DNA from: Gemmatimonadetes bacterium 13_2_20CM_2_65_7
GTDB lineage: Bacteria; Gemmatimonadota; Gemmatimonadetes; Gemmatimonadales; GWC2-71-9
NCBI GenBank assembly: GCA_001915025.1
Contig: MNDR01000096.1
Coordinates: 43,382-91,867 of the forward strand
Length of the DNA stretch: 48,486 nucleotides
Reading direction: 5' to 3'
Shown here: piece after piece, positions 1 through 48,486 of the stretch
Numbering within the stretch: position 1 is the stretch's first letter
Layout: the number at the start of each line of letters is the position of its first letter
The notes under the pieces: generated by a model
Seen by the model: only the letters and a program-made list of their open reading frames with translations
Databases searched by the model: none
Told to the model about the DNA's origin: nothing
Translations under genes and position numbers: made by a program

Positions 1-1
1 C

Positions 2-943
2 GCGCTGCGCAGCCGCGGCCACGAGGTGTCAGTGGTTGACACCGCCGGCGGGCTGCTCGATGAACGGGGTGAGCGAGAGCTGCTCGGAGCCGCCGTCGGA
101 ACCGCACCACCTGCAGTCGACCAGCTCGCCGCCCGTGAGCAGCGGATGCTTTCCGAAGGGCTCGCTGAGCTCCCCGCGGTACGGGACGCGGACGTCCTGT
201 TCCTGGCCGTCCATGGCGGGCAGCTGGAGGGTGGCACCCTCCAGGCCGTGCTGGACGTCATCGGCGTCCCCTATACAGGCAGTGGCCCGCTCGCCAGCGC
301 GCTGGCGATGGACAAGGACCTCTCCAAGCGGCTGTTTCGCGCAGCCGGGGTGCCGGTGCCCGCGTGGTTTATGGCGCCCGTGGCACCTGAGGACGTGACC
401 ACGGCGTTGGGATGGCCGGTGATCGTAAAGCCGTCCAAGCAGGGCTCCTCCGTGGGATTGACCCTGGTAAAAAAGGCACAGGACTTGGAAAATGCGGTAA
501 AGCTGGCCGCGCGTTACGACGATGAGGTGATGGCTGAACAATTCATCCCGGGGCGGGAGCTGACCGTGGGGGTGCTGGGGGACGTGCCGCTGCCTGTAGG
601 GGAAATCGTGCCCAAGCACGAGCTCTTCGACTACGAGACGAAGTACACGCCCGGCATGTCAGAAGAGACGTTCCCGGCCAGGATCGAGACGCTGCTAGCC
701 CGACAATTGCAGGAGTATGCGGTCATGGCGCACCGTGCGTTGAAGCTCAACGGTTACTCTCGGGTCGACTTTCGGGTCACCCCAGAGGGGGACATTTTTT
801 GTCTGGAAGCGAACTCGCTGCCGGGCATGACACGCACGAGCCTCTATCCCCAGGCTGCGCAGGCGGCGGGCATCCCCTTCCCCGAGCTCTGTGAGCGCGT
901 GGCACGTTTGGCCCGGAACAACCGGACTGGACGAGGGGCATAA
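2..943 (+). CDS. ddl: D-alanine--D-alanine ligase, 5' end cut by window
   Basis: ATP-grasp ligase that joins two D-alanines for the peptidoglycan stem peptide, in the cytoplasm. The frame is open from base 2, and the first residues (ALRSRGHEVSVVDT) already match the N-terminal Rossmann region of the family, so the GTG at 26 is internal and the true start lies before the window. Visible motifs are a glycine-rich ATP-binding loop (KPSKQGSSVG), the acidic pair in RVDFRV, and the metal/phosphate motif EANSLPGMT near the C-terminus. 313 residues are visible against roughly 310-350 for the family, so only a short N-terminal piece is missing. It is followed closely by the rhomboid gene, probably in one transcript. 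The identification is secure. Confidence 0.95.
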   Translation, partial: ALRSRGHEVSVVDTAGGLLDERGERELLGAAVGTAPPAVDQLAAREQRMLSEGLAELPAVRDADVLFLAVHGGQLEGGTLQAVLDVIGVPYTGSGPLASALAMDKDLSKRLFRAAGVPVPAWFMAPVAPEDVTTALGWPVIVKPSKQGSSVGLTLVKKAQDLENAVKLAARYDDEVMAEQFIPGRELTVGVLGDVPLPVGEIVPKHELFDYETKYTPGMSEETFPARIETLLARQLQEYAVMAHRALKLNGYSRVDFRVTPEGDIFCLEANSLPGMTRTSLYPQAAQAAGIPFPELCERVARLARNNRTGRGA

Positions 944-962
944 AAAGGTAGCCGAGGTATCG

Positions 963-1832
963 ATGGGCCCCCAACGCATGTTCGGATTGAGTCTCTGGGT
1001 GCGACGCCTGCTCGTCGCGAATCTGCTCGTCTTCCTGATTCAGAAGACGCTGCTGGTGGACCCGAATTTTCTCAAAGCCTTCGGGTTCGCGCCGCTGCTT
1101 GCCTGGAAACAGCCGTGGACATTCGTCACCTACATGTTCCTGCACGCGGGCGTGCTGCACCTCGCGTTCAACATGCTGATGCTGTTCGTGTTCGGTCCGT
1201 CGGTGGAAGACCGGATGGGCGGGCGCACGTTCTTCCTCTTCTATATCCTGTGCGGCATCGGTGGAGCGGCGTTCTCGTTTCTCCTGACACAATGGGTTCC
1301 CGTCGGCCTCATCCTCGGCGCCTCCGGCGCGGTGCTCGGCGTCACGGTCGCGTTCGCCTGGTATTGGCCCAACCATCCCGTATTCATCTTCCCGCTTCCG
1401 GATCCCATTCCGGCGAAGTGGCTCGCGACGTTCCTGGTCGGCGTGGACCTTGTGCTGGCATGGCTGGGCGCACTCAGCCAGGCCGGCCTGAACGACGGAA
1501 TCGCCCATCTCGCGCATCTCGGCGGCGTCGCGACGGCGCTGCTCTATCTCAAGGGGCAGGACTGGCGGGCAACGCGCGGCGAGGGACGGCTCAGGCAGAT
1601 GGCGGAATCGAGCGTGTTGGTGAGTCAACCGCCACGTGTGAGCCGCAGCGGCAACATGCCGCCGTCGGCGCAGCGCACCAAATCGCGTGGCGAACCGGAT
1701 GCGCGCGCCAGCGCTGAAGTCGACCGCGTGTTGGACAAGATCAGTGCAACCGGCGTCGAGAGTCTCACACCCGCCGAGCGGAAGTTCCTCACCGAGTTCA
1801 GCCGCAGGAAGCGCACGCCGCCCAAGGCTTGA
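963..1832 (+). CDS. Rhomboid family intramembrane serine protease
   Basis: Membrane-embedded serine protease that cleaves transmembrane segments of substrate proteins. With the ATG at 963 it has 289 residues and about six hydrophobic segments between residues 10 and 195. The rhomboid signatures are present: HLAFN (His66, Asn70), the catalytic serine in GASG (Ser121), and a C-terminal AHLGG with the likely catalytic His185. The last 80 or so residues form a charged, Arg-rich tail. I chose ATG 963 because a GAGG lies just upstream (954-957) and because the longer GTG start at 891 would run into ddl. It lies 19 bases after ddl. Substrate unknown. Confidence 0.9.
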   Translation: MGPQRMFGLSLWVRRLLVANLLVFLIQKTLLVDPNFLKAFGFAPLLAWKQPWTFVTYMFLHAGVLHLAFNMLMLFVFGPSVEDRMGGRTFFLFYILCGIGGAAFSFLLTQWVPVGLILGASGAVLGVTVAFAWYWPNHPVFIFPLPDPIPAKWLATFLVGVDLVLAWLGALSQAGLNDGIAHLAHLGGVATALLYLKGQDWRATRGEGRLRQMAESSVLVSQPPRVSRSGNMPPSAQRTKSRGEPDARASAEVDRVLDKISATGVESLTPAERKFLTEFSRRKRTPPKA

Positions 1833-1836
1833 CGCC

Positions 1837-3708
1837 ATGATCGGGCTGCTACTGTCAGCGCTGGCCCTGCAATCCGCACAGGTCGATTCGCTGATGGCGG
1901 CGGGCCGCGCGCTCTTTGCGCAGCGCGTGATCGGCCGCTACGCCGCGCTCGAGGATTTCCGTGCCGCGGCTCGACTCGCCCCCACCGACGCTGAGCCGTG
2001 GTACTGGCAGATGAAGGTCGGATTCTATTTGCGCAGTGAAGATGGCGACTACATCGCGCGCGAAGCACTCCTGGGGTTATTCGCTGCTACTCCCGACTAC
2101 AATGACGCCTGGGCGAGATTTCGGGACGTTTATCATGATGTCAAGATCTGGCGCCGCGCGGAGCGCGCGCTTGCGAAACATGGGGAGCAGCCGGCTGCAC
2201 TCGAGCACCGCGCGGAGCTGCTGATCGCGCTGGGTGACGGGCGGCGCGCGGATTCGCTGCTCGCGGTGGCGACGACGCACGCCCCTGTAACCGCGGCGAC
2301 ATGTTTGCTCCGCGCCGAAGCGAACTTCCTCGCGGGTCGAAGGCAGGCCGGATTCGCCTGGCATGATTCGGCGCTCGCGCGCGCGGATGACGACTCGACC
2401 GACGCGCTGTGGGGAGAAGCCTGGCTCATCGCCTCACCCGATGAGGTCACCCGTCACACGCTGACACCCCGAGGTTATCGACGAGTCTTTTACAAACGGT
2501 TCTGGCAGCAGCGCGACCCGAACCTGTTGACCCCGGAAAACGAGCGCCTCGAAGAGCATTACGCGCGGCAGGCAGAGGCGCGGCGCACATATCGGATCTC
2601 GCACCCCCAGCGCTCGACCTATTATTCGAGGTGCGCTCGCGCCCTGAAGTACTACGAGGACCGCCAGGAGCTCAAAGCGCTCGCGGAACAGGGAGCGGTT
2701 TCGGTCTCAAGCCGGGTTGCGACGCTACCCGTCGAAGCGCTCCAGGACACCGCGCTGCCGCTCGCGGCGCGCGCTGGGCTCACTGCACAAGGGTTGATCT
2801 ACCTCCGCCATGGCGCTCCGGATCGCAGAGCCAACTGTGTGACGGACTTGGCGCGTTCCGGCTTCGCTCTGCCTAGGTGCAGCAGTTTCCTCGATGCTGA
2901 ATCGTGGATGTATTTCACACCTGACGGTCCGCTCAACATCCCATTCGGCAAAGGAGAGTACTTCCAACCGGTAACAACCGAACAGGTTCGCAACGCGCGA
3001 GTCCTGATGCACACCGACCGCACTACGCTCCCCGCTCCGCTCATCACCCATGTCTGGAGCGCATATTTCAAGAGCGCTGTGGCCGGATTGACCGATGCGT
3101 ACTACAAAGCGCGCGGCGATTCCGCGGCCATCGTGTTGTGGGACGCGAATGGCACGCCGACGCGGGCCACGGGGCGGGGCCTGCTGCAGTTGACCGTGCC
3201 GCCCGGCGGGTACGATCTCGGACTCGACGTCGATTCGGCGGGCGTGCTCGGCCGCATTCGCCGCGACGTGACGGTACAATGGTTTTCGCCGCTGCGCCTT
3301 GAGCTGTCGAGTCTCGCCCTCGCGCCCATAGACCGCAACACGCCGCTTCCAGACCGCGAAACGACGCTGCGCGGCATGCCGGCCGACCTGTCGTATCCCG
3401 CCGGGACGCCGCTCGCCGCCTACATGGAGATCTACGGACTCGCAACCGATCCGACGAGCCGATCGCGTTACCATCTGCGGTACAGCTTCGAGCCGGTGCG
3501 ATCCGTGTTCGCGCGGCTGTTCGGCGGCACCGCACGACCCATCGTCTTCGAATTCGACCGCGACGCAATCGGTGCAACGGCGACACAGCAGCTCGTCATC
3601 GAGCCCGACCGGCTGCCGCCCGGGCGTTATCGCGTCACTGTCGCGGTGACGGACCTGTCACGAAATGTCAAGTCGGAGTCGGTAGCGCTCGAGATTGCCA
3701 TCCGCTAA
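1837..3708 (+). CDS. Exported GWxTD-domain protein
   Basis: A 623-residue protein with a very short hydrophobic N-terminus (MIGLLLSALALQSAQ) that may be a signal peptide. Residues about 20-200 look like a TPR-type helical region (repeated Ala/Leu-rich helices). The middle carries GWxTD-domain hallmarks: FWQQRDP (222-228) followed by TPENE, and later LIYLRHGAPDR (about 320-330). The C-terminal third is beta-rich. GWxTD domains are common in Gemmatimonadota and Bacteroidota; their role is unknown, though some sit near outer-membrane or secretion genes. The start ATG is 4 bases after the rhomboid stop, so the two are probably cotranscribed. The ORF could open upstream at 1687, but that would overlap the rhomboid gene. 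Function not assignable beyond the domain. Confidence 0.8.
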   Translation: MIGLLLSALALQSAQVDSLMAAGRALFAQRVIGRYAALEDFRAAARLAPTDAEPWYWQMKVGFYLRSEDGDYIAREALLGLFAATPDYNDAWARFRDVYHDVKIWRRAERALAKHGEQPAALEHRAELLIALGDGRRADSLLAVATTHAPVTAATCLLRAEANFLAGRRQAGFAWHDSALARADDDSTDALWGEAWLIASPDEVTRHTLTPRGYRRVFYKRFWQQRDPNLLTPENERLEEHYARQAEARRTYRISHPQRSTYYSRCARALKYYEDRQELKALAEQGAVSVSSRVATLPVEALQDTALPLAARAGLTAQGLIYLRHGAPDRRANCVTDLARSGFALPRCSSFLDAESWMYFTPDGPLNIPFGKGEYFQPVTTEQVRNARVLMHTDRTTLPAPLITHVWSAYFKSAVAGLTDAYYKARGDSAAIVLWDANGTPTRATGRGLLQLTVPPGGYDLGLDVDSAGVLGRIRRDVTVQWFSPLRLELSSLALAPIDRNTPLPDRETTLRGMPADLSYPAGTPLAAYMEIYGLATDPTSRSRYHLRYSFEPVRSVFARLFGGTARPIVFEFDRDAIGATATQQLVIEPDRLPPGRYRVTVAVTDLSRNVKSESVALEIAIR

Positions 3709-3752
3709 CGGGCTTCCCAGATTGGGGCGGCGCGCGCGCGCGCTAACGCTCC

Positions 3753-4697
3753 ATGCTCGTCAATCTCATTCCGGAGTTTCTCTCCACGCTGTCTGCCGCG
3801 GATCGCTCAGCGGCCTACCACGAGTATCTCGATCGCCATCGCCCCATTCTGGGCGCGTATTGGCAGAACTACGTGCTCGACCCCGAGTCGCCGCACGCCG
3901 AGCCCATCATCGAAAACGCGCTGCGGGCCGATCGATCCGACTTGAAGCGCTTGCTCGAAGACGTGGACGTCGTGGCCATCGCGGAGGATGGGCTCCGCCG
4001 TGCGACAGAGATCTTGGAAGCGGACTGTCCCGTCGACCTCTATCTGATGGTCGGCGTCGGCGCGGCGAATGCCGGCGAACTGGTCGTCGGCGGCCGCGGC
4101 GTCGCGTTCGTCTGCCTCGAGCACTTCACGGGACGCGCGAACGCGCAGACCTACAGCATGGGACTCGGGCCGCAGCTGTTGCCGCTGTGGATCGCGCACG
4201 AGGTGGCGCATACGTTGCGCTACACCTCGCCGTCCAGCCGCGCGGCGCTCCGCCGGCTGGTGGACGAGTTAGGCGGCTACTACGACGGCTGGGAGCTGGG
4301 ATCGCGCGCCACGCTGCGCGAGCTCGTCGTCAACGAGGGCGTTGCGATCGCGGCGTCGCAGGCGATCGCGCCGGGGTTCGACCCGTGGGAGTACTTCGGC
4401 TACAATCGCCGCCAGTATCGGCGGCTGCGCGAGCTCGACGTCTTCCTGCGGCGCGCCGCCGCGAATGACCTCGACAGCTCCGGGCTCGGACTCAGGCTCC
4501 GCTATCTCTCGGGCGGGACGAGCCCGGCGGCACGACTGGTGGCCGGCAAAGTGCTTCCCGAGCGCTCGGGCTATTACCTCGGCTGGCGGCTGGTAGAGAA
4601 CTATCTGGGGGAACACGGCGCCGCATCAACGGTGCGGGCGGCGGTGGAGGAGCTGCGGCAGGCGGACGACCGTGCCTCGGGAATCCAAACGGCCTAA
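3753..4697 (+). CDS. Putative zinc-dependent peptidase (gluzincin-like)
   Basis: A 314-residue soluble protein without an evident signal peptide. It carries HEVAH at 149-153, the zinc-binding and catalytic HExxH, and a downstream glutamate in VVNEGVAIAAS (Glu195) placed as a third zinc ligand would be. This layout resembles predicted Zn-dependent proteases such as the DUF2268 type; I name that family only as the closest impression. The rest is helical. The start ATG gives a natural N-terminus. The 3' end overlaps the next small gene by 26 bases, implying coupling. Substrate unknown. Confidence 0.7.
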   Translation: MLVNLIPEFLSTLSAADRSAAYHEYLDRHRPILGAYWQNYVLDPESPHAEPIIENALRADRSDLKRLLEDVDVVAIAEDGLRRATEILEADCPVDLYLMVGVGAANAGELVVGGRGVAFVCLEHFTGRANAQTYSMGLGPQLLPLWIAHEVAHTLRYTSPSSRAALRRLVDELGGYYDGWELGSRATLRELVVNEGVAIAASQAIAPGFDPWEYFGYNRRQYRRLRELDVFLRRAAANDLDSSGLGLRLRYLSGGTSPAARLVAGKVLPERSGYYLGWRLVENYLGEHGAASTVRAAVEELRQADDRASGIQTA

Positions 4698-4905
4698 GCC
4701 GACATCAGGTGAAGAGACCCCGGAGCGCCGCCGCAACCGGCCGCTGCGGGAGGTTCTGGACGAGCTCCTGAACCACGCCCGCGAAATCGCCCGCCGCGCC
4801 AAGGCCATGACGCCAGCGGAGCTCGACTACGCTCAACAGCGGCTCGAATGGCTGGCCGACGAGGTCTGGCGGGTGGCAACCGGCGAGGCGCCTCCACCCG
4901 AGTAG
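4672..4905 (+). CDS. Small charged hypothetical protein
   Basis: A 77-residue protein that begins with GTG inside the end of the peptidase gene (26-base overlap). It is rich in Arg, Glu and Pro at the N-terminus, then predicted as two amphipathic helices (about residues 25-70: a LREVLDELLNHAREIARR stretch and an AELDYAQQRLEWLADEVW stretch). There is no signal peptide, cysteine pair or known motif. Its position between a peptidase and a pterin enzyme with only 9 bases to the next start makes it look like a real operon member. I do not recognise a family. Confidence 0.6.
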   Translation: MPRESKRPKPTSGEETPERRRNRPLREVLDELLNHAREIARRAKAMTPAELDYAQQRLEWLADEVWRVATGEAPPPE

Positions 4906-4914
4906 ATTCCCTGC

Positions 4915-5409
4915 ATGGGTACTCGCGGCGATTTCAAGGTAGCCATCACCAAAGAAGATCTCGTCTTCGCGGCCGCGCACTTCATCACGTTCGCCGGTCA
5001 CCGCTGCGAGAAGCTGCACGGCCACAACTACCGGGCCAGTGTGGTGGTCGAAGGCGGGCTCGAAACGGACAGCTGGTTTGTCGTAGACTTCTCGGCCATC
5101 AAAAAGGTGATGCGGAGTCTCACCGCCGAGCTGGATCACCGCGTCCTGCTGCCGCGCGACAACCCGCAGCTCGCGATCGCCGAAGAGAACGGCAGCGTGC
5201 GCGTGGCCTTTGCCGGTCAGCCGCGCTACGTCTTTCCGACGGGCGATTGCGTCATTCTGCCGATTCCCAACACCACGGTCGAAATGCTGGCGCAGTATCT
5301 CGCCGGACGCGTTCGCGCCGAGCTCGGCGTGGTGCATCTCAAGTCGATCGAAGTCGAAGTGGAGGAGAATTTCGGACAGTCGGCCAGCTACCGTGAGACC
5401 CTGGACTGA
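4915..5409 (+). CDS. queD: 6-carboxytetrahydropterin synthase / PTPS family enzyme
   Basis: T-fold enzyme acting on 7,8-dihydroneopterin triphosphate. QueD makes 6-carboxy-tetrahydropterin for queuosine; eukaryote-like PTPS makes pyruvoyl-tetrahydropterin. Visible residues are the zinc ligands His22 (AAHF), His35 and His37 (LHGHNY), the likely catalytic Cys31 just before them (HRCEKLHGH), and the ELDHRVLLP motif further on. The 164 residues are somewhat longer than many bacterial QueD proteins. The next gene, 2 bases on, is a pterin carbinolamine dehydratase, so a role in a tetrahydropterin pathway rather than queuosine is possible; no other queuosine gene is in the window. Family is certain, exact reaction is not. 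Confidence 0.85.
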   Translation: MGTRGDFKVAITKEDLVFAAAHFITFAGHRCEKLHGHNYRASVVVEGGLETDSWFVVDFSAIKKVMRSLTAELDHRVLLPRDNPQLAIAEENGSVRVAFAGQPRYVFPTGDCVILPIPNTTVEMLAQYLAGRVRAELGVVHLKSIEVEVEENFGQSASYRETLD

Positions 5410-5411
5410 GC

Positions 5412-5759
5412 ATGGCACAGCCTGCTTCCCTATCCGCATCTGAAATACAGCAGCGCCTCAAGGCGCTCCCGCATTGGCGACTGGAGAACGGTGCGATCGT
5501 CCGTGAGTATCAGACCGACGGTTGGCCGACCACGCTGATGCTCGTCAACGCGATAGGCTTCGTCGCCGAAGCGGCGGATCATCACCCCGATCTCGCCGTG
5601 AGCTGGGGGAAGGTCGGCGTGAAACTCTGGACACATAGCGCCGGTGGCGTCACGGCGAGCGACATGGAGTTAGCGCAGTTGATCGAGCAGACGGCGCTGT
5701 GGCGGCCATCGGGAAACAGCGCGTTGCGCGGCACGAAAAAGAAATTCGTAGGTTCGTGA
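5412..5759 (+). CDS. phhB: Pterin-4a-carbinolamine dehydratase
   Basis: A 115-residue enzyme that dehydrates 4a-hydroxytetrahydropterin, recycling pterin cofactor after aromatic amino acid hydroxylation. The family signature is clear: DHHPDL (His57, His58, Pro59) and, 17 residues later, WTHSAGGVTASD (His75). Length is normal for the family. It lies 2 bases after the QueD/PTPS gene, and its stop codon overlaps the GTG start of pabB (GTGA), so the three genes are probably translated from one message. No aromatic amino acid hydroxylase is in the window; the protein may instead serve folate or molybdopterin-related pterin chemistry. Confidence 0.92.
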   Translation: MAQPASLSASEIQQRLKALPHWRLENGAIVREYQTDGWPTTLMLVNAIGFVAEAADHHPDLAVSWGKVGVKLWTHSAGGVTASDMELAQLIEQTALWRPSGNSALRGTKKKFVGS

Positions 5760-7159
5760 CGCTCGCGGTCCCGCTGGTTCCGGCGCCCGATCCATTCGGC
5801 ACCTGCGTCCGCTTCAGCGGACTTCCGCACCTCGTCTTTCTCGATAGTTCGGCCCAGGGACCCCTGAGCCGTTTTTCGTTCTTGTGCGCCGATCCGGTCG
5901 CGGTCGTGCGGACGCCAGGGAATACTGATCCCCTCGGGGCGGCGCGCGCGCTTCTGGCACCGCACCGGCGCGAGCCGCTGCCTGGTCTCCCACCGTTCCA
6001 AGGTGGGATCGCGGGTTACCTCGGCTACGACTGGGGTGCGGAGCTCGAACGCGTCCGCCGTCCGCCGGCGGACCGGGGGGGGCTCCGGGGGCTCGGGGGG
6101 CTCTCGCACTCGATTCCAGACGTCGTGCTTGGCCTCTACGACTGGGTGATCGCCTGGGATCACTTGGAAGACAAGGCGTGGATTATCTCGACCGGCATCA
6201 GCGAAGCCTCGGAGGCGCGACTCGCGTGGGTACAGGAACGATTGGCTGCGTCTGGCCGCGCCGTCCCTGACGGTCCGAGACCGGCACCCGCGCCGCCCCA
6301 ATCCAACTTCACGCGCGCCGACTTCGAGTCACGCGTCAGCCGTATCCGCGATTACATCGCCGCCGGCGATGTCTATCAGGTCAATCTGGCGCAGCGATTT
6401 CAGGCCACCTTCACGGGGTCACCGCTGGCGCTGTACCGGCGGCTGCGGGCCCGCAATCCGGCGCCCTTCGGAGCGTATCTCGATTACGACGGCATGGTGA
6501 TCGCGAGCCTTTCGCCCGAGCGATTTCTGCGGATCGATGCGGGCTCCCGGGTGGTCGAAGCGCGTCCGATCAAGGGCACCCGGCCGCGCGGAGCAACGCC
6601 CGCGCAGGATGCCGCGCTCGCGCGCGAGCTCCAGACGAGCGCGAAGGATCTTGCCGAGAACGTCATGATCGTCGATCTGCTGCGGAACGATCTGGGGAAG
6701 GTCTGCCGGACCGGATCGGTGAGCGTGCCGCGGTTGCTCGCGCTCGAGTCGCACCCGACCGTGCACCATCTGGTTTCGACCGTCACCGGAATCCTGCGAG
6801 ACGACGCCGACGCATTCGATCTCGTGCGAGCCGCCTTTCCCGGCGGCTCGATCACCGGCGCGCCGAAGATCCGCGCGATGGAAATCATCGCGGAGCTGGA
6901 GCGTGCTCCGCGCGGCGTCTACTGTGGCGCGATCGGCTACGTCTCGGTGACCGGCGCGATGGACCTCAATATTCCGATTCGCACCATCGTGATTCGGGGA
7001 GGGGAGGCGACGTTCCACGCGGGCGCGGGCATCGTCTGGGATTCCGAGCCCGCGGCGGAGTATCAGGAGACGCTCGCGAAGGCGCGGACGATGATCGAGG
7101 CGCTTACTTCCCCACGCAGAATGCCGCGAACACGCGGTCCAGTACATCCTCAGGCGTAA
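5756..7159 (+). CDS. pabB: Aminodeoxychorismate synthase component I
   Basis: Chorismate-utilising enzyme that makes 4-amino-4-deoxychorismate for folate (p-aminobenzoate branch). The diagnostic motif is PIKGTRPRG with Lys273, the residue that separates PabB from anthranilate synthase (PIAGT). Other conserved blocks follow: the LAENVMIVDLLRNDLG motif, FPGGSITGAPK near the substrate pocket, and GAGIVWDSEP at the C-terminus. I place the start at the GTG at 5756, which overlaps the phhB stop as GTGA; an ATG at 5699 would overlap phhB by 61 bases. 467 residues. A G8-N4-G5-N3-G6 run at 6075-6100 encodes a Gly-rich linker. The 3' end overlaps convergent mnmE by 56 bases. No pabA or pabC is in view. 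Confidence 0.9.
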   Translation: MTLAVPLVPAPDPFGTCVRFSGLPHLVFLDSSAQGPLSRFSFLCADPVAVVRTPGNTDPLGAARALLAPHRREPLPGLPPFQGGIAGYLGYDWGAELERVRRPPADRGGLRGLGGLSHSIPDVVLGLYDWVIAWDHLEDKAWIISTGISEASEARLAWVQERLAASGRAVPDGPRPAPAPPQSNFTRADFESRVSRIRDYIAAGDVYQVNLAQRFQATFTGSPLALYRRLRARNPAPFGAYLDYDGMVIASLSPERFLRIDAGSRVVEARPIKGTRPRGATPAQDAALARELQTSAKDLAENVMIVDLLRNDLGKVCRTGSVSVPRLLALESHPTVHHLVSTVTGILRDDADAFDLVRAAFPGGSITGAPKIRAMEIIAELERAPRGVYCGAIGYVSVTGAMDLNIPIRTIVIRGGEATFHAGAGIVWDSEPAAEYQETLAKARTMIEALTSPRRMPRTRGPVHPQA

Positions 7160-8417
7160 TCGCGCCGATGAGGTCGTCGAGCGCCGCGACGGCCGCGCGC
7201 AGATGCGTGGCAGCCGCGGCCGCGTCGACGCCCGACTGCCGCGCGGTCCAGAATCCTTCCAGCTCGACCAGCGCGCGCTCCAACGCGGTGCGATGACGGG
7301 CCCGCGTCACAACGGGCTCCACGTCGCCTAACGCCAGCAGTGTTCCGAACGCCACTTCCGCGAGACGGCGGCGCAGCTCCGGGATGCCGGTGCCGGTCAC
7401 GACGGAGACTCCAACGCCGCCCGACAAATCGACCTTGGTACGAACCGTGACGACCGGCGCTTGAACCTGCGCCAGGAACGCGTCGCGCTCGGGATCGTCG
7501 CGTTCTTCACAGAAGAGCACCAGGTCGGCAGCCGCGAGATACTTGCGGCTCACTTCGATGCCGAGTCGTTCGATGCGCTCGTCGCTGTCGCGCAAGCCCG
7601 CGGTGTCGACGAGCCGAAACGGAAAGCCTTCGATCACGGCATGCGCTTCGATGGCATCGCGCGTCGTGCCGGGAATCTCCGTCACGATCGCCCGCTCGGT
7701 GCCGAGCAGCGCGTTGAAGAGCGACGACTTGCCGGCGTTCGGGCGGCCAGCGATCACGAGCAAGGCGCCTTCGCGTAGCCGTTCGCCTTCCGGCGCGGTC
7801 TTCAACAGATCAGCCACACGATCACGCACGACGCACCACGCACGACGCACGGTCGTTTCACTCACCGGTCCCTCGTCTTCCTCCGGGAAATCGATGTCGT
7901 ATGCGATCAGCGCTTCGAGCTCCAAGATCTCGGCGCGCAGCGCGGTCAGACGGTTCGACAAGCCGCGGTCGAGCTGCTGGAGCGCGCGGCGCCGCTGCAC
8001 GGGAGAACCGGCGTCGATCAGATCCGCCGTCGCTTCGGCTTGCAGCAGGTCCATCTTCCCGCTCAAGACGGCGCGGCGCGTGAACTCGCCGGGCGCCGCG
8101 GGGCGTGCTCCCGCGGCGACCAGTGCGGCGACGGCCGCAGCCGGCACGACGAGACCGCCGTGCGTCGAGATCTCGACGACATTCTCGCCCGTGTAGGAGT
8201 GCGGCTCGGGGAAGCAGGCCGCGAGCACGTCGTCAACCGGTTCCCGGGAGTCGGGATGGAGGAGTCGCGCGCGAAACACGGTGCGCGGCGGAGTGGGATG
8301 GAATGGCTCGAGGCAGCGGGCGGCGAGAGAAAAGGCTCGGGCACCCGAGAGGCGAATCAGCGCAAGCGCGCTGCGACCGGGCGGTGTCGCGAGCGCGACA
8401 ATCGGGTCGGAGAGCAG
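7104..8417 (-). CDS. mnmE: tRNA modification GTPase MnmE, likely CTG start
   Basis: GTPase that with MnmG makes 5-carboxymethylaminomethyl-uridine at tRNA wobble position 34. Domains: N-terminal formyl-THF-binding fold, helical domain, inserted G domain with P-loop GRPNAGKS (about residues 224-231), G2 GTTRD, G3 DTAGLR, TKVD in place of the usual NKxD, and the C-terminal catalytic CVGK. The conserved N-terminus (SDPIVALATPPGRSALALIRLSG) is encoded upstream of the first GTG (8279), and the only codon ahead of it is CTG at 8415-8417, directly after the yidC TAG in the same frame. With CTG the protein has 437 residues, a normal length. A 14-bp tandem repeat lies at 7823-7850. Identification is certain; the start codon is inferred. 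Confidence 0.93.
   Translation of the reverse strand: MLSDPIVALATPPGRSALALIRLSGARAFSLAARCLEPFHPTPPRTVFRARLLHPDSREPVDDVLAACFPEPHSYTGENVVEISTHGGLVVPAAAVAALVAAGARPAAPGEFTRRAVLSGKMDLLQAEATADLIDAGSPVQRRRALQQLDRGLSNRLTALRAEILELEALIAYDIDFPEEDEGPVSETTVRRAWCVVRDRVADLLKTAPEGERLREGALLVIAGRPNAGKSSLFNALLGTERAIVTEIPGTTRDAIEAHAVIEGFPFRLVDTAGLRDSDERIERLGIEVSRKYLAAADLVLFCEERDDPERDAFLAQVQAPVVTVRTKVDLSGGVGVSVVTGTGIPELRRRLAEVAFGTLLALGDVEPVVTRARHRTALERALVELEGFWTARQSGVDAAAAATHLRAAVAALDDLIGAITPEDVLDRVFAAFCVGK
7823..7850 (-). repeat. 14-bp tandem repeat inside mnmE
   Basis: CACGCACGACGCAC occurs twice in tandem on the plus strand (7823-7836, 7837-7850), encoding part of VRRAWCVVRD in the helical domain of MnmE. The unit is not a multiple of 3. 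Confidence 0.8.
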
Positions 8418-10121
8418 CTACGTCTTGACCGGAGTCGGCGCGCGTGCTCCACCACCGGCCACCGGAGCCTCTCGCAGGCGACGCTTCGCGATCAGGTACT
8501 GCTGCGGAATGCTGAACAGGTTTTGCGAGGCGTAGTACAGATTCAGCCCCGACGCAAAGTTCAGGAACAGCACGGTCATGAAGACCGGCATGAAGTACAA
8601 CATCATCTTGGACTGCGGATTCGGCGGGACGCCGATCTGTCCGATCTTCGAGAGCGCGAACATCGACAGCCCCATCATCACGGGGATGATACGAAAGGGA
8701 TCGGCCCGCGAGAGATCCGGAAGCCACAGGAACGGCACGCCCCGAAATGCGATCGTGTTGGCGAATACGAAGAAGAGCGCCAGCAGCACCGGCATCGGCA
8801 GCAGCATCGGGAGACAACCGCCGAATGGATTCACCTTGTTCTCTTTGTAAATGCGCATCATCTCGCGCTGCAGCCGCTCGGGATCGTTCTTGTAGCGGTC
8901 CTGCGTCTCCTTGAGCAACGGGGCGACCGCCTGCATACGGATGCCGGACTCCATCGCCTTCTGGTTCAATGGCCACAACAGCAGACGCACGATCACGCCG
9001 AACAGAATGAGCACCCACCCGTAAGCGAGGCTCAGGCGTTCATGCATCCACAGCAGGATGTTGACGACGAATACCGAGACCGGTTGAATGATCGGGCGGA
9101 AAATGCCGCCGTAGGGGTTGGCATCGTCGAGATCGTGGCCGAGCCGGGATAGCTGGCGATAGTCGAGGGGACCCGCGTATACCTGGTAGCGGAAACCGCC
9201 CGCCGGCGCGACGGGCATCGTGATCGAGACGGACGCGCGTGACGCAGCGCGCCCGCTGCGCGGTCCACCGACGGCGATCGCGCCACCGAACGTCTGCTGA
9301 CCCTCTTCGAGCGCGAGTGCCGCCGTGAAAAAATACTTGGACTTCACGCCAACCCATTCGAAGGGCCCGTCGAGCAAGACACGCTGGTCGGGGCGCAGCT
9401 TGGAGAAATCGGTGCGCTCGGCTTTCGATGCTTTCGTCACGACGGCATAGTGGCGATAATCGTCGAGCGAATCTTTTTCGGCGGACCGCAGACCGTTCGA
9501 CAGCCCAAGGAGCAACACGGCGCCGCCGCTGCTCAGCCCGGTGACGTTGCCACGCACCTCGAAACGGTACTGATCGGGCGCAAATCGATACTCGAGCGTC
9601 ACACGCGATCCGCCGCGCTCGGCCTCGAGATGGAGCGACTGCGCTCCCTGCCCCGCGGACACCACGAGTCCGGGCGCGTCGGGACTGAGTTGGAAATCCC
9701 AGTCGTCGAGCGACACGGTATCGCCGCTGGGCACGATGAGGCGATGACGCAGAAAGGCATCGCCGCTGGGGACGAGCTGCACGGGGCGCGCCGAATCACC
9801 AGAGGCAAATGATTGATAATTCAGTAGTTCGGCCGACACGAGCCGGCCGCCGCGGGTCGAGAATCCGAGACGATACAGCGGCGAGGTGACCCAGACGATC
9901 CGGCCGGTGTCGAGCGGTTGGGCGGTTCGGCGGTTCGGCGGTTGGCCGGTCGACGGCGTCGGCAAGATCGCATGCGCGGTCGAATCGCGCCGGGCTGTAC
10001 TGTCCGCCAAACCGCCCAACCGCCCAACCGCCGGTTTCTTCGGCGGCCAGATGAGCGACGGCGCGATCGCCACGATGATCATCAGCGCGATCGCGAGCAG
10101 GATTCTGCGTTCCGTACTCAC
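8418..10121 (-). CDS. yidC: Membrane protein insertase YidC
   Basis: Inner-membrane insertase (Oxa1/YidC) that folds and inserts membrane proteins, alone or with Sec. 567 residues: TM1 at about 7-25, an Ala/Pro/Arg-rich linker, a large periplasmic beta domain (to about residue 330), then the conserved C-terminal hydrophobic core (segments around SLAYGWVLILFGVIVRLLLW, LLPMPVLLALFFVFANTIAF and YFMPVFMTVLFLNFASGLNL). The linker after TM1 (about residues 28-75) is partly encoded by inverted octamer arrays at 9913-10033 and is unlikely to be structured. The GTG start abuts the yidD stop (TAA then GTG) with no gap, and its own TAG abuts the CTG of mnmE. Confidence 0.95.
   Translation of the reverse strand: MSTERRILLAIALMIIVAIAPSLIWPPKKPAVGRLGGLADSTARRDSTAHAILPTPSTGQPPNRRTAQPLDTGRIVWVTSPLYRLGFSTRGGRLVSAELLNYQSFASGDSARPVQLVPSGDAFLRHRLIVPSGDTVSLDDWDFQLSPDAPGLVVSAGQGAQSLHLEAERGGSRVTLEYRFAPDQYRFEVRGNVTGLSSGGAVLLLGLSNGLRSAEKDSLDDYRHYAVVTKASKAERTDFSKLRPDQRVLLDGPFEWVGVKSKYFFTAALALEEGQQTFGGAIAVGGPRSGRAASRASVSITMPVAPAGGFRYQVYAGPLDYRQLSRLGHDLDDANPYGGIFRPIIQPVSVFVVNILLWMHERLSLAYGWVLILFGVIVRLLLWPLNQKAMESGIRMQAVAPLLKETQDRYKNDPERLQREMMRIYKENKVNPFGGCLPMLLPMPVLLALFFVFANTIAFRGVPFLWLPDLSRADPFRIIPVMMGLSMFALSKIGQIGVPPNPQSKMMLYFMPVFMTVLFLNFASGLNLYYASQNLFSIPQQYLIAKRRLREAPVAGGGARAPTPVKT
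9913..10033. repeat. Inverted octamer-repeat arrays inside yidC
   Basis: Arm one (9913-9949) contains consecutive units GGCGGTTC / GGCGGTTC / GGCGGTTG. Arm two (10004-10033) carries the complement, CCGCCAAACCGCCCAACC and on. The arms are separated by 54 bases and lie in frame in the linker after TM1 of YidC. The arms encode QPPNRRTAQPLD and AVGRLGGLADS; the peptide TAQPL also appears in the element at 16640-16713. Confidence 0.75.
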
Positions 10122-10349
10122 TTAGGGAACCGGATCGTAACCGCCCGCATGAAACGGATGACAACGAAGTATGCGACGCGCACCCAGCCAGCTGCCTTTC
10201 AGCGCACCGTAGCGCTCCACTGCTTCGTACGTGTAGCGCGAACACGATGGCTCGAAGCGACACTGCGTAAACACCAGATGCGACAGCGTGAGCTGATACC
10301 CACGGATGAGTGCCATCACCGTCACACGTGGCAGTCGTCGCAGCGTCAC
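10122..10349 (-). CDS. yidD: Membrane protein insertion efficiency factor YidD
   Basis: A 75-residue member of the YidD family (DUF37), a small membrane-associated protein thought to help YidC-dependent insertion. The family motifs are visible: [10 protein letters not shown], then [19 protein letters not shown], then [17 protein letters not shown] with its conserved cysteines and the Cys-His-Pro motif. Length is typical. The GTG start overlaps the rnpA stop as GTGA, and its TAA directly precedes the yidC GTG. This is the standard place of yidD, between rnpA and yidC. Confidence 0.95.
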
Positions 10350-10690
10350 GTCAGCGTCTCCAGCACTCCCGTCAATTCGGCGCGCAGGACTGCAAACGGG
10401 GCGGCGTACGCGGAGCGCTTCGCACGAATCACGAGATCGACGGCTGGAAGGTTTCGCAGCAAGTCGCGGCGCAGGATCTCTCGCAGCCGTCGCCGTAAGC
10501 GATTGCGCGCGACCGCTGAGGACTGATGGCGTGGCACGATGAGTCCCAGACGCGCGTGACCCGAGTCACTGTGACGCCAGGCCAGATCGAGATGCTGAGT
10601 GCGCCGTCGCTGGCTCCCCACTGCGTCCCAGCAGGTCGTGAGCTCCGAGCCGCGCGTGATGCGAACGCGGCGCGGATACCGCTCACGCGT
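10346..10690 (-). CDS. rnpA: RNase P protein component; no standard start codon
   Basis: Protein subunit of RNase P, which binds the rnpB RNA and matures tRNA 5' ends. The core motif [15 protein letters not shown] is plain, preceded by LGLIVPRH. The family's N-terminal strand ([14 protein letters not shown]) is encoded upstream of the first GTG (10621), but between it and the rpmH stop (TAA, 10691-10693, same frame) there is no ATG, GTG or TTG; the first codons are ACG CGT GAG CGG. Either ACG is used directly after the rpmH stop, or one base was lost from a GTG AGN CGG start (a GTG lies at 10686 in another frame), or translation starts at 10621 and the protein lacks its N-terminus. The coordinates given include the conserved N-terminus. 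Confidence 0.85.
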
Positions 10691-10852
10691 TTACCGGCTC
10701 CGGTGTTTGGATGGAATGCTGACGACGAGACGCTTGCGACCCTTCTTGCGGCGGCGGGACAGCGTAGCGCGGCCCCAGACGGTTTTCATCCGCGCGCGAA
10801 ATCCATGCTTATTGATGCGCCGCCGATTTCGCGGCCGATACGTCGGACCCAT
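10691..10852 (-). CDS. rpmH: 50S ribosomal protein L34
   Basis: A 53-residue, very basic protein of the large ribosomal subunit. The sequence carries the L34 signature: [19 protein letters not shown], then [15 protein letters not shown], ending PSKHRSR. ATG at 10852 is preceded by GAGG at good spacing (ACGAGGAATTT before ATG). It is the first gene of the minus-strand run rpmH-rnpA-yidD-yidC-mnmE, divergent from dnaA, the standard order around many bacterial origins. Its TAA is followed without a gap by the in-frame reading of rnpA. Confidence 0.95.
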
Positions 10853-10875
10853 AAATTCCTCGTGTAAGGCCGGGA

Positions 10876-10905
10876 AAGTTACCCGACTCGTAACACGACG
10901 GTCAA
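10876..10905 (-). promoter_or_regulatory. Candidate sigma-70 promoter for rpmH operon
   Basis: On the minus strand TTGACC (10905-10900) and TAACTT (10881-10876) are spaced by 18 bases, giving a start about 20 bases before the rpmH ATG. The -35 is good and the -10 is weak. It lies back to back with the candidate dnaA promoter. Confidence 0.4.
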
Positions 10906-10907
10906 GG

Positions 10908-10936
10908 TTGACTTTTCCACAGAGCGCCCGTACTTT
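10908..10936 (+). promoter_or_regulatory. Candidate dnaA promoter with internal DnaA box
   Basis: TTGACT (10908-10913) and TACTTT (10931-10936) are spaced by exactly 17 bases, about 44 bases before the dnaA ATG. A 9-mer TTTTCCACA (10913-10921), which matches the DnaA-box consensus TTWTNCACA, begins on the last base of the -35 and fills the spacer. That is the arrangement expected for autorepression by DnaA. Confidence 0.55.
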
Positions 10937-10979
10937 CGGGCCGCCCTTGCTCGACGTCCTTCCTCAAATTCGAATCATA

Positions 10980-12374
10980 ATGGAGCAATCGGTCAACGAA
11001 GCCTGGAAGCGTCTCCTCGACGAAGCGCGACGCGAACTTCCCGAGGCGACGGTGCGCACGTGGCTCGAGCCATCCGAGCCCATCGCACTCGATGAAGGAC
11101 GCCTGATCCTTGGCGCGCCCGATCAATTCGCCGCTGAGTGGAATGAATCGAAACACGCGGGCCTGTTGGCGCGCGCCGCCGAGCGTGTGCTCGGCCGGCC
11201 CACGACCGTCGTGTTTCGCGTGCAGGAAGATCGGCAGCGGCGCCCGCAAATGGATTTCTTCGTCGCCCCACGGAGCAGTCGCGGAGGCGGCACCGCGACG
11301 GCGTCGTCCGTTGCCACGACACCGCTCAACGAACGCTACACGTTTCAAACGTTCGTCATCGGCAAATCGAACGAGCTCGCAGCGGCGGCCGCGCACGCGG
11401 TCGCCGAAGCGCCTGGCAAGACGTACAACCCGCTGTTCATCTACGGGGCGACGGGCCTCGGCAAGACGCACCTGATGCAGGCGATCGCGCACGCGGTGCT
11501 CGAGAAAAACCCCGAGACGCGGCTGCAGTATTTCGGCGCCGAACAGTTCATCAACGACGTGATCGAGTCGATTCACGCCCGCACGATGTCCGAGTTCCGC
11601 CGCCGCTACCGCAACGACGTGGATCTCCTCCTGGTCGACGACGTCCATTTCCTGGAAGGGAAGGAAATGACGCAGGAGGAATTCTTCCATACGTTCAACG
11701 CGCTGTTCGAGGCGCACAAACAGATCGTGCTCACCTCGGACCGCCCGCCCAAGGAGATTCCCGGCCTCGAAGACCGGCTGATCTCGCGGTTCGAATGGGG
11801 GATGGTCGCCGATATCGGACATCCCGATCTGGAGCATCGCATCGCGATTCTCCGGAAGAAGGCCGAACAGGATCATCTCGAGCTCACGATTCCGGACGAC
11901 GTGCTGCGCTTCATCGCCGAGCACATCCGCTCGAGCGTGCGCGAGCTGGAGGGGTGCATCATTAAGCTGCTGCTCTTCGCCTCGCTCAAGAACCGCGAGG
12001 TCACGATCGAGCTGGCCCGTGACGCGCTGTCGGACAAGATCCGCCAGGGCGAAGAAGGGTCGGGCTATGGCAGCGGCCAGTCGGCGCCGAGTATCGATCG
12101 CGTGCAGGAAGTGGTGGCACGCCGGTGGGGCGTCACGCCCGAAGGATTACGCTCGAAGGCGCGGACCAAGACGCTCACGATTCCGCGACAGGTCGCGATG
12201 TACCTCGCCCGTGACATGCTGGGCATGCAGCTCGTCGAGATCGGCCAGGCGTTCGGCGGCCGCGATCACTCCACCGTCATCCACAGCGTGGACAAGGTGG
12301 AGCGGCAGATGATGCGTGACCGGACGTTCAAAGAGCGCGTCGAGATGGCGCGCCAGGAATTGTCCGCACTGTAA
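10980..12374 (+). CDS. dnaA: Chromosomal replication initiator DnaA
   Basis: AAA+ initiator that binds DnaA boxes, assembles at oriC and opens the duplex. 464 residues from ATG 10980. Domain I (about 1-85) with the AWKRLLDEARRELPEATVRTW helix pair; a short Gly/Thr/Ser linker (domain II, about 97-115); domain III with Walker A GATGLGKT (156-163) and Walker B LLLVDDVHF (216-224); domain IV with the DNA-contact signature GGRDHSTVIHS near the C-terminus. The ORF is open back to 10599, but that stretch is antisense to rpmH/rnpA and holds the promoter, so 10980 is the start. No clear Shine-Dalgarno is seen. dnaN follows after a 241-base gap that looks like oriC. Confidence 0.97.
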   Translation: MEQSVNEAWKRLLDEARRELPEATVRTWLEPSEPIALDEGRLILGAPDQFAAEWNESKHAGLLARAAERVLGRPTTVVFRVQEDRQRRPQMDFFVAPRSSRGGGTATASSVATTPLNERYTFQTFVIGKSNELAAAAAHAVAEAPGKTYNPLFIYGATGLGKTHLMQAIAHAVLEKNPETRLQYFGAEQFINDVIESIHARTMSEFRRRYRNDVDLLLVDDVHFLEGKEMTQEEFFHTFNALFEAHKQIVLTSDRPPKEIPGLEDRLISRFEWGMVADIGHPDLEHRIAILRKKAEQDHLELTIPDDVLRFIAEHIRSSVRELEGCIIKLLLFASLKNREVTIELARDALSDKIRQGEEGSGYGSGQSAPSIDRVQEVVARRWGVTPEGLRSKARTKTLTIPRQVAMYLARDMLGMQLVEIGQAFGGRDHSTVIHSVDKVERQMMRDRTFKERVEMARQELSAL

Positions 12375-12615
12375 CCAACAAAGTGGCGTGGGAAACAGCG
12401 AGGGATGTGGGCTGTGGGGAAAGGCGCCGCGCTATCCGCAAAGCGCCAACAGTCGCAACAACGCACCAACATCGTGTGATGCACGACAGGTGATGTGCTG
12501 GTTGCGCTTTAGCGGCATCACCCACATATCCCCGTTGTCTACTACTACTACTAGTAGTTCTATATAGAAGCGCAGTAGTAAGACTTACCCCCATTTTGGA
12601 GACGTCGCAGCTCGC
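12375..12615. other. Probable replication origin (oriC) with DnaA-trio array
   Basis: The dnaA-dnaN gap is less GC-rich than its flanks. It holds 9-mers resembling DnaA boxes, both 7/9 to TTATCCACA: TGTGGGGAA (12413-12421, reverse orientation) and TCACCCACA (12518-12526, forward). Twelve bases after the latter comes CTACTACTACTACTA (12539-12553), then GTAGTT and CTATATAG, an AT-richer stretch. Read on the bottom strand 3' to 5' the triplets are GAT repeated, the form of DnaA-trios that load DnaA on single strands. A further TAGTA lies at 12574-12578. The order box, short spacer, trios matches the basal unwinding element described in other bacteria. Function is inferred from position and pattern. 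Confidence 0.65.
12539..12559 (+). repeat. CTA triplet run in oriC
   Basis: Five consecutive CTA units (12539-12553) followed by GTAGTT. See the oriC entry: the complementary strand reads 3'-GAT-5' repeated, the DnaA-trio form. Confidence 0.8.
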
Positions 12616-13728
12616 ATGAAGTTCACGATCACGAGGGAACAGCTTCAGGAAGGCCTCGCTGCAGTTGCGGCGGCAATTCCCGCGAAGACGACACTGCCTG
12701 TATTGGCCAACGTCCTCGTCGAAGCCTCGAAGCAGGGCGGCGGACTGCGACTCTCCGGCACGGATCTCGATATTGCCGTGAGCACGACAGTCCCCGCGGA
12801 GGTCGATGCGGACGGAGCGGTCACGCTCCCCGCAAAGAAACTGGTCGACATCGCCCGCGAGCTGCCATCCGGTCCGGTGCGGGTCACCGCCGCGGGGGAA
12901 GCGCGCGTCTCGATCGAATCGGGCCGGTCGAAGTTCAAGCTGCTGGGACTACCGCGCGAAGAGTTTCCCTCCTTCCCGGCGGTCAAGTTCGAGAAGGCGT
13001 GGAAGGCGGCAGCCGGCGTCGTGCATAAGCTCGTCGGACACGTCGCGTTCGCCGCATCGACCGAAGAGAGTCGCCCGATCCTCAACGGCGTCCTCTGGGA
13101 GCTCCGCCCCGATCGTATGCGCATGGTGGCGACGAACGGCCATCGCCTCGCCAAGATGGACGTGCCGGCAACCGGTGGCTCCACCGCCGACCTCATCGTC
13201 CCGCCCAAAGCGCTGGAGCAGATCCGCCGCCTCTACCCCGGTGATGCCGAGATCGAGCTCGCCAAGAGCGATAACCACATCGGCTTCCGCGCTGGCGGTA
13301 CCTTGGTGTTCTCTCGTCTCATCGAAGGGCCGTATCCCAATTACGAGCAGGTGATCCCGCGCGAGAACGACAAGCAGGCGACCGTCGATAAGCTCGCCAT
13401 GGCCGCCGCGCTGCGGCGCATGAGCGTCGTCGCCAGCGACCAGACGCACCGCATTCGTCTAGCGTTTTCGGGCGGCACCGTAAAGTTCTCGGTGCAGACA
13501 CCCGATCTCGGAGAAGCGCAGGACGAGCTCTCAGTCACCTACGAAGGCGAGCCGCTCGAGATTGGCTTCAACGCGACGTATCTGCTCGAGATTCTGAAGT
13601 TCATGCCGACCGACGAGGTGCGCTTCACGTTCAAAGCGCCGGAGCGCGCTGCGACGATCGAACCGGTGGGATGGAACGATCCCGCTTCCTACATGGCCCT
13701 CGTGATGCCGCTACGGCTGGTGGATTAG
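12616..13728 (+). CDS. dnaN: DNA polymerase III beta sliding clamp
   Basis: Ring-shaped processivity clamp of the replicative polymerase. 370 residues, the usual length, with three repeated clamp domains. Typical blocks are ITREQLQEGLAAVAAAIP at the N-terminus, LPVLANVLVEA, the middle-domain block EESRPILNGVLWEL with TNGHRLA, and the C-terminal MPLRLVD. A GGAG (12597-12600) lies about 15 bases before the ATG, further than usual. It follows dnaA across the probable origin. The last 18 bases overlap convergent mtgA. Confidence 0.96.
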   Translation: MKFTITREQLQEGLAAVAAAIPAKTTLPVLANVLVEASKQGGGLRLSGTDLDIAVSTTVPAEVDADGAVTLPAKKLVDIARELPSGPVRVTAAGEARVSIESGRSKFKLLGLPREEFPSFPAVKFEKAWKAAAGVVHKLVGHVAFAASTEESRPILNGVLWELRPDRMRMVATNGHRLAKMDVPATGGSTADLIVPPKALEQIRRLYPGDAEIELAKSDNHIGFRAGGTLVFSRLIEGPYPNYEQVIPRENDKQATVDKLAMAAALRRMSVVASDQTHRIRLAFSGGTVKFSVQTPDLGEAQDELSVTYEGEPLEIGFNATYLLEILKFMPTDEVRFTFKAPERAATIEPVGWNDPASYMALVMPLRLVD

Positions 13729-14466
13729 CAGCGAATCCAGCGGTATCACCGGCGGCTCAATTGGTGGAATAACAGGAATCGAATCTTCGTCGGCGGGCGG
13801 GACCGGCGTCTTGCCGCCGTAGTAGCGCGCTAGAATCAAATCGCGGCGCGCGAGCATTCTCCCCGGCCGAAACGCCGGATTGGACGTGCGCGGCTGCGGC
13901 AGGGTGGCCGCCAACGCCGCCGCCTGAGCGTTGTTGAGTCGAGAGGGTGCGACACCGAAGTAGGCCTCACTCGCAGCCGACACGCCCCACAAGCCCGGGC
14001 CAAACTCCGCGTTGGCGAGATACAGCTCCATGATCCGGTCTTTACTCAATGCGAGCTCAAGGCGAACCGCGGTCACCGCCTCTTTGAGCTTCCGAAAGAT
14101 CGACCGCGACGGAGAGAGGTAGAGGTTTTTCGCCAGTTGCTGCGTGAGCGTACTCGCACCGCGACGACTGCCGGCGGCCCACGCGCCACGCAACTCGACA
14201 AAGTCGATGCCGTGATGCGTTCTGAATCGTGAGTCTTCCGCGATGATCACCATGCGCTCGAGGAGCGCAGATCGCATCGCAGGCGATTGACGTACCGTCC
14301 TTCCGTCCTTCCGACAGTCCGTCCGTAAGCGCATCATCGCGGTACACCGCGGCTCATGATCGCGCCACCACACCGGTGGCGGCCATACGCCGAGCAACCA
14401 GACGACGAACAGCGCGCCGGTCCCTAGCACAACCCGTCGTGCAATCCTAGCTTTTTGCACCGCCAT
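13711..14466 (-). CDS. mtgA: Monofunctional peptidoglycan glycosyltransferase
   Basis: GT51 enzyme that polymerises lipid II into glycan strands at the outer face of the inner membrane. 251 residues: basic N-terminus and one TM segment (RRVVLGTGALFVVWLLGVW, about 10-28), then the GT51 motifs: the catalytic Glu in IIAEDSRFRTHHGIDF, RRGASTLTQQLAKNLYL, KEAVTAVRLELALSKDRIMELYLN-like block, and the conserved GLWGVSAASEAYFG. There is no transpeptidase domain. ATG 14466 has GAGG at good spacing on the minus strand, lying inside the first codons of the divergent kinase gene. The two genes share the CATG at 14464-14467 as start codons. A GTG at 14460 is an alternative. Confidence 0.9.
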   Translation of the reverse strand: MAVQKARIARRVVLGTGALFVVWLLGVWPPPVWWRDHEPRCTAMMRLRTDCRKDGRTVRQSPAMRSALLERMVIIAEDSRFRTHHGIDFVELRGAWAAGSRRGASTLTQQLAKNLYLSPSRSIFRKLKEAVTAVRLELALSKDRIMELYLANAEFGPGLWGVSAASEAYFGVAPSRLNNAQAAALAATLPQPRTSNPAFRPGRMLARRDLILARYYGGKTPVPPADEDSIPVIPPIEPPVIPLDSLLIHQP

Positions 14467-15937
14467 GGACCTCGGAGCCCTCCAGCAGCGCCTGCAACAA
14501 GCGCTTGGACAGGAATTTACCGTTGGCCCCCTGCTGGGTGAGGGGGGCTTCGCCAGTGTGTTCCGCGCGCGCGACAACGTCCTGAATCGCGATGTCGCGG
14601 TGAAGGTGCTGGACGTGGAACTCGCGCCGTCGCCCGTCGTCGCCGAACGGTTCTTGCGCGAAGCGCAGACGGTCGCACGGCTGGAGCATCCGCACATCGT
14701 GCCGATCTACAAGGTCGGCCGGCAGGAAGAGATCTTCTACATCATCATGCGGTGCATCGACGGTCCGTCCCTGCGCCAACTCCTCGAGACGCAAAAGAAG
14801 CTGTCCGTCGGCGACGCCGCCCGCATCGCCCGGCAAGTCGCCGACGCGCTCGCGTACGCGCACAGCCACGATATCGTCCACCGCGACATCAAGCCGGACA
14901 ACATCCTGCTCGACAGGAGCGGCCATGTCCTGGTGACCGATTTCGGGATCGCCAAAGCGGCGCAGGCGGCTCAGGCGAAGACCCCCAGCTCGACCCAGCT
15001 CACCAGCGAAGGGATGATCGTCGGGACACCCGAGTACATGAGTCCCGAGCAGGCATCGGGCGACAAGCTCGACGGCCGGTCCGACGTCTACTCCCTCGGC
15101 GTCGTGCTCTACCACGTGCTTGCCGGATCGCCGCCGTTCGAAGGTCCTTCCTCGGCGGCGATTCTCGCCCAGCAGCTCACCGAGCCGCCGGAGCCGATTC
15201 GCCGCCGCCGCCCCGATGTGCCGGAAGAGATGGCTGTGGTGCTGGAGCGGATGATGGAGAAGAATCGCGCCAAGCGGTTTCAGACCGCGGCCGAAGTCAG
15301 CCGCGCCCTGGTGGGCGCGCTGCCGACTGCGGCGCGAGACCAGGTGCACGTGCCGCTGCGCCGCCGGCTGCGGTTGATGTTCTATCGGTCGCTGGTGGGC
15401 CTGAGCGTGGCCGGATGTCTGCTCTTCATCGCATTCGCCGGCGGCGCGGCGGCCGTGGCGTACTACGTCTTCAGCAAGCCGCCGCGCATCGCGGCGCGCG
15501 CGCCGCTCCCGGACAGCGTGGCGCGCATGCTGCGCGCCCGTCGCGCGCTCCTCCCAGGTGACGTCGCGCTGTCCGCGTATCAGCCTGCCGGCCCGGAAGA
15601 CTCGACATTGCTGCTGCTCACGCGCCGCCGCACCGTCGTTGTGACGCCGCATCAAGTGCGCTCCTATGCGCGCGACAGCGTCCGGACAAAAATGGGGTTG
15701 GACGTGCATGGAGGGCTGGCATTCCGGCTCGTGATCTACGGGACTCACTCGAAGGAGCTGGCGGACACAGTGTTTCGCAATCTGTCGTTCCGCGATATGG
15801 TTCAGCTCGACAAGCAGCTCAATCGCCGTGACGCGGCGGATTCGGTGCGCCCCGCTAGTGCCGCCCCCCGGCGGGTTCCCGCGAAGAAGCCCCGTAAAGG
15901 CTCGCCTCGTCCACGCGTGAGACATCGCCCGGGGTAG
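14465..15937 (+). CDS. Membrane-anchored Ser/Thr protein kinase
   Basis: Hanks-type kinase of the PknB group, 490 residues. Kinase domain about 20-280: glycine loop GEGGFASVF (25-33), Lys47, alpha-C Glu66, catalytic HRDIKPDN (Asp141), DFG (159-161), activation segment with GTPEYMSPEQ. A TM segment follows (YRSLVGLSVAGCLLFIAF, about 305-335), then about 155 residues predicted outside the cytoplasm with no recognised sensor motif. The ATG at 14465 shares CATG with mtgA on the other strand and has no clear Shine-Dalgarno. Adjacency to mtgA suggests, without proving, a link to cell-wall synthesis. The 3' end overlaps the convergent outer-membrane protein gene by 83 bases. Confidence 0.92.
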   Translation: MDLGALQQRLQQALGQEFTVGPLLGEGGFASVFRARDNVLNRDVAVKVLDVELAPSPVVAERFLREAQTVARLEHPHIVPIYKVGRQEEIFYIIMRCIDGPSLRQLLETQKKLSVGDAARIARQVADALAYAHSHDIVHRDIKPDNILLDRSGHVLVTDFGIAKAAQAAQAKTPSSTQLTSEGMIVGTPEYMSPEQASGDKLDGRSDVYSLGVVLYHVLAGSPPFEGPSSAAILAQQLTEPPEPIRRRRPDVPEEMAVVLERMMEKNRAKRFQTAAEVSRALVGALPTAARDQVHVPLRRRLRLMFYRSLVGLSVAGCLLFIAFAGGAAAVAYYVFSKPPRIAARAPLPDSVARMLRARRALLPGDVALSAYQPAGPEDSTLLLLTRRRTVVVTPHQVRSYARDSVRTKMGLDVHGGLAFRLVIYGTHSKELADTVFRNLSFRDMVQLDKQLNRRDAADSVRPASAAPRRVPAKKPRKGSPRPRVRHRPG

Positions 15938-16715
15938 TCGCGACGATGCCTACGCGGTCCCGACTACCGATCGATAGTCCCAACGCGAACTCGCCACGAC
16001 GAAGTTTTCCATCCGTGTCGAGCCGGGCGATGATCTCGATCGGCCAGCGGTGGACCGTTCCCATCGACGTCCGCGGCGTATGCCAGCTCAGGCCGAACGC
16101 ATAGGAGGCGATCGAATCGGGCGTGATGCGGGCGTAGGTCGATAACGCCAGCGCCGCCAGGGGAGCCGGATGCCAGGTGGCACCCGGAACGTAGGTGAGT
16201 CGCTGACCAAGACCGCGAACCATCGGCTGGCCGATGTTCGCGGCGACGAGTCCAACCGTGAGTCCCGGGTACAGCGTGTAGCTCAGGCCGGCATCCCAAC
16301 CCGTGGAATGGGCGCCGTCACCGCGATAATGCGCAACCGCGGCTCCCGCGGCGAGCCCACGTGACCCCCCAGCCAGTCCGATCCGGTAGGTGTTTCCGCG
16401 CACTTTGTTATCGAAGATGTCGCGCTGATATGCGAACGCGAGACCGCGAGAGTTGAAGCCGGCGTCGATCTGGCGCAGGCGCCCACTTGCGCCGGGATTA
16501 CCGACTCCTATTTCCGCGTAGATCGACGCTTCGCGCAGTGTGCCGAGGCCCGCAGGATTGATCCAGATGGCGCGCGCGTCATTGACGTCGGTGGGAAAGA
16601 GGTACGCGGCGGAGCGGTTGGGAGCGACCTGGGCGACTAGCCGGTTAAGCGGTTGGGCGGTTAGCGCGGCGAATAGGCACCAACCGCCTAACTGCCAAAC
16701 CGCCGAACCGCCCAT
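15855..16715 (-). CDS. Outer-membrane beta-barrel protein (PorV/PorQ-like)
   Basis: A 286-residue exported protein. After the signal peptide comes INPAGLGTL (about 52-60), a motif typical of PorV/PorQ-type and related barrels, then repeated short amphipathic strands and many Gly/Ala turns. The first 29 residues (MGGSAVWQLGGW, then LTAQPLNRLVAQ) are encoded by two inverted arrays of an 8-bp repeat at 16640-16713. The ATG overlaps the stop of the upstream lipoprotein gene by one base (TAATG). It is the last gene of the minus-strand group after rnpB. The specific role is unknown. Confidence 0.7.
   Translation of the reverse strand: MGGSAVWQLGGWCLFAALTAQPLNRLVAQVAPNRSAAYLFPTDVNDARAIWINPAGLGTLREASIYAEIGVGNPGASGRLRQIDAGFNSRGLAFAYQRDIFDNKVRGNTYRIGLAGGSRGLAAGAAVAHYRGDGAHSTGWDAGLSYTLYPGLTVGLVAANIGQPMVRGLGQRLTYVPGATWHPAPLAALALSTYARITPDSIASYAFGLSWHTPRTSMGTVHRWPIEIIARLDTDGKLRRGEFALGLSIGSRDRVGIVATTPGDVSRVDEASLYGASSREPAGGRH
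16640..16713. repeat. Inverted octamer-repeat arrays (NGGCGGTT)
   Basis: On the plus strand the first arm (16640-16668) reads GGTT units spaced by 8 bases (GCCGGTTAAGCGGTTGGG and on). The second arm (16680-16713) reads the complement (CCAACCGCCTAACTGCC and on). The arms could pair as an imperfect stem-loop. The whole element is translated as the signal peptide of the barrel protein. The same octamer occurs in inverted form at 9913-10033. Confidence 0.75.
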
Positions 16716-17605
16716 TACGGCAGCACCGTCACCGTCGACCGCGACACCTGCGTGCGAGGAATCGTCGTGGCTTGCACCGGCAGCGTAATCGTCATCGACG
16801 TGGAGTCGTGCGCTTCGCCACCCAGGTAGCGGCCATCGACGGCAATGTAGTCCACTCCGGCGCGGAGTCCCGATCCCGAAATGTCAAACGGTTGGCCGAT
16901 CTGTTCACCCGAGCCTTGAATCGTGAACGTCGACGTCACGTCGACCCGGAGGCAGCGCACGCCATTGTGCTGTTCCCACGCGGCCGCGTGCGCGTGACTG
17001 ATGTTGGTGACCGTCACGCTTCCCGCCGTCCGTTCGTTCGATGTCACGGTGTCGGTCCAGGTCGCGCCGATTGTGGCGCCATTCGCCGGTAGCCGCGGGA
17101 AGAAGTTCCGGAACGAGCCGATGATCTGCGCCAGTAATTGGGCCGGTGCGGTGGTGTCGGACGCAACGGCATTGCGGAACTCTCCGGTAGGACGCAGCCG
17201 CCCGATGAACGACAGACCCTTGGCGCCCGACAAATTGAGTCCCATCGGCACAGTGGAGCCGGAGTCGGAGACGATCGAATCGACGGTGACGGTCGTGGCA
17301 TAACCGGCGCTGTCTGCGGGACCGGCGATCGTCACACGGAAGAACGAGCGCAGCCCAAAATCGGACGGCTGCCGCATGCCCTGGAATTCCTGGTCGATGT
17401 GAACGACCTGATGCGACACGTAGCGCAACGCACTCGGTCCCAGCCGCACGACTTCCGAACTCGCCCTTGGCGGCGCAGCTGGAGGTGCGGGGGGCGGGGG
17501 CGGGGGCGGGGCTGTCGGCGGCGTTCCAGGCGCTGGCGTTGCGGGGCGGCTATGCGATGCGCACGCCGTGGCGAGCAGCGCCAGGGCAAATAGGAGACGA
17601 GGCAT
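16715..17605 (-). CDS. Proline-rich lipoprotein, unknown function
   Basis: A 296-residue predicted lipoprotein: signal peptide with lipobox LLATAC (Cys15), then a Pro/Ala-rich tether (about residues 20-50, with a run of seven prolines), then a beta-rich domain with no motif I recognise. AAGGA lies 6 bases before the ATG. It starts one base after the stop of the upstream small gene and its TAA overlaps the ATG of the barrel gene, so the three are coupled. The protein may be a periplasmic or outer-membrane partner of that barrel (inference from operon position only). Confidence 0.75.
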   Translation of the reverse strand: MPRLLFALALLATACASHSRPATPAPGTPPTAPPPPPPPAPPAAPPRASSEVVRLGPSALRYVSHQVVHIDQEFQGMRQPSDFGLRSFFRVTIAGPADSAGYATTVTVDSIVSDSGSTVPMGLNLSGAKGLSFIGRLRPTGEFRNAVASDTTAPAQLLAQIIGSFRNFFPRLPANGATIGATWTDTVTSNERTAGSVTVTNISHAHAAAWEQHNGVRCLRVDVTSTFTIQGSGEQIGQPFDISGSGLRAGVDYIAVDGRYLGGEAHDSTSMTITLPVQATTIPRTQVSRSTVTVLP

Positions 17606-17606
17606 C

Positions 17607-17822
17607 TTAGTCCTTGGTTTTGGTGCGTCCGAAAATGGCCACGACCTCAGCGTCTTCGCTCGTGATCTTGAGCAGCTTCCATCCCCGCTTTCGCATGTCC
17701 GTGCGCCAGCCGATGAGCTTTTCCCACTCTGCAGCGCTCGCGCGAAAGACGCGGAGGTCGGCGACGTTCTCCCAGTGCGGCGGGTATGGCGTGGCGGGCG
17801 TGGCGGGCGGCTTAGTGGTCAC
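17607..17822 (-). CDS. Small DUF4177-like protein
   Basis: A 71-residue soluble protein. The N-terminus is Pro/Thr-rich (PPATPATPYPP); the rest (LRVFRASAAEWEKLIGWRT, then RKRGWKLLKITSED and VVAIFGRTK) resembles short DUF4177-type proteins with a GWKLL core, which I offer as an impression only. The GTG start lies only 6 bases after the 3' side of the rnpB P1 helix, so it may be read from the rnpB transcript. It is the first gene before the lipoprotein and barrel genes. Confidence 0.55.
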   Translation of the reverse strand: MTTKPPATPATPYPPHWENVADLRVFRASAAEWEKLIGWRTDMRKRGWKLLKITSEDAEVVAIFGRTKTKD

Positions 17823-17828
17823 AAAAGA

Positions 17829-18099
17829 GGAAGTGGTGGGACCATAAGCCGAGTTCTGTTTACTCGTTGGTACGAGCAGATGGTCATCTCTCTGGGATGA
17901 CTGTCGCCAGCCATCTCGTGCGGCCTACCCGCAGCTCGAACGACCCGGGCCGGGTCTCGCTGCTTATTTGGCCTTGCTCCGACCGGGGGTTGCCGTGCCG
18001 GCGCCCAGGCGTTACCTGGCGGTCTGCCCTGTGGAGCTCGGACTTTCCTCGGGTGGCCCCTGAAGCCGGCCATCCGCGACCATCGGCCCCACCACTTCC
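17829..18099 (-). ncRNA. rnpB: RNase P RNA
   Basis: Catalytic RNA of RNase P. On the minus strand, conserved blocks read GAGGAAAGTCCGAGCTCC, CAGGGCAGACCGCCAGG followed by TAACGCCTGG, AGCAAGGCCAAATAAG, and near the 3' end ACAGAACTCGGCTTATGG. Ends were set by a perfect 12-bp P1 helix: GGAAGTGGTGGG at the 5' end (18099-18088) pairs with CCCACCACTTCC at the 3' end (17840-17829). At about 271 nt it is much shorter than the 377 nt E. coli RNA, so some peripheral helices are probably missing. A TCTTTTG follows the 3' end. The protein partner rnpA is at 10.3-10.7 kb. Confidence 0.95.
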
Positions 18100-18109
18100 A
18101 ACGGGAGGA

Positions 18110-18139
18110 AAAGTACCGGGCGCCCGGGGGCGTGGGCAA
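18110..18139 (-). promoter_or_regulatory. Candidate rnpB promoter
   Basis: Minus-strand TTGCCC (18139-18134) and TACTTT (18115-18110) are spaced by 18 bases, with the -10 about 10 bases before the P1 helix. The same -10 hexamer (TACTTT) is seen before dnaA. Confidence 0.45.
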
Positions 18140-18143
18140 GGCT

Positions 18144-19952
18144 CTATTTCGCAAACCGGCGGATTACACGCGCCAGGCTGTCTGAAGATGTGCCATCCAG
18201 CCAGAAGCCGGCGTGCTCACCGAATACCAATGGTCGCAGACGCGCCCAATCGGCCGTCGAGCGTCCCTGCTCCGGCGCCAACTGGAAGGCGGACAGCGCA
18301 ACGATCCCGCGCTCATTGTAGAGCTGCATTAGCTCACGGGCATGGCGCTCGCGCACCAACAACAACGCGGGAGCCTCATGGCTCGAAAGGCCGCGCAGCA
18401 ATCCGATTGAAAACCAGTCGGCGGGCGGTGTGGTTGCACGGAACGCAAACCGCACGTCGGGGTGCAGCCGTCGCACCTCGGTGCGCATCGCCGTCGCGCG
18501 TTCGGCCACGGCATTCTCGAGCGCCGTGAAATAGCGGGCCAGGAAGCCGCGCTCCAGCAGCGTGTCGTACCGGACGACAGGAGGCAGCGCCGTCAGCCGG
18601 TCGAGCTCGGCGCGCTCGAGTCCGAGCCCGGCGAGCCCGACTCGGTAATCGGCGTCGCAGAAACCCGCGTCGGCGTAGGGGGTCATCGCGCTGTCGAGAT
18701 CGAGCGCGACACCGGCGAGGACATCGGGATGCGCGCCGCCGAGCCGAGCGAGTGTGCGGTACGCCGGTCGCAACGAGCTGCGCCAGAATAGCGAATCGAG
18801 TCCGCAGGGCACTGGAGTGAGATCGCCATGTCGATCGACCTCGTCGGCGCCCGCCGAGGGGAGCTCGATCAACGCCACCCCTGGGAACCAGCGGAAGCTG
18901 GTCGTCTGCAATTCTTCCGCGGTTGATCGCCAGATGTTGCGCGTCCCTATCGTGTCGGCAAGCGCCGGCGCCGGGATGATCGTCGCCAGCGCGTTCAACG
19001 CGGCCGTCTCGGCGAAGTCCAACGACGACTCGAACGACTGCGGCGTGTAGCGGCTCCACAGCACACGCAGTCCCTGGTGCGCGATCCAGGAAGGGATCAG
19101 GGGCTTGTCCTCCCGATCGAGAGGCTGGACCGGTTCGGGCAGCAACATGGCGTCCGCACCGGCCGGGGGAGCCAGGAGTGGAGCGTGCACGAGGATTTGT
19201 TTCGGCGCGTTGGCCAACCGTAGCGGCGCCGGCCGCACGGCGGCATCGACGGTCGCCCACTCGGCGGGGCGGCGCGTCCAACGCGCGAGCGCGACGAGAA
19301 AGTCACGAGTGCGCGGATCTTCCCGAGCTGCGGCGAGGAGGTTCCTGCTGGCGACGACGATCAAGCCGTCGCCGACCCGGCTCGCGGCAACGAGCGCGTT
19401 CGACGTTCCCCGCGCGAGCATTTGACTGCGATTGCGAACCGAGAGCGGATGGTTGCGGCCGGCCGGAAACGGCGCAAAGCCCGCGTTGTCGAGCGAAGAA
19501 CTCGGCAGCGGCACGGCAGGGACGTCGACCGGATCGTCTCCGATCGTGATCCCGGCGCCCTGGGCTGCGAGCCAGCGGTTCATGATCCAGCGATCGAGTG
19601 TCCCGGCCTTTCGTGCTGCGCTCAGATCGGGTTCGTAGGCGAGAACCACGACACCATCACGCCGGATCCATTCGGTGAGGATCGCGAGGTCGCCGATCGT
19701 CAGCGCGTCCGACGTGCGCTCCGGCTCACGTCCGGCCAGGACGACGACGGTGCGGTAGCGTGCCAGATCCGCGCGGGTGAGATGCGGATAAAAGCGGCGG
19801 TACTCGACGCGATATCCGGCGTCGTGCCAGGGCGCGGCCGTCGTCTCGAGCTTGAGCGGATCGGCGAGGGTGAAATCCACCAGCAGCAGCCGGTGTGCTT
19901 CCGGCTGGCACCCAGCGGTGAGCATCAGAATCCCTAGCCAGCTGCGTTTCAC
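18144..19952 (-). CDS. Large lipoprotein, unknown function
   Basis: A 602-residue predicted lipoprotein: short signal peptide with lipobox LTAGC (Cys15). The N-terminal 200 residues look like an alpha/beta fold of the type that opens with a strand and follows with a glutamine-amidotransferase-like layout (LLLVDFTLAD, RYRTVVVLAGREPE, WIRRDGVVVLAYE). The C-terminal part is helical and ends in a FGEHAGFWLDGTSSDS block. I do not recognise a family and see no catalytic signature I trust. The GTG start overlaps the stop of the BTAD regulator (GTGA), so the two are coupled and the regulator may act on this gene or its neighbours. Confidence 0.65.
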   Translation of the reverse strand: MKRSWLGILMLTAGCQPEAHRLLLVDFTLADPLKLETTAAPWHDAGYRVEYRRFYPHLTRADLARYRTVVVLAGREPERTSDALTIGDLAILTEWIRRDGVVVLAYEPDLSAARKAGTLDRWIMNRWLAAQGAGITIGDDPVDVPAVPLPSSSLDNAGFAPFPAGRNHPLSVRNRSQMLARGTSNALVAASRVGDGLIVVASRNLLAAAREDPRTRDFLVALARWTRRPAEWATVDAAVRPAPLRLANAPKQILVHAPLLAPPAGADAMLLPEPVQPLDREDKPLIPSWIAHQGLRVLWSRYTPQSFESSLDFAETAALNALATIIPAPALADTIGTRNIWRSTAEELQTTSFRWFPGVALIELPSAGADEVDRHGDLTPVPCGLDSLFWRSSLRPAYRTLARLGGAHPDVLAGVALDLDSAMTPYADAGFCDADYRVGLAGLGLERAELDRLTALPPVVRYDTLLERGFLARYFTALENAVAERATAMRTEVRRLHPDVRFAFRATTPPADWFSIGLLRGLSSHEAPALLLVRERHARELMQLYNERGIVALSAFQLAPEQGRSTADWARLRPLVFGEHAGFWLDGTSSDSLARVIRRFAK

Positions 19953-20680
19953 GTGGCTCCGTCCCGTAAGTCAGCTATCAGGCGCGTGACACGGGGGTCA
20001 GGCGGCAGACCGAGCTCAGTTCGCAGCGCATCTTCATAGTGCTGGGCGCAGCGCACCGCGGCCCCTCGATCCCCCAGCGCAACCCACGCTCCCGCGAGGT
20101 GAAGCACGGTCTCCGTGTCGAAGGGGTTCAACTCGGCGGCCCGGCGCCACCAATCGAGCGCCTGGCGCTGATCACCTCGCGCCGCCGCGGCGGCGGCGAG
20201 TTGCCCAACCGCCTGCGCGCACTGCGATTCAAACCGGCGTCGCTGCTCGGAGACCCACTGCTCGAACTCCGGTGATCCCTTGAGAAAGAAACCGTCCAGG
20301 AACGGGCCCACGTACAGGCGGACCGCCACCTCCGGGTTGCCGGCATCGAGCGCGTCCTGAAACTCCCAGACGTCGCTGGTCAGGAGCTTGGGATTGAGGC
20401 GCAGCGTCTTGCGGCCGAGAAACACGCCCCCCCCCTCGCCGCCGAGCTGGCGTCGCTGGAAATAGACGACCTGGTTCAGCCCTTGCCGGGCGCGTTTGGC
20501 ATCGCTGTCGGGCCAGAGGTAGAGCTGGATTTTGTCACGATTGAGGCCGCGGTCACGGGCGACAGCCAGCAGCGCCAGCAGCGCCAGCCGCTGGCGGCTG
20601 GTCACCGGACCGGTCGTCGAGGTGCCGCCTATGAACAGGGCCAGGCCTCCAAACGTCAGCAAGCGCAGCTGCTCCATCAC
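19949..20680 (-). CDS. BTAD-domain transcriptional regulator (SARP-like)
   Basis: A 243-residue protein with an N-terminal winged-helix DNA-binding domain (about 1-95: LRLLTFGGLALF, then SRQRLALLALLAVAR and LYLWPDSDAKRARQGLNQ) and a BTAD helical-repeat domain (about 100-240, with LYVGPFLDGFF, RRRFESQCAQAVGQLA, WWRRAAELNPFDTETVLHL). It lacks the long C-terminal sensor or ATPase parts of many SARP/AfsR proteins. Start GTG 20680 or ATG 20677, with AGGA upstream. A G9 run on the coding strand (20427-20435) encodes part of a Gly-rich loop. It is divergent from the secreted protein gene at 20789, a possible target. Confidence 0.82.
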   Translation of the reverse strand: MMEQLRLLTFGGLALFIGGTSTTGPVTSRQRLALLALLAVARDRGLNRDKIQLYLWPDSDAKRARQGLNQVVYFQRRQLGGEGGGVFLGRKTLRLNPKLLTSDVWEFQDALDAGNPEVAVRLYVGPFLDGFFLKGSPEFEQWVSEQRRRFESQCAQAVGQLAAAAAARGDQRQALDWWRRAAELNPFDTETVLHLAGAWVALGDRGAAVRCAQHYEDALRTELGLPPDPRVTRLIADLRDGAT

Positions 20681-20788
20681 GATGATTTCCTGATGACGCT
20701 TGGATGATCGAGCATTAAGCGACCGTGCCTAACATGCTCCGCGAGATCAGACGCAGCAACCCAGTCACGTTCCTCACGGAGGCGGATT

Positions 20789-21334
20789 ATGAAAACGCGA
20801 ATCGCAGTCGCTTTCCTCAGCGTCCTGGCGTGTGTCCCGGTCATCGTGCTGGGCCAGTCGGGATCGACCGACCGGGATCAGATCAGCGGCATTCCCGCGT
20901 CGGAAGGCGAGCTTACCCCCGCGGTGCGTGCGCGCATCGAACGCGGCGACGGTCGGAACGGCTCGGTCACCTTTGCGCAGGCCGCGGAGCAGTACGTCGC
21001 CGCCGCCGACATCGCGCGTCAGGAAGGCCATCTGCCGAGTCTCTCGATGTGGCGGCTTGCGAACACGTGGTTCCACGACGGTCAGTTGAACCGTGCGGCG
21101 CGTGTGCTCGATCAGTTGGCCAACGAGGCCGCGCGGGCGGGCGATCTGCCGGTGCAGGCGCTGGCGCTCTATTACGCCGCTTGGGTCAACGGTCAGGCTG
21201 GGCGCGGCGCCGACATGTCGGACCGTCTCAAGCAGGTCCAAACGCTCCTGCGGTCACCCTACATGCCGGTGGGAATTCGCACCCATGTCGGTGATCTGCT
21301 CAGCACGCCCAGTAGCGTTGCGCGGAAGCCCTGA
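20789..21334 (+). CDS. Secreted helical-repeat protein, unknown function
   Basis: A 181-residue exported protein. Signal peptide at 1-22 (KTRIAVAFLSVLACVPVIVLG); the mature part has helix pairs resembling two TPR-like repeats (AAEQYVAAADIARQEG; RAARVLDQLANEAARAG). A GGAGG lies 6 bases before the ATG. The 108-base gap to the divergent BTAD regulator probably holds both promoters, though I cannot name clear -10/-35 boxes. Its 3' end is 3 bases from the convergent kinase gene. Function unknown. Confidence 0.7.
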   Translation: MKTRIAVAFLSVLACVPVIVLGQSGSTDRDQISGIPASEGELTPAVRARIERGDGRNGSVTFAQAAEQYVAAADIARQEGHLPSLSMWRLANTWFHDGQLNRAARVLDQLANEAARAGDLPVQALALYYAAWVNGQAGRGADMSDRLKQVQTLLRSPYMPVGIRTHVGDLLSTPSSVARKP

Positions 21335-21337
21335 ACG

Positions 21338-22192
21338 CTACGACATGGCGGCCGCATACGGCAGCAACGCCTGTCGCATGTCGAACGCGGTTTGCCAGCG
21401 TGCCTCGCGTGCTTTGGAGAGCGACTTCATGACGGTGTCGCTCAGCGCGCGAGGCACGTCGCGTCTCAGCTTGCGGAGATCTGGTGGCGGTGCGTGCTGC
21501 TGCATGTCGAGCACCGCCGCCGCACTGGCCGCCGAAAAGGGCGGCCGGCCCACCAACGCCTCGAAGAGCACCACGCCCAGCGAATAGAGATCGGTCCGGC
21601 CGTCGATGTCGGGCGAGCCGCCTGCCTGCTCGGGACTCATGTATTCCTCGGTTCCGACGACGAAACCGCTGCGCGTCACACGGTCCTCGCCTGAGCTCGC
21701 AATCGCGCGCGCGATCCCGAAGTCCACGAGCACGGCGCCCTCGCCGGACGCCGAACAGACGATGTTGTCCGGTTTGATGTCGCGATGCGCCAGACCGCGC
21801 TCGTGCGCGTGGCCCAGTGCGTCGAGCACCTCGGTGGCGAGCCGGACGGCTCGGTCGATGGGCAGCATTCGCTCGCGGCGGAGCACCTGCCGGAGCGTCT
21901 CGCCCGCAACGTATGGCATGACGAACCAGAGCAGGTAATCGCTCTCGCCCGAATCGATCAGCGGCGCGATGTGCGGATGATGCAGCTGCGAGGCGTAGCG
22001 AATCTCGCGCAGAAAGCGATCGGCGGCGACCGAGACCGCGAGCTCCGGATGGAGCACCTTGATTGCCACCTGCTGGCCTTGCTGATCGTAGGCGCCGAAC
22101 AGCGTCGCGTTGCCGCCGCGCGCGACCGCGGTGATTGCAGTGTAGCGCGTGCCCAACAATTCACGCACACGGCCGACAAGATCGCGAGCCAG
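21338..22192 (-). CDS. Soluble Ser/Thr protein kinase, likely CTG start
   Basis: Hanks-type kinase that is almost only a kinase domain: glycine loop ARGGNATLFG, invariant Lys in VAIKVL, HRDIKPDNIV, DFGIARA, GTEEYMSPEQ, and a C-terminal helix ending AAAMS. No TM segment or sensor is visible. The open frame runs back to 22513 into the upstream lipoprotein gene, so the start must be lower. A CTG at 22192 sits 5 bases after GAGGAG, an excellent site, and gives an N-terminus (ARDLVGRVRELLGTRYTAI) like those of related kinases; the first GTG is 22168, without a Shine-Dalgarno. I use 22192. It is downstream of the lipoprotein gene on the same strand. Confidence 0.85.
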   Translation of the reverse strand: MARDLVGRVRELLGTRYTAITAVARGGNATLFGAYDQQGQQVAIKVLHPELAVSVAADRFLREIRYASQLHHPHIAPLIDSGESDYLLWFVMPYVAGETLRQVLRRERMLPIDRAVRLATEVLDALGHAHERGLAHRDIKPDNIVCSASGEGAVLVDFGIARAIASSGEDRVTRSGFVVGTEEYMSPEQAGGSPDIDGRTDLYSLGVVLFEALVGRPPFSAASAAAVLDMQQHAPPPDLRKLRRDVPRALSDTVMKSLSKAREARWQTAFDMRQALLPYAAAMS

Positions 22193-22251
22193 GTCCGCTC
22201 CTCGCAGCTTCCCCGCGACAATAGGCGCGGCCTGGCAGCAAAGCGGAAGGG

Positions 22252-23916
22252 CTAGCGGCTGATCGCTATCCTCGAGAACGAGAGGTTGTCGAAGATGGCG
22301 GGCATGGTCGCCGCGCCCGCGAACTGCACAACCGCGATGTCGCCCTGGTTCGCGCCGTTCGTGTGCTGCACGCAGAGCGTTTGCGTCACCTGCGAAGCCG
22401 TCGCGGCGAGCTGGCTGAGCGCTGCGCCGTTCACGTCGAACGCCTGCAGGTAGGCGCCCTCGAGCACACCTCCAACCGGCACCGCCGGAAGGATTGGTGT
22501 CGCGTCGATGCATACCTGCGCGACCGGCACGGTAAACTGCGCCTCGATTGCGCCGGCTGTGGCCTCACTGAAGGCGGACGGACTGCCCTGCGGACAAACG
22601 CTGACATTGTTCTGCGGCTGCGCCAACCCGAGCGGACCGTTGTCAGAGTTCGCGTAGACCGCGGTCCCCGGACAGGCACCGAGCGCGCTGGTGCGGCTGA
22701 AGCTGACACCGAGGTGTGAATAGGCCGAGTTCACGACCGCCCCCGGGAGGATTTGGGTGATGCCGTCGGGAGCGAGATCGAAGTTGATGAGGCCCGCTAC
22801 CGGGAGCGCCCACGTAAAGCGACTGAAGCCATCCGTGCTCCCGCCGGCACCCAGATCGAACATGGTGGTGCGGCTGCTCGCATATAGCGGGCGTGGGCCG
22901 ATAAGACGACCGAGGGCGTTCGCGAGATCGCCAAACACCGACCGCCGCGATCCGAACGACGGCGAGAAATGCGGGTCGCACTGCAGGAACGGAGCGGGCG
23001 TGTTGTCGAGGGCTCTGATGAGCTGTTGGTCGTTCACGACGTCGAGCTGGAAGATTTGCAGCAGGTCCAGCGTGGGGTGATCCAAAGCGAATGCCCGCGT
23101 CTCGGGGCAGATCCCGATCGTCACGAGGCTCGCAAACTTGCCCGGCGTGTCTTTGTGATAGTCGTAACAGGAATTGTCCGACCCGCCGGGCGTGCCCGGG
23201 AATTGCTGCAGCAACGTGGGAATGCATTGAGCATCAAAGTTGTCGACGGATTGGATGCTGATCGTCGTTTCTTCAGTCACGGCGCCATTCGGAACAAATA
23301 TTCCCGCCCGTCCGCTCGTGGTGACGATTGTCGTATTCTGGCCGGGCCGCGCCGTCCCCTCACCGCAGTCGGCCACGCCCGCAGTGCATTGCGATCCGAC
23401 ACCGATGAAGAATTTGATCGGCAACGTGCGATCATCGAGCAGGGGGATATCCTGATCGGTGTTGACGTTCTTCAATTGGTTGCCGCCGCTCGCGACATCC
23501 ACGTCCGCAAAACCGAGTACCGTTCCCGCCGTCTTGACGGTGATGCGGTAATTGCAATCCGGATTCAGGTTGTCCTGTCCGGTATGCCAGTTGACGTGGT
23601 AGGCGGCGTCGCTGACGGTCACGTCCGATCCGGAAAACATCCGAATCACGGTGCCAGGCACATTGCACACAGCCAGGGGCGACGTCGCCGGCCCTTCGTC
23701 CGTGATCAGTACTAAGGGACTGAGTTGCTGGGAGAACACCTGTGACGCGGGCGCCGACTGATTGACTATCGGCGGCAGCCAGAAAAAGAACTGGTTAGTG
23801 TTGGTCCCATGCGTGGCATCAGAGATGTCGGCAGTCAGACCGGGATGCAGTGGCCGATCGCTGTGACAGGAAACAACGCCAATCACCAACAGTGAGAGGA
23901 TAGCCGGATACTTCAT
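22252..23916 (-). CDS. Large secreted lipoprotein, unknown function
   Basis: A 554-residue predicted lipoprotein: signal peptide with lipobox VVSC (Cys17). The mature protein is beta-rich, has about ten cysteines in its mid and C-terminal parts (for example GSQCTAGVADCGEG and SVCPQGSPSAF), and repeats of short Ig-like or ZU5-like strands (GRAGIFVPNGAVTEETTISI resembles a ZU5-type segment). A GAGG precedes the ATG. The kinase gene follows 59 bases downstream. I do not recognise the family; an extracellular adhesion or cell-surface role is only a guess. Confidence 0.65.
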   Translation of the reverse strand: MKYPAILSLLVIGVVSCHSDRPLHPGLTADISDATHGTNTNQFFFWLPPIVNQSAPASQVFSQQLSPLVLITDEGPATSPLAVCNVPGTVIRMFSGSDVTVSDAAYHVNWHTGQDNLNPDCNYRITVKTAGTVLGFADVDVASGGNQLKNVNTDQDIPLLDDRTLPIKFFIGVGSQCTAGVADCGEGTARPGQNTTIVTTSGRAGIFVPNGAVTEETTISIQSVDNFDAQCIPTLLQQFPGTPGGSDNSCYDYHKDTPGKFASLVTIGICPETRAFALDHPTLDLLQIFQLDVVNDQQLIRALDNTPAPFLQCDPHFSPSFGSRRSVFGDLANALGRLIGPRPLYASSRTTMFDLGAGGSTDGFSRFTWALPVAGLINFDLAPDGITQILPGAVVNSAYSHLGVSFSRTSALGACPGTAVYANSDNGPLGLAQPQNNVSVCPQGSPSAFSEATAGAIEAQFTVPVAQVCIDATPILPAVPVGGVLEGAYLQAFDVNGAALSQLAATASQVTQTLCVQHTNGANQGDIAVVQFAGAATMPAIFDNLSFSRIAISR

Positions 23917-24066
23917 ACGCCTCTGGAGAATGATGATCTAGTGTTACCCGCAGATCAGGGACGACGCACACTGTTGGATATAAACGCGGAGTGGGGTTAG
24001 TCGATCGGTCAAGCGATTTACGTGAAACCGAACGGAGGAATTAGTCCGGTGGGATGAGTGGCCCTC
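23917..24066. other. Intergenic spacer, probable promoter region
   Basis: This 150-base gap precedes the 554-residue lipoprotein gene on the minus strand and follows the kinase gene stop. It includes a TTGACC and, 22 bases on, TTTATA (minus strand), too far apart for a standard promoter. I see no clear terminator. Confidence 0.3.
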
Positions 24067-26550
24067 TCACGATCGCGGGCGGGCCAAGGCTTGGAAACCG
24101 GGGTGTTTTTGCAGGTCCCACCACCACCAGAAGATGTCGCCCCCAACGCGAAATGAGTGCTCGGGGTTGGCGGCTACGTACCGCTGTAGCAAGCGGATAG
24201 CTTCATCCTGCTCGCCGAGTAGCGTGCGGACAAAGGCCTCCATGGCAACGAGGTCGTGGTCGGGGTCGAGCTCCGGCGTGCCGCGGGAGCGCTCAATCAC
24301 CTGGTGCGCGCTGTCCTTGAGGCCAGCGCGCGCTATGGTAGCGGCCACGAGCATCTGCTCCCGGAGGTGGATGACCTGGCGGCGTTGTGCAGGCACTAGC
24401 GAATCGATCCCGGCGAGCAGGCGCCAGGCGCGGGGAATATCCGGATCCTCCAGCCGGGTCATCATGTAGAGCTGGCACTCGAGAAAACGGAAGTCCCGGG
24501 CGAAACGCCGCACGCCCTCTTGGCACCAGCGCTGCGCCTGGCGCTGCTGGTCGAGGTCATATGAGGTGAAGAACAGCCGCCCCAGGATGTCTGCGGCATT
24601 GGTCAGGTAGGCATCCTCTTCGTAGGCCCGCCGCGCCGCCAACGCCGCCCCCTGAAGATCCTTGGTCTGGTAGTACAGGCTGCTGAGCGTGGCGTAGGCG
24701 CTCGCGAGCGTGGGTTCCATATTCGTCGCGCGCTCGAGGTCTTTCCGGGCGTCATCCAGCAGCGCGGCGGCCTGCTGCGGATTGGGAGGACGGGCCAACT
24801 GCCAACGCCGATAGCGCAAGGTCCCTCGGAGCTCGATGGCGCCAGGATCTTCAGGCGCGATTGCCAGCGCTCGCGCCGTGTGTGCGAGGCCTTGCTCTAT
24901 CAAGGCCGGGTTGCGCGTGAGCCGTACGCGACGTTCGACGAGCTGGCCTCGCAACACGATTGGGTCGATCCACGTTGGATCTGCTCGCTCCGCCGACGCC
25001 AGCGTCGAATCGGTCCGTGCGAACAGCGCCATAGCGCTGTCCATCTTCCCCGCCTGCGCGAGCGATTCCCCATCCTTGCGGATCGCCTCGGCCTGCTGCA
25101 CGCGCGTCCATGCTTCGGTGCTTCTCGTCCCCGCGCGCTCTTCGCGCAGCCGCACCTCCTCCCCGAGCCGCTCGCGCAGCACGCGGGCGACTTCGCCGGC
25201 GAGCGAATCGCGAATCTGAAGGAGATTCGCCGAGGGCTGCTCGAAGGTCGCGCGCCGCAGTAGATCCGCACCGCTGTAGCCGTCCACGAGGCGTACCGTG
25301 ACCCGCACCCGATCGCGGACCGGTTCCACGGTGCCCTCGACCAACGTCCCCGCGCCAAGTGCCCGCGCGATGCTGTCGCGCGGGAGATCGACGTTGCGAT
25401 ATGGCAGCACGCCGTTGCGCGAAACGACGTCGAGAGAGCGGACCTCGGCGAGCTGATGGATCAGTCCTTCGGTGAGACCAGCAGCGAGATAGCCGAGCGA
25501 GCTGTCGGGACTCTGGTCCTGAAAGTACAGGACGGCGACACGGCGCACGTCCATGCCCGTACCGGATGGTCGGGCCGGGCCACGGCGACCGATGACGAGC
25601 CAGGTGAGCGCCGCGAGGAGCAACAGGCCGCCGGCCACGGGGATCGGCCGGCGCCAGCGTGGACGCCCCGGCGGCGTCGGCCTTCGTCCCCCTGTAACCC
25701 TTGAGATCCTTCCAGTGCTGGCGGTCGTGAGTGCGTTGGAAAACTGCTCGGCTGTCTGATAGCGATCGGCCGGCACTTTCTCGAGGGCGCGCTCGATCAC
25801 GGTCTCGAGCGCGTCGGGGATCGCCTCGCGGACAATTTTCAGCCGTGGCACGGAATCCAGCGAATGTCGCGCCATGATGGCTTGCGCGGTGGGGCCGGTG
25901 AACGGCGGCTGACCCGCCAATGTCTCGTACAACACGCAGGCGAGACTATAAATGTCGCTGCGGCGATCGACCTGGCCCGTCCCAGCTGCTTGCTCGGGTG
26001 GCATGTACGCGGGCGTGCCGATCGCGAGCCCCGTCTCCGTGAGCTTGTCGCCGCCTGCCGCGCTCACCGCCCGCGCAATCCCGAAGTCGGTAACGATCGC
26101 GTGGCCGCCGGACAACATGATGTTCTCCGGTTTGATGTCGCGGTGCACAACGTCGTGGCTGTGCGCATACGACAGCGCATCGGCGACCTCGCGCGCGATT
26201 TGGAGGGCGTCATCGAGCGGCAGCTGCGGCTCCCGCTCCAGCCGCTCGCGTAGGGATTCGCCTTCCACGAACGGCATCACATAGAACAGGAGGCCGTCCG
26301 CTACACCCGAGTCGTAAACCGGAAGAATGTTGGGATGTTGCAGGCGGGCGGCGAGCTTGATCTCCCGCAGAAAACGCTCACGGCCGAGCGCCATCGCGAT
26401 CTCGGGGCGCAGCGTCTTGAGGGCCACGAACCGCTCGTGGCGCACGTCGCGCGCGAGATAGACGCGCGCCATCCCGCCCCGACCCAGCTCTCTATCGATG
26501 ATGTAGTGGCCGGCGAGTGCCGCGTTCAATTCTGCAAACGGATCGGTCAC
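24067..26550 (-). CDS. Ser/Thr kinase with TolB/FlgO-like domain and TPRs
   Basis: An 827-residue protein. Kinase domain about 15-280: GRGGMARVYLARD, Lys in VALKTL, HRDIKPENIM, DFGIARAV, GTPAYMPPEQ. Then a TM segment (IPVAGGLLLLAALTWLVIG), then an outer region starting VRRVAVLYFQDQSPDSS, a TolB/FlgO-like domain (LAAGLTEGLIHQLAEVRSLDVVSRN; ALGAGTLVEGTVEP), then TPR-like repeats to the C-terminus. This architecture is typical of Gemmatimonadota and Acidobacteriota. I start at GTG 26550 (GTGACCGATCCGTTT) because the frame above it (to 26694) lacks conservation. A small protein with a similar TolB/FlgO-like domain precedes it. Confidence 0.88.
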   Translation of the reverse strand: MTDPFAELNAALAGHYIIDRELGRGGMARVYLARDVRHERFVALKTLRPEIAMALGRERFLREIKLAARLQHPNILPVYDSGVADGLLFYVMPFVEGESLRERLEREPQLPLDDALQIAREVADALSYAHSHDVVHRDIKPENIMLSGGHAIVTDFGIARAVSAAGGDKLTETGLAIGTPAYMPPEQAAGTGQVDRRSDIYSLACVLYETLAGQPPFTGPTAQAIMARHSLDSVPRLKIVREAIPDALETVIERALEKVPADRYQTAEQFSNALTTASTGRISRVTGGRRPTPPGRPRWRRPIPVAGGLLLLAALTWLVIGRRGPARPSGTGMDVRRVAVLYFQDQSPDSSLGYLAAGLTEGLIHQLAEVRSLDVVSRNGVLPYRNVDLPRDSIARALGAGTLVEGTVEPVRDRVRVTVRLVDGYSGADLLRRATFEQPSANLLQIRDSLAGEVARVLRERLGEEVRLREERAGTRSTEAWTRVQQAEAIRKDGESLAQAGKMDSAMALFARTDSTLASAERADPTWIDPIVLRGQLVERRVRLTRNPALIEQGLAHTARALAIAPEDPGAIELRGTLRYRRWQLARPPNPQQAAALLDDARKDLERATNMEPTLASAYATLSSLYYQTKDLQGAALAARRAYEEDAYLTNAADILGRLFFTSYDLDQQRQAQRWCQEGVRRFARDFRFLECQLYMMTRLEDPDIPRAWRLLAGIDSLVPAQRRQVIHLREQMLVAATIARAGLKDSAHQVIERSRGTPELDPDHDLVAMEAFVRTLLGEQDEAIRLLQRYVAANPEHSFRVGGDIFWWWWDLQKHPGFQALARPRS

Positions 26551-26587
26551 GACGATAACGTACGGTGGGGGCCGTGCGGAGGCTATA

Positions 26588-27070
26588 TCAGCGTACGCGT
26601 TGCGCGAGCGCGCGCGGGAGATGCTCGAGATCGGCGATTGCCCAAGGGGCGTCGAACACGAGCTGCACGCGTCCTGTGCCGGCGTCGATGACAATCATCT
26701 GCACGCGCACGGAATCGCGCCCTCCCGCAATGGGATCGAGGCGTCCGTAGATCGCGCGAGTGGCGCTGGTGTGTCGCGCAAGATCGAGCGCGGCGATTTC
26801 GGGCCGCGCCTGACCAGGGGGGCGCCACCGTTCCCGCACGACGTCCTGCGACACGGCGGCGAGCGGCGCGCTGATGGCGGCGGTGAGGCCGACCGCGAGA
26901 CGCACGCGCCACGGCTCGAGACCCGGTACGAAGATGTCGAACGGCGCGACGGCGACGAGTCGCGGGTCAGGCGCGTGGCTGCGTACGTAGCGCACGAAGC
27001 TGATCGCTCCGGCGACCATCAGGAGCGCGATCATCGTGGACATCGCGATCAAGAGCCGTCGGTTGGTCAT
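26588..27070 (-). CDS. Single-pass protein with TolB/FlgO-like domain
   Basis: A 160-residue protein: one TM segment (LLIAMSTMIALLMVAGAISFV, about 5-25) followed by a domain that begins PRLVAVAPFDIFVPGLEP and continues AVGLTAAISAPLAAV, the same layout as the TolB/FlgO-like part of the adjacent kinase, but without kinase or TPR. GAAGGG precedes the ATG. It lies 37 bases upstream of the kinase on the same strand, so both are probably in one transcript. It may act as a stand-alone sensor or partner of the kinase (inference). Confidence 0.65.
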   Translation of the reverse strand: MTNRRLLIAMSTMIALLMVAGAISFVRYVRSHAPDPRLVAVAPFDIFVPGLEPWRVRLAVGLTAAISAPLAAVSQDVVRERWRPPGQARPEIAALDLARHTSATRAIYGRLDPIAGGRDSVRVQMIVIDAGTGRVQLVFDAPWAIADLEHLPRALAQRVR

Positions 27071-27134
27071 TGGCGTCCCTTCAGAGGCGCGAGTAGCTTC
27101 GCACCCAGCCTATTCGATCACAAGGAGTCCGCAC

Positions 27135-28913
27135 TTGTCCCTGCGCACGGCGTTCCGTTCCCTGCTGGCCATGACTCTTTTCTGCCCGGTTCCTTCTCTT
27201 GCGCAGCAGCCGGTGCCTCCCCCGGACAGCGTCCGCCTGCACCAGCTCCTCGCCCAAAACTGGGCATACAGGATGCACGAGTATCCCGAGGAGGCGACGA
27301 CGGTGGGATATCCGGGCCAAAACGCGCGCTGGACCGATTACTCGCTCGAGGCGATCGCCCGGCGCAAACGGGAGTTGAACGATCCGCTGACGGCATTGCG
27401 CGCCATCGATCGCACCAAGCTCAGCGCCAACGACCAGCTCAACTACGACCTCTTCCGTCACGATGCCATCGATGCGCTGGACGAAAGCCGCTTTCCGGGC
27501 GAGTTGATGCCGGTCAATCAGCTTGGCGGCGTGCAGCAGGACGTCCCAGCGATCATTGCGCAGATGCCAGCCGGTAGGGTGCCGGAGTATGAAGACATCA
27601 TCGCCCGGCTGCGCGCCCTCCCCGTGCTCGTGAACGAGACGATCACCCTGCTCGAGCGCGGGCTCGCCACGGGGGTCACGCCTCCACAGATCACGTTGCG
27701 AGACGTGCCGGCGCAGGCGCAAAGCCTCGTTGTCACCGATCCGCTGACCAGTCCGATGCTCGAGGCGTTTGTCCATTTCCCCGCCGGAATCGCTGGCGCG
27801 GATCAGCAGCGCCTGCGCGCCGCCGCGGTGGCCGCGTATCGAGATTCCGTTGCGCCGGCGTTTCAGAAACTGAGCGCCTTCCTGCGTGACAAGTACGTCC
27901 TCGGAGCGCGCAAGACGATCGGCATGCGCGATCTTCCCAACGGACTCGATTGGTATCGCGTTGAGGCGCGCTCGAGGACCACCACCGATCTCACCCCCGA
28001 GCAGATGCACGCCCTGGGGCTCGCGGAGGTGAAACGCATTCGCGGGCAGATGGACAGCGTGATTGCGGCGACCGGGTTCAAGGGGACGTTCGCGGACTTC
28101 GTGCAGTTTTTGCGCACCGATCCGCGGTTTTTCTTCACGACGCCCGAGGATTTGCTCCGCGCCTCACGTGATCTCACGAAGCGGATCGATCCCGAGCTCG
28201 TACGTTTGTTCGGCACCCTGCCCCGCCTGACGTACGGCGTGAGCCCGGTTCCCTCCTATGCGGAGCGATCGCAAACGACGGCGTATTATCAGCCCGGCAG
28301 TCCGCTCGCCCATCGCGCCGGCACCTATTTCGTCAACACCTACAACCTGCCGGCGCGGCCGCGGTGGGAGATGGAAGCGTTGACGCTCCACGAAGCCGTC
28401 CCGGGACATCACTTGCAGATCGCGCTGGGGGAGGAGCTCGAAGGCGTTCCCGAATTTCGCCGCTTTGGCGGCTACACCGCATTTGTCGAGGGGTGGGGTC
28501 TCTACAGTGAGAGCCTGGGCGGTGAGCTCGGATTGTACACCGATCCCTACAGCAAATTCGGACAGCTCACCTACGAGATGTGGCGCGCGATCCGCCTCGT
28601 CATCGACACCGGTATCCATACGATGGGGTGGACCCGCGAGCAGGCGATCGACTACTTCAAGGCCAATGCCGCGAAGACCGAGCACGACATCACCGTGGAA
28701 GTCGATCGCTACATCGTGTGGCCCGGCCAGGCACTCGCCTACAAGATCGGCGAGCTGAAGATCAAAGAGCTGCGCGCGTACGCGTCGTCGACCCTCGGCA
28801 GCAAATTCGATATTCGCGCGTTCCACGATCAGGTGCTCGGCGCGGGTGCGGTACCGCTCGACGTGCTCGACGCGCGGATTCACCGGTGGGTGGCCGCGGT
28901 GCAGGCGCGGTGA
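27135..28913 (+). CDS. Exported DUF885-family peptidase-like protein
   Basis: A 592-residue protein of the DUF885 family, a group of predicted zinc peptidases. It carries the signature HEAVPGHH (419-426) in LTLHEAVPGHHLQIAL, followed by FVEGWGLYSE (a likely third-ligand Glu) and a C-terminal QALAYKIGELKIKELR block. An N-terminal signal peptide (LRTAFRSLLAMTLFCPVPSLAQQ) fits the TTG at 27135, which has AAGGAG at 8 bases; the ATG start at 27036 would overlap the divergent gene. Substrate unknown. It is followed by an AraC-type regulator. Confidence 0.88.
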   Translation: MSLRTAFRSLLAMTLFCPVPSLAQQPVPPPDSVRLHQLLAQNWAYRMHEYPEEATTVGYPGQNARWTDYSLEAIARRKRELNDPLTALRAIDRTKLSANDQLNYDLFRHDAIDALDESRFPGELMPVNQLGGVQQDVPAIIAQMPAGRVPEYEDIIARLRALPVLVNETITLLERGLATGVTPPQITLRDVPAQAQSLVVTDPLTSPMLEAFVHFPAGIAGADQQRLRAAAVAAYRDSVAPAFQKLSAFLRDKYVLGARKTIGMRDLPNGLDWYRVEARSRTTTDLTPEQMHALGLAEVKRIRGQMDSVIAATGFKGTFADFVQFLRTDPRFFFTTPEDLLRASRDLTKRIDPELVRLFGTLPRLTYGVSPVPSYAERSQTTAYYQPGSPLAHRAGTYFVNTYNLPARPRWEMEALTLHEAVPGHHLQIALGEELEGVPEFRRFGGYTAFVEGWGLYSESLGGELGLYTDPYSKFGQLTYEMWRAIRLVIDTGIHTMGWTREQAIDYFKANAAKTEHDITVEVDRYIVWPGQALAYKIGELKIKELRAYASSTLGSKFDIRAFHDQVLGAGAVPLDVLDARIHRWVAAVQAR

Positions 28914-28949
28914 ACGAGGTTTGATAGGCGCGTATTAGCGTGACGGTGC

Positions 28950-29813
28950 ATGGTCACCGTCTGCACTGTTCTTCCGGCCACCGAACGCTCGCGCATCGAC
29001 GCCGCGGGCGACGGCTGCTTCCACACACTGCACGCCGAATCGCTGCGTGAAGCTCTCCATGTTGCCCGGCGCCGGCGCGTCGACGCGGTGGTCATTTCGG
29101 TGCATCGCTGCCACGGCGAGGCGCTCCCGGCGGTCGCGCGGTTCGTGCGTGAATTTCCGGCGATCCCGGCCGTCGCGCTGGTCTCGCGGCACGACCGCGA
29201 ATCCACCGAAACACTGTTGCGGCTCGGCGCGACCGGTGTGCGAACGGCCGTTGATTGCACCGAGCCTGATGGATGGCGGCGCTTGCGGGACCTCGTTGGC
29301 CATCCGGCGTCGCCGGTTGCCACGCGGATCCTCGCGCGCCTGGTCCCTGCCCTCGGTGAGCCATCCGAAGAGGCGCGGCTCTTCTTCGAAGCCATCGCGC
29401 GGCTCGCACCGGCGCTCAGCACGGTCCGGGGTTTGGCACGACATCTCCGAGTGCGACCCAGCACGTTGATGTCGCGCTTTCATCGAGCCGCCATTCCGTC
29501 ACCAAAGAGTTACCTCGCGGGCATGCGTCTGCTGCACGCCGCTTTCCTTTTTCAGAATCCCGGGTTGGCCGTCTCGGATGTCGCTTATCGGATGGATTAC
29601 TCATCACCCCAGAGCTTCGGGCGGCACCTCCGCGCCGTGCTGGGCGTGACCGCTGGCGAGTTTCGCCGCCGCTTTCCTTTTGATGTCGCGCTGACGCGCT
29701 ACATCGACCTGCTCGTCACCCCGTACCGGGAGGCCCTGCGCGCGTTTCACCCCTTCAACGCGGGGTCGTGGGACCAAGGCCCGAACGCCACAGCGGTCTT
29801 CCGGGCGGGGTAA
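28950..29813 (+). CDS. AraC-family transcriptional regulator
   Basis: A 287-residue protein. The N-terminal 120 residues resemble a receiver-like alpha/beta fold (AVVISVHRCHGEALPAVARF, AVALVSRHD) without a clear phospho-acceptor Asp, so it may be a pseudo-receiver. The C-terminal 100 residues are an AraC-type double helix-turn-helix: LSTVRGLARHLRVRPSTLMSRF as the first helix pair, and LAVSDVAYRMDYSSPQSFGR as the second, with the conserved F..H.R spacing. It starts 36 bases after the DUF885 gene and ends 7 bases before the convergent chemoreceptor gene. Target unknown. Confidence 0.85.
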   Translation: MVTVCTVLPATERSRIDAAGDGCFHTLHAESLREALHVARRRRVDAVVISVHRCHGEALPAVARFVREFPAIPAVALVSRHDRESTETLLRLGATGVRTAVDCTEPDGWRRLRDLVGHPASPVATRILARLVPALGEPSEEARLFFEAIARLAPALSTVRGLARHLRVRPSTLMSRFHRAAIPSPKSYLAGMRLLHAAFLFQNPGLAVSDVAYRMDYSSPQSFGRHLRAVLGVTAGEFRRRFPFDVALTRYIDLLVTPYREALRAFHPFNAGSWDQGPNATAVFRAG

Positions 29814-29820
29814 TTTCGCG

Positions 29821-31494
29821 CTAGTCGGCGGCGGGCCTGACCTGATGCTCGACCGTGCGCTGATCGCGTCGCAGCACGGAGAAGCGCGCCATCCCAGCGC
29901 GCAGCCGCTCGGCGAGCTGCGCGAGCTGCTGCGACGTGGTCGTGAGCTCAGCCATCGACGTGATCTGAGCCTCCGTCGCGGCCGCGGTATTGTTGGCGCT
30001 TTCAGAGGAAGCTGTCGAGATACTGGCGACTTGCTGTAGCGATTGTGCCAGCGCCGCAAGCCGCGCGGCCTGGCTTCGCGAGACTTCCGCCGTCGCGTCG
30101 ACCAGGTCACCCATCAGCTGCACACCCTGATGCAGCTCCTGGAGAGCGCCATCGGCTTCCGCCGCGACGCCGCCGATGTCACGGACCTTGGTCTCACCGG
30201 ATTGCATCGCGCGCGCCGCCGCTTCGATCCCGGTTCGCAGATCGCTGACCAGCTCGGCGACCTCGCGAGCCGACTTCCCTGCCTCGGCGGCCAGCGTTCG
30301 CACCTCGTCCGCGACCACCGCGAACCCTTCCCCATGCTCCTCCGCGCGGGCGGCTTCGATGGCCGCGTTGAGCGCGAGCAGATGCGTCTGCCGCGCAATC
30401 CGCGCGATCGTCTGGGCGAACACGCCGATCCGCTCCGACATTCCGGACAGCCCGGCGACGGTCGACGCGGTCGCGCGCACCTCTTCACCGACGGCGCGCA
30501 GTGTCGCGCTCGCCCGCGCGACGCGCTCGCGTCCGCGCTCAGCCGCGCCGACGAGCCGTGCAGCATCGACCTGCATCAACTCGGCGCGCACCCGCAGCGA
30601 TTCCGCCTGGTCGGCGGCCTTGGCGCTTTCGCCGCGGGCGTCATCGGCGAGTCCGCGCTGATGGCCGAGATCGCCGGCGAGACGCTGCGAGGTCTGCGTG
30701 AGTGATTCCGTTGTCGCATGCAATTGCTCCGCGGCAGCCGCCAGCTCCTCGGCGAACGCCGCGACTTCATCGGCTTCTCGCTGCACCGAGGAAATCGTCG
30801 CTGCGATTTCCTCGAGCATGCGATTGAAACTCTTCTCCAGGAAGCCGAGCTCGTCGGCCTCTGCGGCAGCGGCACGGACGGCGAGGAAGCCCTGCTCCGC
30901 TTCTCCCATCACGCTGCGCGCGCGTCGGATGCGCTGGATGAGCGTCGCCGGAATCCGCTTGAGCGTCATCGCGACGACAATGAAGACTCCCGTCTCGAGG
31001 TACGCGCTCGTGTCGAGACCCCCATGCAACCAACTCGCGAATAGATAGGCGACGGAGGTTACGAGCACGAGGAAGTCGCCGACGGTCTGTCCCTGATCGA
31101 AGGCGTACGGCAAGACCGCGATGAACAGCGCGGCGATCACGCCACCGGGCCCGAACCACAAGACGAGCACGTTGACCAGCACGACGTCGAGCAGCGCGAG
31201 CATATAGATGAACCACCAGCGATACCACCCGCGCTCCTTGATCATGCCGACCAGCGCGTTGATCACAGCCGCCCCACCCGCGACGAGGACGATGGTGCCG
31301 AGTTGGGTGTCGATCGTGCCGCTCAGCCTGCCAAGGACGCCCAGCACGAGCAGCCCGGCCGCGATCGCCCAGCGGCGGCGGTGACTCCGCTCGAACGTCT
31401 CGAGGTCCTTGAACCGCTGCTCGAGTGCCGTGGCTTCGTCGTGCCAGCCCCGCACGCGCTCGGCAAAGGAAGGACGACGCGAAGGCAACGTCAC
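29821..31494 (-). CDS. Methyl-accepting chemotaxis-type receptor
   Basis: A 557-residue receptor. The N-terminal half has about five or six hydrophobic segments ([85 protein letters not shown]) and no periplasmic sensor domain, so sensing may be in the membrane. The C-terminal half is a coiled-coil signalling domain with the hairpin tip TNLLALNA-like motif ([17 protein letters not shown], then [14 protein letters not shown]). Start GTG 31494 overlaps the pyrE stop (GTGA), so translation is coupled. No cheA, cheW or flagellar gene is in the window. Confidence 0.88.
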
Positions 31495-32063
31495 GGAGAC
31501 AGCCCGAGATCGGTGGCGGTGAGAAACGCTTCGACCAGGTAGCCGGCGCGTTCGATGGCCTCGCGTCCGCCCTCCTGCCGGTCGACCACGGCCATTACGC
31601 CGAGCACGTGGCCGCCTTCGGTTTCCACGGCACTGATGGCGTCGCGAGCGGAGCGGCCGGTCGTGAGCACATCCTCGACGATGACGACGGGGAAGCCGGG
31701 GAGCAAGCAACCTTCAATCCGTTTTCCCGTGCCGTGATCCTTGGGTTGCTTGCGGACGGTGAAGGCATCGAGGAGTTGCCCGCGGCGGCGCGCGGTGAGG
31801 GCGAGCGCATAGGCCACCGGATCCGCGCCCAGCGTGAGGCCTCCGACCGCACGTGGCGCCCAGCCCCGGACCGCCAGGCGATCCAGGCCCAAGCCTCCGA
31901 TCACGGCGAGGCCGTCGCCGGACATCGTCGTGAGGCGGGCATCGATGTAGAAAGAAGAGCGGTGGCCCGAGGCGAGGACGAAATCGCCGCGGCGTACGGA
32001 GCGCGCGAGGAGCAGATCCTTGAGAGTATCCCTAAGGTAGTAGTAATCGCTACTACTATTCAC
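31491..32063 (-). CDS. pyrE: Orotate phosphoribosyltransferase
   Basis: Enzyme of pyrimidine synthesis, orotate plus PRPP giving OMP. 190 residues from GTG 32063. Motifs: [15 protein letters not shown] near the N-terminus, the PRPP loop [13 protein letters not shown], and the dimer-contact Lys/Arg-rich segment ([23 protein letters not shown]). The first codons ([12 protein letters not shown]) are encoded by a perfect 8-bp hairpin. The frame is open to TTG 32078, but GTG 32063 overlaps the kinase stop by 8 bases and is the more natural start. The stop overlaps the chemoreceptor GTG. The operon order kinase-pyrE-receptor is unusual. Confidence 0.92.
32038..32058 (-). promoter_or_regulatory. Perfect 8-bp hairpin at pyrE start
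   Basis: Minus strand reads TAGTAGTA-GCGAT-TACTACTA (32058 to 32038). It spans codons 2 to 9 of pyrE and contains the kinase TAG. As RNA it could mask the early coding region or pause ribosomes between the two genes. The repeated triplet matches that in the origin array. Confidence 0.5.
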
Positions 32064-32970
32064 TGCGCTTGCCGACAATGTTCTTCAGTGCGCCGAGCAA
32101 GCCGCGCTGCCGAGGTGCGCCTTTGCGGTCCGCCAGGCCCGCCTCCAGGTCGTCCGCGAATGCGGTGACCGTGGGCTGACGGTCGGTAGGATTTCGGGAC
32201 AGCCCTTTCATCACCGCGGCCTCCAGCGCCGGCGGGAAGGTGAGGCCCTTGGCGGCATCGGAGAGCGGCTTGGGCTGCTGACTCAGCAGCTGCTGAAACA
32301 ACTCGCGCGGGCTGCGGCCTTCGTGCGGATGGCGGCCCGTGAGCATGTAGTACGTGATTTTCGCGAGACTGTAGATGTCGGCCCGCCCGTCGACGAGCTC
32401 CCCTGAGAGCGCTTCGGGCGCCACGTATTGAAGAGTGCCGACAAAAAAACCGGTGCGCGTGAGCCGCTCTTCCGGCGGCTCCTCCGCGTCACGCGCGATC
32501 CCGAAGTCCAGCAATTTGACGGTCCCGGCGGCGCGATCGTACATGATGTTTTCGGGCTTCAGGTCGCGATGAATGATGCCCGCCTGATGCGCCGCGGCGA
32601 GCGCGTCCGCAAGTTGCCGCGCCAGTGCGACCGCATCCGCCGGAGCGAGGGGGGCGTTGTGGTGTAGGAAGTCGGCCAGCGGCTCCCCCTTCGCCCATTC
32701 CAGGGCGAGGTAATAGAGCCCGTCCGCTTCGCCGAAGTCGTACGTCCGGACCACACCCGGATGCTTGACGCGCGAGCCGTACCCCGCTTCACGCAAGAAT
32801 CGCTTGACGACCGTGGGGTCGCCCCTGAGCCGCTGGCGCAATACCTTGAACGCACAGGCGCCGCGATCGGCATGCTCAGCGCGGTACACTTCCGCCGTCC
32901 CTCCCTCGCCCACGCGCTCGAGGAGGCGGTAGCCGGCGATCGACCGACCGGCGAGGTTTTCGTTGGCCAT
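32056..32970 (-). CDS. Soluble Ser/Thr protein kinase
   Basis: A 304-residue Hanks-type kinase: GEGGTAEVYRAEH (21-33), Lys42 in AFKVL, HRDLKPENIMYDR, DFGIARD, GTLQYVAPEAL. It ends with a short tail ([19 protein letters not shown]) and no TM segment. ATG 32970 gives MANENLAGRSIAGYRLLERV; the frame is open further (to 33246) but overlaps the divergent GWxTD gene. Weak Shine-Dalgarno. Its stop lies inside the start region of pyrE. Confidence 0.9.
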   Translation of the reverse strand: MANENLAGRSIAGYRLLERVGEGGTAEVYRAEHADRGACAFKVLRQRLRGDPTVVKRFLREAGYGSRVKHPGVVRTYDFGEADGLYYLALEWAKGEPLADFLHHNAPLAPADAVALARQLADALAAAHQAGIIHRDLKPENIMYDRAAGTVKLLDFGIARDAEEPPEERLTRTGFFVGTLQYVAPEALSGELVDGRADIYSLAKITYYMLTGRHPHEGRSPRELFQQLLSQQPKPLSDAAKGLTFPPALEAAVMKGLSRNPTDRQPTVTAFADDLEAGLADRKGAPRQRGLLGALKNIVGKRSE

Positions 32971-33014
32971 GGGGAGTTCTCGCGAAACTAACGTCCGGAT
33001 TTGAGGCTCGGCAA

Positions 33015-34385
33015 GTGATGCGACGCGCGGCGCCGCTCTGCGCGGCCGCTTTCTTCGCTGGCGCGTGCGGATCGTGGCAGCGCGTCGGCCGGCCCGACCA
33101 GCCCCAGCCCGGCGCCAGCTTGCCGCGGCTGTTCGACGCGACGGCGATCTACCGATCGATGGGATCGCTCGTCGGCGGCGGCGCGCTGCCGTTCGTCGCA
33201 TCGGTCCGCTATCTCGCGGGTCCGACGCCCGATTCGACGCTCGCATTGTTCTCCGCCTCTCTCACGAATCAGGCGCTCAGCTTCCAGCGTCGCGGCGGCG
33301 AGTTCGTGGCTGAGTATCGCGTGGAATCGGCTTTCTTCACAGACAGCGGCGTCGTTCCGGTGCGGCAGATCGGCAGCGACCAGCAAGTCCGCGTGCGCAA
33401 TTTCCAGGAGACGTTGCGCAACGATGAGAGCATCATCTTCCAGCAGTTCGTCACGTTGCCACCCGGCACGTACCGCGTGTCGGTCACGGTACGAGACCGC
33501 AATGGTCCAGCGGTGGCGCGCGCCGAACGCGTCGACACGGCGCCGCGCTTTGCTGCCCCCAAGCCGATCATGACACAGCCGGTCGCGGTCTACACCGCCG
33601 AGGGGCGGCACCAGCGGGCGGATCTTCCGAAGCTGGTCGCGAACCCGCGCGCGACGCTGCCATATGGCTCCGACTCGATGCACTTCTATATCGAGCGCTA
33701 CGGCGCCGGAGCGGGTTTGCTCATGGCGCGCGTAGTGGATGGCGCCGACAAGGAGCTATGGCGCGATTCGGTCCGGCTCGTGGCCGGAACGGACCTCGCG
33801 TACGGCACGATCGTCGTGGCTCCCGGCCAACTTCCGGTTGGTCAGGCCGAGCTGCGGACGGTTCCTGCGGGAGGTGGCGACACGACCCGCGCCCGCTTTC
33901 TCGTCAGTTTTTCGAATCAGTGGGTGATCACCAACTTCGACGAGATGGCGAGCCTGCTCCGCTATTTCGACCGTCAGGATTGGGTGGATTCGCTGCGTCG
34001 CGCTTCGCCGGAACGGCGCCCTGAAGTCTGGCGTGAATTCTGGAAGGCGACTGATCCCGTTCCCTTTACGCCCGAGAATGAAGCGCTCGACGATTATTTT
34101 CGCCGCGTTCAGGCGGCGAACGTCCGGTTTCAGGACGAGGGCGAGCCGGGCTGGCTCACTGAGCGCGGTGAGGTCTTCATCACGCTCGGCGAGCCGGACG
34201 AAATGCTCGATATGTCGAACGGCATGGATCGCAGCGGAGTGCGGGTGATTCGCTGGACCTACAACACGCAGCGGCTCGTTCTCTATTTTCAGGACCAAAC
34301 CGGTTTCAGCCGCTTCCGCCTGACGCCGGCGTCGCGCTCAGAGTATCAGCGCGTGGTGGCGCGCGTGAGGCGATCCGGATCTTGA
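33015..34385 (+). CDS. GWxTD-domain lipoprotein
   Basis: A 456-residue predicted lipoprotein: signal peptide with lipobox FAGAC (Cys18). The middle is beta-rich; the C-terminal GWxTD domain is clear: FWKATDPVPFTPENEAL, then GWLTERGEVFITLGEPDE (the GWxTD-type motif with GWLTE) and the VIRWTY and YFQDQTGFSRF blocks. GTG 33015 follows a GAGG at 8 bases; ATG 33018 is the alternative. It is divergent from the kinase with only 44 bases between. The TTG of the lytic transglycosylase overlaps its stop (TTGA). Role unknown, possibly envelope-related. Confidence 0.82.
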   Translation: MMRRAAPLCAAAFFAGACGSWQRVGRPDQPQPGASLPRLFDATAIYRSMGSLVGGGALPFVASVRYLAGPTPDSTLALFSASLTNQALSFQRRGGEFVAEYRVESAFFTDSGVVPVRQIGSDQQVRVRNFQETLRNDESIIFQQFVTLPPGTYRVSVTVRDRNGPAVARAERVDTAPRFAAPKPIMTQPVAVYTAEGRHQRADLPKLVANPRATLPYGSDSMHFYIERYGAGAGLLMARVVDGADKELWRDSVRLVAGTDLAYGTIVVAPGQLPVGQAELRTVPAGGGDTTRARFLVSFSNQWVITNFDEMASLLRYFDRQDWVDSLRRASPERRPEVWREFWKATDPVPFTPENEALDDYFRRVQAANVRFQDEGEPGWLTERGEVFITLGEPDEMLDMSNGMDRSGVRVIRWTYNTQRLVLYFQDQTGFSRFRLTPASRSEYQRVVARVRRSGS

Positions 34386-36649
34386 CGCTTCGCGCCGCCC
34401 TCCGGATTGCGGCGATCGCGGGGCAGGGGATCCTTGCGGCGACGGCGCGAGGACAGAACGTCGTTCGCACGCCTCCCGACCGGACGGCGACGTATCACGC
34501 AGATTCTCTGCGTCTGTCCGGTAGACCCTGGCATGCGGCTGAGAGCTTGCTCGCCGCAGCCAAACGCGAGCCCAATCCCAACGCACTCCTGATCGTCGAA
34601 GGTGCGAAAGCCGAGGTTCAGGCGCGCCGCTTCGAGCACGCGCGCGCCTTGCTCATCGGTGCGCCATGGCTGAACGACTACGCCGACGGCGAGGCGCTCG
34701 CCGTGCTCGCACAGGCCGAGTATGGGCTCGGCCGGTACGCGGACGCCGCGGCCTATTTCGAGCTCGCGCGCGCGCGCGCGCCCGCCTCACGCGTCGCCAT
34801 CCTCGCGGTGCGCTCCGGCCTCGCGTATGAGGGCGCCGGCCAGCCGGACAGTGCGGCAGCGGCATTTGCCGCAGCGCGAGCCGGCGGAAGCCTCGCGTCG
34901 ATCGACACCTGGTTGCGAGTCCGCCAGGCACGCGTCACGCGCGACACGGTCCTGGCGAGCGCGTTGCTCGACGGTCTCCCAGCTCCTGCCGCGCGCGACG
35001 TGCCGCTCGCTCGCGCCCGTTCCGAGCTCCTTTCGGGAGACACGACGCGCGCGCTGGACGCGTTCCGAACGGCGGGGAAGGGTCTCGATGTGGCGCGCCT
35101 GGCGCTCGCCGTCGGAGACACCGCTCGCAGCCGCGCGGCGCTGTACGATTTGTTCGCCCGTGACCCGTTGAGCGATGATGCCGCCGCCGGCGTCGCGCTC
35201 GCGCTCGGCCCACTGCCGCCACACGCGGCTGCCGAGCATGTCGCGCTCGCGCGCGCGGTGAACCGCCGCACCACGGCACGGGACGCGCGGATTCACGTGG
35301 AGCGAGCGTTGCGCGCCGGTGATTCCAGCGCCGCGACGATGCTGCTGTACGGCGAGCTGTTGCTGGCAACCGGCCGCCTGCGCGAAGCGCTCCGCGCCTA
35401 TGGGGCCGCAACTCGCGATTCAGAGCTGGGCAAGCTGGCGATCTATCGTCGGGCGCGAGTGCTCGTGCGCCTGGGTGACTCCGGGGCGACCGCGGCGTTG
35501 GCCGCATTCGCGCGCGACTTCCCTTCCGACACCGCGGCGCCGAGCGCGTTGTACGTGCTCGCGGACATGCTCGACAGCAGGAATGATTGGTCGGGTGCCT
35601 CGCGCTGGTACGGCGAGCTGATCGGACGCTACGCGGCGGATCTGCGCGCCTCGCTGGCGCGGTTCCGTCTGGCGGCGCACGCTGAAACGATCGGACGCTT
35701 GGACAGCGCTGCAGCGCTGTACCAGGCAGAGGTCGAGGCACCGGGAAGCGGCACGCAGCGCACCGCGGCGAGATTCTGGCTCGGTAAGATGGCGCTGGCG
35801 CGCGGCGACTCAGCGGCGGCGCGTAACATCTGGCTGGCCCTCGCGCGCGAAGACTCGCTGGGCTACTACGGCATGCGGGCACGCCGCGAAACCGGACTCC
35901 CGCCGCTGGCCTTCGCGGCGCCACTCCTGCCATTGACGTTGCCACCAACCAATGCTGCCGCGGGGCTCGCCCGTATCGATACGCTGTTGCTCGCCGGCCT
36001 CGACAGCGAAGCACTAGCGGAGGTGCGGGTCGTACTTGCGCACCCTCCCCAGCAACTCGACGCGTTGCTCGCGTGGAGTGAGGGACTCGGCGTGCGCGGC
36101 TACGGCTCGGCCGGCGTGCGACTCGGCTGGCAGGCGGCGCTCCTGGCCCCGGGCGATGTCCGGGTGTTGCGCGCAATCTTTCCCTGGCCGAATCGCGCCG
36201 CTGTCGAGGCGGAGGCGGACGAGTTCGGCGTCGACCCGCTGTTACTCGCGGGCATTGTGCGCCAGGAGAGCGTGTTCGACGTCGCAGCGCTGTCGCCCGC
36301 GGGCGCGCGCGGCCTCGCGCAGCTGCTGCCCAGTACCGCCGCGCTGATGGCGCGTGGCCTCGACGTCTCGTTCTATCCGGACTGGATCACCGTCCCCGAT
36401 CTGAACCTCCATCTCGGCGCGGCGCATCTCGCCGAGCTGCTCAGACGCTTCGGTCGCGCGGACGCCGCGATCGCCGCGTACAACGCGGGCCCAATTCCGG
36501 TGCGACGCTGGCTCGACCGCGAAGGTGCGAACGATCCCGACCGATTTATCGAGTTGATCCCATATCCGGAAACGCGCGGCTACGTCCGCAGCGTATTGCG
36601 CAATCGCGAGTTGTATCGCGCGTTGTACGGACCGCCGCGAGCGCCTTGA
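34382..36649 (+). CDS. Soluble lytic murein transglycosylase
   Basis: A 755-residue periplasmic enzyme that cleaves glycan strands of peptidoglycan. N-terminal signal-like segment (LRAALRIAAIAGQGILAATARGQ), a long Ala/Arg-rich helical superhelix of TPR-like repeats (about 40-590), and a C-terminal SLT domain: DPLLLAGIVRQESVFDVAALS with the catalytic Glu in RQES, SPAGARGLAQLLPSTA, and AIAAYNAGPIPVRRW. The TTG start overlaps the stop of the GWxTD gene. The architecture resembles Slt70. Confidence 0.9.
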   Translation: MTLRAALRIAAIAGQGILAATARGQNVVRTPPDRTATYHADSLRLSGRPWHAAESLLAAAKREPNPNALLIVEGAKAEVQARRFEHARALLIGAPWLNDYADGEALAVLAQAEYGLGRYADAAAYFELARARAPASRVAILAVRSGLAYEGAGQPDSAAAAFAAARAGGSLASIDTWLRVRQARVTRDTVLASALLDGLPAPAARDVPLARARSELLSGDTTRALDAFRTAGKGLDVARLALAVGDTARSRAALYDLFARDPLSDDAAAGVALALGPLPPHAAAEHVALARAVNRRTTARDARIHVERALRAGDSSAATMLLYGELLLATGRLREALRAYGAATRDSELGKLAIYRRARVLVRLGDSGATAALAAFARDFPSDTAAPSALYVLADMLDSRNDWSGASRWYGELIGRYAADLRASLARFRLAAHAETIGRLDSAAALYQAEVEAPGSGTQRTAARFWLGKMALARGDSAAARNIWLALAREDSLGYYGMRARRETGLPPLAFAAPLLPLTLPPTNAAAGLARIDTLLLAGLDSEALAEVRVVLAHPPQQLDALLAWSEGLGVRGYGSAGVRLGWQAALLAPGDVRVLRAIFPWPNRAAVEAEADEFGVDPLLLAGIVRQESVFDVAALSPAGARGLAQLLPSTAALMARGLDVSFYPDWITVPDLNLHLGAAHLAELLRRFGRADAAIAAYNAGPIPVRRWLDREGANDPDRFIELIPYPETRGYVRSVLRNRELYRALYGPPRAP

Positions 36650-36676
36650 CAGGTCGCAAATCGCCGGTCATTTCTA
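36646..36676 (+). promoter_or_regulatory. Weak candidate promoter for the cold-shock gene
   Basis: TTGACA (36646-36651) overlaps the stop of the transglycosylase gene. The nearest -10-like hexamer is TTTCTA (36671-36676), 19 bases on, a poor match at long spacing. Confidence 0.25.
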
Positions 36677-36750
36677 TCGCGCTCGGCACCACGGCCGGGC
36701 AGGCATCCCAGATGGGCGCCCAGTGTGTGTGACTCTGCAGGAGGCGGATT

Positions 36751-36951
36751 GTGATCAAGGGAAAGGTGAAGTGGTTCAATGACGCCAAGGGGTACGGCTT
36801 CATTGAGCAGGAAGGTGGCGAAGACGTGTTCGTGCATTTCTCGGCGATTCAAATGGACGGCTTCAAGACGCTCGCCGAAGGTCAGGTGGTGGAGTTCGAA
36901 GTGCAGCAGGGGGATAAGGGGCTCCACGCCACCAACGTCGTGCGCGTCTAG
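36751..36951 (+). CDS. Cold-shock protein (CspA family)
   Basis: A 66-residue single OB-fold nucleic-acid chaperone. RNP1 KGYGFIEQ and RNP2 VFVHFSAI are visible in [19 protein letters not shown] and [14 protein letters not shown] start preceded by GGAGG at 8 bases. A 101-base leader separates it from the transglycosylase gene, and a strong terminator follows, so it is an independent unit. Such genes are often regulated through their leader; I could not resolve a specific structure. Confidence 0.95.
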
Positions 36952-36975
36952 CGCGCGCTTCACCCGATCACTTCG

Positions 36976-37010
36976 CCCCGCCCGCGATTCCACGGGCGGG
37001 GTTGTTGTTT
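36976..37010 (+). terminator. Intrinsic terminator after the cold-shock gene
   Basis: Perfect 9-bp stem CCCCGCCCG (36976-36984) / CGGGCGGGG (36993-37001) with an 8-base loop, followed by TTGTTGTTT. Confidence 0.85.
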
Positions 37011-37043
37011 CCCCGGGGCATGGCCCCGGGGTCTTTCGTTTTC
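37011..37043 (+). terminator. Second hairpin directly after terminator
   Basis: CCCCGGGGC ATG GCCCCGGGG (37011-37031) is a perfect 9-bp palindrome with a 3-base loop, followed by TCTTTCGTTTTC. It could be a second terminator in tandem or a hairpin in the polA leader. Confidence 0.5.
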
Positions 37044-37078
37044 GACTGGGCATGGCGCAGCGGTTTACTTTTCGTGCG

Positions 37079-39847
37079 ATGCCCCCGCGCCCAGCGCCTC
37101 CGGTTCCCCCCACATCCGCCGGCCGTACCCGCGTTTTCCTCGTCGACGGATACGCGCTGATCTATCGCGCCTTCTTCGCGATGATCGCGCGGCCGCTTAC
37201 GACCGCGCGCGGAGAAAACACGTCGGCGGTCTGGGGCATCACCAATTTCTTGCTGCGGCTCTACGAGAATTATCACCCCGAGTACATCGGCTGGGTGCAC
37301 GATCGCGGGGTGTCGTTCCGGCAAGCGCAGTATCCGGAATACAAAGCGACGCGTGAGAAGCTCGGCGAGGAATTGCAGCAGGACTTCGACCGATCCCTGG
37401 AGCGCGTCTGTCAGATCCTCGATGCGTTCCGGATTCCGGTGCTCGCCATCGACGGTTACGAGGCGGACGACGTGGTCGCCACCTTGGCGGAGCGGGCGGC
37501 CAATACCGGGATGCAGGCCGTGATCGTCTCGGGAGACAAGGACTTTTATCAGCTCATCCGCCCCGGCGTGGCGCTCCTCAATCCGGGCCGTGGAGGGCAG
37601 GCCGCCGTCGAAGAACAGTGGGTCGATCAGGCGAATGCGAGCGAACGCCTCGGCGTTCCCCCGGAGCGCGTCGTCGACTACCTCGCGCTCGTGGGCGACA
37701 GCTCCGACAACATCCCCGGCGTAAAAGGGATCGGCGACAAGACGGCGATTCAGCTGCTCGAGGCGTATGGCGATCTCGATGCGATCCTCACCCGAGCGGC
37801 GGACATTCCGGGCAAGCGCCCGCGGGAAGCCCTGCTGTCTCAGGCGGACAACGCGCGGTTGTCGCGCCAGCTCGTGACGCTGCAGCGCGACGTGCCGGTC
37901 GAGCTGGACCTGGAGCAGTTACGCGTTCGCCCGCCCGACGCCGCTCGTCTGACTTCGCTTTTCAACGAGCTCGAGTTCCGCACGCTCATTCCCAAGCTTG
38001 CCGATCTCGAAACGGTCGGCGCGGTGGCAGCGACTGACTCGGCGCCGAGTCCGGCGGCTGCGGTCCGGCCGCCGGAGTTGGCGGATCCGCACGTCGTCGT
38101 CGATGCCGCAGAGCTCCCTGCCATGTTCGCAGAGCTGCGTCGCGCGCGTCTCGTTTCCATCCGGGCCGAGCCCGGCCTGGCAGGGATATCGTTGGCATCG
38201 GCGCCAGGACAGTCCTGGTATCTGCCACTGGGTCACCGCGCGCGCGCCGGTGATTTCGATGGCGCAAGTCCACCGGTCAATCTGCCGGCCCGGACTGATC
38301 CGAAGATGACGGGCCTGCGAGAATTCCTCGCCGATCCCGCGATCCATAAAGCGGGACACGACGTCAAAGCAACGTGGGTCGCGCTCGCGCGCAGTGGGGG
38401 GGGGCTGACGCTCGGCGGTGTGACCTACGATTCCATGATCGCGAGCTTCGTGCTGGATCCCGGCAATCGCTCGCACGCCCTCGTCGACCTGGCGCGCGAG
38501 CGGCTCGCTCTCAACCTGATGGCGTCGCAGCAAGTGGCGGGGAAGGGAACGTTCGCGGAGGTGTCTGTTGCCGAAGCGGCGCGCGTGTCGGCGGCGCAGG
38601 CCGAGATGGTGTTGCGGTTGGAGGAGACATTCCGGCCCGACATCGAAGCGCATCACCTCGTGCGCCTGCTCGAAGAGATCGAAATCCCCCTGATCCCGGT
38701 GCTCGTCGACATGGAGGTAACCGGAGTGCTCGTGGATCGAGCGCTCCTGGGCGAGATCGCGCGCGGGTTCAACAAGGAACTGACCAGTCTCGAGCTCGAC
38801 ATTTACCGCGCCGCGGGCGGGGAGTTCAACATCAACTCGACGCCACAATTGCGCACGATACTGTTCGAAAAGCTCAAGCTGCCGGTGCAGAAGCGCACCA
38901 AGACCGGTGCGTCGACGGACGTCGAGGTGCTCGAGCAGCTCGCCGCCCTGGGCCATGAGGTGCCGCGCCTGCTCATCGAGTACCGCGAGCTGTCGAAGCT
39001 GACGTCGACCTACGTCGACGCCTTGCCCGGCTACGTCAGCGCCGAAACCGGCCGCGTGCACACGAGCTTCAACCAAACCGGTGCCGCGACAGGGCGGTTG
39101 TCATCGTCCGACCCTAACCTCCAGAACATCCCCGTCCGCACGCGTCGCGGCGGCGAGATTCGGCGCGCGTTCGTCGCACCGCCAGGCCACTTACTGCTCA
39201 CCGCCGATTATTCGCAGGTCGAGCTCCGATTACTGGCGCACTTTTCCAATGACCCGGCGTTTGTGGCGGCATTTCAGCGCGGCGGCGACATCCATCGCCA
39301 GACCGCTGCCGTGATCTTCGGTATTCCCGAAGCCGACGTGACGAGTGAGATGCGCGCGCGTGCGAAGACCATCAATTTCGCGACGATTTACGGGCAGGGG
39401 GCGCTGGCGCTGTCTCGACAGCTCGGCATCACACTCGCCGAAGCGAAGGCATTCATTCAGCATTATTTCGAGCGCTTTTCCGGGGTTCGAGCCTGGCTGG
39501 ATCGCACCATCGAGGAAGCGCGCCACAAAGGTTTTGTGGAGACGCTCTTTGGCCGGCGGCGTTATATCCCCGAGCTGCGCGACCGGAACTTCAGCATCCG
39601 CGCGTTCGGCGAGCGGACCGCGACCAATTCTCCACTGCAGGGGTCGGCTGCAGATCTCATCAAAATCGCGATGATCCGCATTCACGCCGCGCTCCAACAG
39701 GCACAACTCGGTGCGAAGATGGTGCTCCAGGTGCACGATGAGCTCGTCTTCGAGATCCCTGAGAACGAGCGGACCGTTGCCGGGGCTCTCGTAAAACGCG
39801 AGATGGAGGGGGTTGCGATTTTGCGCCCTTTCGCGCCCGGAGGGTAA
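37079..39847 (+). CDS. polA: DNA polymerase I, proofreading-defective, altered C-terminus
   Basis: Family A polymerase for Okazaki-fragment processing and repair, 922 residues. The 5' nuclease is intact (FLVDGYALIYRAFF, YEADDVVATL, VSGDKDFYQLI, GDSSDNIPGVKGIGDKTA). The 3'-5' exonuclease region is degenerate: the DxE motif reads SIRAEPG, the middle Asp motif reads GHDVKATW, and YxxxD reads RVSAAQAE, so proofreading is probably lost, as in Taq polymerase. The polymerase core is intact: DYSQVELR (Asp710), KTINFATIYGQG, VHDELVF (Asp887). After MEGVA (909-913) the usual tail is replaced by ILRPFAPGG. The frame is open to 36779; ATG 37052 is another possible start. Confidence 0.92.
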   Translation: MPPRPAPPVPPTSAGRTRVFLVDGYALIYRAFFAMIARPLTTARGENTSAVWGITNFLLRLYENYHPEYIGWVHDRGVSFRQAQYPEYKATREKLGEELQQDFDRSLERVCQILDAFRIPVLAIDGYEADDVVATLAERAANTGMQAVIVSGDKDFYQLIRPGVALLNPGRGGQAAVEEQWVDQANASERLGVPPERVVDYLALVGDSSDNIPGVKGIGDKTAIQLLEAYGDLDAILTRAADIPGKRPREALLSQADNARLSRQLVTLQRDVPVELDLEQLRVRPPDAARLTSLFNELEFRTLIPKLADLETVGAVAATDSAPSPAAAVRPPELADPHVVVDAAELPAMFAELRRARLVSIRAEPGLAGISLASAPGQSWYLPLGHRARAGDFDGASPPVNLPARTDPKMTGLREFLADPAIHKAGHDVKATWVALARSGGGLTLGGVTYDSMIASFVLDPGNRSHALVDLARERLALNLMASQQVAGKGTFAEVSVAEAARVSAAQAEMVLRLEETFRPDIEAHHLVRLLEEIEIPLIPVLVDMEVTGVLVDRALLGEIARGFNKELTSLELDIYRAAGGEFNINSTPQLRTILFEKLKLPVQKRTKTGASTDVEVLEQLAALGHEVPRLLIEYRELSKLTSTYVDALPGYVSAETGRVHTSFNQTGAATGRLSSSDPNLQNIPVRTRRGGEIRRAFVAPPGHLLLTADYSQVELRLLAHFSNDPAFVAAFQRGGDIHRQTAAVIFGIPEADVTSEMRARAKTINFATIYGQGALALSRQLGITLAEAKAFIQHYFERFSGVRAWLDRTIEEARHKGFVETLFGRRRYIPELRDRNFSIRAFGERTATNSPLQGSAADLIKIAMIRIHAALQQAQLGAKMVLQVHDELVFEIPENERTVAGALVKREMEGVAILRPFAPGG

Positions 39848-39851
39848 CGCT

Positions 39852-40229
39852 GTGAAGGCACGCGGTTTTACGCTGATCGAGCTGCTGATCGTAGTGGTGA
39901 TCATCGGGATCTTGGCAGCATTTGCGATCCCGAAGTTCGCTAACACGAAGCAGAAGGCTTACGTCGCCCAGATGAAGTCGGACCTCAAGAATCTGGCGAC
40001 GGCGGAGGAGGCCTTCTTCTATGACAGCACGTACTATACGAGCAGCCTCGCCCAGCTCAATAATTTCAGTGCATCGACTGGTGTGACGCTGACCGTGGTG
40101 GAGGCAAGTGCTATGGGGTGGTCGGCTCAGACCATTCACTCGCAGACCTCGAGGTTATGCACGCTCTTCGAGGGGAACGCGACGCCGATACCGCCAGCCA
40201 CAGTCGAGGGCCGCATTACCTGCACCTAG
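39852..40229 (+). CDS. Type IV pilin-like protein
   Basis: A 125-residue prepilin. A short leader is followed by the prepilin-peptidase site: KARG then FTLIELLIVVVIIGILAAF, with the conserved Glu at position +5 of the mature protein. The rest resembles a short pilin head with two cysteines near the C-terminus (SRLCTLF and RITCT) that could form a disulfide loop. GTG start with GGAGGG at about 8 bases, lying across the polA stop. No other pilus gene is in view, so it may use an assembly apparatus coded elsewhere. Confidence 0.85.
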   Translation: MKARGFTLIELLIVVVIIGILAAFAIPKFANTKQKAYVAQMKSDLKNLATAEEAFFYDSTYYTSSLAQLNNFSASTGVTLTVVEASAMGWSAQTIHSQTSRLCTLFEGNATPIPPATVEGRITCT

Positions 40230-40267
40230 AGCCGCCGTATCGCGAATTCCAACGCCGCCGTGAGGGG

Positions 40268-40504
40268 ATGCGCTTCGCCCTGAACGGCGGCGTTTGGCTT
40301 CATCGGCATAAGATCGACGATGAGCCGATGGTGCATCTGGTGAGCTCCGACAAGGAAAAGCTCTTGGCCTTGGGGCGGACGCTGGGCTTCCAGGCCCGCT
40401 GGCTGCAGTACAAGCCGCTCAAGGATCCCGATACCGGAATCCGTGTTCCCGCCTGGCACTGGGATGTGCTGGGGGAGAAGCTGCGGCTGTTGGAGCCTAC
40501 GTAA
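40268..40504 (+). CDS. Small protein, possibly DUF4031-like
   Basis: A 78-residue protein beginning MRFALNGGVWLHRHKIDDEP. The block MVHLVSSDKEKLLALG, RWLQYKPLKDPDTG and AWHWDVLGEKL recalls DUF4031 proteins (HL-x-D-x-LDEL ... W-Q), an impression only. The frame is open back to 40118 across the pilin end, but the N-terminal part lacks a plausible start context. The final 8 bases overlap the convergent MMPL gene. Confidence 0.5.
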   Translation: MRFALNGGVWLHRHKIDDEPMVHLVSSDKEKLLALGRTLGFQARWLQYKPLKDPDTGIRVPAWHWDVLGEKLRLLEPT

Positions 40505-42767
40505 CGTCTTCGACTTCGCGCCGGGGCGCCCTGACTCCCGGCCACCAATTCCATCGGCCGGCGATGTGCATGATCGCGGGCACCAGTACCATCCGGATCA
40601 ACGTGGCGTCCAGCAGCACCGCGATTGCCAAGCCGAATCCGATGAACTGCACGGCGAGCACGCGCGCAAAGGCGAATACGCCGAAGACCGCGATCATGAT
40701 CGCGGCCGCGAACGTAATTGTAGAAGCGGTCGCCGATAGGCCTTCCATCGTCGCGTGATCGTTCCGTCCCGTCTTGTCGAACACCTCCTTGATCCGGGTC
40801 AGCAGGAACACCTCATAATCCATCGATAAGCCGAAGACCGTCGCAAACACGAGCACCGGTACCACGACGAATATCGCTTCCGTGGGTCCCTCGAGCCCGA
40901 AAAGACTCGCTCCGTAGCCGTGCTGAAATACGAGGACCGTGATGCCGAACGCCGCACTGACCGACACACAGTTCAGGACGACGGCCTTGAGCGGCACGAG
41001 CACGGAGCGAAATGCCAGGAACAGCATGATCGCGGTCACGCCGAGGATCATCGCGACGATACCGGGAAAGCGCCGCAGCAACTGTTGCTGGAGATCGAGA
41101 CTCGATGCCGCGAAGCCGCCGACGTCGATTTCCGCTCCTTTGAGTCGCACGCCCCGGGCTATCAAGGCGCGGACGTGTCTGGTCAGGTCCATCATTCCCA
41201 TGAGCGAGACGGTGTCTACCGCGATGACGTCCATCAGCGTGGTGCGGCGGTCCGCACTCAGGTACGCGTTGAAGAACTCGGGGTACCGGTCGCGAACGGA
41301 ATCGGGGTCACTGTAGTAGATCGCGAGCTGCAGCGTGGACAGCTCCGGACGCAGCGTCGCGACGCCGCGGACCTCGCGCACGCGCGGGTCTTTGCGAATC
41401 GAGTCGCTCAGCGCCTTGAGTCCGGGAAGCCGCCGGCCCGACAACGCCGATTCTCCCGGCGGGAGCTGCACGACCACACGCAGCGGTTGAATCACGCCGC
41501 TCGCCCCCATGTCACGCAGGGCGGCGAGCGCCTGCCCGGACTCGGCCTCCGGTGGAAACCAGTTGCGGGCCGGCAGGCCAATCCTGATCTGTGTCAGAGG
41601 AAAGGTGAGGACCGCGACGGCAAAGCCGCTGCCCAGAATCGCACGCCAGGGACGGTGACCGAGGGTTCGCGCCCATCGCTCCCAGCCGGTCGGAGCGTGG
41701 ATGCGCGCGAGTGGCCGGGCGAGCCACTTCGGCCGGTCGATGTTACGACCAAGTATCGCCAACGCGGCGGGCAAAAACGTCGTCGCCAGCAGCACCGCCA
41801 CGCCGACGACGACCAATCCTCCCACCCCCACCGAACGCGTCTCGGTCAGCGGCGTCAGGATCAGAGCCGCAAAGCCGACCACGACCGTCACGCCCGACGT
41901 CACGACAGCCGAACCCGCGGTCTGAATCGTTCGCACGGCCGCATCGAGCGGTGAGAGGCCGCGGTTCAGCTCCTCGCGAAACCGCGTCACGATGAGCAGC
42001 GAGTAATCGATTCCCACGCCGAGGCCCACCATCGTCGTGATGTTGAGGACGAAGACGGACATCGTCTGGAACTGTGCCGCCACGGCGACGATGCCGAGAG
42101 CGATCGTGATCGCGAGCACGCCGACGATGATGGGCAGGGCGGCGGCGACGAGCGCACCGAACGCGAGCACCAACACGGCGAGCGTGAGCGGCAGGACTTG
42201 CTCCTCGCCGCGGCGCGTGTCCTCCGCGCTGATCGTCCGCACGTCGTAGTCGAGGGCGGGGTTGCCCGTGACTTTGACGTCGAAGCCATCGGCGTGCGGC
42301 AACCGAGCGAGTGTGCTGCTGATGGTTTCGCGCAGGTCGGGCACGACGGTATGGCTGACGTCGCTCGTGCTGGCCGGCGTCAGGGCGGCGATCAGAAACG
42401 TCGTGTGCCGGTCCCGGCTGACGAAGGTCGATTCGCCGATCGTGCGCACGGACACGACCTGGCTGATGTAGGGCTGGCGTGAAAGCGCGGCGGAGATCGA
42501 ATCGAGTACCACCGCGAACCGCGGATTCGTGTACCGCACCGGCCCACGCACGACCACGGCGACGTACTCGGCAATGGGGTTGGGAAACGCCTGGCGGATG
42601 CGCTGCGAAGCGCGAGCGGATTCGCTCCGCTCGACGGCTGTCCCGCGAACGGCAAGGACGCGCTGCACGTGAGCTGCTTTGGGGACGAAGAGCAGCGCGA
42701 GAAGCGCCCACGCCGCGATCACCCAGCCGCGCCAGCGTACGAGCGTTCTCGCAGGTAACGCGATCAC
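40497..42767 (-). CDS. MMPL-family RND exporter
   Basis: A 756-residue membrane transporter of the MMPL (RND) family, with 11-12 TM segments in two halves separated by two large outer loops. N-terminal VRWRGWVIAAWALLALLFVP leads to the first TM; GLGVGIDYSLLIVTRFREEL marks the first conserved TM4 segment; FGLSMDYEVFLLTRIKE is its repeat in the second half. Both halves carry the D-Y proton-relay motif (GIDYS, SMDYE). Such proteins export lipids or drugs; no substrate clue here. It starts with GTG, divergent from the matrixin-like gene. Confidence 0.9.
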   Translation of the reverse strand: MIALPARTLVRWRGWVIAAWALLALLFVPKAAHVQRVLAVRGTAVERSESARASQRIRQAFPNPIAEYVAVVVRGPVRYTNPRFAVVLDSISAALSRQPYISQVVSVRTIGESTFVSRDRHTTFLIAALTPASTSDVSHTVVPDLRETISSTLARLPHADGFDVKVTGNPALDYDVRTISAEDTRRGEEQVLPLTLAVLVLAFGALVAAALPIIVGVLAITIALGIVAVAAQFQTMSVFVLNITTMVGLGVGIDYSLLIVTRFREELNRGLSPLDAAVRTIQTAGSAVVTSGVTVVVGFAALILTPLTETRSVGVGGLVVVGVAVLLATTFLPAALAILGRNIDRPKWLARPLARIHAPTGWERWARTLGHRPWRAILGSGFAVAVLTFPLTQIRIGLPARNWFPPEAESGQALAALRDMGASGVIQPLRVVVQLPPGESALSGRRLPGLKALSDSIRKDPRVREVRGVATLRPELSTLQLAIYYSDPDSVRDRYPEFFNAYLSADRRTTLMDVIAVDTVSLMGMMDLTRHVRALIARGVRLKGAEIDVGGFAASSLDLQQQLLRRFPGIVAMILGVTAIMLFLAFRSVLVPLKAVVLNCVSVSAAFGITVLVFQHGYGASLFGLEGPTEAIFVVVPVLVFATVFGLSMDYEVFLLTRIKEVFDKTGRNDHATMEGLSATASTITFAAAIMIAVFGVFAFARVLAVQFIGFGLAIAVLLDATLIRMVLVPAIMHIAGRWNWWPGVRAPRREVEDVT

Positions 42768-42857
42768 CTATGATCCAAATACATGCGGGCCACAATCATA
42801 GAGACGCGCAGAGTGCAAAGCTAGCGTCGGGCCCTGAGATTTTCGCATATTCCGCGC

Positions 42858-43703
42858 ATGGTAGAGCGTCGTCTCACGGGAATGATTGCCGCCGCCGCGG
42901 TGTTGATCGTCCTCTTCATTTTCTGGGATGTGTTCCGGCCCGTGGCTCGCGCCGTCGACAGCTCCGCGCCGGCGCCTACGACGCTGGCAGTCGACTCGAT
43001 TGCTCGACCGATCGCGCCGCCCACACCGCCGCCTGCTGCGCCACAGCCGGTCGCCCCGGCGACGACGGCCTCGCAGGGCACCGCGGGCCCGACCGTTCCG
43101 GCGGGGCGTCAACCGACGTACTTCGATCTGCTCGCCCGGTCGGAAACGCGACGCCGCATTCGCTTGACCGGGACGAGTACGTATCTGGGCGAAATGCTGG
43201 CGGCGAGCGATGACTCGATGCTGCGCCGTTGGGACAACAGACAGCAGTCACCGGTCCGCGTGTGGTTTGCCTCTACGAACGCCGCGAACTTCAAGCCCGC
43301 TTTCCTCGAGCAGATCAGGGCCGCGTTCGGCCAATGGGCGAATGCGGGTGTCCCCATCCGTTTCGATTTCGTCACGGACTCGACGCAGGCCGAGGTCACG
43401 GTGAAGTGGCGCATTCAATTCGAGATCGAGCGCACGGGCCAGACCGATGTGACGTGGGACGACCAGGGCCACATTCAATCCGCCGTCGTGACCCTCGCGA
43501 CATTCGATCCCAAGGGCCGGCCCATGGAGCCGGACGATATCCGCGTCGTCGCGATGCACGAAGTCGGCCACGTGCTCGGCCTCGATCATTCGAAGGATTC
43601 GACCGACATCATGTTCCCGACCGCCAAAGTGCGAGAGCTGTCGGACCGTGACGTCCGCACCGTCCGTCTTCTGTATGAGCTCACGCCGGGGAGCGTTCGG
43701 TGA
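42858..43703 (+). CDS. Membrane-anchored matrixin-like metalloprotease
   Basis: A 281-residue protein with one N-terminal TM segment (MIAAAAVLIVLFIFWDVF, about 9-26), a Pro/Ala-rich stalk (about 35-85), and a protease domain ending in the metzincin zinc site HEVGHVLGLDH (234-244) and a Met-turn DIMFPT. These are the marks of matrixins. The last base pairs overlap the radical SAM gene start (GTGA). The substrate is unknown; the stalk suggests it acts in the periplasm or at the surface. Confidence 0.9.
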   Translation: MVERRLTGMIAAAAVLIVLFIFWDVFRPVARAVDSSAPAPTTLAVDSIARPIAPPTPPPAAPQPVAPATTASQGTAGPTVPAGRQPTYFDLLARSETRRRIRLTGTSTYLGEMLAASDDSMLRRWDNRQQSPVRVWFASTNAANFKPAFLEQIRAAFGQWANAGVPIRFDFVTDSTQAEVTVKWRIQFEIERTGQTDVTWDDQGHIQSAVVTLATFDPKGRPMEPDDIRVVAMHEVGHVLGLDHSKDSTDIMFPTAKVRELSDRDVRTVRLLYELTPGSVR

Positions 43704-44800
43704 AACCGCGCAGCATCACGTCGTTTCTCGATCATGAGGTTCCCCCTCTCGATGTGCCATTGGCGCAGGCGCTGGATGCGCGTGTGCGCGAAGCGGAGCT
43801 CGTCGAACGACTGGACGGGGGAGCGATTCGCTGCTTTGCCTGCGGTCACCGCTGTCTCGTCAAGCCGGGCCGCCGCGGGATCTGCAAGGTGCGATTCAAT
43901 AAGGAAGGAACGCTGTACGCGCCGGCGGGCTACGTCGCGGCCTTGCAGTGCGATCCCACCGAGAAAAAACCCTTCTTCCATTGCCTGCCCGGCAGCGACA
44001 CGCTCACGTTCGGCATGCTGGGCTGCGACTTCCACTGTGGGTATTGCCAGAACTGGCTGACCTCGCAGGCGCTGCGTGACGAAACCGCCGGCGTCATGCC
44101 CCGGGACGTCACTCCCGACGAGCTCGTGGGCCTCGCGGTGCGCCAGGGCGCACGTATGGTGGGGTCCTCGTACAATGAGCCGCTGATCACGGCCGAGTGG
44201 GCCGTCGATGTGTTCAAAGCCGCTCGACCTGCCGGTCTGAAGACGGCGTTCATCTCCAACGGCAACGCCACGCCCGAGGTCCTCGATTACATCCGCCGCT
44301 GGACCGATTGCTACAAGATCGATCTCAAGGCGATGGACGACAAACGCTACCGGGAGCTGGGTGGCGTCTTGGCGCACGTCCTCGATGCGATCCGCATGGT
44401 GCATGAGCGTGGCTTCTGGCTGGAGGTCGTCACGTTGATCGTGCCCGGATTCAACGATGACGAGTCACAACTCACGCGCGCGGCCGAGGTGATCGCCGCG
44501 GTTTCGCCGGAGATTCCCTGGCACGTGACGGCGTTTCACAAGGACTACAAGATGACCGATGCGGCGAACACGCCGGCGGCGACGCTGGTCCATGCGTGTG
44601 AAATCGGGGCGCGCGCCGGGCTCAAGTTCGTGTATGCAGGCAATCTCCCCGGCCGTGTGGGACGCTGGGAGAACACCTACTGCCCTGATTGCGGCGATCT
44701 GGTGATCGAACGCTATGGTTACGTCATCAAGCAACAGCGCGTCGGAAGCGACGGCCGTTGTCCCTCTTGCAGCCGGCGGATTCCAGGCATTTGGTCGTAA
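43700..44800 (+). CDS. AmmeMemoRadiSam-type radical SAM enzyme
   Basis: A 366-residue radical SAM protein: the CxxxCxxC cluster in GCDFHCGYC (Cys109, Cys113, Cys116), the SAM-binding region GSSYNEPLI, and extra cysteine pairs at the N-terminus (CFACGHRCLVKPGRRGIC) and C-terminus (CPDCGDLVIERYGY and RCPSCSRRIP). This matches the AmmeMemoRadiSam group, often found with AMMECR1 and Memo homologues, neither of which is in view. GTG start overlaps the protease stop. Reaction unknown. Confidence 0.88.
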   Translation: MKPRSITSFLDHEVPPLDVPLAQALDARVREAELVERLDGGAIRCFACGHRCLVKPGRRGICKVRFNKEGTLYAPAGYVAALQCDPTEKKPFFHCLPGSDTLTFGMLGCDFHCGYCQNWLTSQALRDETAGVMPRDVTPDELVGLAVRQGARMVGSSYNEPLITAEWAVDVFKAARPAGLKTAFISNGNATPEVLDYIRRWTDCYKIDLKAMDDKRYRELGGVLAHVLDAIRMVHERGFWLEVVTLIVPGFNDDESQLTRAAEVIAAVSPEIPWHVTAFHKDYKMTDAANTPAATLVHACEIGARAGLKFVYAGNLPGRVGRWENTYCPDCGDLVIERYGYVIKQQRVGSDGRCPSCSRRIPGIWS

Positions 44801-46039
44801 CGGTCTTATTGCTTCTGCAGACTTCCGTAACCCCGGGGCAGCGCTCCGGGATCAACACACCCAAGCACAGCGCGTTCGATAGTCAGACATTCGATTCGCT
44901 CGTCATGCGTGGCATCCGGGAAGGGGTGTACCCCGGCGCCGCACTCGTGATCGGCCGACACGATACGGTCCTATTCGCGAAGGCATACGGTCATCTCAGG
45001 TGGGGGTCGAAGAGTCCGGCGGTGAGCATCAACGATACGTTCTGGGATCTCGCATCGCTCACGAAAGTTGTTGCGACTACGCCGTCCCTCATGCTCCTCG
45101 TCGAGCGCGGCAACGTCGAACTGGATACGCCCGTCGTTCGCTACATCGCGGAATTCAACGGTCCTGGCACGGCTGCCATTACGGTGCGCCACCTCATGAC
45201 GCACACCTCGGGGCTCCGCGGGACGCTGCCGCTGCGCGACGCGCCCGACAGTGCGACCGCGCTCCGGATGGTTTTCACGACCACGCCGGTTGTCGCCCCC
45301 GGATTGCGCATGGTGTATTCCGATCTCAACGCGATTCTCCTGGGCGAGATCGTGCACCGTGTGAGTGGACAACCGCTCGACGTATTCGTCACGCGCGAGG
45401 TATACGCGCCCCTCGGTCTGGATCAGCAGATGATGTTTCGGCCGCCCAAACGACTCGAGCCGCGCATTGCGCCGACGGGGTTATGGCACGGCCATCCGGT
45501 GGCGGGCATAGTGAACGATCCCAGCGCGGCGCGGCTCGGTGGCGTGGCCGGGCATGCGGGCCTCTTCGCCACTGCAAGCGCGCTCGGCCGGTACGCGCAA
45601 TTCATGCTGGGCGAGGGCAGCGTGCCCGGTGGTCCGCGAATATTGAAGAGCGAAACCGTGCATCAATTCACGCAGGTGGCGGTGACCGCGCGACGCGGCG
45701 CTAGCGCACGTACACTGGGATGGGAAGCGTTGCCGACAGGCGAGGAGGTCTCCAGCGCCGGCACGTTGACGCGGCGCTAGCGCACGTACACTGGGATGGG
45801 AAGCGTTGCCGACAGGCGAGGAGGTCTCCAGCGCCGGCACGTTGCTCGGTCCGCGGAGCTACGGGCATAGCGGCTGGACAGGAACGTCGCTATGGATCGA
45901 TCCCGACCGCGACCTGTTCATTCTGCTGCTCACGAATCGCGCGTTTGATCCGCGCACCCGCCGCTCGTTCACGAAACTGCACGAGATCCGCGGCCGGGTC
46001 GCCGATGCCGCGGCGCGCGCTGCCGATGCTTCCCATTGA
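44791..46039 (+). pseudogene. Serine hydrolase (beta-lactamase class C type), frameshifted
   Basis: Exported serine hydrolase of the beta-lactamase/PBP4 type. TTG 44791 with signal peptide LVVTVLLLLQTSVTPGQ; SxxK in DLASLTKV; YSDLN as the second motif; HSG in YGHSGWTGT. A 76-bp tandem duplication (45693-45768 and 45769-45844) shifts the frame: the first frame ends at TAG 45778-45780 after GTLTRR, and the HSG motif lies beyond it. Removing one copy restores one frame of 390 residues ending at 46039, whose TGA overlaps the TTG of the next gene. The gene is therefore intact apart from the duplication; it may be off, or the duplication may be a switch or an assembly error. Confidence 0.88.
45693..45844 (+). 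repeat. Exact 76-bp tandem duplication
   Basis: Unit 45693-45768 is repeated without change at 45769-45844. The unit is not a multiple of 3, so it breaks the serine hydrolase frame. Both copies start ACGCGGCGCTAGCGC and end CCGGCACGTTG. One extra base (G at 45692 and 45768) also matches. Confidence 0.97.
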
Positions 46040-46398
46040 AAGAATCACCGACGTTGATCTACGACGGCGAATGTGGGCTGTGCCAGCAAGCCGTCGAGAT
46101 TCTGCGCCGCTGGGACCGGGAACACGTGCTTCGGCTCGTTCCGTTTCAGGACGACGCCGCGGTCGCGAGCTTCGGGATCGGACTCCCCGCTCTGGCCGCG
46201 GCGATGCACCTCGTTCTGCCTGACGGCAGACTGTACGCCGGCGCGGATGCAGTGCCAGAGCTGTTGCGGCTGCTGCCACGCCGGCGCTGGTTCGCTCCAT
46301 TGTTTCGCATCCCGGGCGTATTACCGCTCGCCCGGTGGATCTACGCCCGGATCGCCGCGCGGCGGCGTTGTCTGGTGCGCGGGATGCCGAGTCGCTAG
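46036..46398 (+). CDS. Thiol-disulfide oxidoreductase-like DCC protein (DUF393)
   Basis: A 120-residue DUF393 protein. It begins PTLIYDGECGLCQQAVEIL with the DGxCxxC motif that names the family, and ends with an RIPGVLPLARWIYARIAARR-type block typical of the group. Redox activity is presumed from the CxxC, not shown. The TTG start overlaps the serine hydrolase stop (TTGA), which argues that the hydrolase frame was intact in the recent past. Confidence 0.88.
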   Translation: MKESPTLIYDGECGLCQQAVEILRRWDREHVLRLVPFQDDAAVASFGIGLPALAAAMHLVLPDGRLYAGADAVPELLRLLPRRRWFAPLFRIPGVLPLARWIYARIAARRRCLVRGMPSR

Positions 46399-46422
46399 GT
46401 TCGCGCAGAGGGACTTGCTAAA

Positions 46423-46731
46423 GTGACCACTGCCGTATTGAACGCCGACGCGATCCGTCAGGCACTGCGCCAGGTAAAAGATCCGGAGCTCGACATGAAC
46501 ATCGTCGATCTCGGGCTCGTGTACGACATCGAGGTCGATGACGGCCTGGTCCGCATCAACATGACGCTGACATCACCCGGATGCCCCGCGGGTCCGATGA
46601 TCACGAACGACATCTACAAAGTCGTGCGCGCGATCGAAGGGGTGAAAGACGTGGACATCGACATCGTGTGGGAGCCGTACTGGACTCCGGACCGCATCGA
46701 TCCGAAAATCCGCGCGATGATGGGGTTCTAG
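46423..46731 (+). CDS. Metal-sulfur cluster assembly factor (MIP18/SufT-like)
   Basis: A 102-residue protein of the MIP18 (DUF59) family. Motifs: DPELDMNIVDLGLVYDIEVD and TLTSPGCPAG with the family cysteine. Members such as SufT and PaaD help in iron-sulfur cluster assembly or maturation. GTG start, TAG stop overlapping the convergent rnd stop by 4 bases. No other suf or isc gene is in view. Confidence 0.9.
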   Translation: MTTAVLNADAIRQALRQVKDPELDMNIVDLGLVYDIEVDDGLVRINMTLTSPGCPAGPMITNDIYKVVRAIEGVKDVDIDIVWEPYWTPDRIDPKIRAMMGF

Positions 46732-47882
46732 CGCAGCGCTTCGAGCATAGCGTCGCCCAGGACGTCGATCTGCCAACGCCGGAGCGCGGGAATCTGCTCG
46801 AGCGCGGCGCGATCTGCCGGCCGGCTCCGCACCACCGCTTCCAATGTGGTCCTACCGGCTAACACACCTGCATCCATCTCCAATTCCAAAGCGATGCGAT
46901 TGCGGACGGCCTTCAGCCGCTCGAGTCGAGCATCGAAACCGGGATCTTTCAGGGGACGCACGCTCCGCTCGGGACGTGGTAGCTCCTCTTCGCGCAGTCG
47001 CTTGGCGCGAGCCACGGCATCGAGCAGGGCATCCCCGTGCCGCCGAGCCAGCGACGACGGCAGCTCCCTGATGTGACCGAGATCGGCTTGCGTTCCGGGC
47101 AAGGCTCTACTGACTCCAACCAGTGCGTCGTTGCCGACGATCCGAAATGGAGCCTTGTCTTCTTTTTCAGCGACGCGTTCGCGCCAGCGATACAGCTCGC
47201 GCAGCGCGGCGAGGCTCCGCGGTGGCAGTGCCTTTGCTCCTTTGATTCTGAGATAACCGTCTTCGTCCACTCCCGGCGCGAGGCCGGTCCAGCGCAATGA
47301 TTCCAGCTGTTTGAATTCCTCGGCTGCCCAGGAAAAGCGGCCCAGCGTTCGCAGTCGCTGCTCGAGTGCGTCGCGGAGTGTCAAGAGATGGTGGGTGTCG
47401 GCGGCGGCGTACGCCAGCATCGCCGCTGGGAGCGGGCGCAGCGACCAATCGGCCTTCTGGTGCTCCTTGTCGAGCTTGATGCCGGCATACTTCTCGAGTA
47501 GTGCCGCCAGTCCGATGGCCGGTTCTCCCGCCAGCTGAGCAGCGATGCGCGTATCGAAGAGGTGCACGGCGCGGAAGCCGTAGTCGCGGTCGAGCACGCG
47601 CAAATCGTAATCGGCGTCGTGAAAGACTTTCTCGATGTGTGGATTCGCGAGCAGCGCACCGACCGGCGCAAGGTCGGCGATGGCCAGGGGATCGATCAGC
47701 GCGGTCTCGGTTGGGCTCGAGACCTGAACGAGGTAAATGCGATCGCGGTAGCGGTGGAAACTGGCGGCTTCGGTATCTACGCCGATGCGTTTCGCCCGGC
47801 GCAGCTCGGCAATCAGGTCGGCGAGCGCCGGCGCCGTGGCGATATAGCGGGCCCCCCCCGCCCCCCCGGGCGCCCCCGTCAC
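46728..47882 (-). CDS. rnd: Ribonuclease D
   Basis: A 384-residue 3'-5' exoribonuclease of the DEDDy group that trims tRNA and other RNA 3' ends. Motifs: GVDTEAASF, VFHDADYDLRVL, and AYAAADTHHLL (the Tyr and Asp of the last motif). An HRDC domain follows (about 215-300: LREEELPRPERS region after LGRFSWAAEEF). The first codons carry G5, G7 and G8 runs (47852-47877), which could slip. GTG start overlaps the stop of an upstream 56-residue gene (GTGA). Confidence 0.9.
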   Translation of the reverse strand: MTGAPGGAGGARYIATAPALADLIAELRRAKRIGVDTEAASFHRYRDRIYLVQVSSPTETALIDPLAIADLAPVGALLANPHIEKVFHDADYDLRVLDRDYGFRAVHLFDTRIAAQLAGEPAIGLAALLEKYAGIKLDKEHQKADWSLRPLPAAMLAYAAADTHHLLTLRDALEQRLRTLGRFSWAAEEFKQLESLRWTGLAPGVDEDGYLRIKGAKALPPRSLAALRELYRWRERVAEKEDKAPFRIVGNDALVGVSRALPGTQADLGHIRELPSSLARRHGDALLDAVARAKRLREEELPRPERSVRPLKDPGFDARLERLKAVRNRIALELEMDAGVLAGRTTLEAVVRSRPADRAALEQIPALRRWQIDVLGDAMLEALR

Positions 47883-48049
47883 TCCTCTTTCCCTAGCGCC
47901 TCCATGCCGGCAGCGATTTCTTCCAGAGCCTTGGCAAGGGTTCTGTAGAATTCCGGATCGGGAGCCTCAGCGGCTCCGCCCAGCGGATCGCCCGCGCACT
48001 TGCGCGCGGCGCGCGCCGCATGACGGATGTAATCGGTGGCAACTCGCAT
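47879..48049 (-). CDS. 56-residue hypothetical protein
   Basis: Small acidic/alanine-rich protein: MRVATDYIRHAARAARKC, GDPLGGAAEAPDPEFYR, LAKALEEIAAGMEALGKEE. It looks like two helices. GGAG 7 bases before the ATG, and the TGA overlaps the rnd GTG, so it is a credible operon member. The ATG shares CATG (48047-48050) with the divergent PLP-enzyme gene. No family recognised. Confidence 0.65.
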   Translation of the reverse strand: MRVATDYIRHAARAARKCAGDPLGGAAEAPDPEFYRTLAKALEEIAAGMEALGKEE

Positions 48050-48486
48050 GGATCGCTCCGCAGCGTTGGCTACAAAGATACGCGCCGCACTCGCGCCGTG
48101 CAGTCTCGCTCAGTGGCCCACGCCACTCGAGCCGCACCCGGCGCTCGCGCGCGCGTTGGGACTGCGCGCGCTCTGGCTCAAACGCGAGGACGCGGCCGGA
48201 GGCAACAAGGTCCGGGGGCTCGAGTTCCTGCTTGCCGGCGCCGCGTCGCGATCGGTCTTTGTCACCGTTGGAGGTGCCGGATCGACGCACTGTCTCGCCA
48301 CGGCGCGTCTCGCCAAGTCACTCGGCTGCCGCAGCGCAATCGCGGTGTTTCCGCAACCGGAGACCGAAGCGAGTAAGGGCATCGCGCGCGGGATTGATGC
48401 GACCGCTGATCTCGTCGTTCGTGCATCCAGCAGGCTGACCCTGCCGTGGACCGTGTTGCGGGCTTGGCGTGCCGCCCATCATCTCG
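48048..48486 (+). CDS. PLP-dependent deaminase/desulfhydrase family, 3' end cut
   Basis: 146 residues are visible before the window ends. The sequence begins DRSAALATKIRAALAP, then LAQWPTPLEPHPALARALG, then the PLP-lysine motif LWLKREDAAGGNKVRGLEFLL and the phosphate/glycine loop VTVGGAGSTH. This is the D-cysteine desulfhydrase / ACC deaminase family. Substrate cannot be set from this part. ATG 48048 shares CATG with the minus-strand gene. Confidence 0.85.
   Translation, partial: MDRSAALATKIRAALAPCSLAQWPTPLEPHPALARALGLRALWLKREDAAGGNKVRGLEFLLAGAASRSVFVTVGGAGSTHCLATARLAKSLGCRSAIAVFPQPETEASKGIARGIDATADLVVRASSRLTLPWTVLRAWRAAHHL

Follow-up and report, generated by a model that had tools for sequence, protein, structure and literature searches.

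We analysed a window of 48.5 kb (positions 43382-91867 of contig C59) from a metagenome-assembled genome of a Gemmatimonadetes bacterium, in which the gene of a serine hydrolase of the S12/Beta-lactamase fold is distributed over two reading frames (Table 1). It lies between the genes of a radical SAM protein and of a DCC1-like thiol-disulfide oxidoreductase. A Matrixin-type (Peptidase_M10) metalloprotease is encoded just 5' of the radical SAM gene (window positions 42858-43703), and 3' of the DCC1-like gene lies a gene for an FeS_assembly_P (PF01883) protein (46423-46731). This is followed by a convergent gene for an RNase D-like 3'-5' exonuclease/HRDC protein, the end of which overlaps the FeS_assembly_P gene.

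Both pieces of the hydrolase score above the gathering threshold of PF00144 (27 bits), the 5' piece with 169 bits and the 3' piece with 35.9 bits, which upholds the serine hydrolase reading of a first-pass annotation made from the sequence alone. All three motifs of the S12 set (SxxK, YxN and HSG/HTG) are present. SLTK and YSDLN are carried by the 5' piece, which opens with TTG and reaches its stop inside the second copy of an exact 76-bp doubling; the third catalytic motif, HSG, is located 3' of the doubling in the other frame, past the frame break, and had rightly been described as cut off. By coordinates, a single copy would result in a hydrolase of 390 residues, and the TGA stop of the 3' frame (46037-46039) overlaps the TTG start of the DCC1-like gene at 46036, both in agreement with that annotation.

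The hydrolase shares the Beta-lactamase domain and the motifs SxxK, YxN and HSG/HTG with other S12/PF00144 hydrolases, i.e. PBP4B-like enzymes and EstB-type esterases. Its best NCBIfam profile is PBP4B (NF002968, an equivalog). We rejected an identity as PBP4B, the window piece reaching 104 bits and the intact relative L006 reaching 162 bits against a cut-off of 385 bits, so that unlike PBP4B itself the window hydrolase stays far under the equivalog cut-off. Most likely the cell has this gene in an intact form, encoding a serine hydrolase of family S12 to which the PBP4B profile assigns neither a substrate nor an exact function.

Table 1. Features at the interrupted hydrolase locus (window coordinates).
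Feature	Position	Strand	Evidence
Radical SAM protein, preceding gene, same neighbour in congeners	43700..44800	+	PF04055; order in L004-L006
5' piece, S12/Beta-lactamase-fold serine hydrolase, 329 aa	44791..45780	+	PF00144 E=1.8e-49; congener alignment
Exact doubling, first 76-bp copy	45692..45767		exact repeat
Second copy, 76 bp with 1 bp of continued match	45768..45844		exact repeat
3' piece, same hydrolase, post-doubling frame, HSG (HTG in relatives)	45776..46039	+	PF00144 E=6.4e-9, profile 269-316
DCC1-like thiol-disulfide oxidoreductase, next gene	46036..46398	+	PF04134 E=4.7e-22

An exact 76-bp doubling in the deposited sequence

The deposited letters hold two identical, abutting 76-bp copies, the second proper ending at 45843; identity at a period of 76 extends over 45692-45844 and the maximal exact match comprises 77 bp. 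The first-pass annotation had placed this exact tandem duplication at 45693-45844; the doubling itself is confirmed, its start lying one base earlier. A 77-bp match arising by chance is out of the question, and a scan of periods 4-599 revealed no other tandem repeat in the window whose exact match reaches 18 bp. The homology at the junction is 1 bp. A 10-bp palindrome, GCGCTAGCGC, is found near the start of each copy, and nothing was seen to show that this palindrome acts. Exact identity alone does not separate a recent duplication, a switch and an artefact from one another; other doublings in the assembly do.

No second copy in the relatives examined, and an intact, constrained gene

A DNA search of 60 relatives returned eight of nine congeners with the hydrolase gene. 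Where a congener match spans the site, as for the closest congeners, it splits at the doubling into two parts that overlap in the target, which shows that those relatives have one copy. Searching the 76-bp unit directly in the loci of 11 relatives gave at most one copy each, the more divergent relatives falling under the score limit. All 11 homologues that were translated have the hydrolase as an unbroken frame, and the protein alignment with the congeners is gapless across the doubling site. The order of radical SAM gene and hydrolase gene is kept in L004-L006, with a DCC1-like gene next in L005.

Pairwise Nei-Gojobori comparisons of the window with same-genus relatives resulted in a dN/dS of about 0.1 after the doubling (dN about 0.10-0.13, with dS mostly near or above 1), the post-doubling part being constrained at least as much as the part preceding it. 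Relaxed selection after the break, looked for by dN/dS against the same-genus relatives, left no sign. The hydrolase has thus been under selection until now, meaning that the break must be of very recent date if it is present in the cell at all.

Further exact doublings in the same genome

The source is a fragmented metagenome-assembled genome (101 contigs, 2.68 Mb, 82% complete). We sought exact tandem doublings in 1.69 Mb of it, comprising the window and the starts of 100 contigs (at most 20 kb each). Short repeats of low complexity were left out of the count, as was a 33/34-bp doubling on contig C82 that is ambiguous. Four clean doublings were found (unit/match in bp): the window doubling (76/77) and those on C9 (260/260), C29 (51/51) and C64 (32/32).

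Two of these start at the exact first base of a contig, namely bases 1-102 of C29 (L051; 51-bp unit) and bases 1-64 of C64 (L095; 32-bp unit), a place at which only assembly could put them. Relatives align to C29 only from base 52 and to C64 only from base 32-33, i.e. from the second copy onward, and the relatives' sequence upstream of the match is unrelated to the doubled unit. A contig broken within a real tandem array would start at a random phase, so that two starts with exactly two units are a signature of assembly; doublings from the exact first base of contigs point to assembly or curation and not to biology.

The doubling on C9 (L031; 3959-4478) frameshifts a kdsD/kpsF-type gene, which is the only gene of the genome above the kpsF cut-off and which adjoins a KdsA-like gene and pyrG, both named from their sequences. 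The 260-bp unit is present in one copy in the five congeners searched. An LPS-bearing cell is not expected to tolerate a frameshift in kdsD, the essentiality of the gene in the present organism being an assumption. The C9 doubling probably goes back to an assembly error of the same type. Both interrupted genes show an exact and blunt doubling, with a match of 77 bp at period 76 in the hydrolase gene and of 260 bp at period 260 with a junction homology of 0 bp on C9.

No doubling of at least 30 bp was seen in 231 kb of congener bins, which are partly masked, or in 400 kb of single-contig genomes, samples that are too small to differ significantly.

Assembly background and published precedent

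The named congeners are short-read Gemmatimonadetes bins from metagenomes, one of them being titled 'AG30 14_0929_12_40cm_scaffold_50_curated'. This naming fits one grassland-soil project, registered as BioProject PRJNA449266, to which the source bin would belong judging by its congeners and not by its own record. In that project, reads trimmed to at most 200 bp were assembled with IDBA-UD, and an automated step then corrected errors of scaffolding (PMC6784897). The correction method collects the reads at places of zero coverage and reassembles them locally with Velvet, upon which the scaffold is repaired, masked or broken (PMC5079060). IDBA-UD scaffold joins are described to leave duplicate sequence where overlapping flanks are not collapsed, and local repeats to appear with a wrong copy number (PMC7111523). 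The window resembles these joins in that uncollapsed overlapping flanks would result in duplicated sequence; it differs in that Ns separate the duplicates in the published case, whereas the window copies abut without Ns, perhaps as a result of the automated local reassembly.

In Salmonella, experimentally confirmed spontaneous duplications show junction homologies from about 11 bp upward, artificial chimeras homologies near 0 (PMC3411829); that study, on one species, used long homology to tell duplications from chimeras and selected for long homology. Read against it, the junction homologies of 1 bp and 0 bp at the hydrolase and C9 doublings would represent blunt joins, giving moderate support to an artefact.

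Two causes were rejected. One was a constant k-mer overlap, considered because 77 is a common maximum k; the project of the congeners used k up to 200, and the lengths of the doublings (32, 51, 76 and 260 bp) differ, so no single k-mer explains all of them. The other was a parent error that leaves N gaps with duplicated flanks; no gap in 1.33 Mb of this genome showed such flanks.

Origin of the doubling

The first-pass annotation had left three options side by side: a very recent duplication, an on/off state reversible by repeat loss, and an assembly artefact. The doublings starting at base 1 of C29 and C64 and the broken kdsD gene of C9 favour the last of these, and the reversible state finds no support. 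We regard it as very likely that the 76-bp doubling is an artefact of short-read metagenome assembly or of automated scaffold curation, and infer the pipeline step responsible for the error. According to this model, two overlapping pieces of one locus would have been joined end to end and the shared 76-77 bp left uncollapsed, the cell most likely carrying one copy and an intact hydrolase within a cluster of radical SAM, S12 hydrolase, DCC1 and FeS_assembly_P genes. Points against an artefact are the unequal lengths of the doublings, the N gaps lacking duplicated flanks, the small control samples free of such doublings, the assignment to the project by congeners, and the purpose of the curation step, which is to strip unsupported sequence. 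By our reasoning, though, zero coverage does not have to result from a tandem doubling: one-copy reads would align without mismatch as far as the false junction from either side, which could let the doubling pass a zero-coverage filter.

A real tandem duplication that arose very recently among the sampled cells, representing an ordinary loss of function of the hydrolase that might, like any tandem duplication, revert by slippage or recombination, appears unlikely to us. Tandem duplications do arise in bacteria, the exactness of the copies and the otherwise undecayed gene fit an event too young for divergence, and the palindrome near the start of each copy might be counted in its favour. Against this stand the junction homology of 1 bp, which is less than in verified spontaneous duplications (PMC3411829), and the absence of two copies from all relatives compared; moreover, the same assembly contains doublings at contig starts that cannot be biological and one that would break its only kdsD gene above the cut-off.

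We consider it highly improbable that gain and loss of a 76-bp copy toggles the S12 hydrolase in a phase-variable manner and segregates in the soil population, even though 76 cannot be divided by 3, which places one copy in frame and two out of frame, and loss of one copy is possible in principle. Neither two copies nor a scar were present at the site in the congeners and family members compared, among which the unit thus shows a single copy-number state; no short-repeat hotspot was found at the junction; and the gene belongs to a conserved cluster of cytosolic/enzymatic genes and is not placed among surface variants. A short tandem duplication phase variant is known in pheN of Pseudomonas tolaasii. 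Variants of the pheN type resemble the present case in that a gene is inactivated by a direct duplication, which the loss of one copy might in principle undo; they differ in that the window assembly holds doublings that cannot be biological and that the window site is known in one state only. Equally improbable is a decayed pseudogene or a genuinely shorter, two-part protein, for which the frame open to 329 aa and the separately open C-terminal part could be cited: purifying selection is kept in both pieces, the first one lacks the HSG/HTG motif, the second one would comprise no more of the domain than its C-terminal end, and relatives have one protein.

The observed doubling is therefore probably an artefact and not a genuine biological feature. 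This calls for caution, as false pseudogenes, in the present case of the hydrolase and of KdsD, arise from doublings of this exact and blunt type in curated metagenome bins. A simple scan for tandem doublings that includes the contig starts can flag such errors.

Two further repeats were noted in the genome. On C82 (L113; 12607-12673) a 33-bp unit occurs twice, the match extending over 34 bp, in a repetitive G-rich region that holds no convincing gene; it may represent either a real minisatellite or a further doubling. C29 (L051) contains, at 7068-8658, an imperfect repeat whose units are 1040 bp apart and share several long exact stretches, which is probably a real gene duplication.
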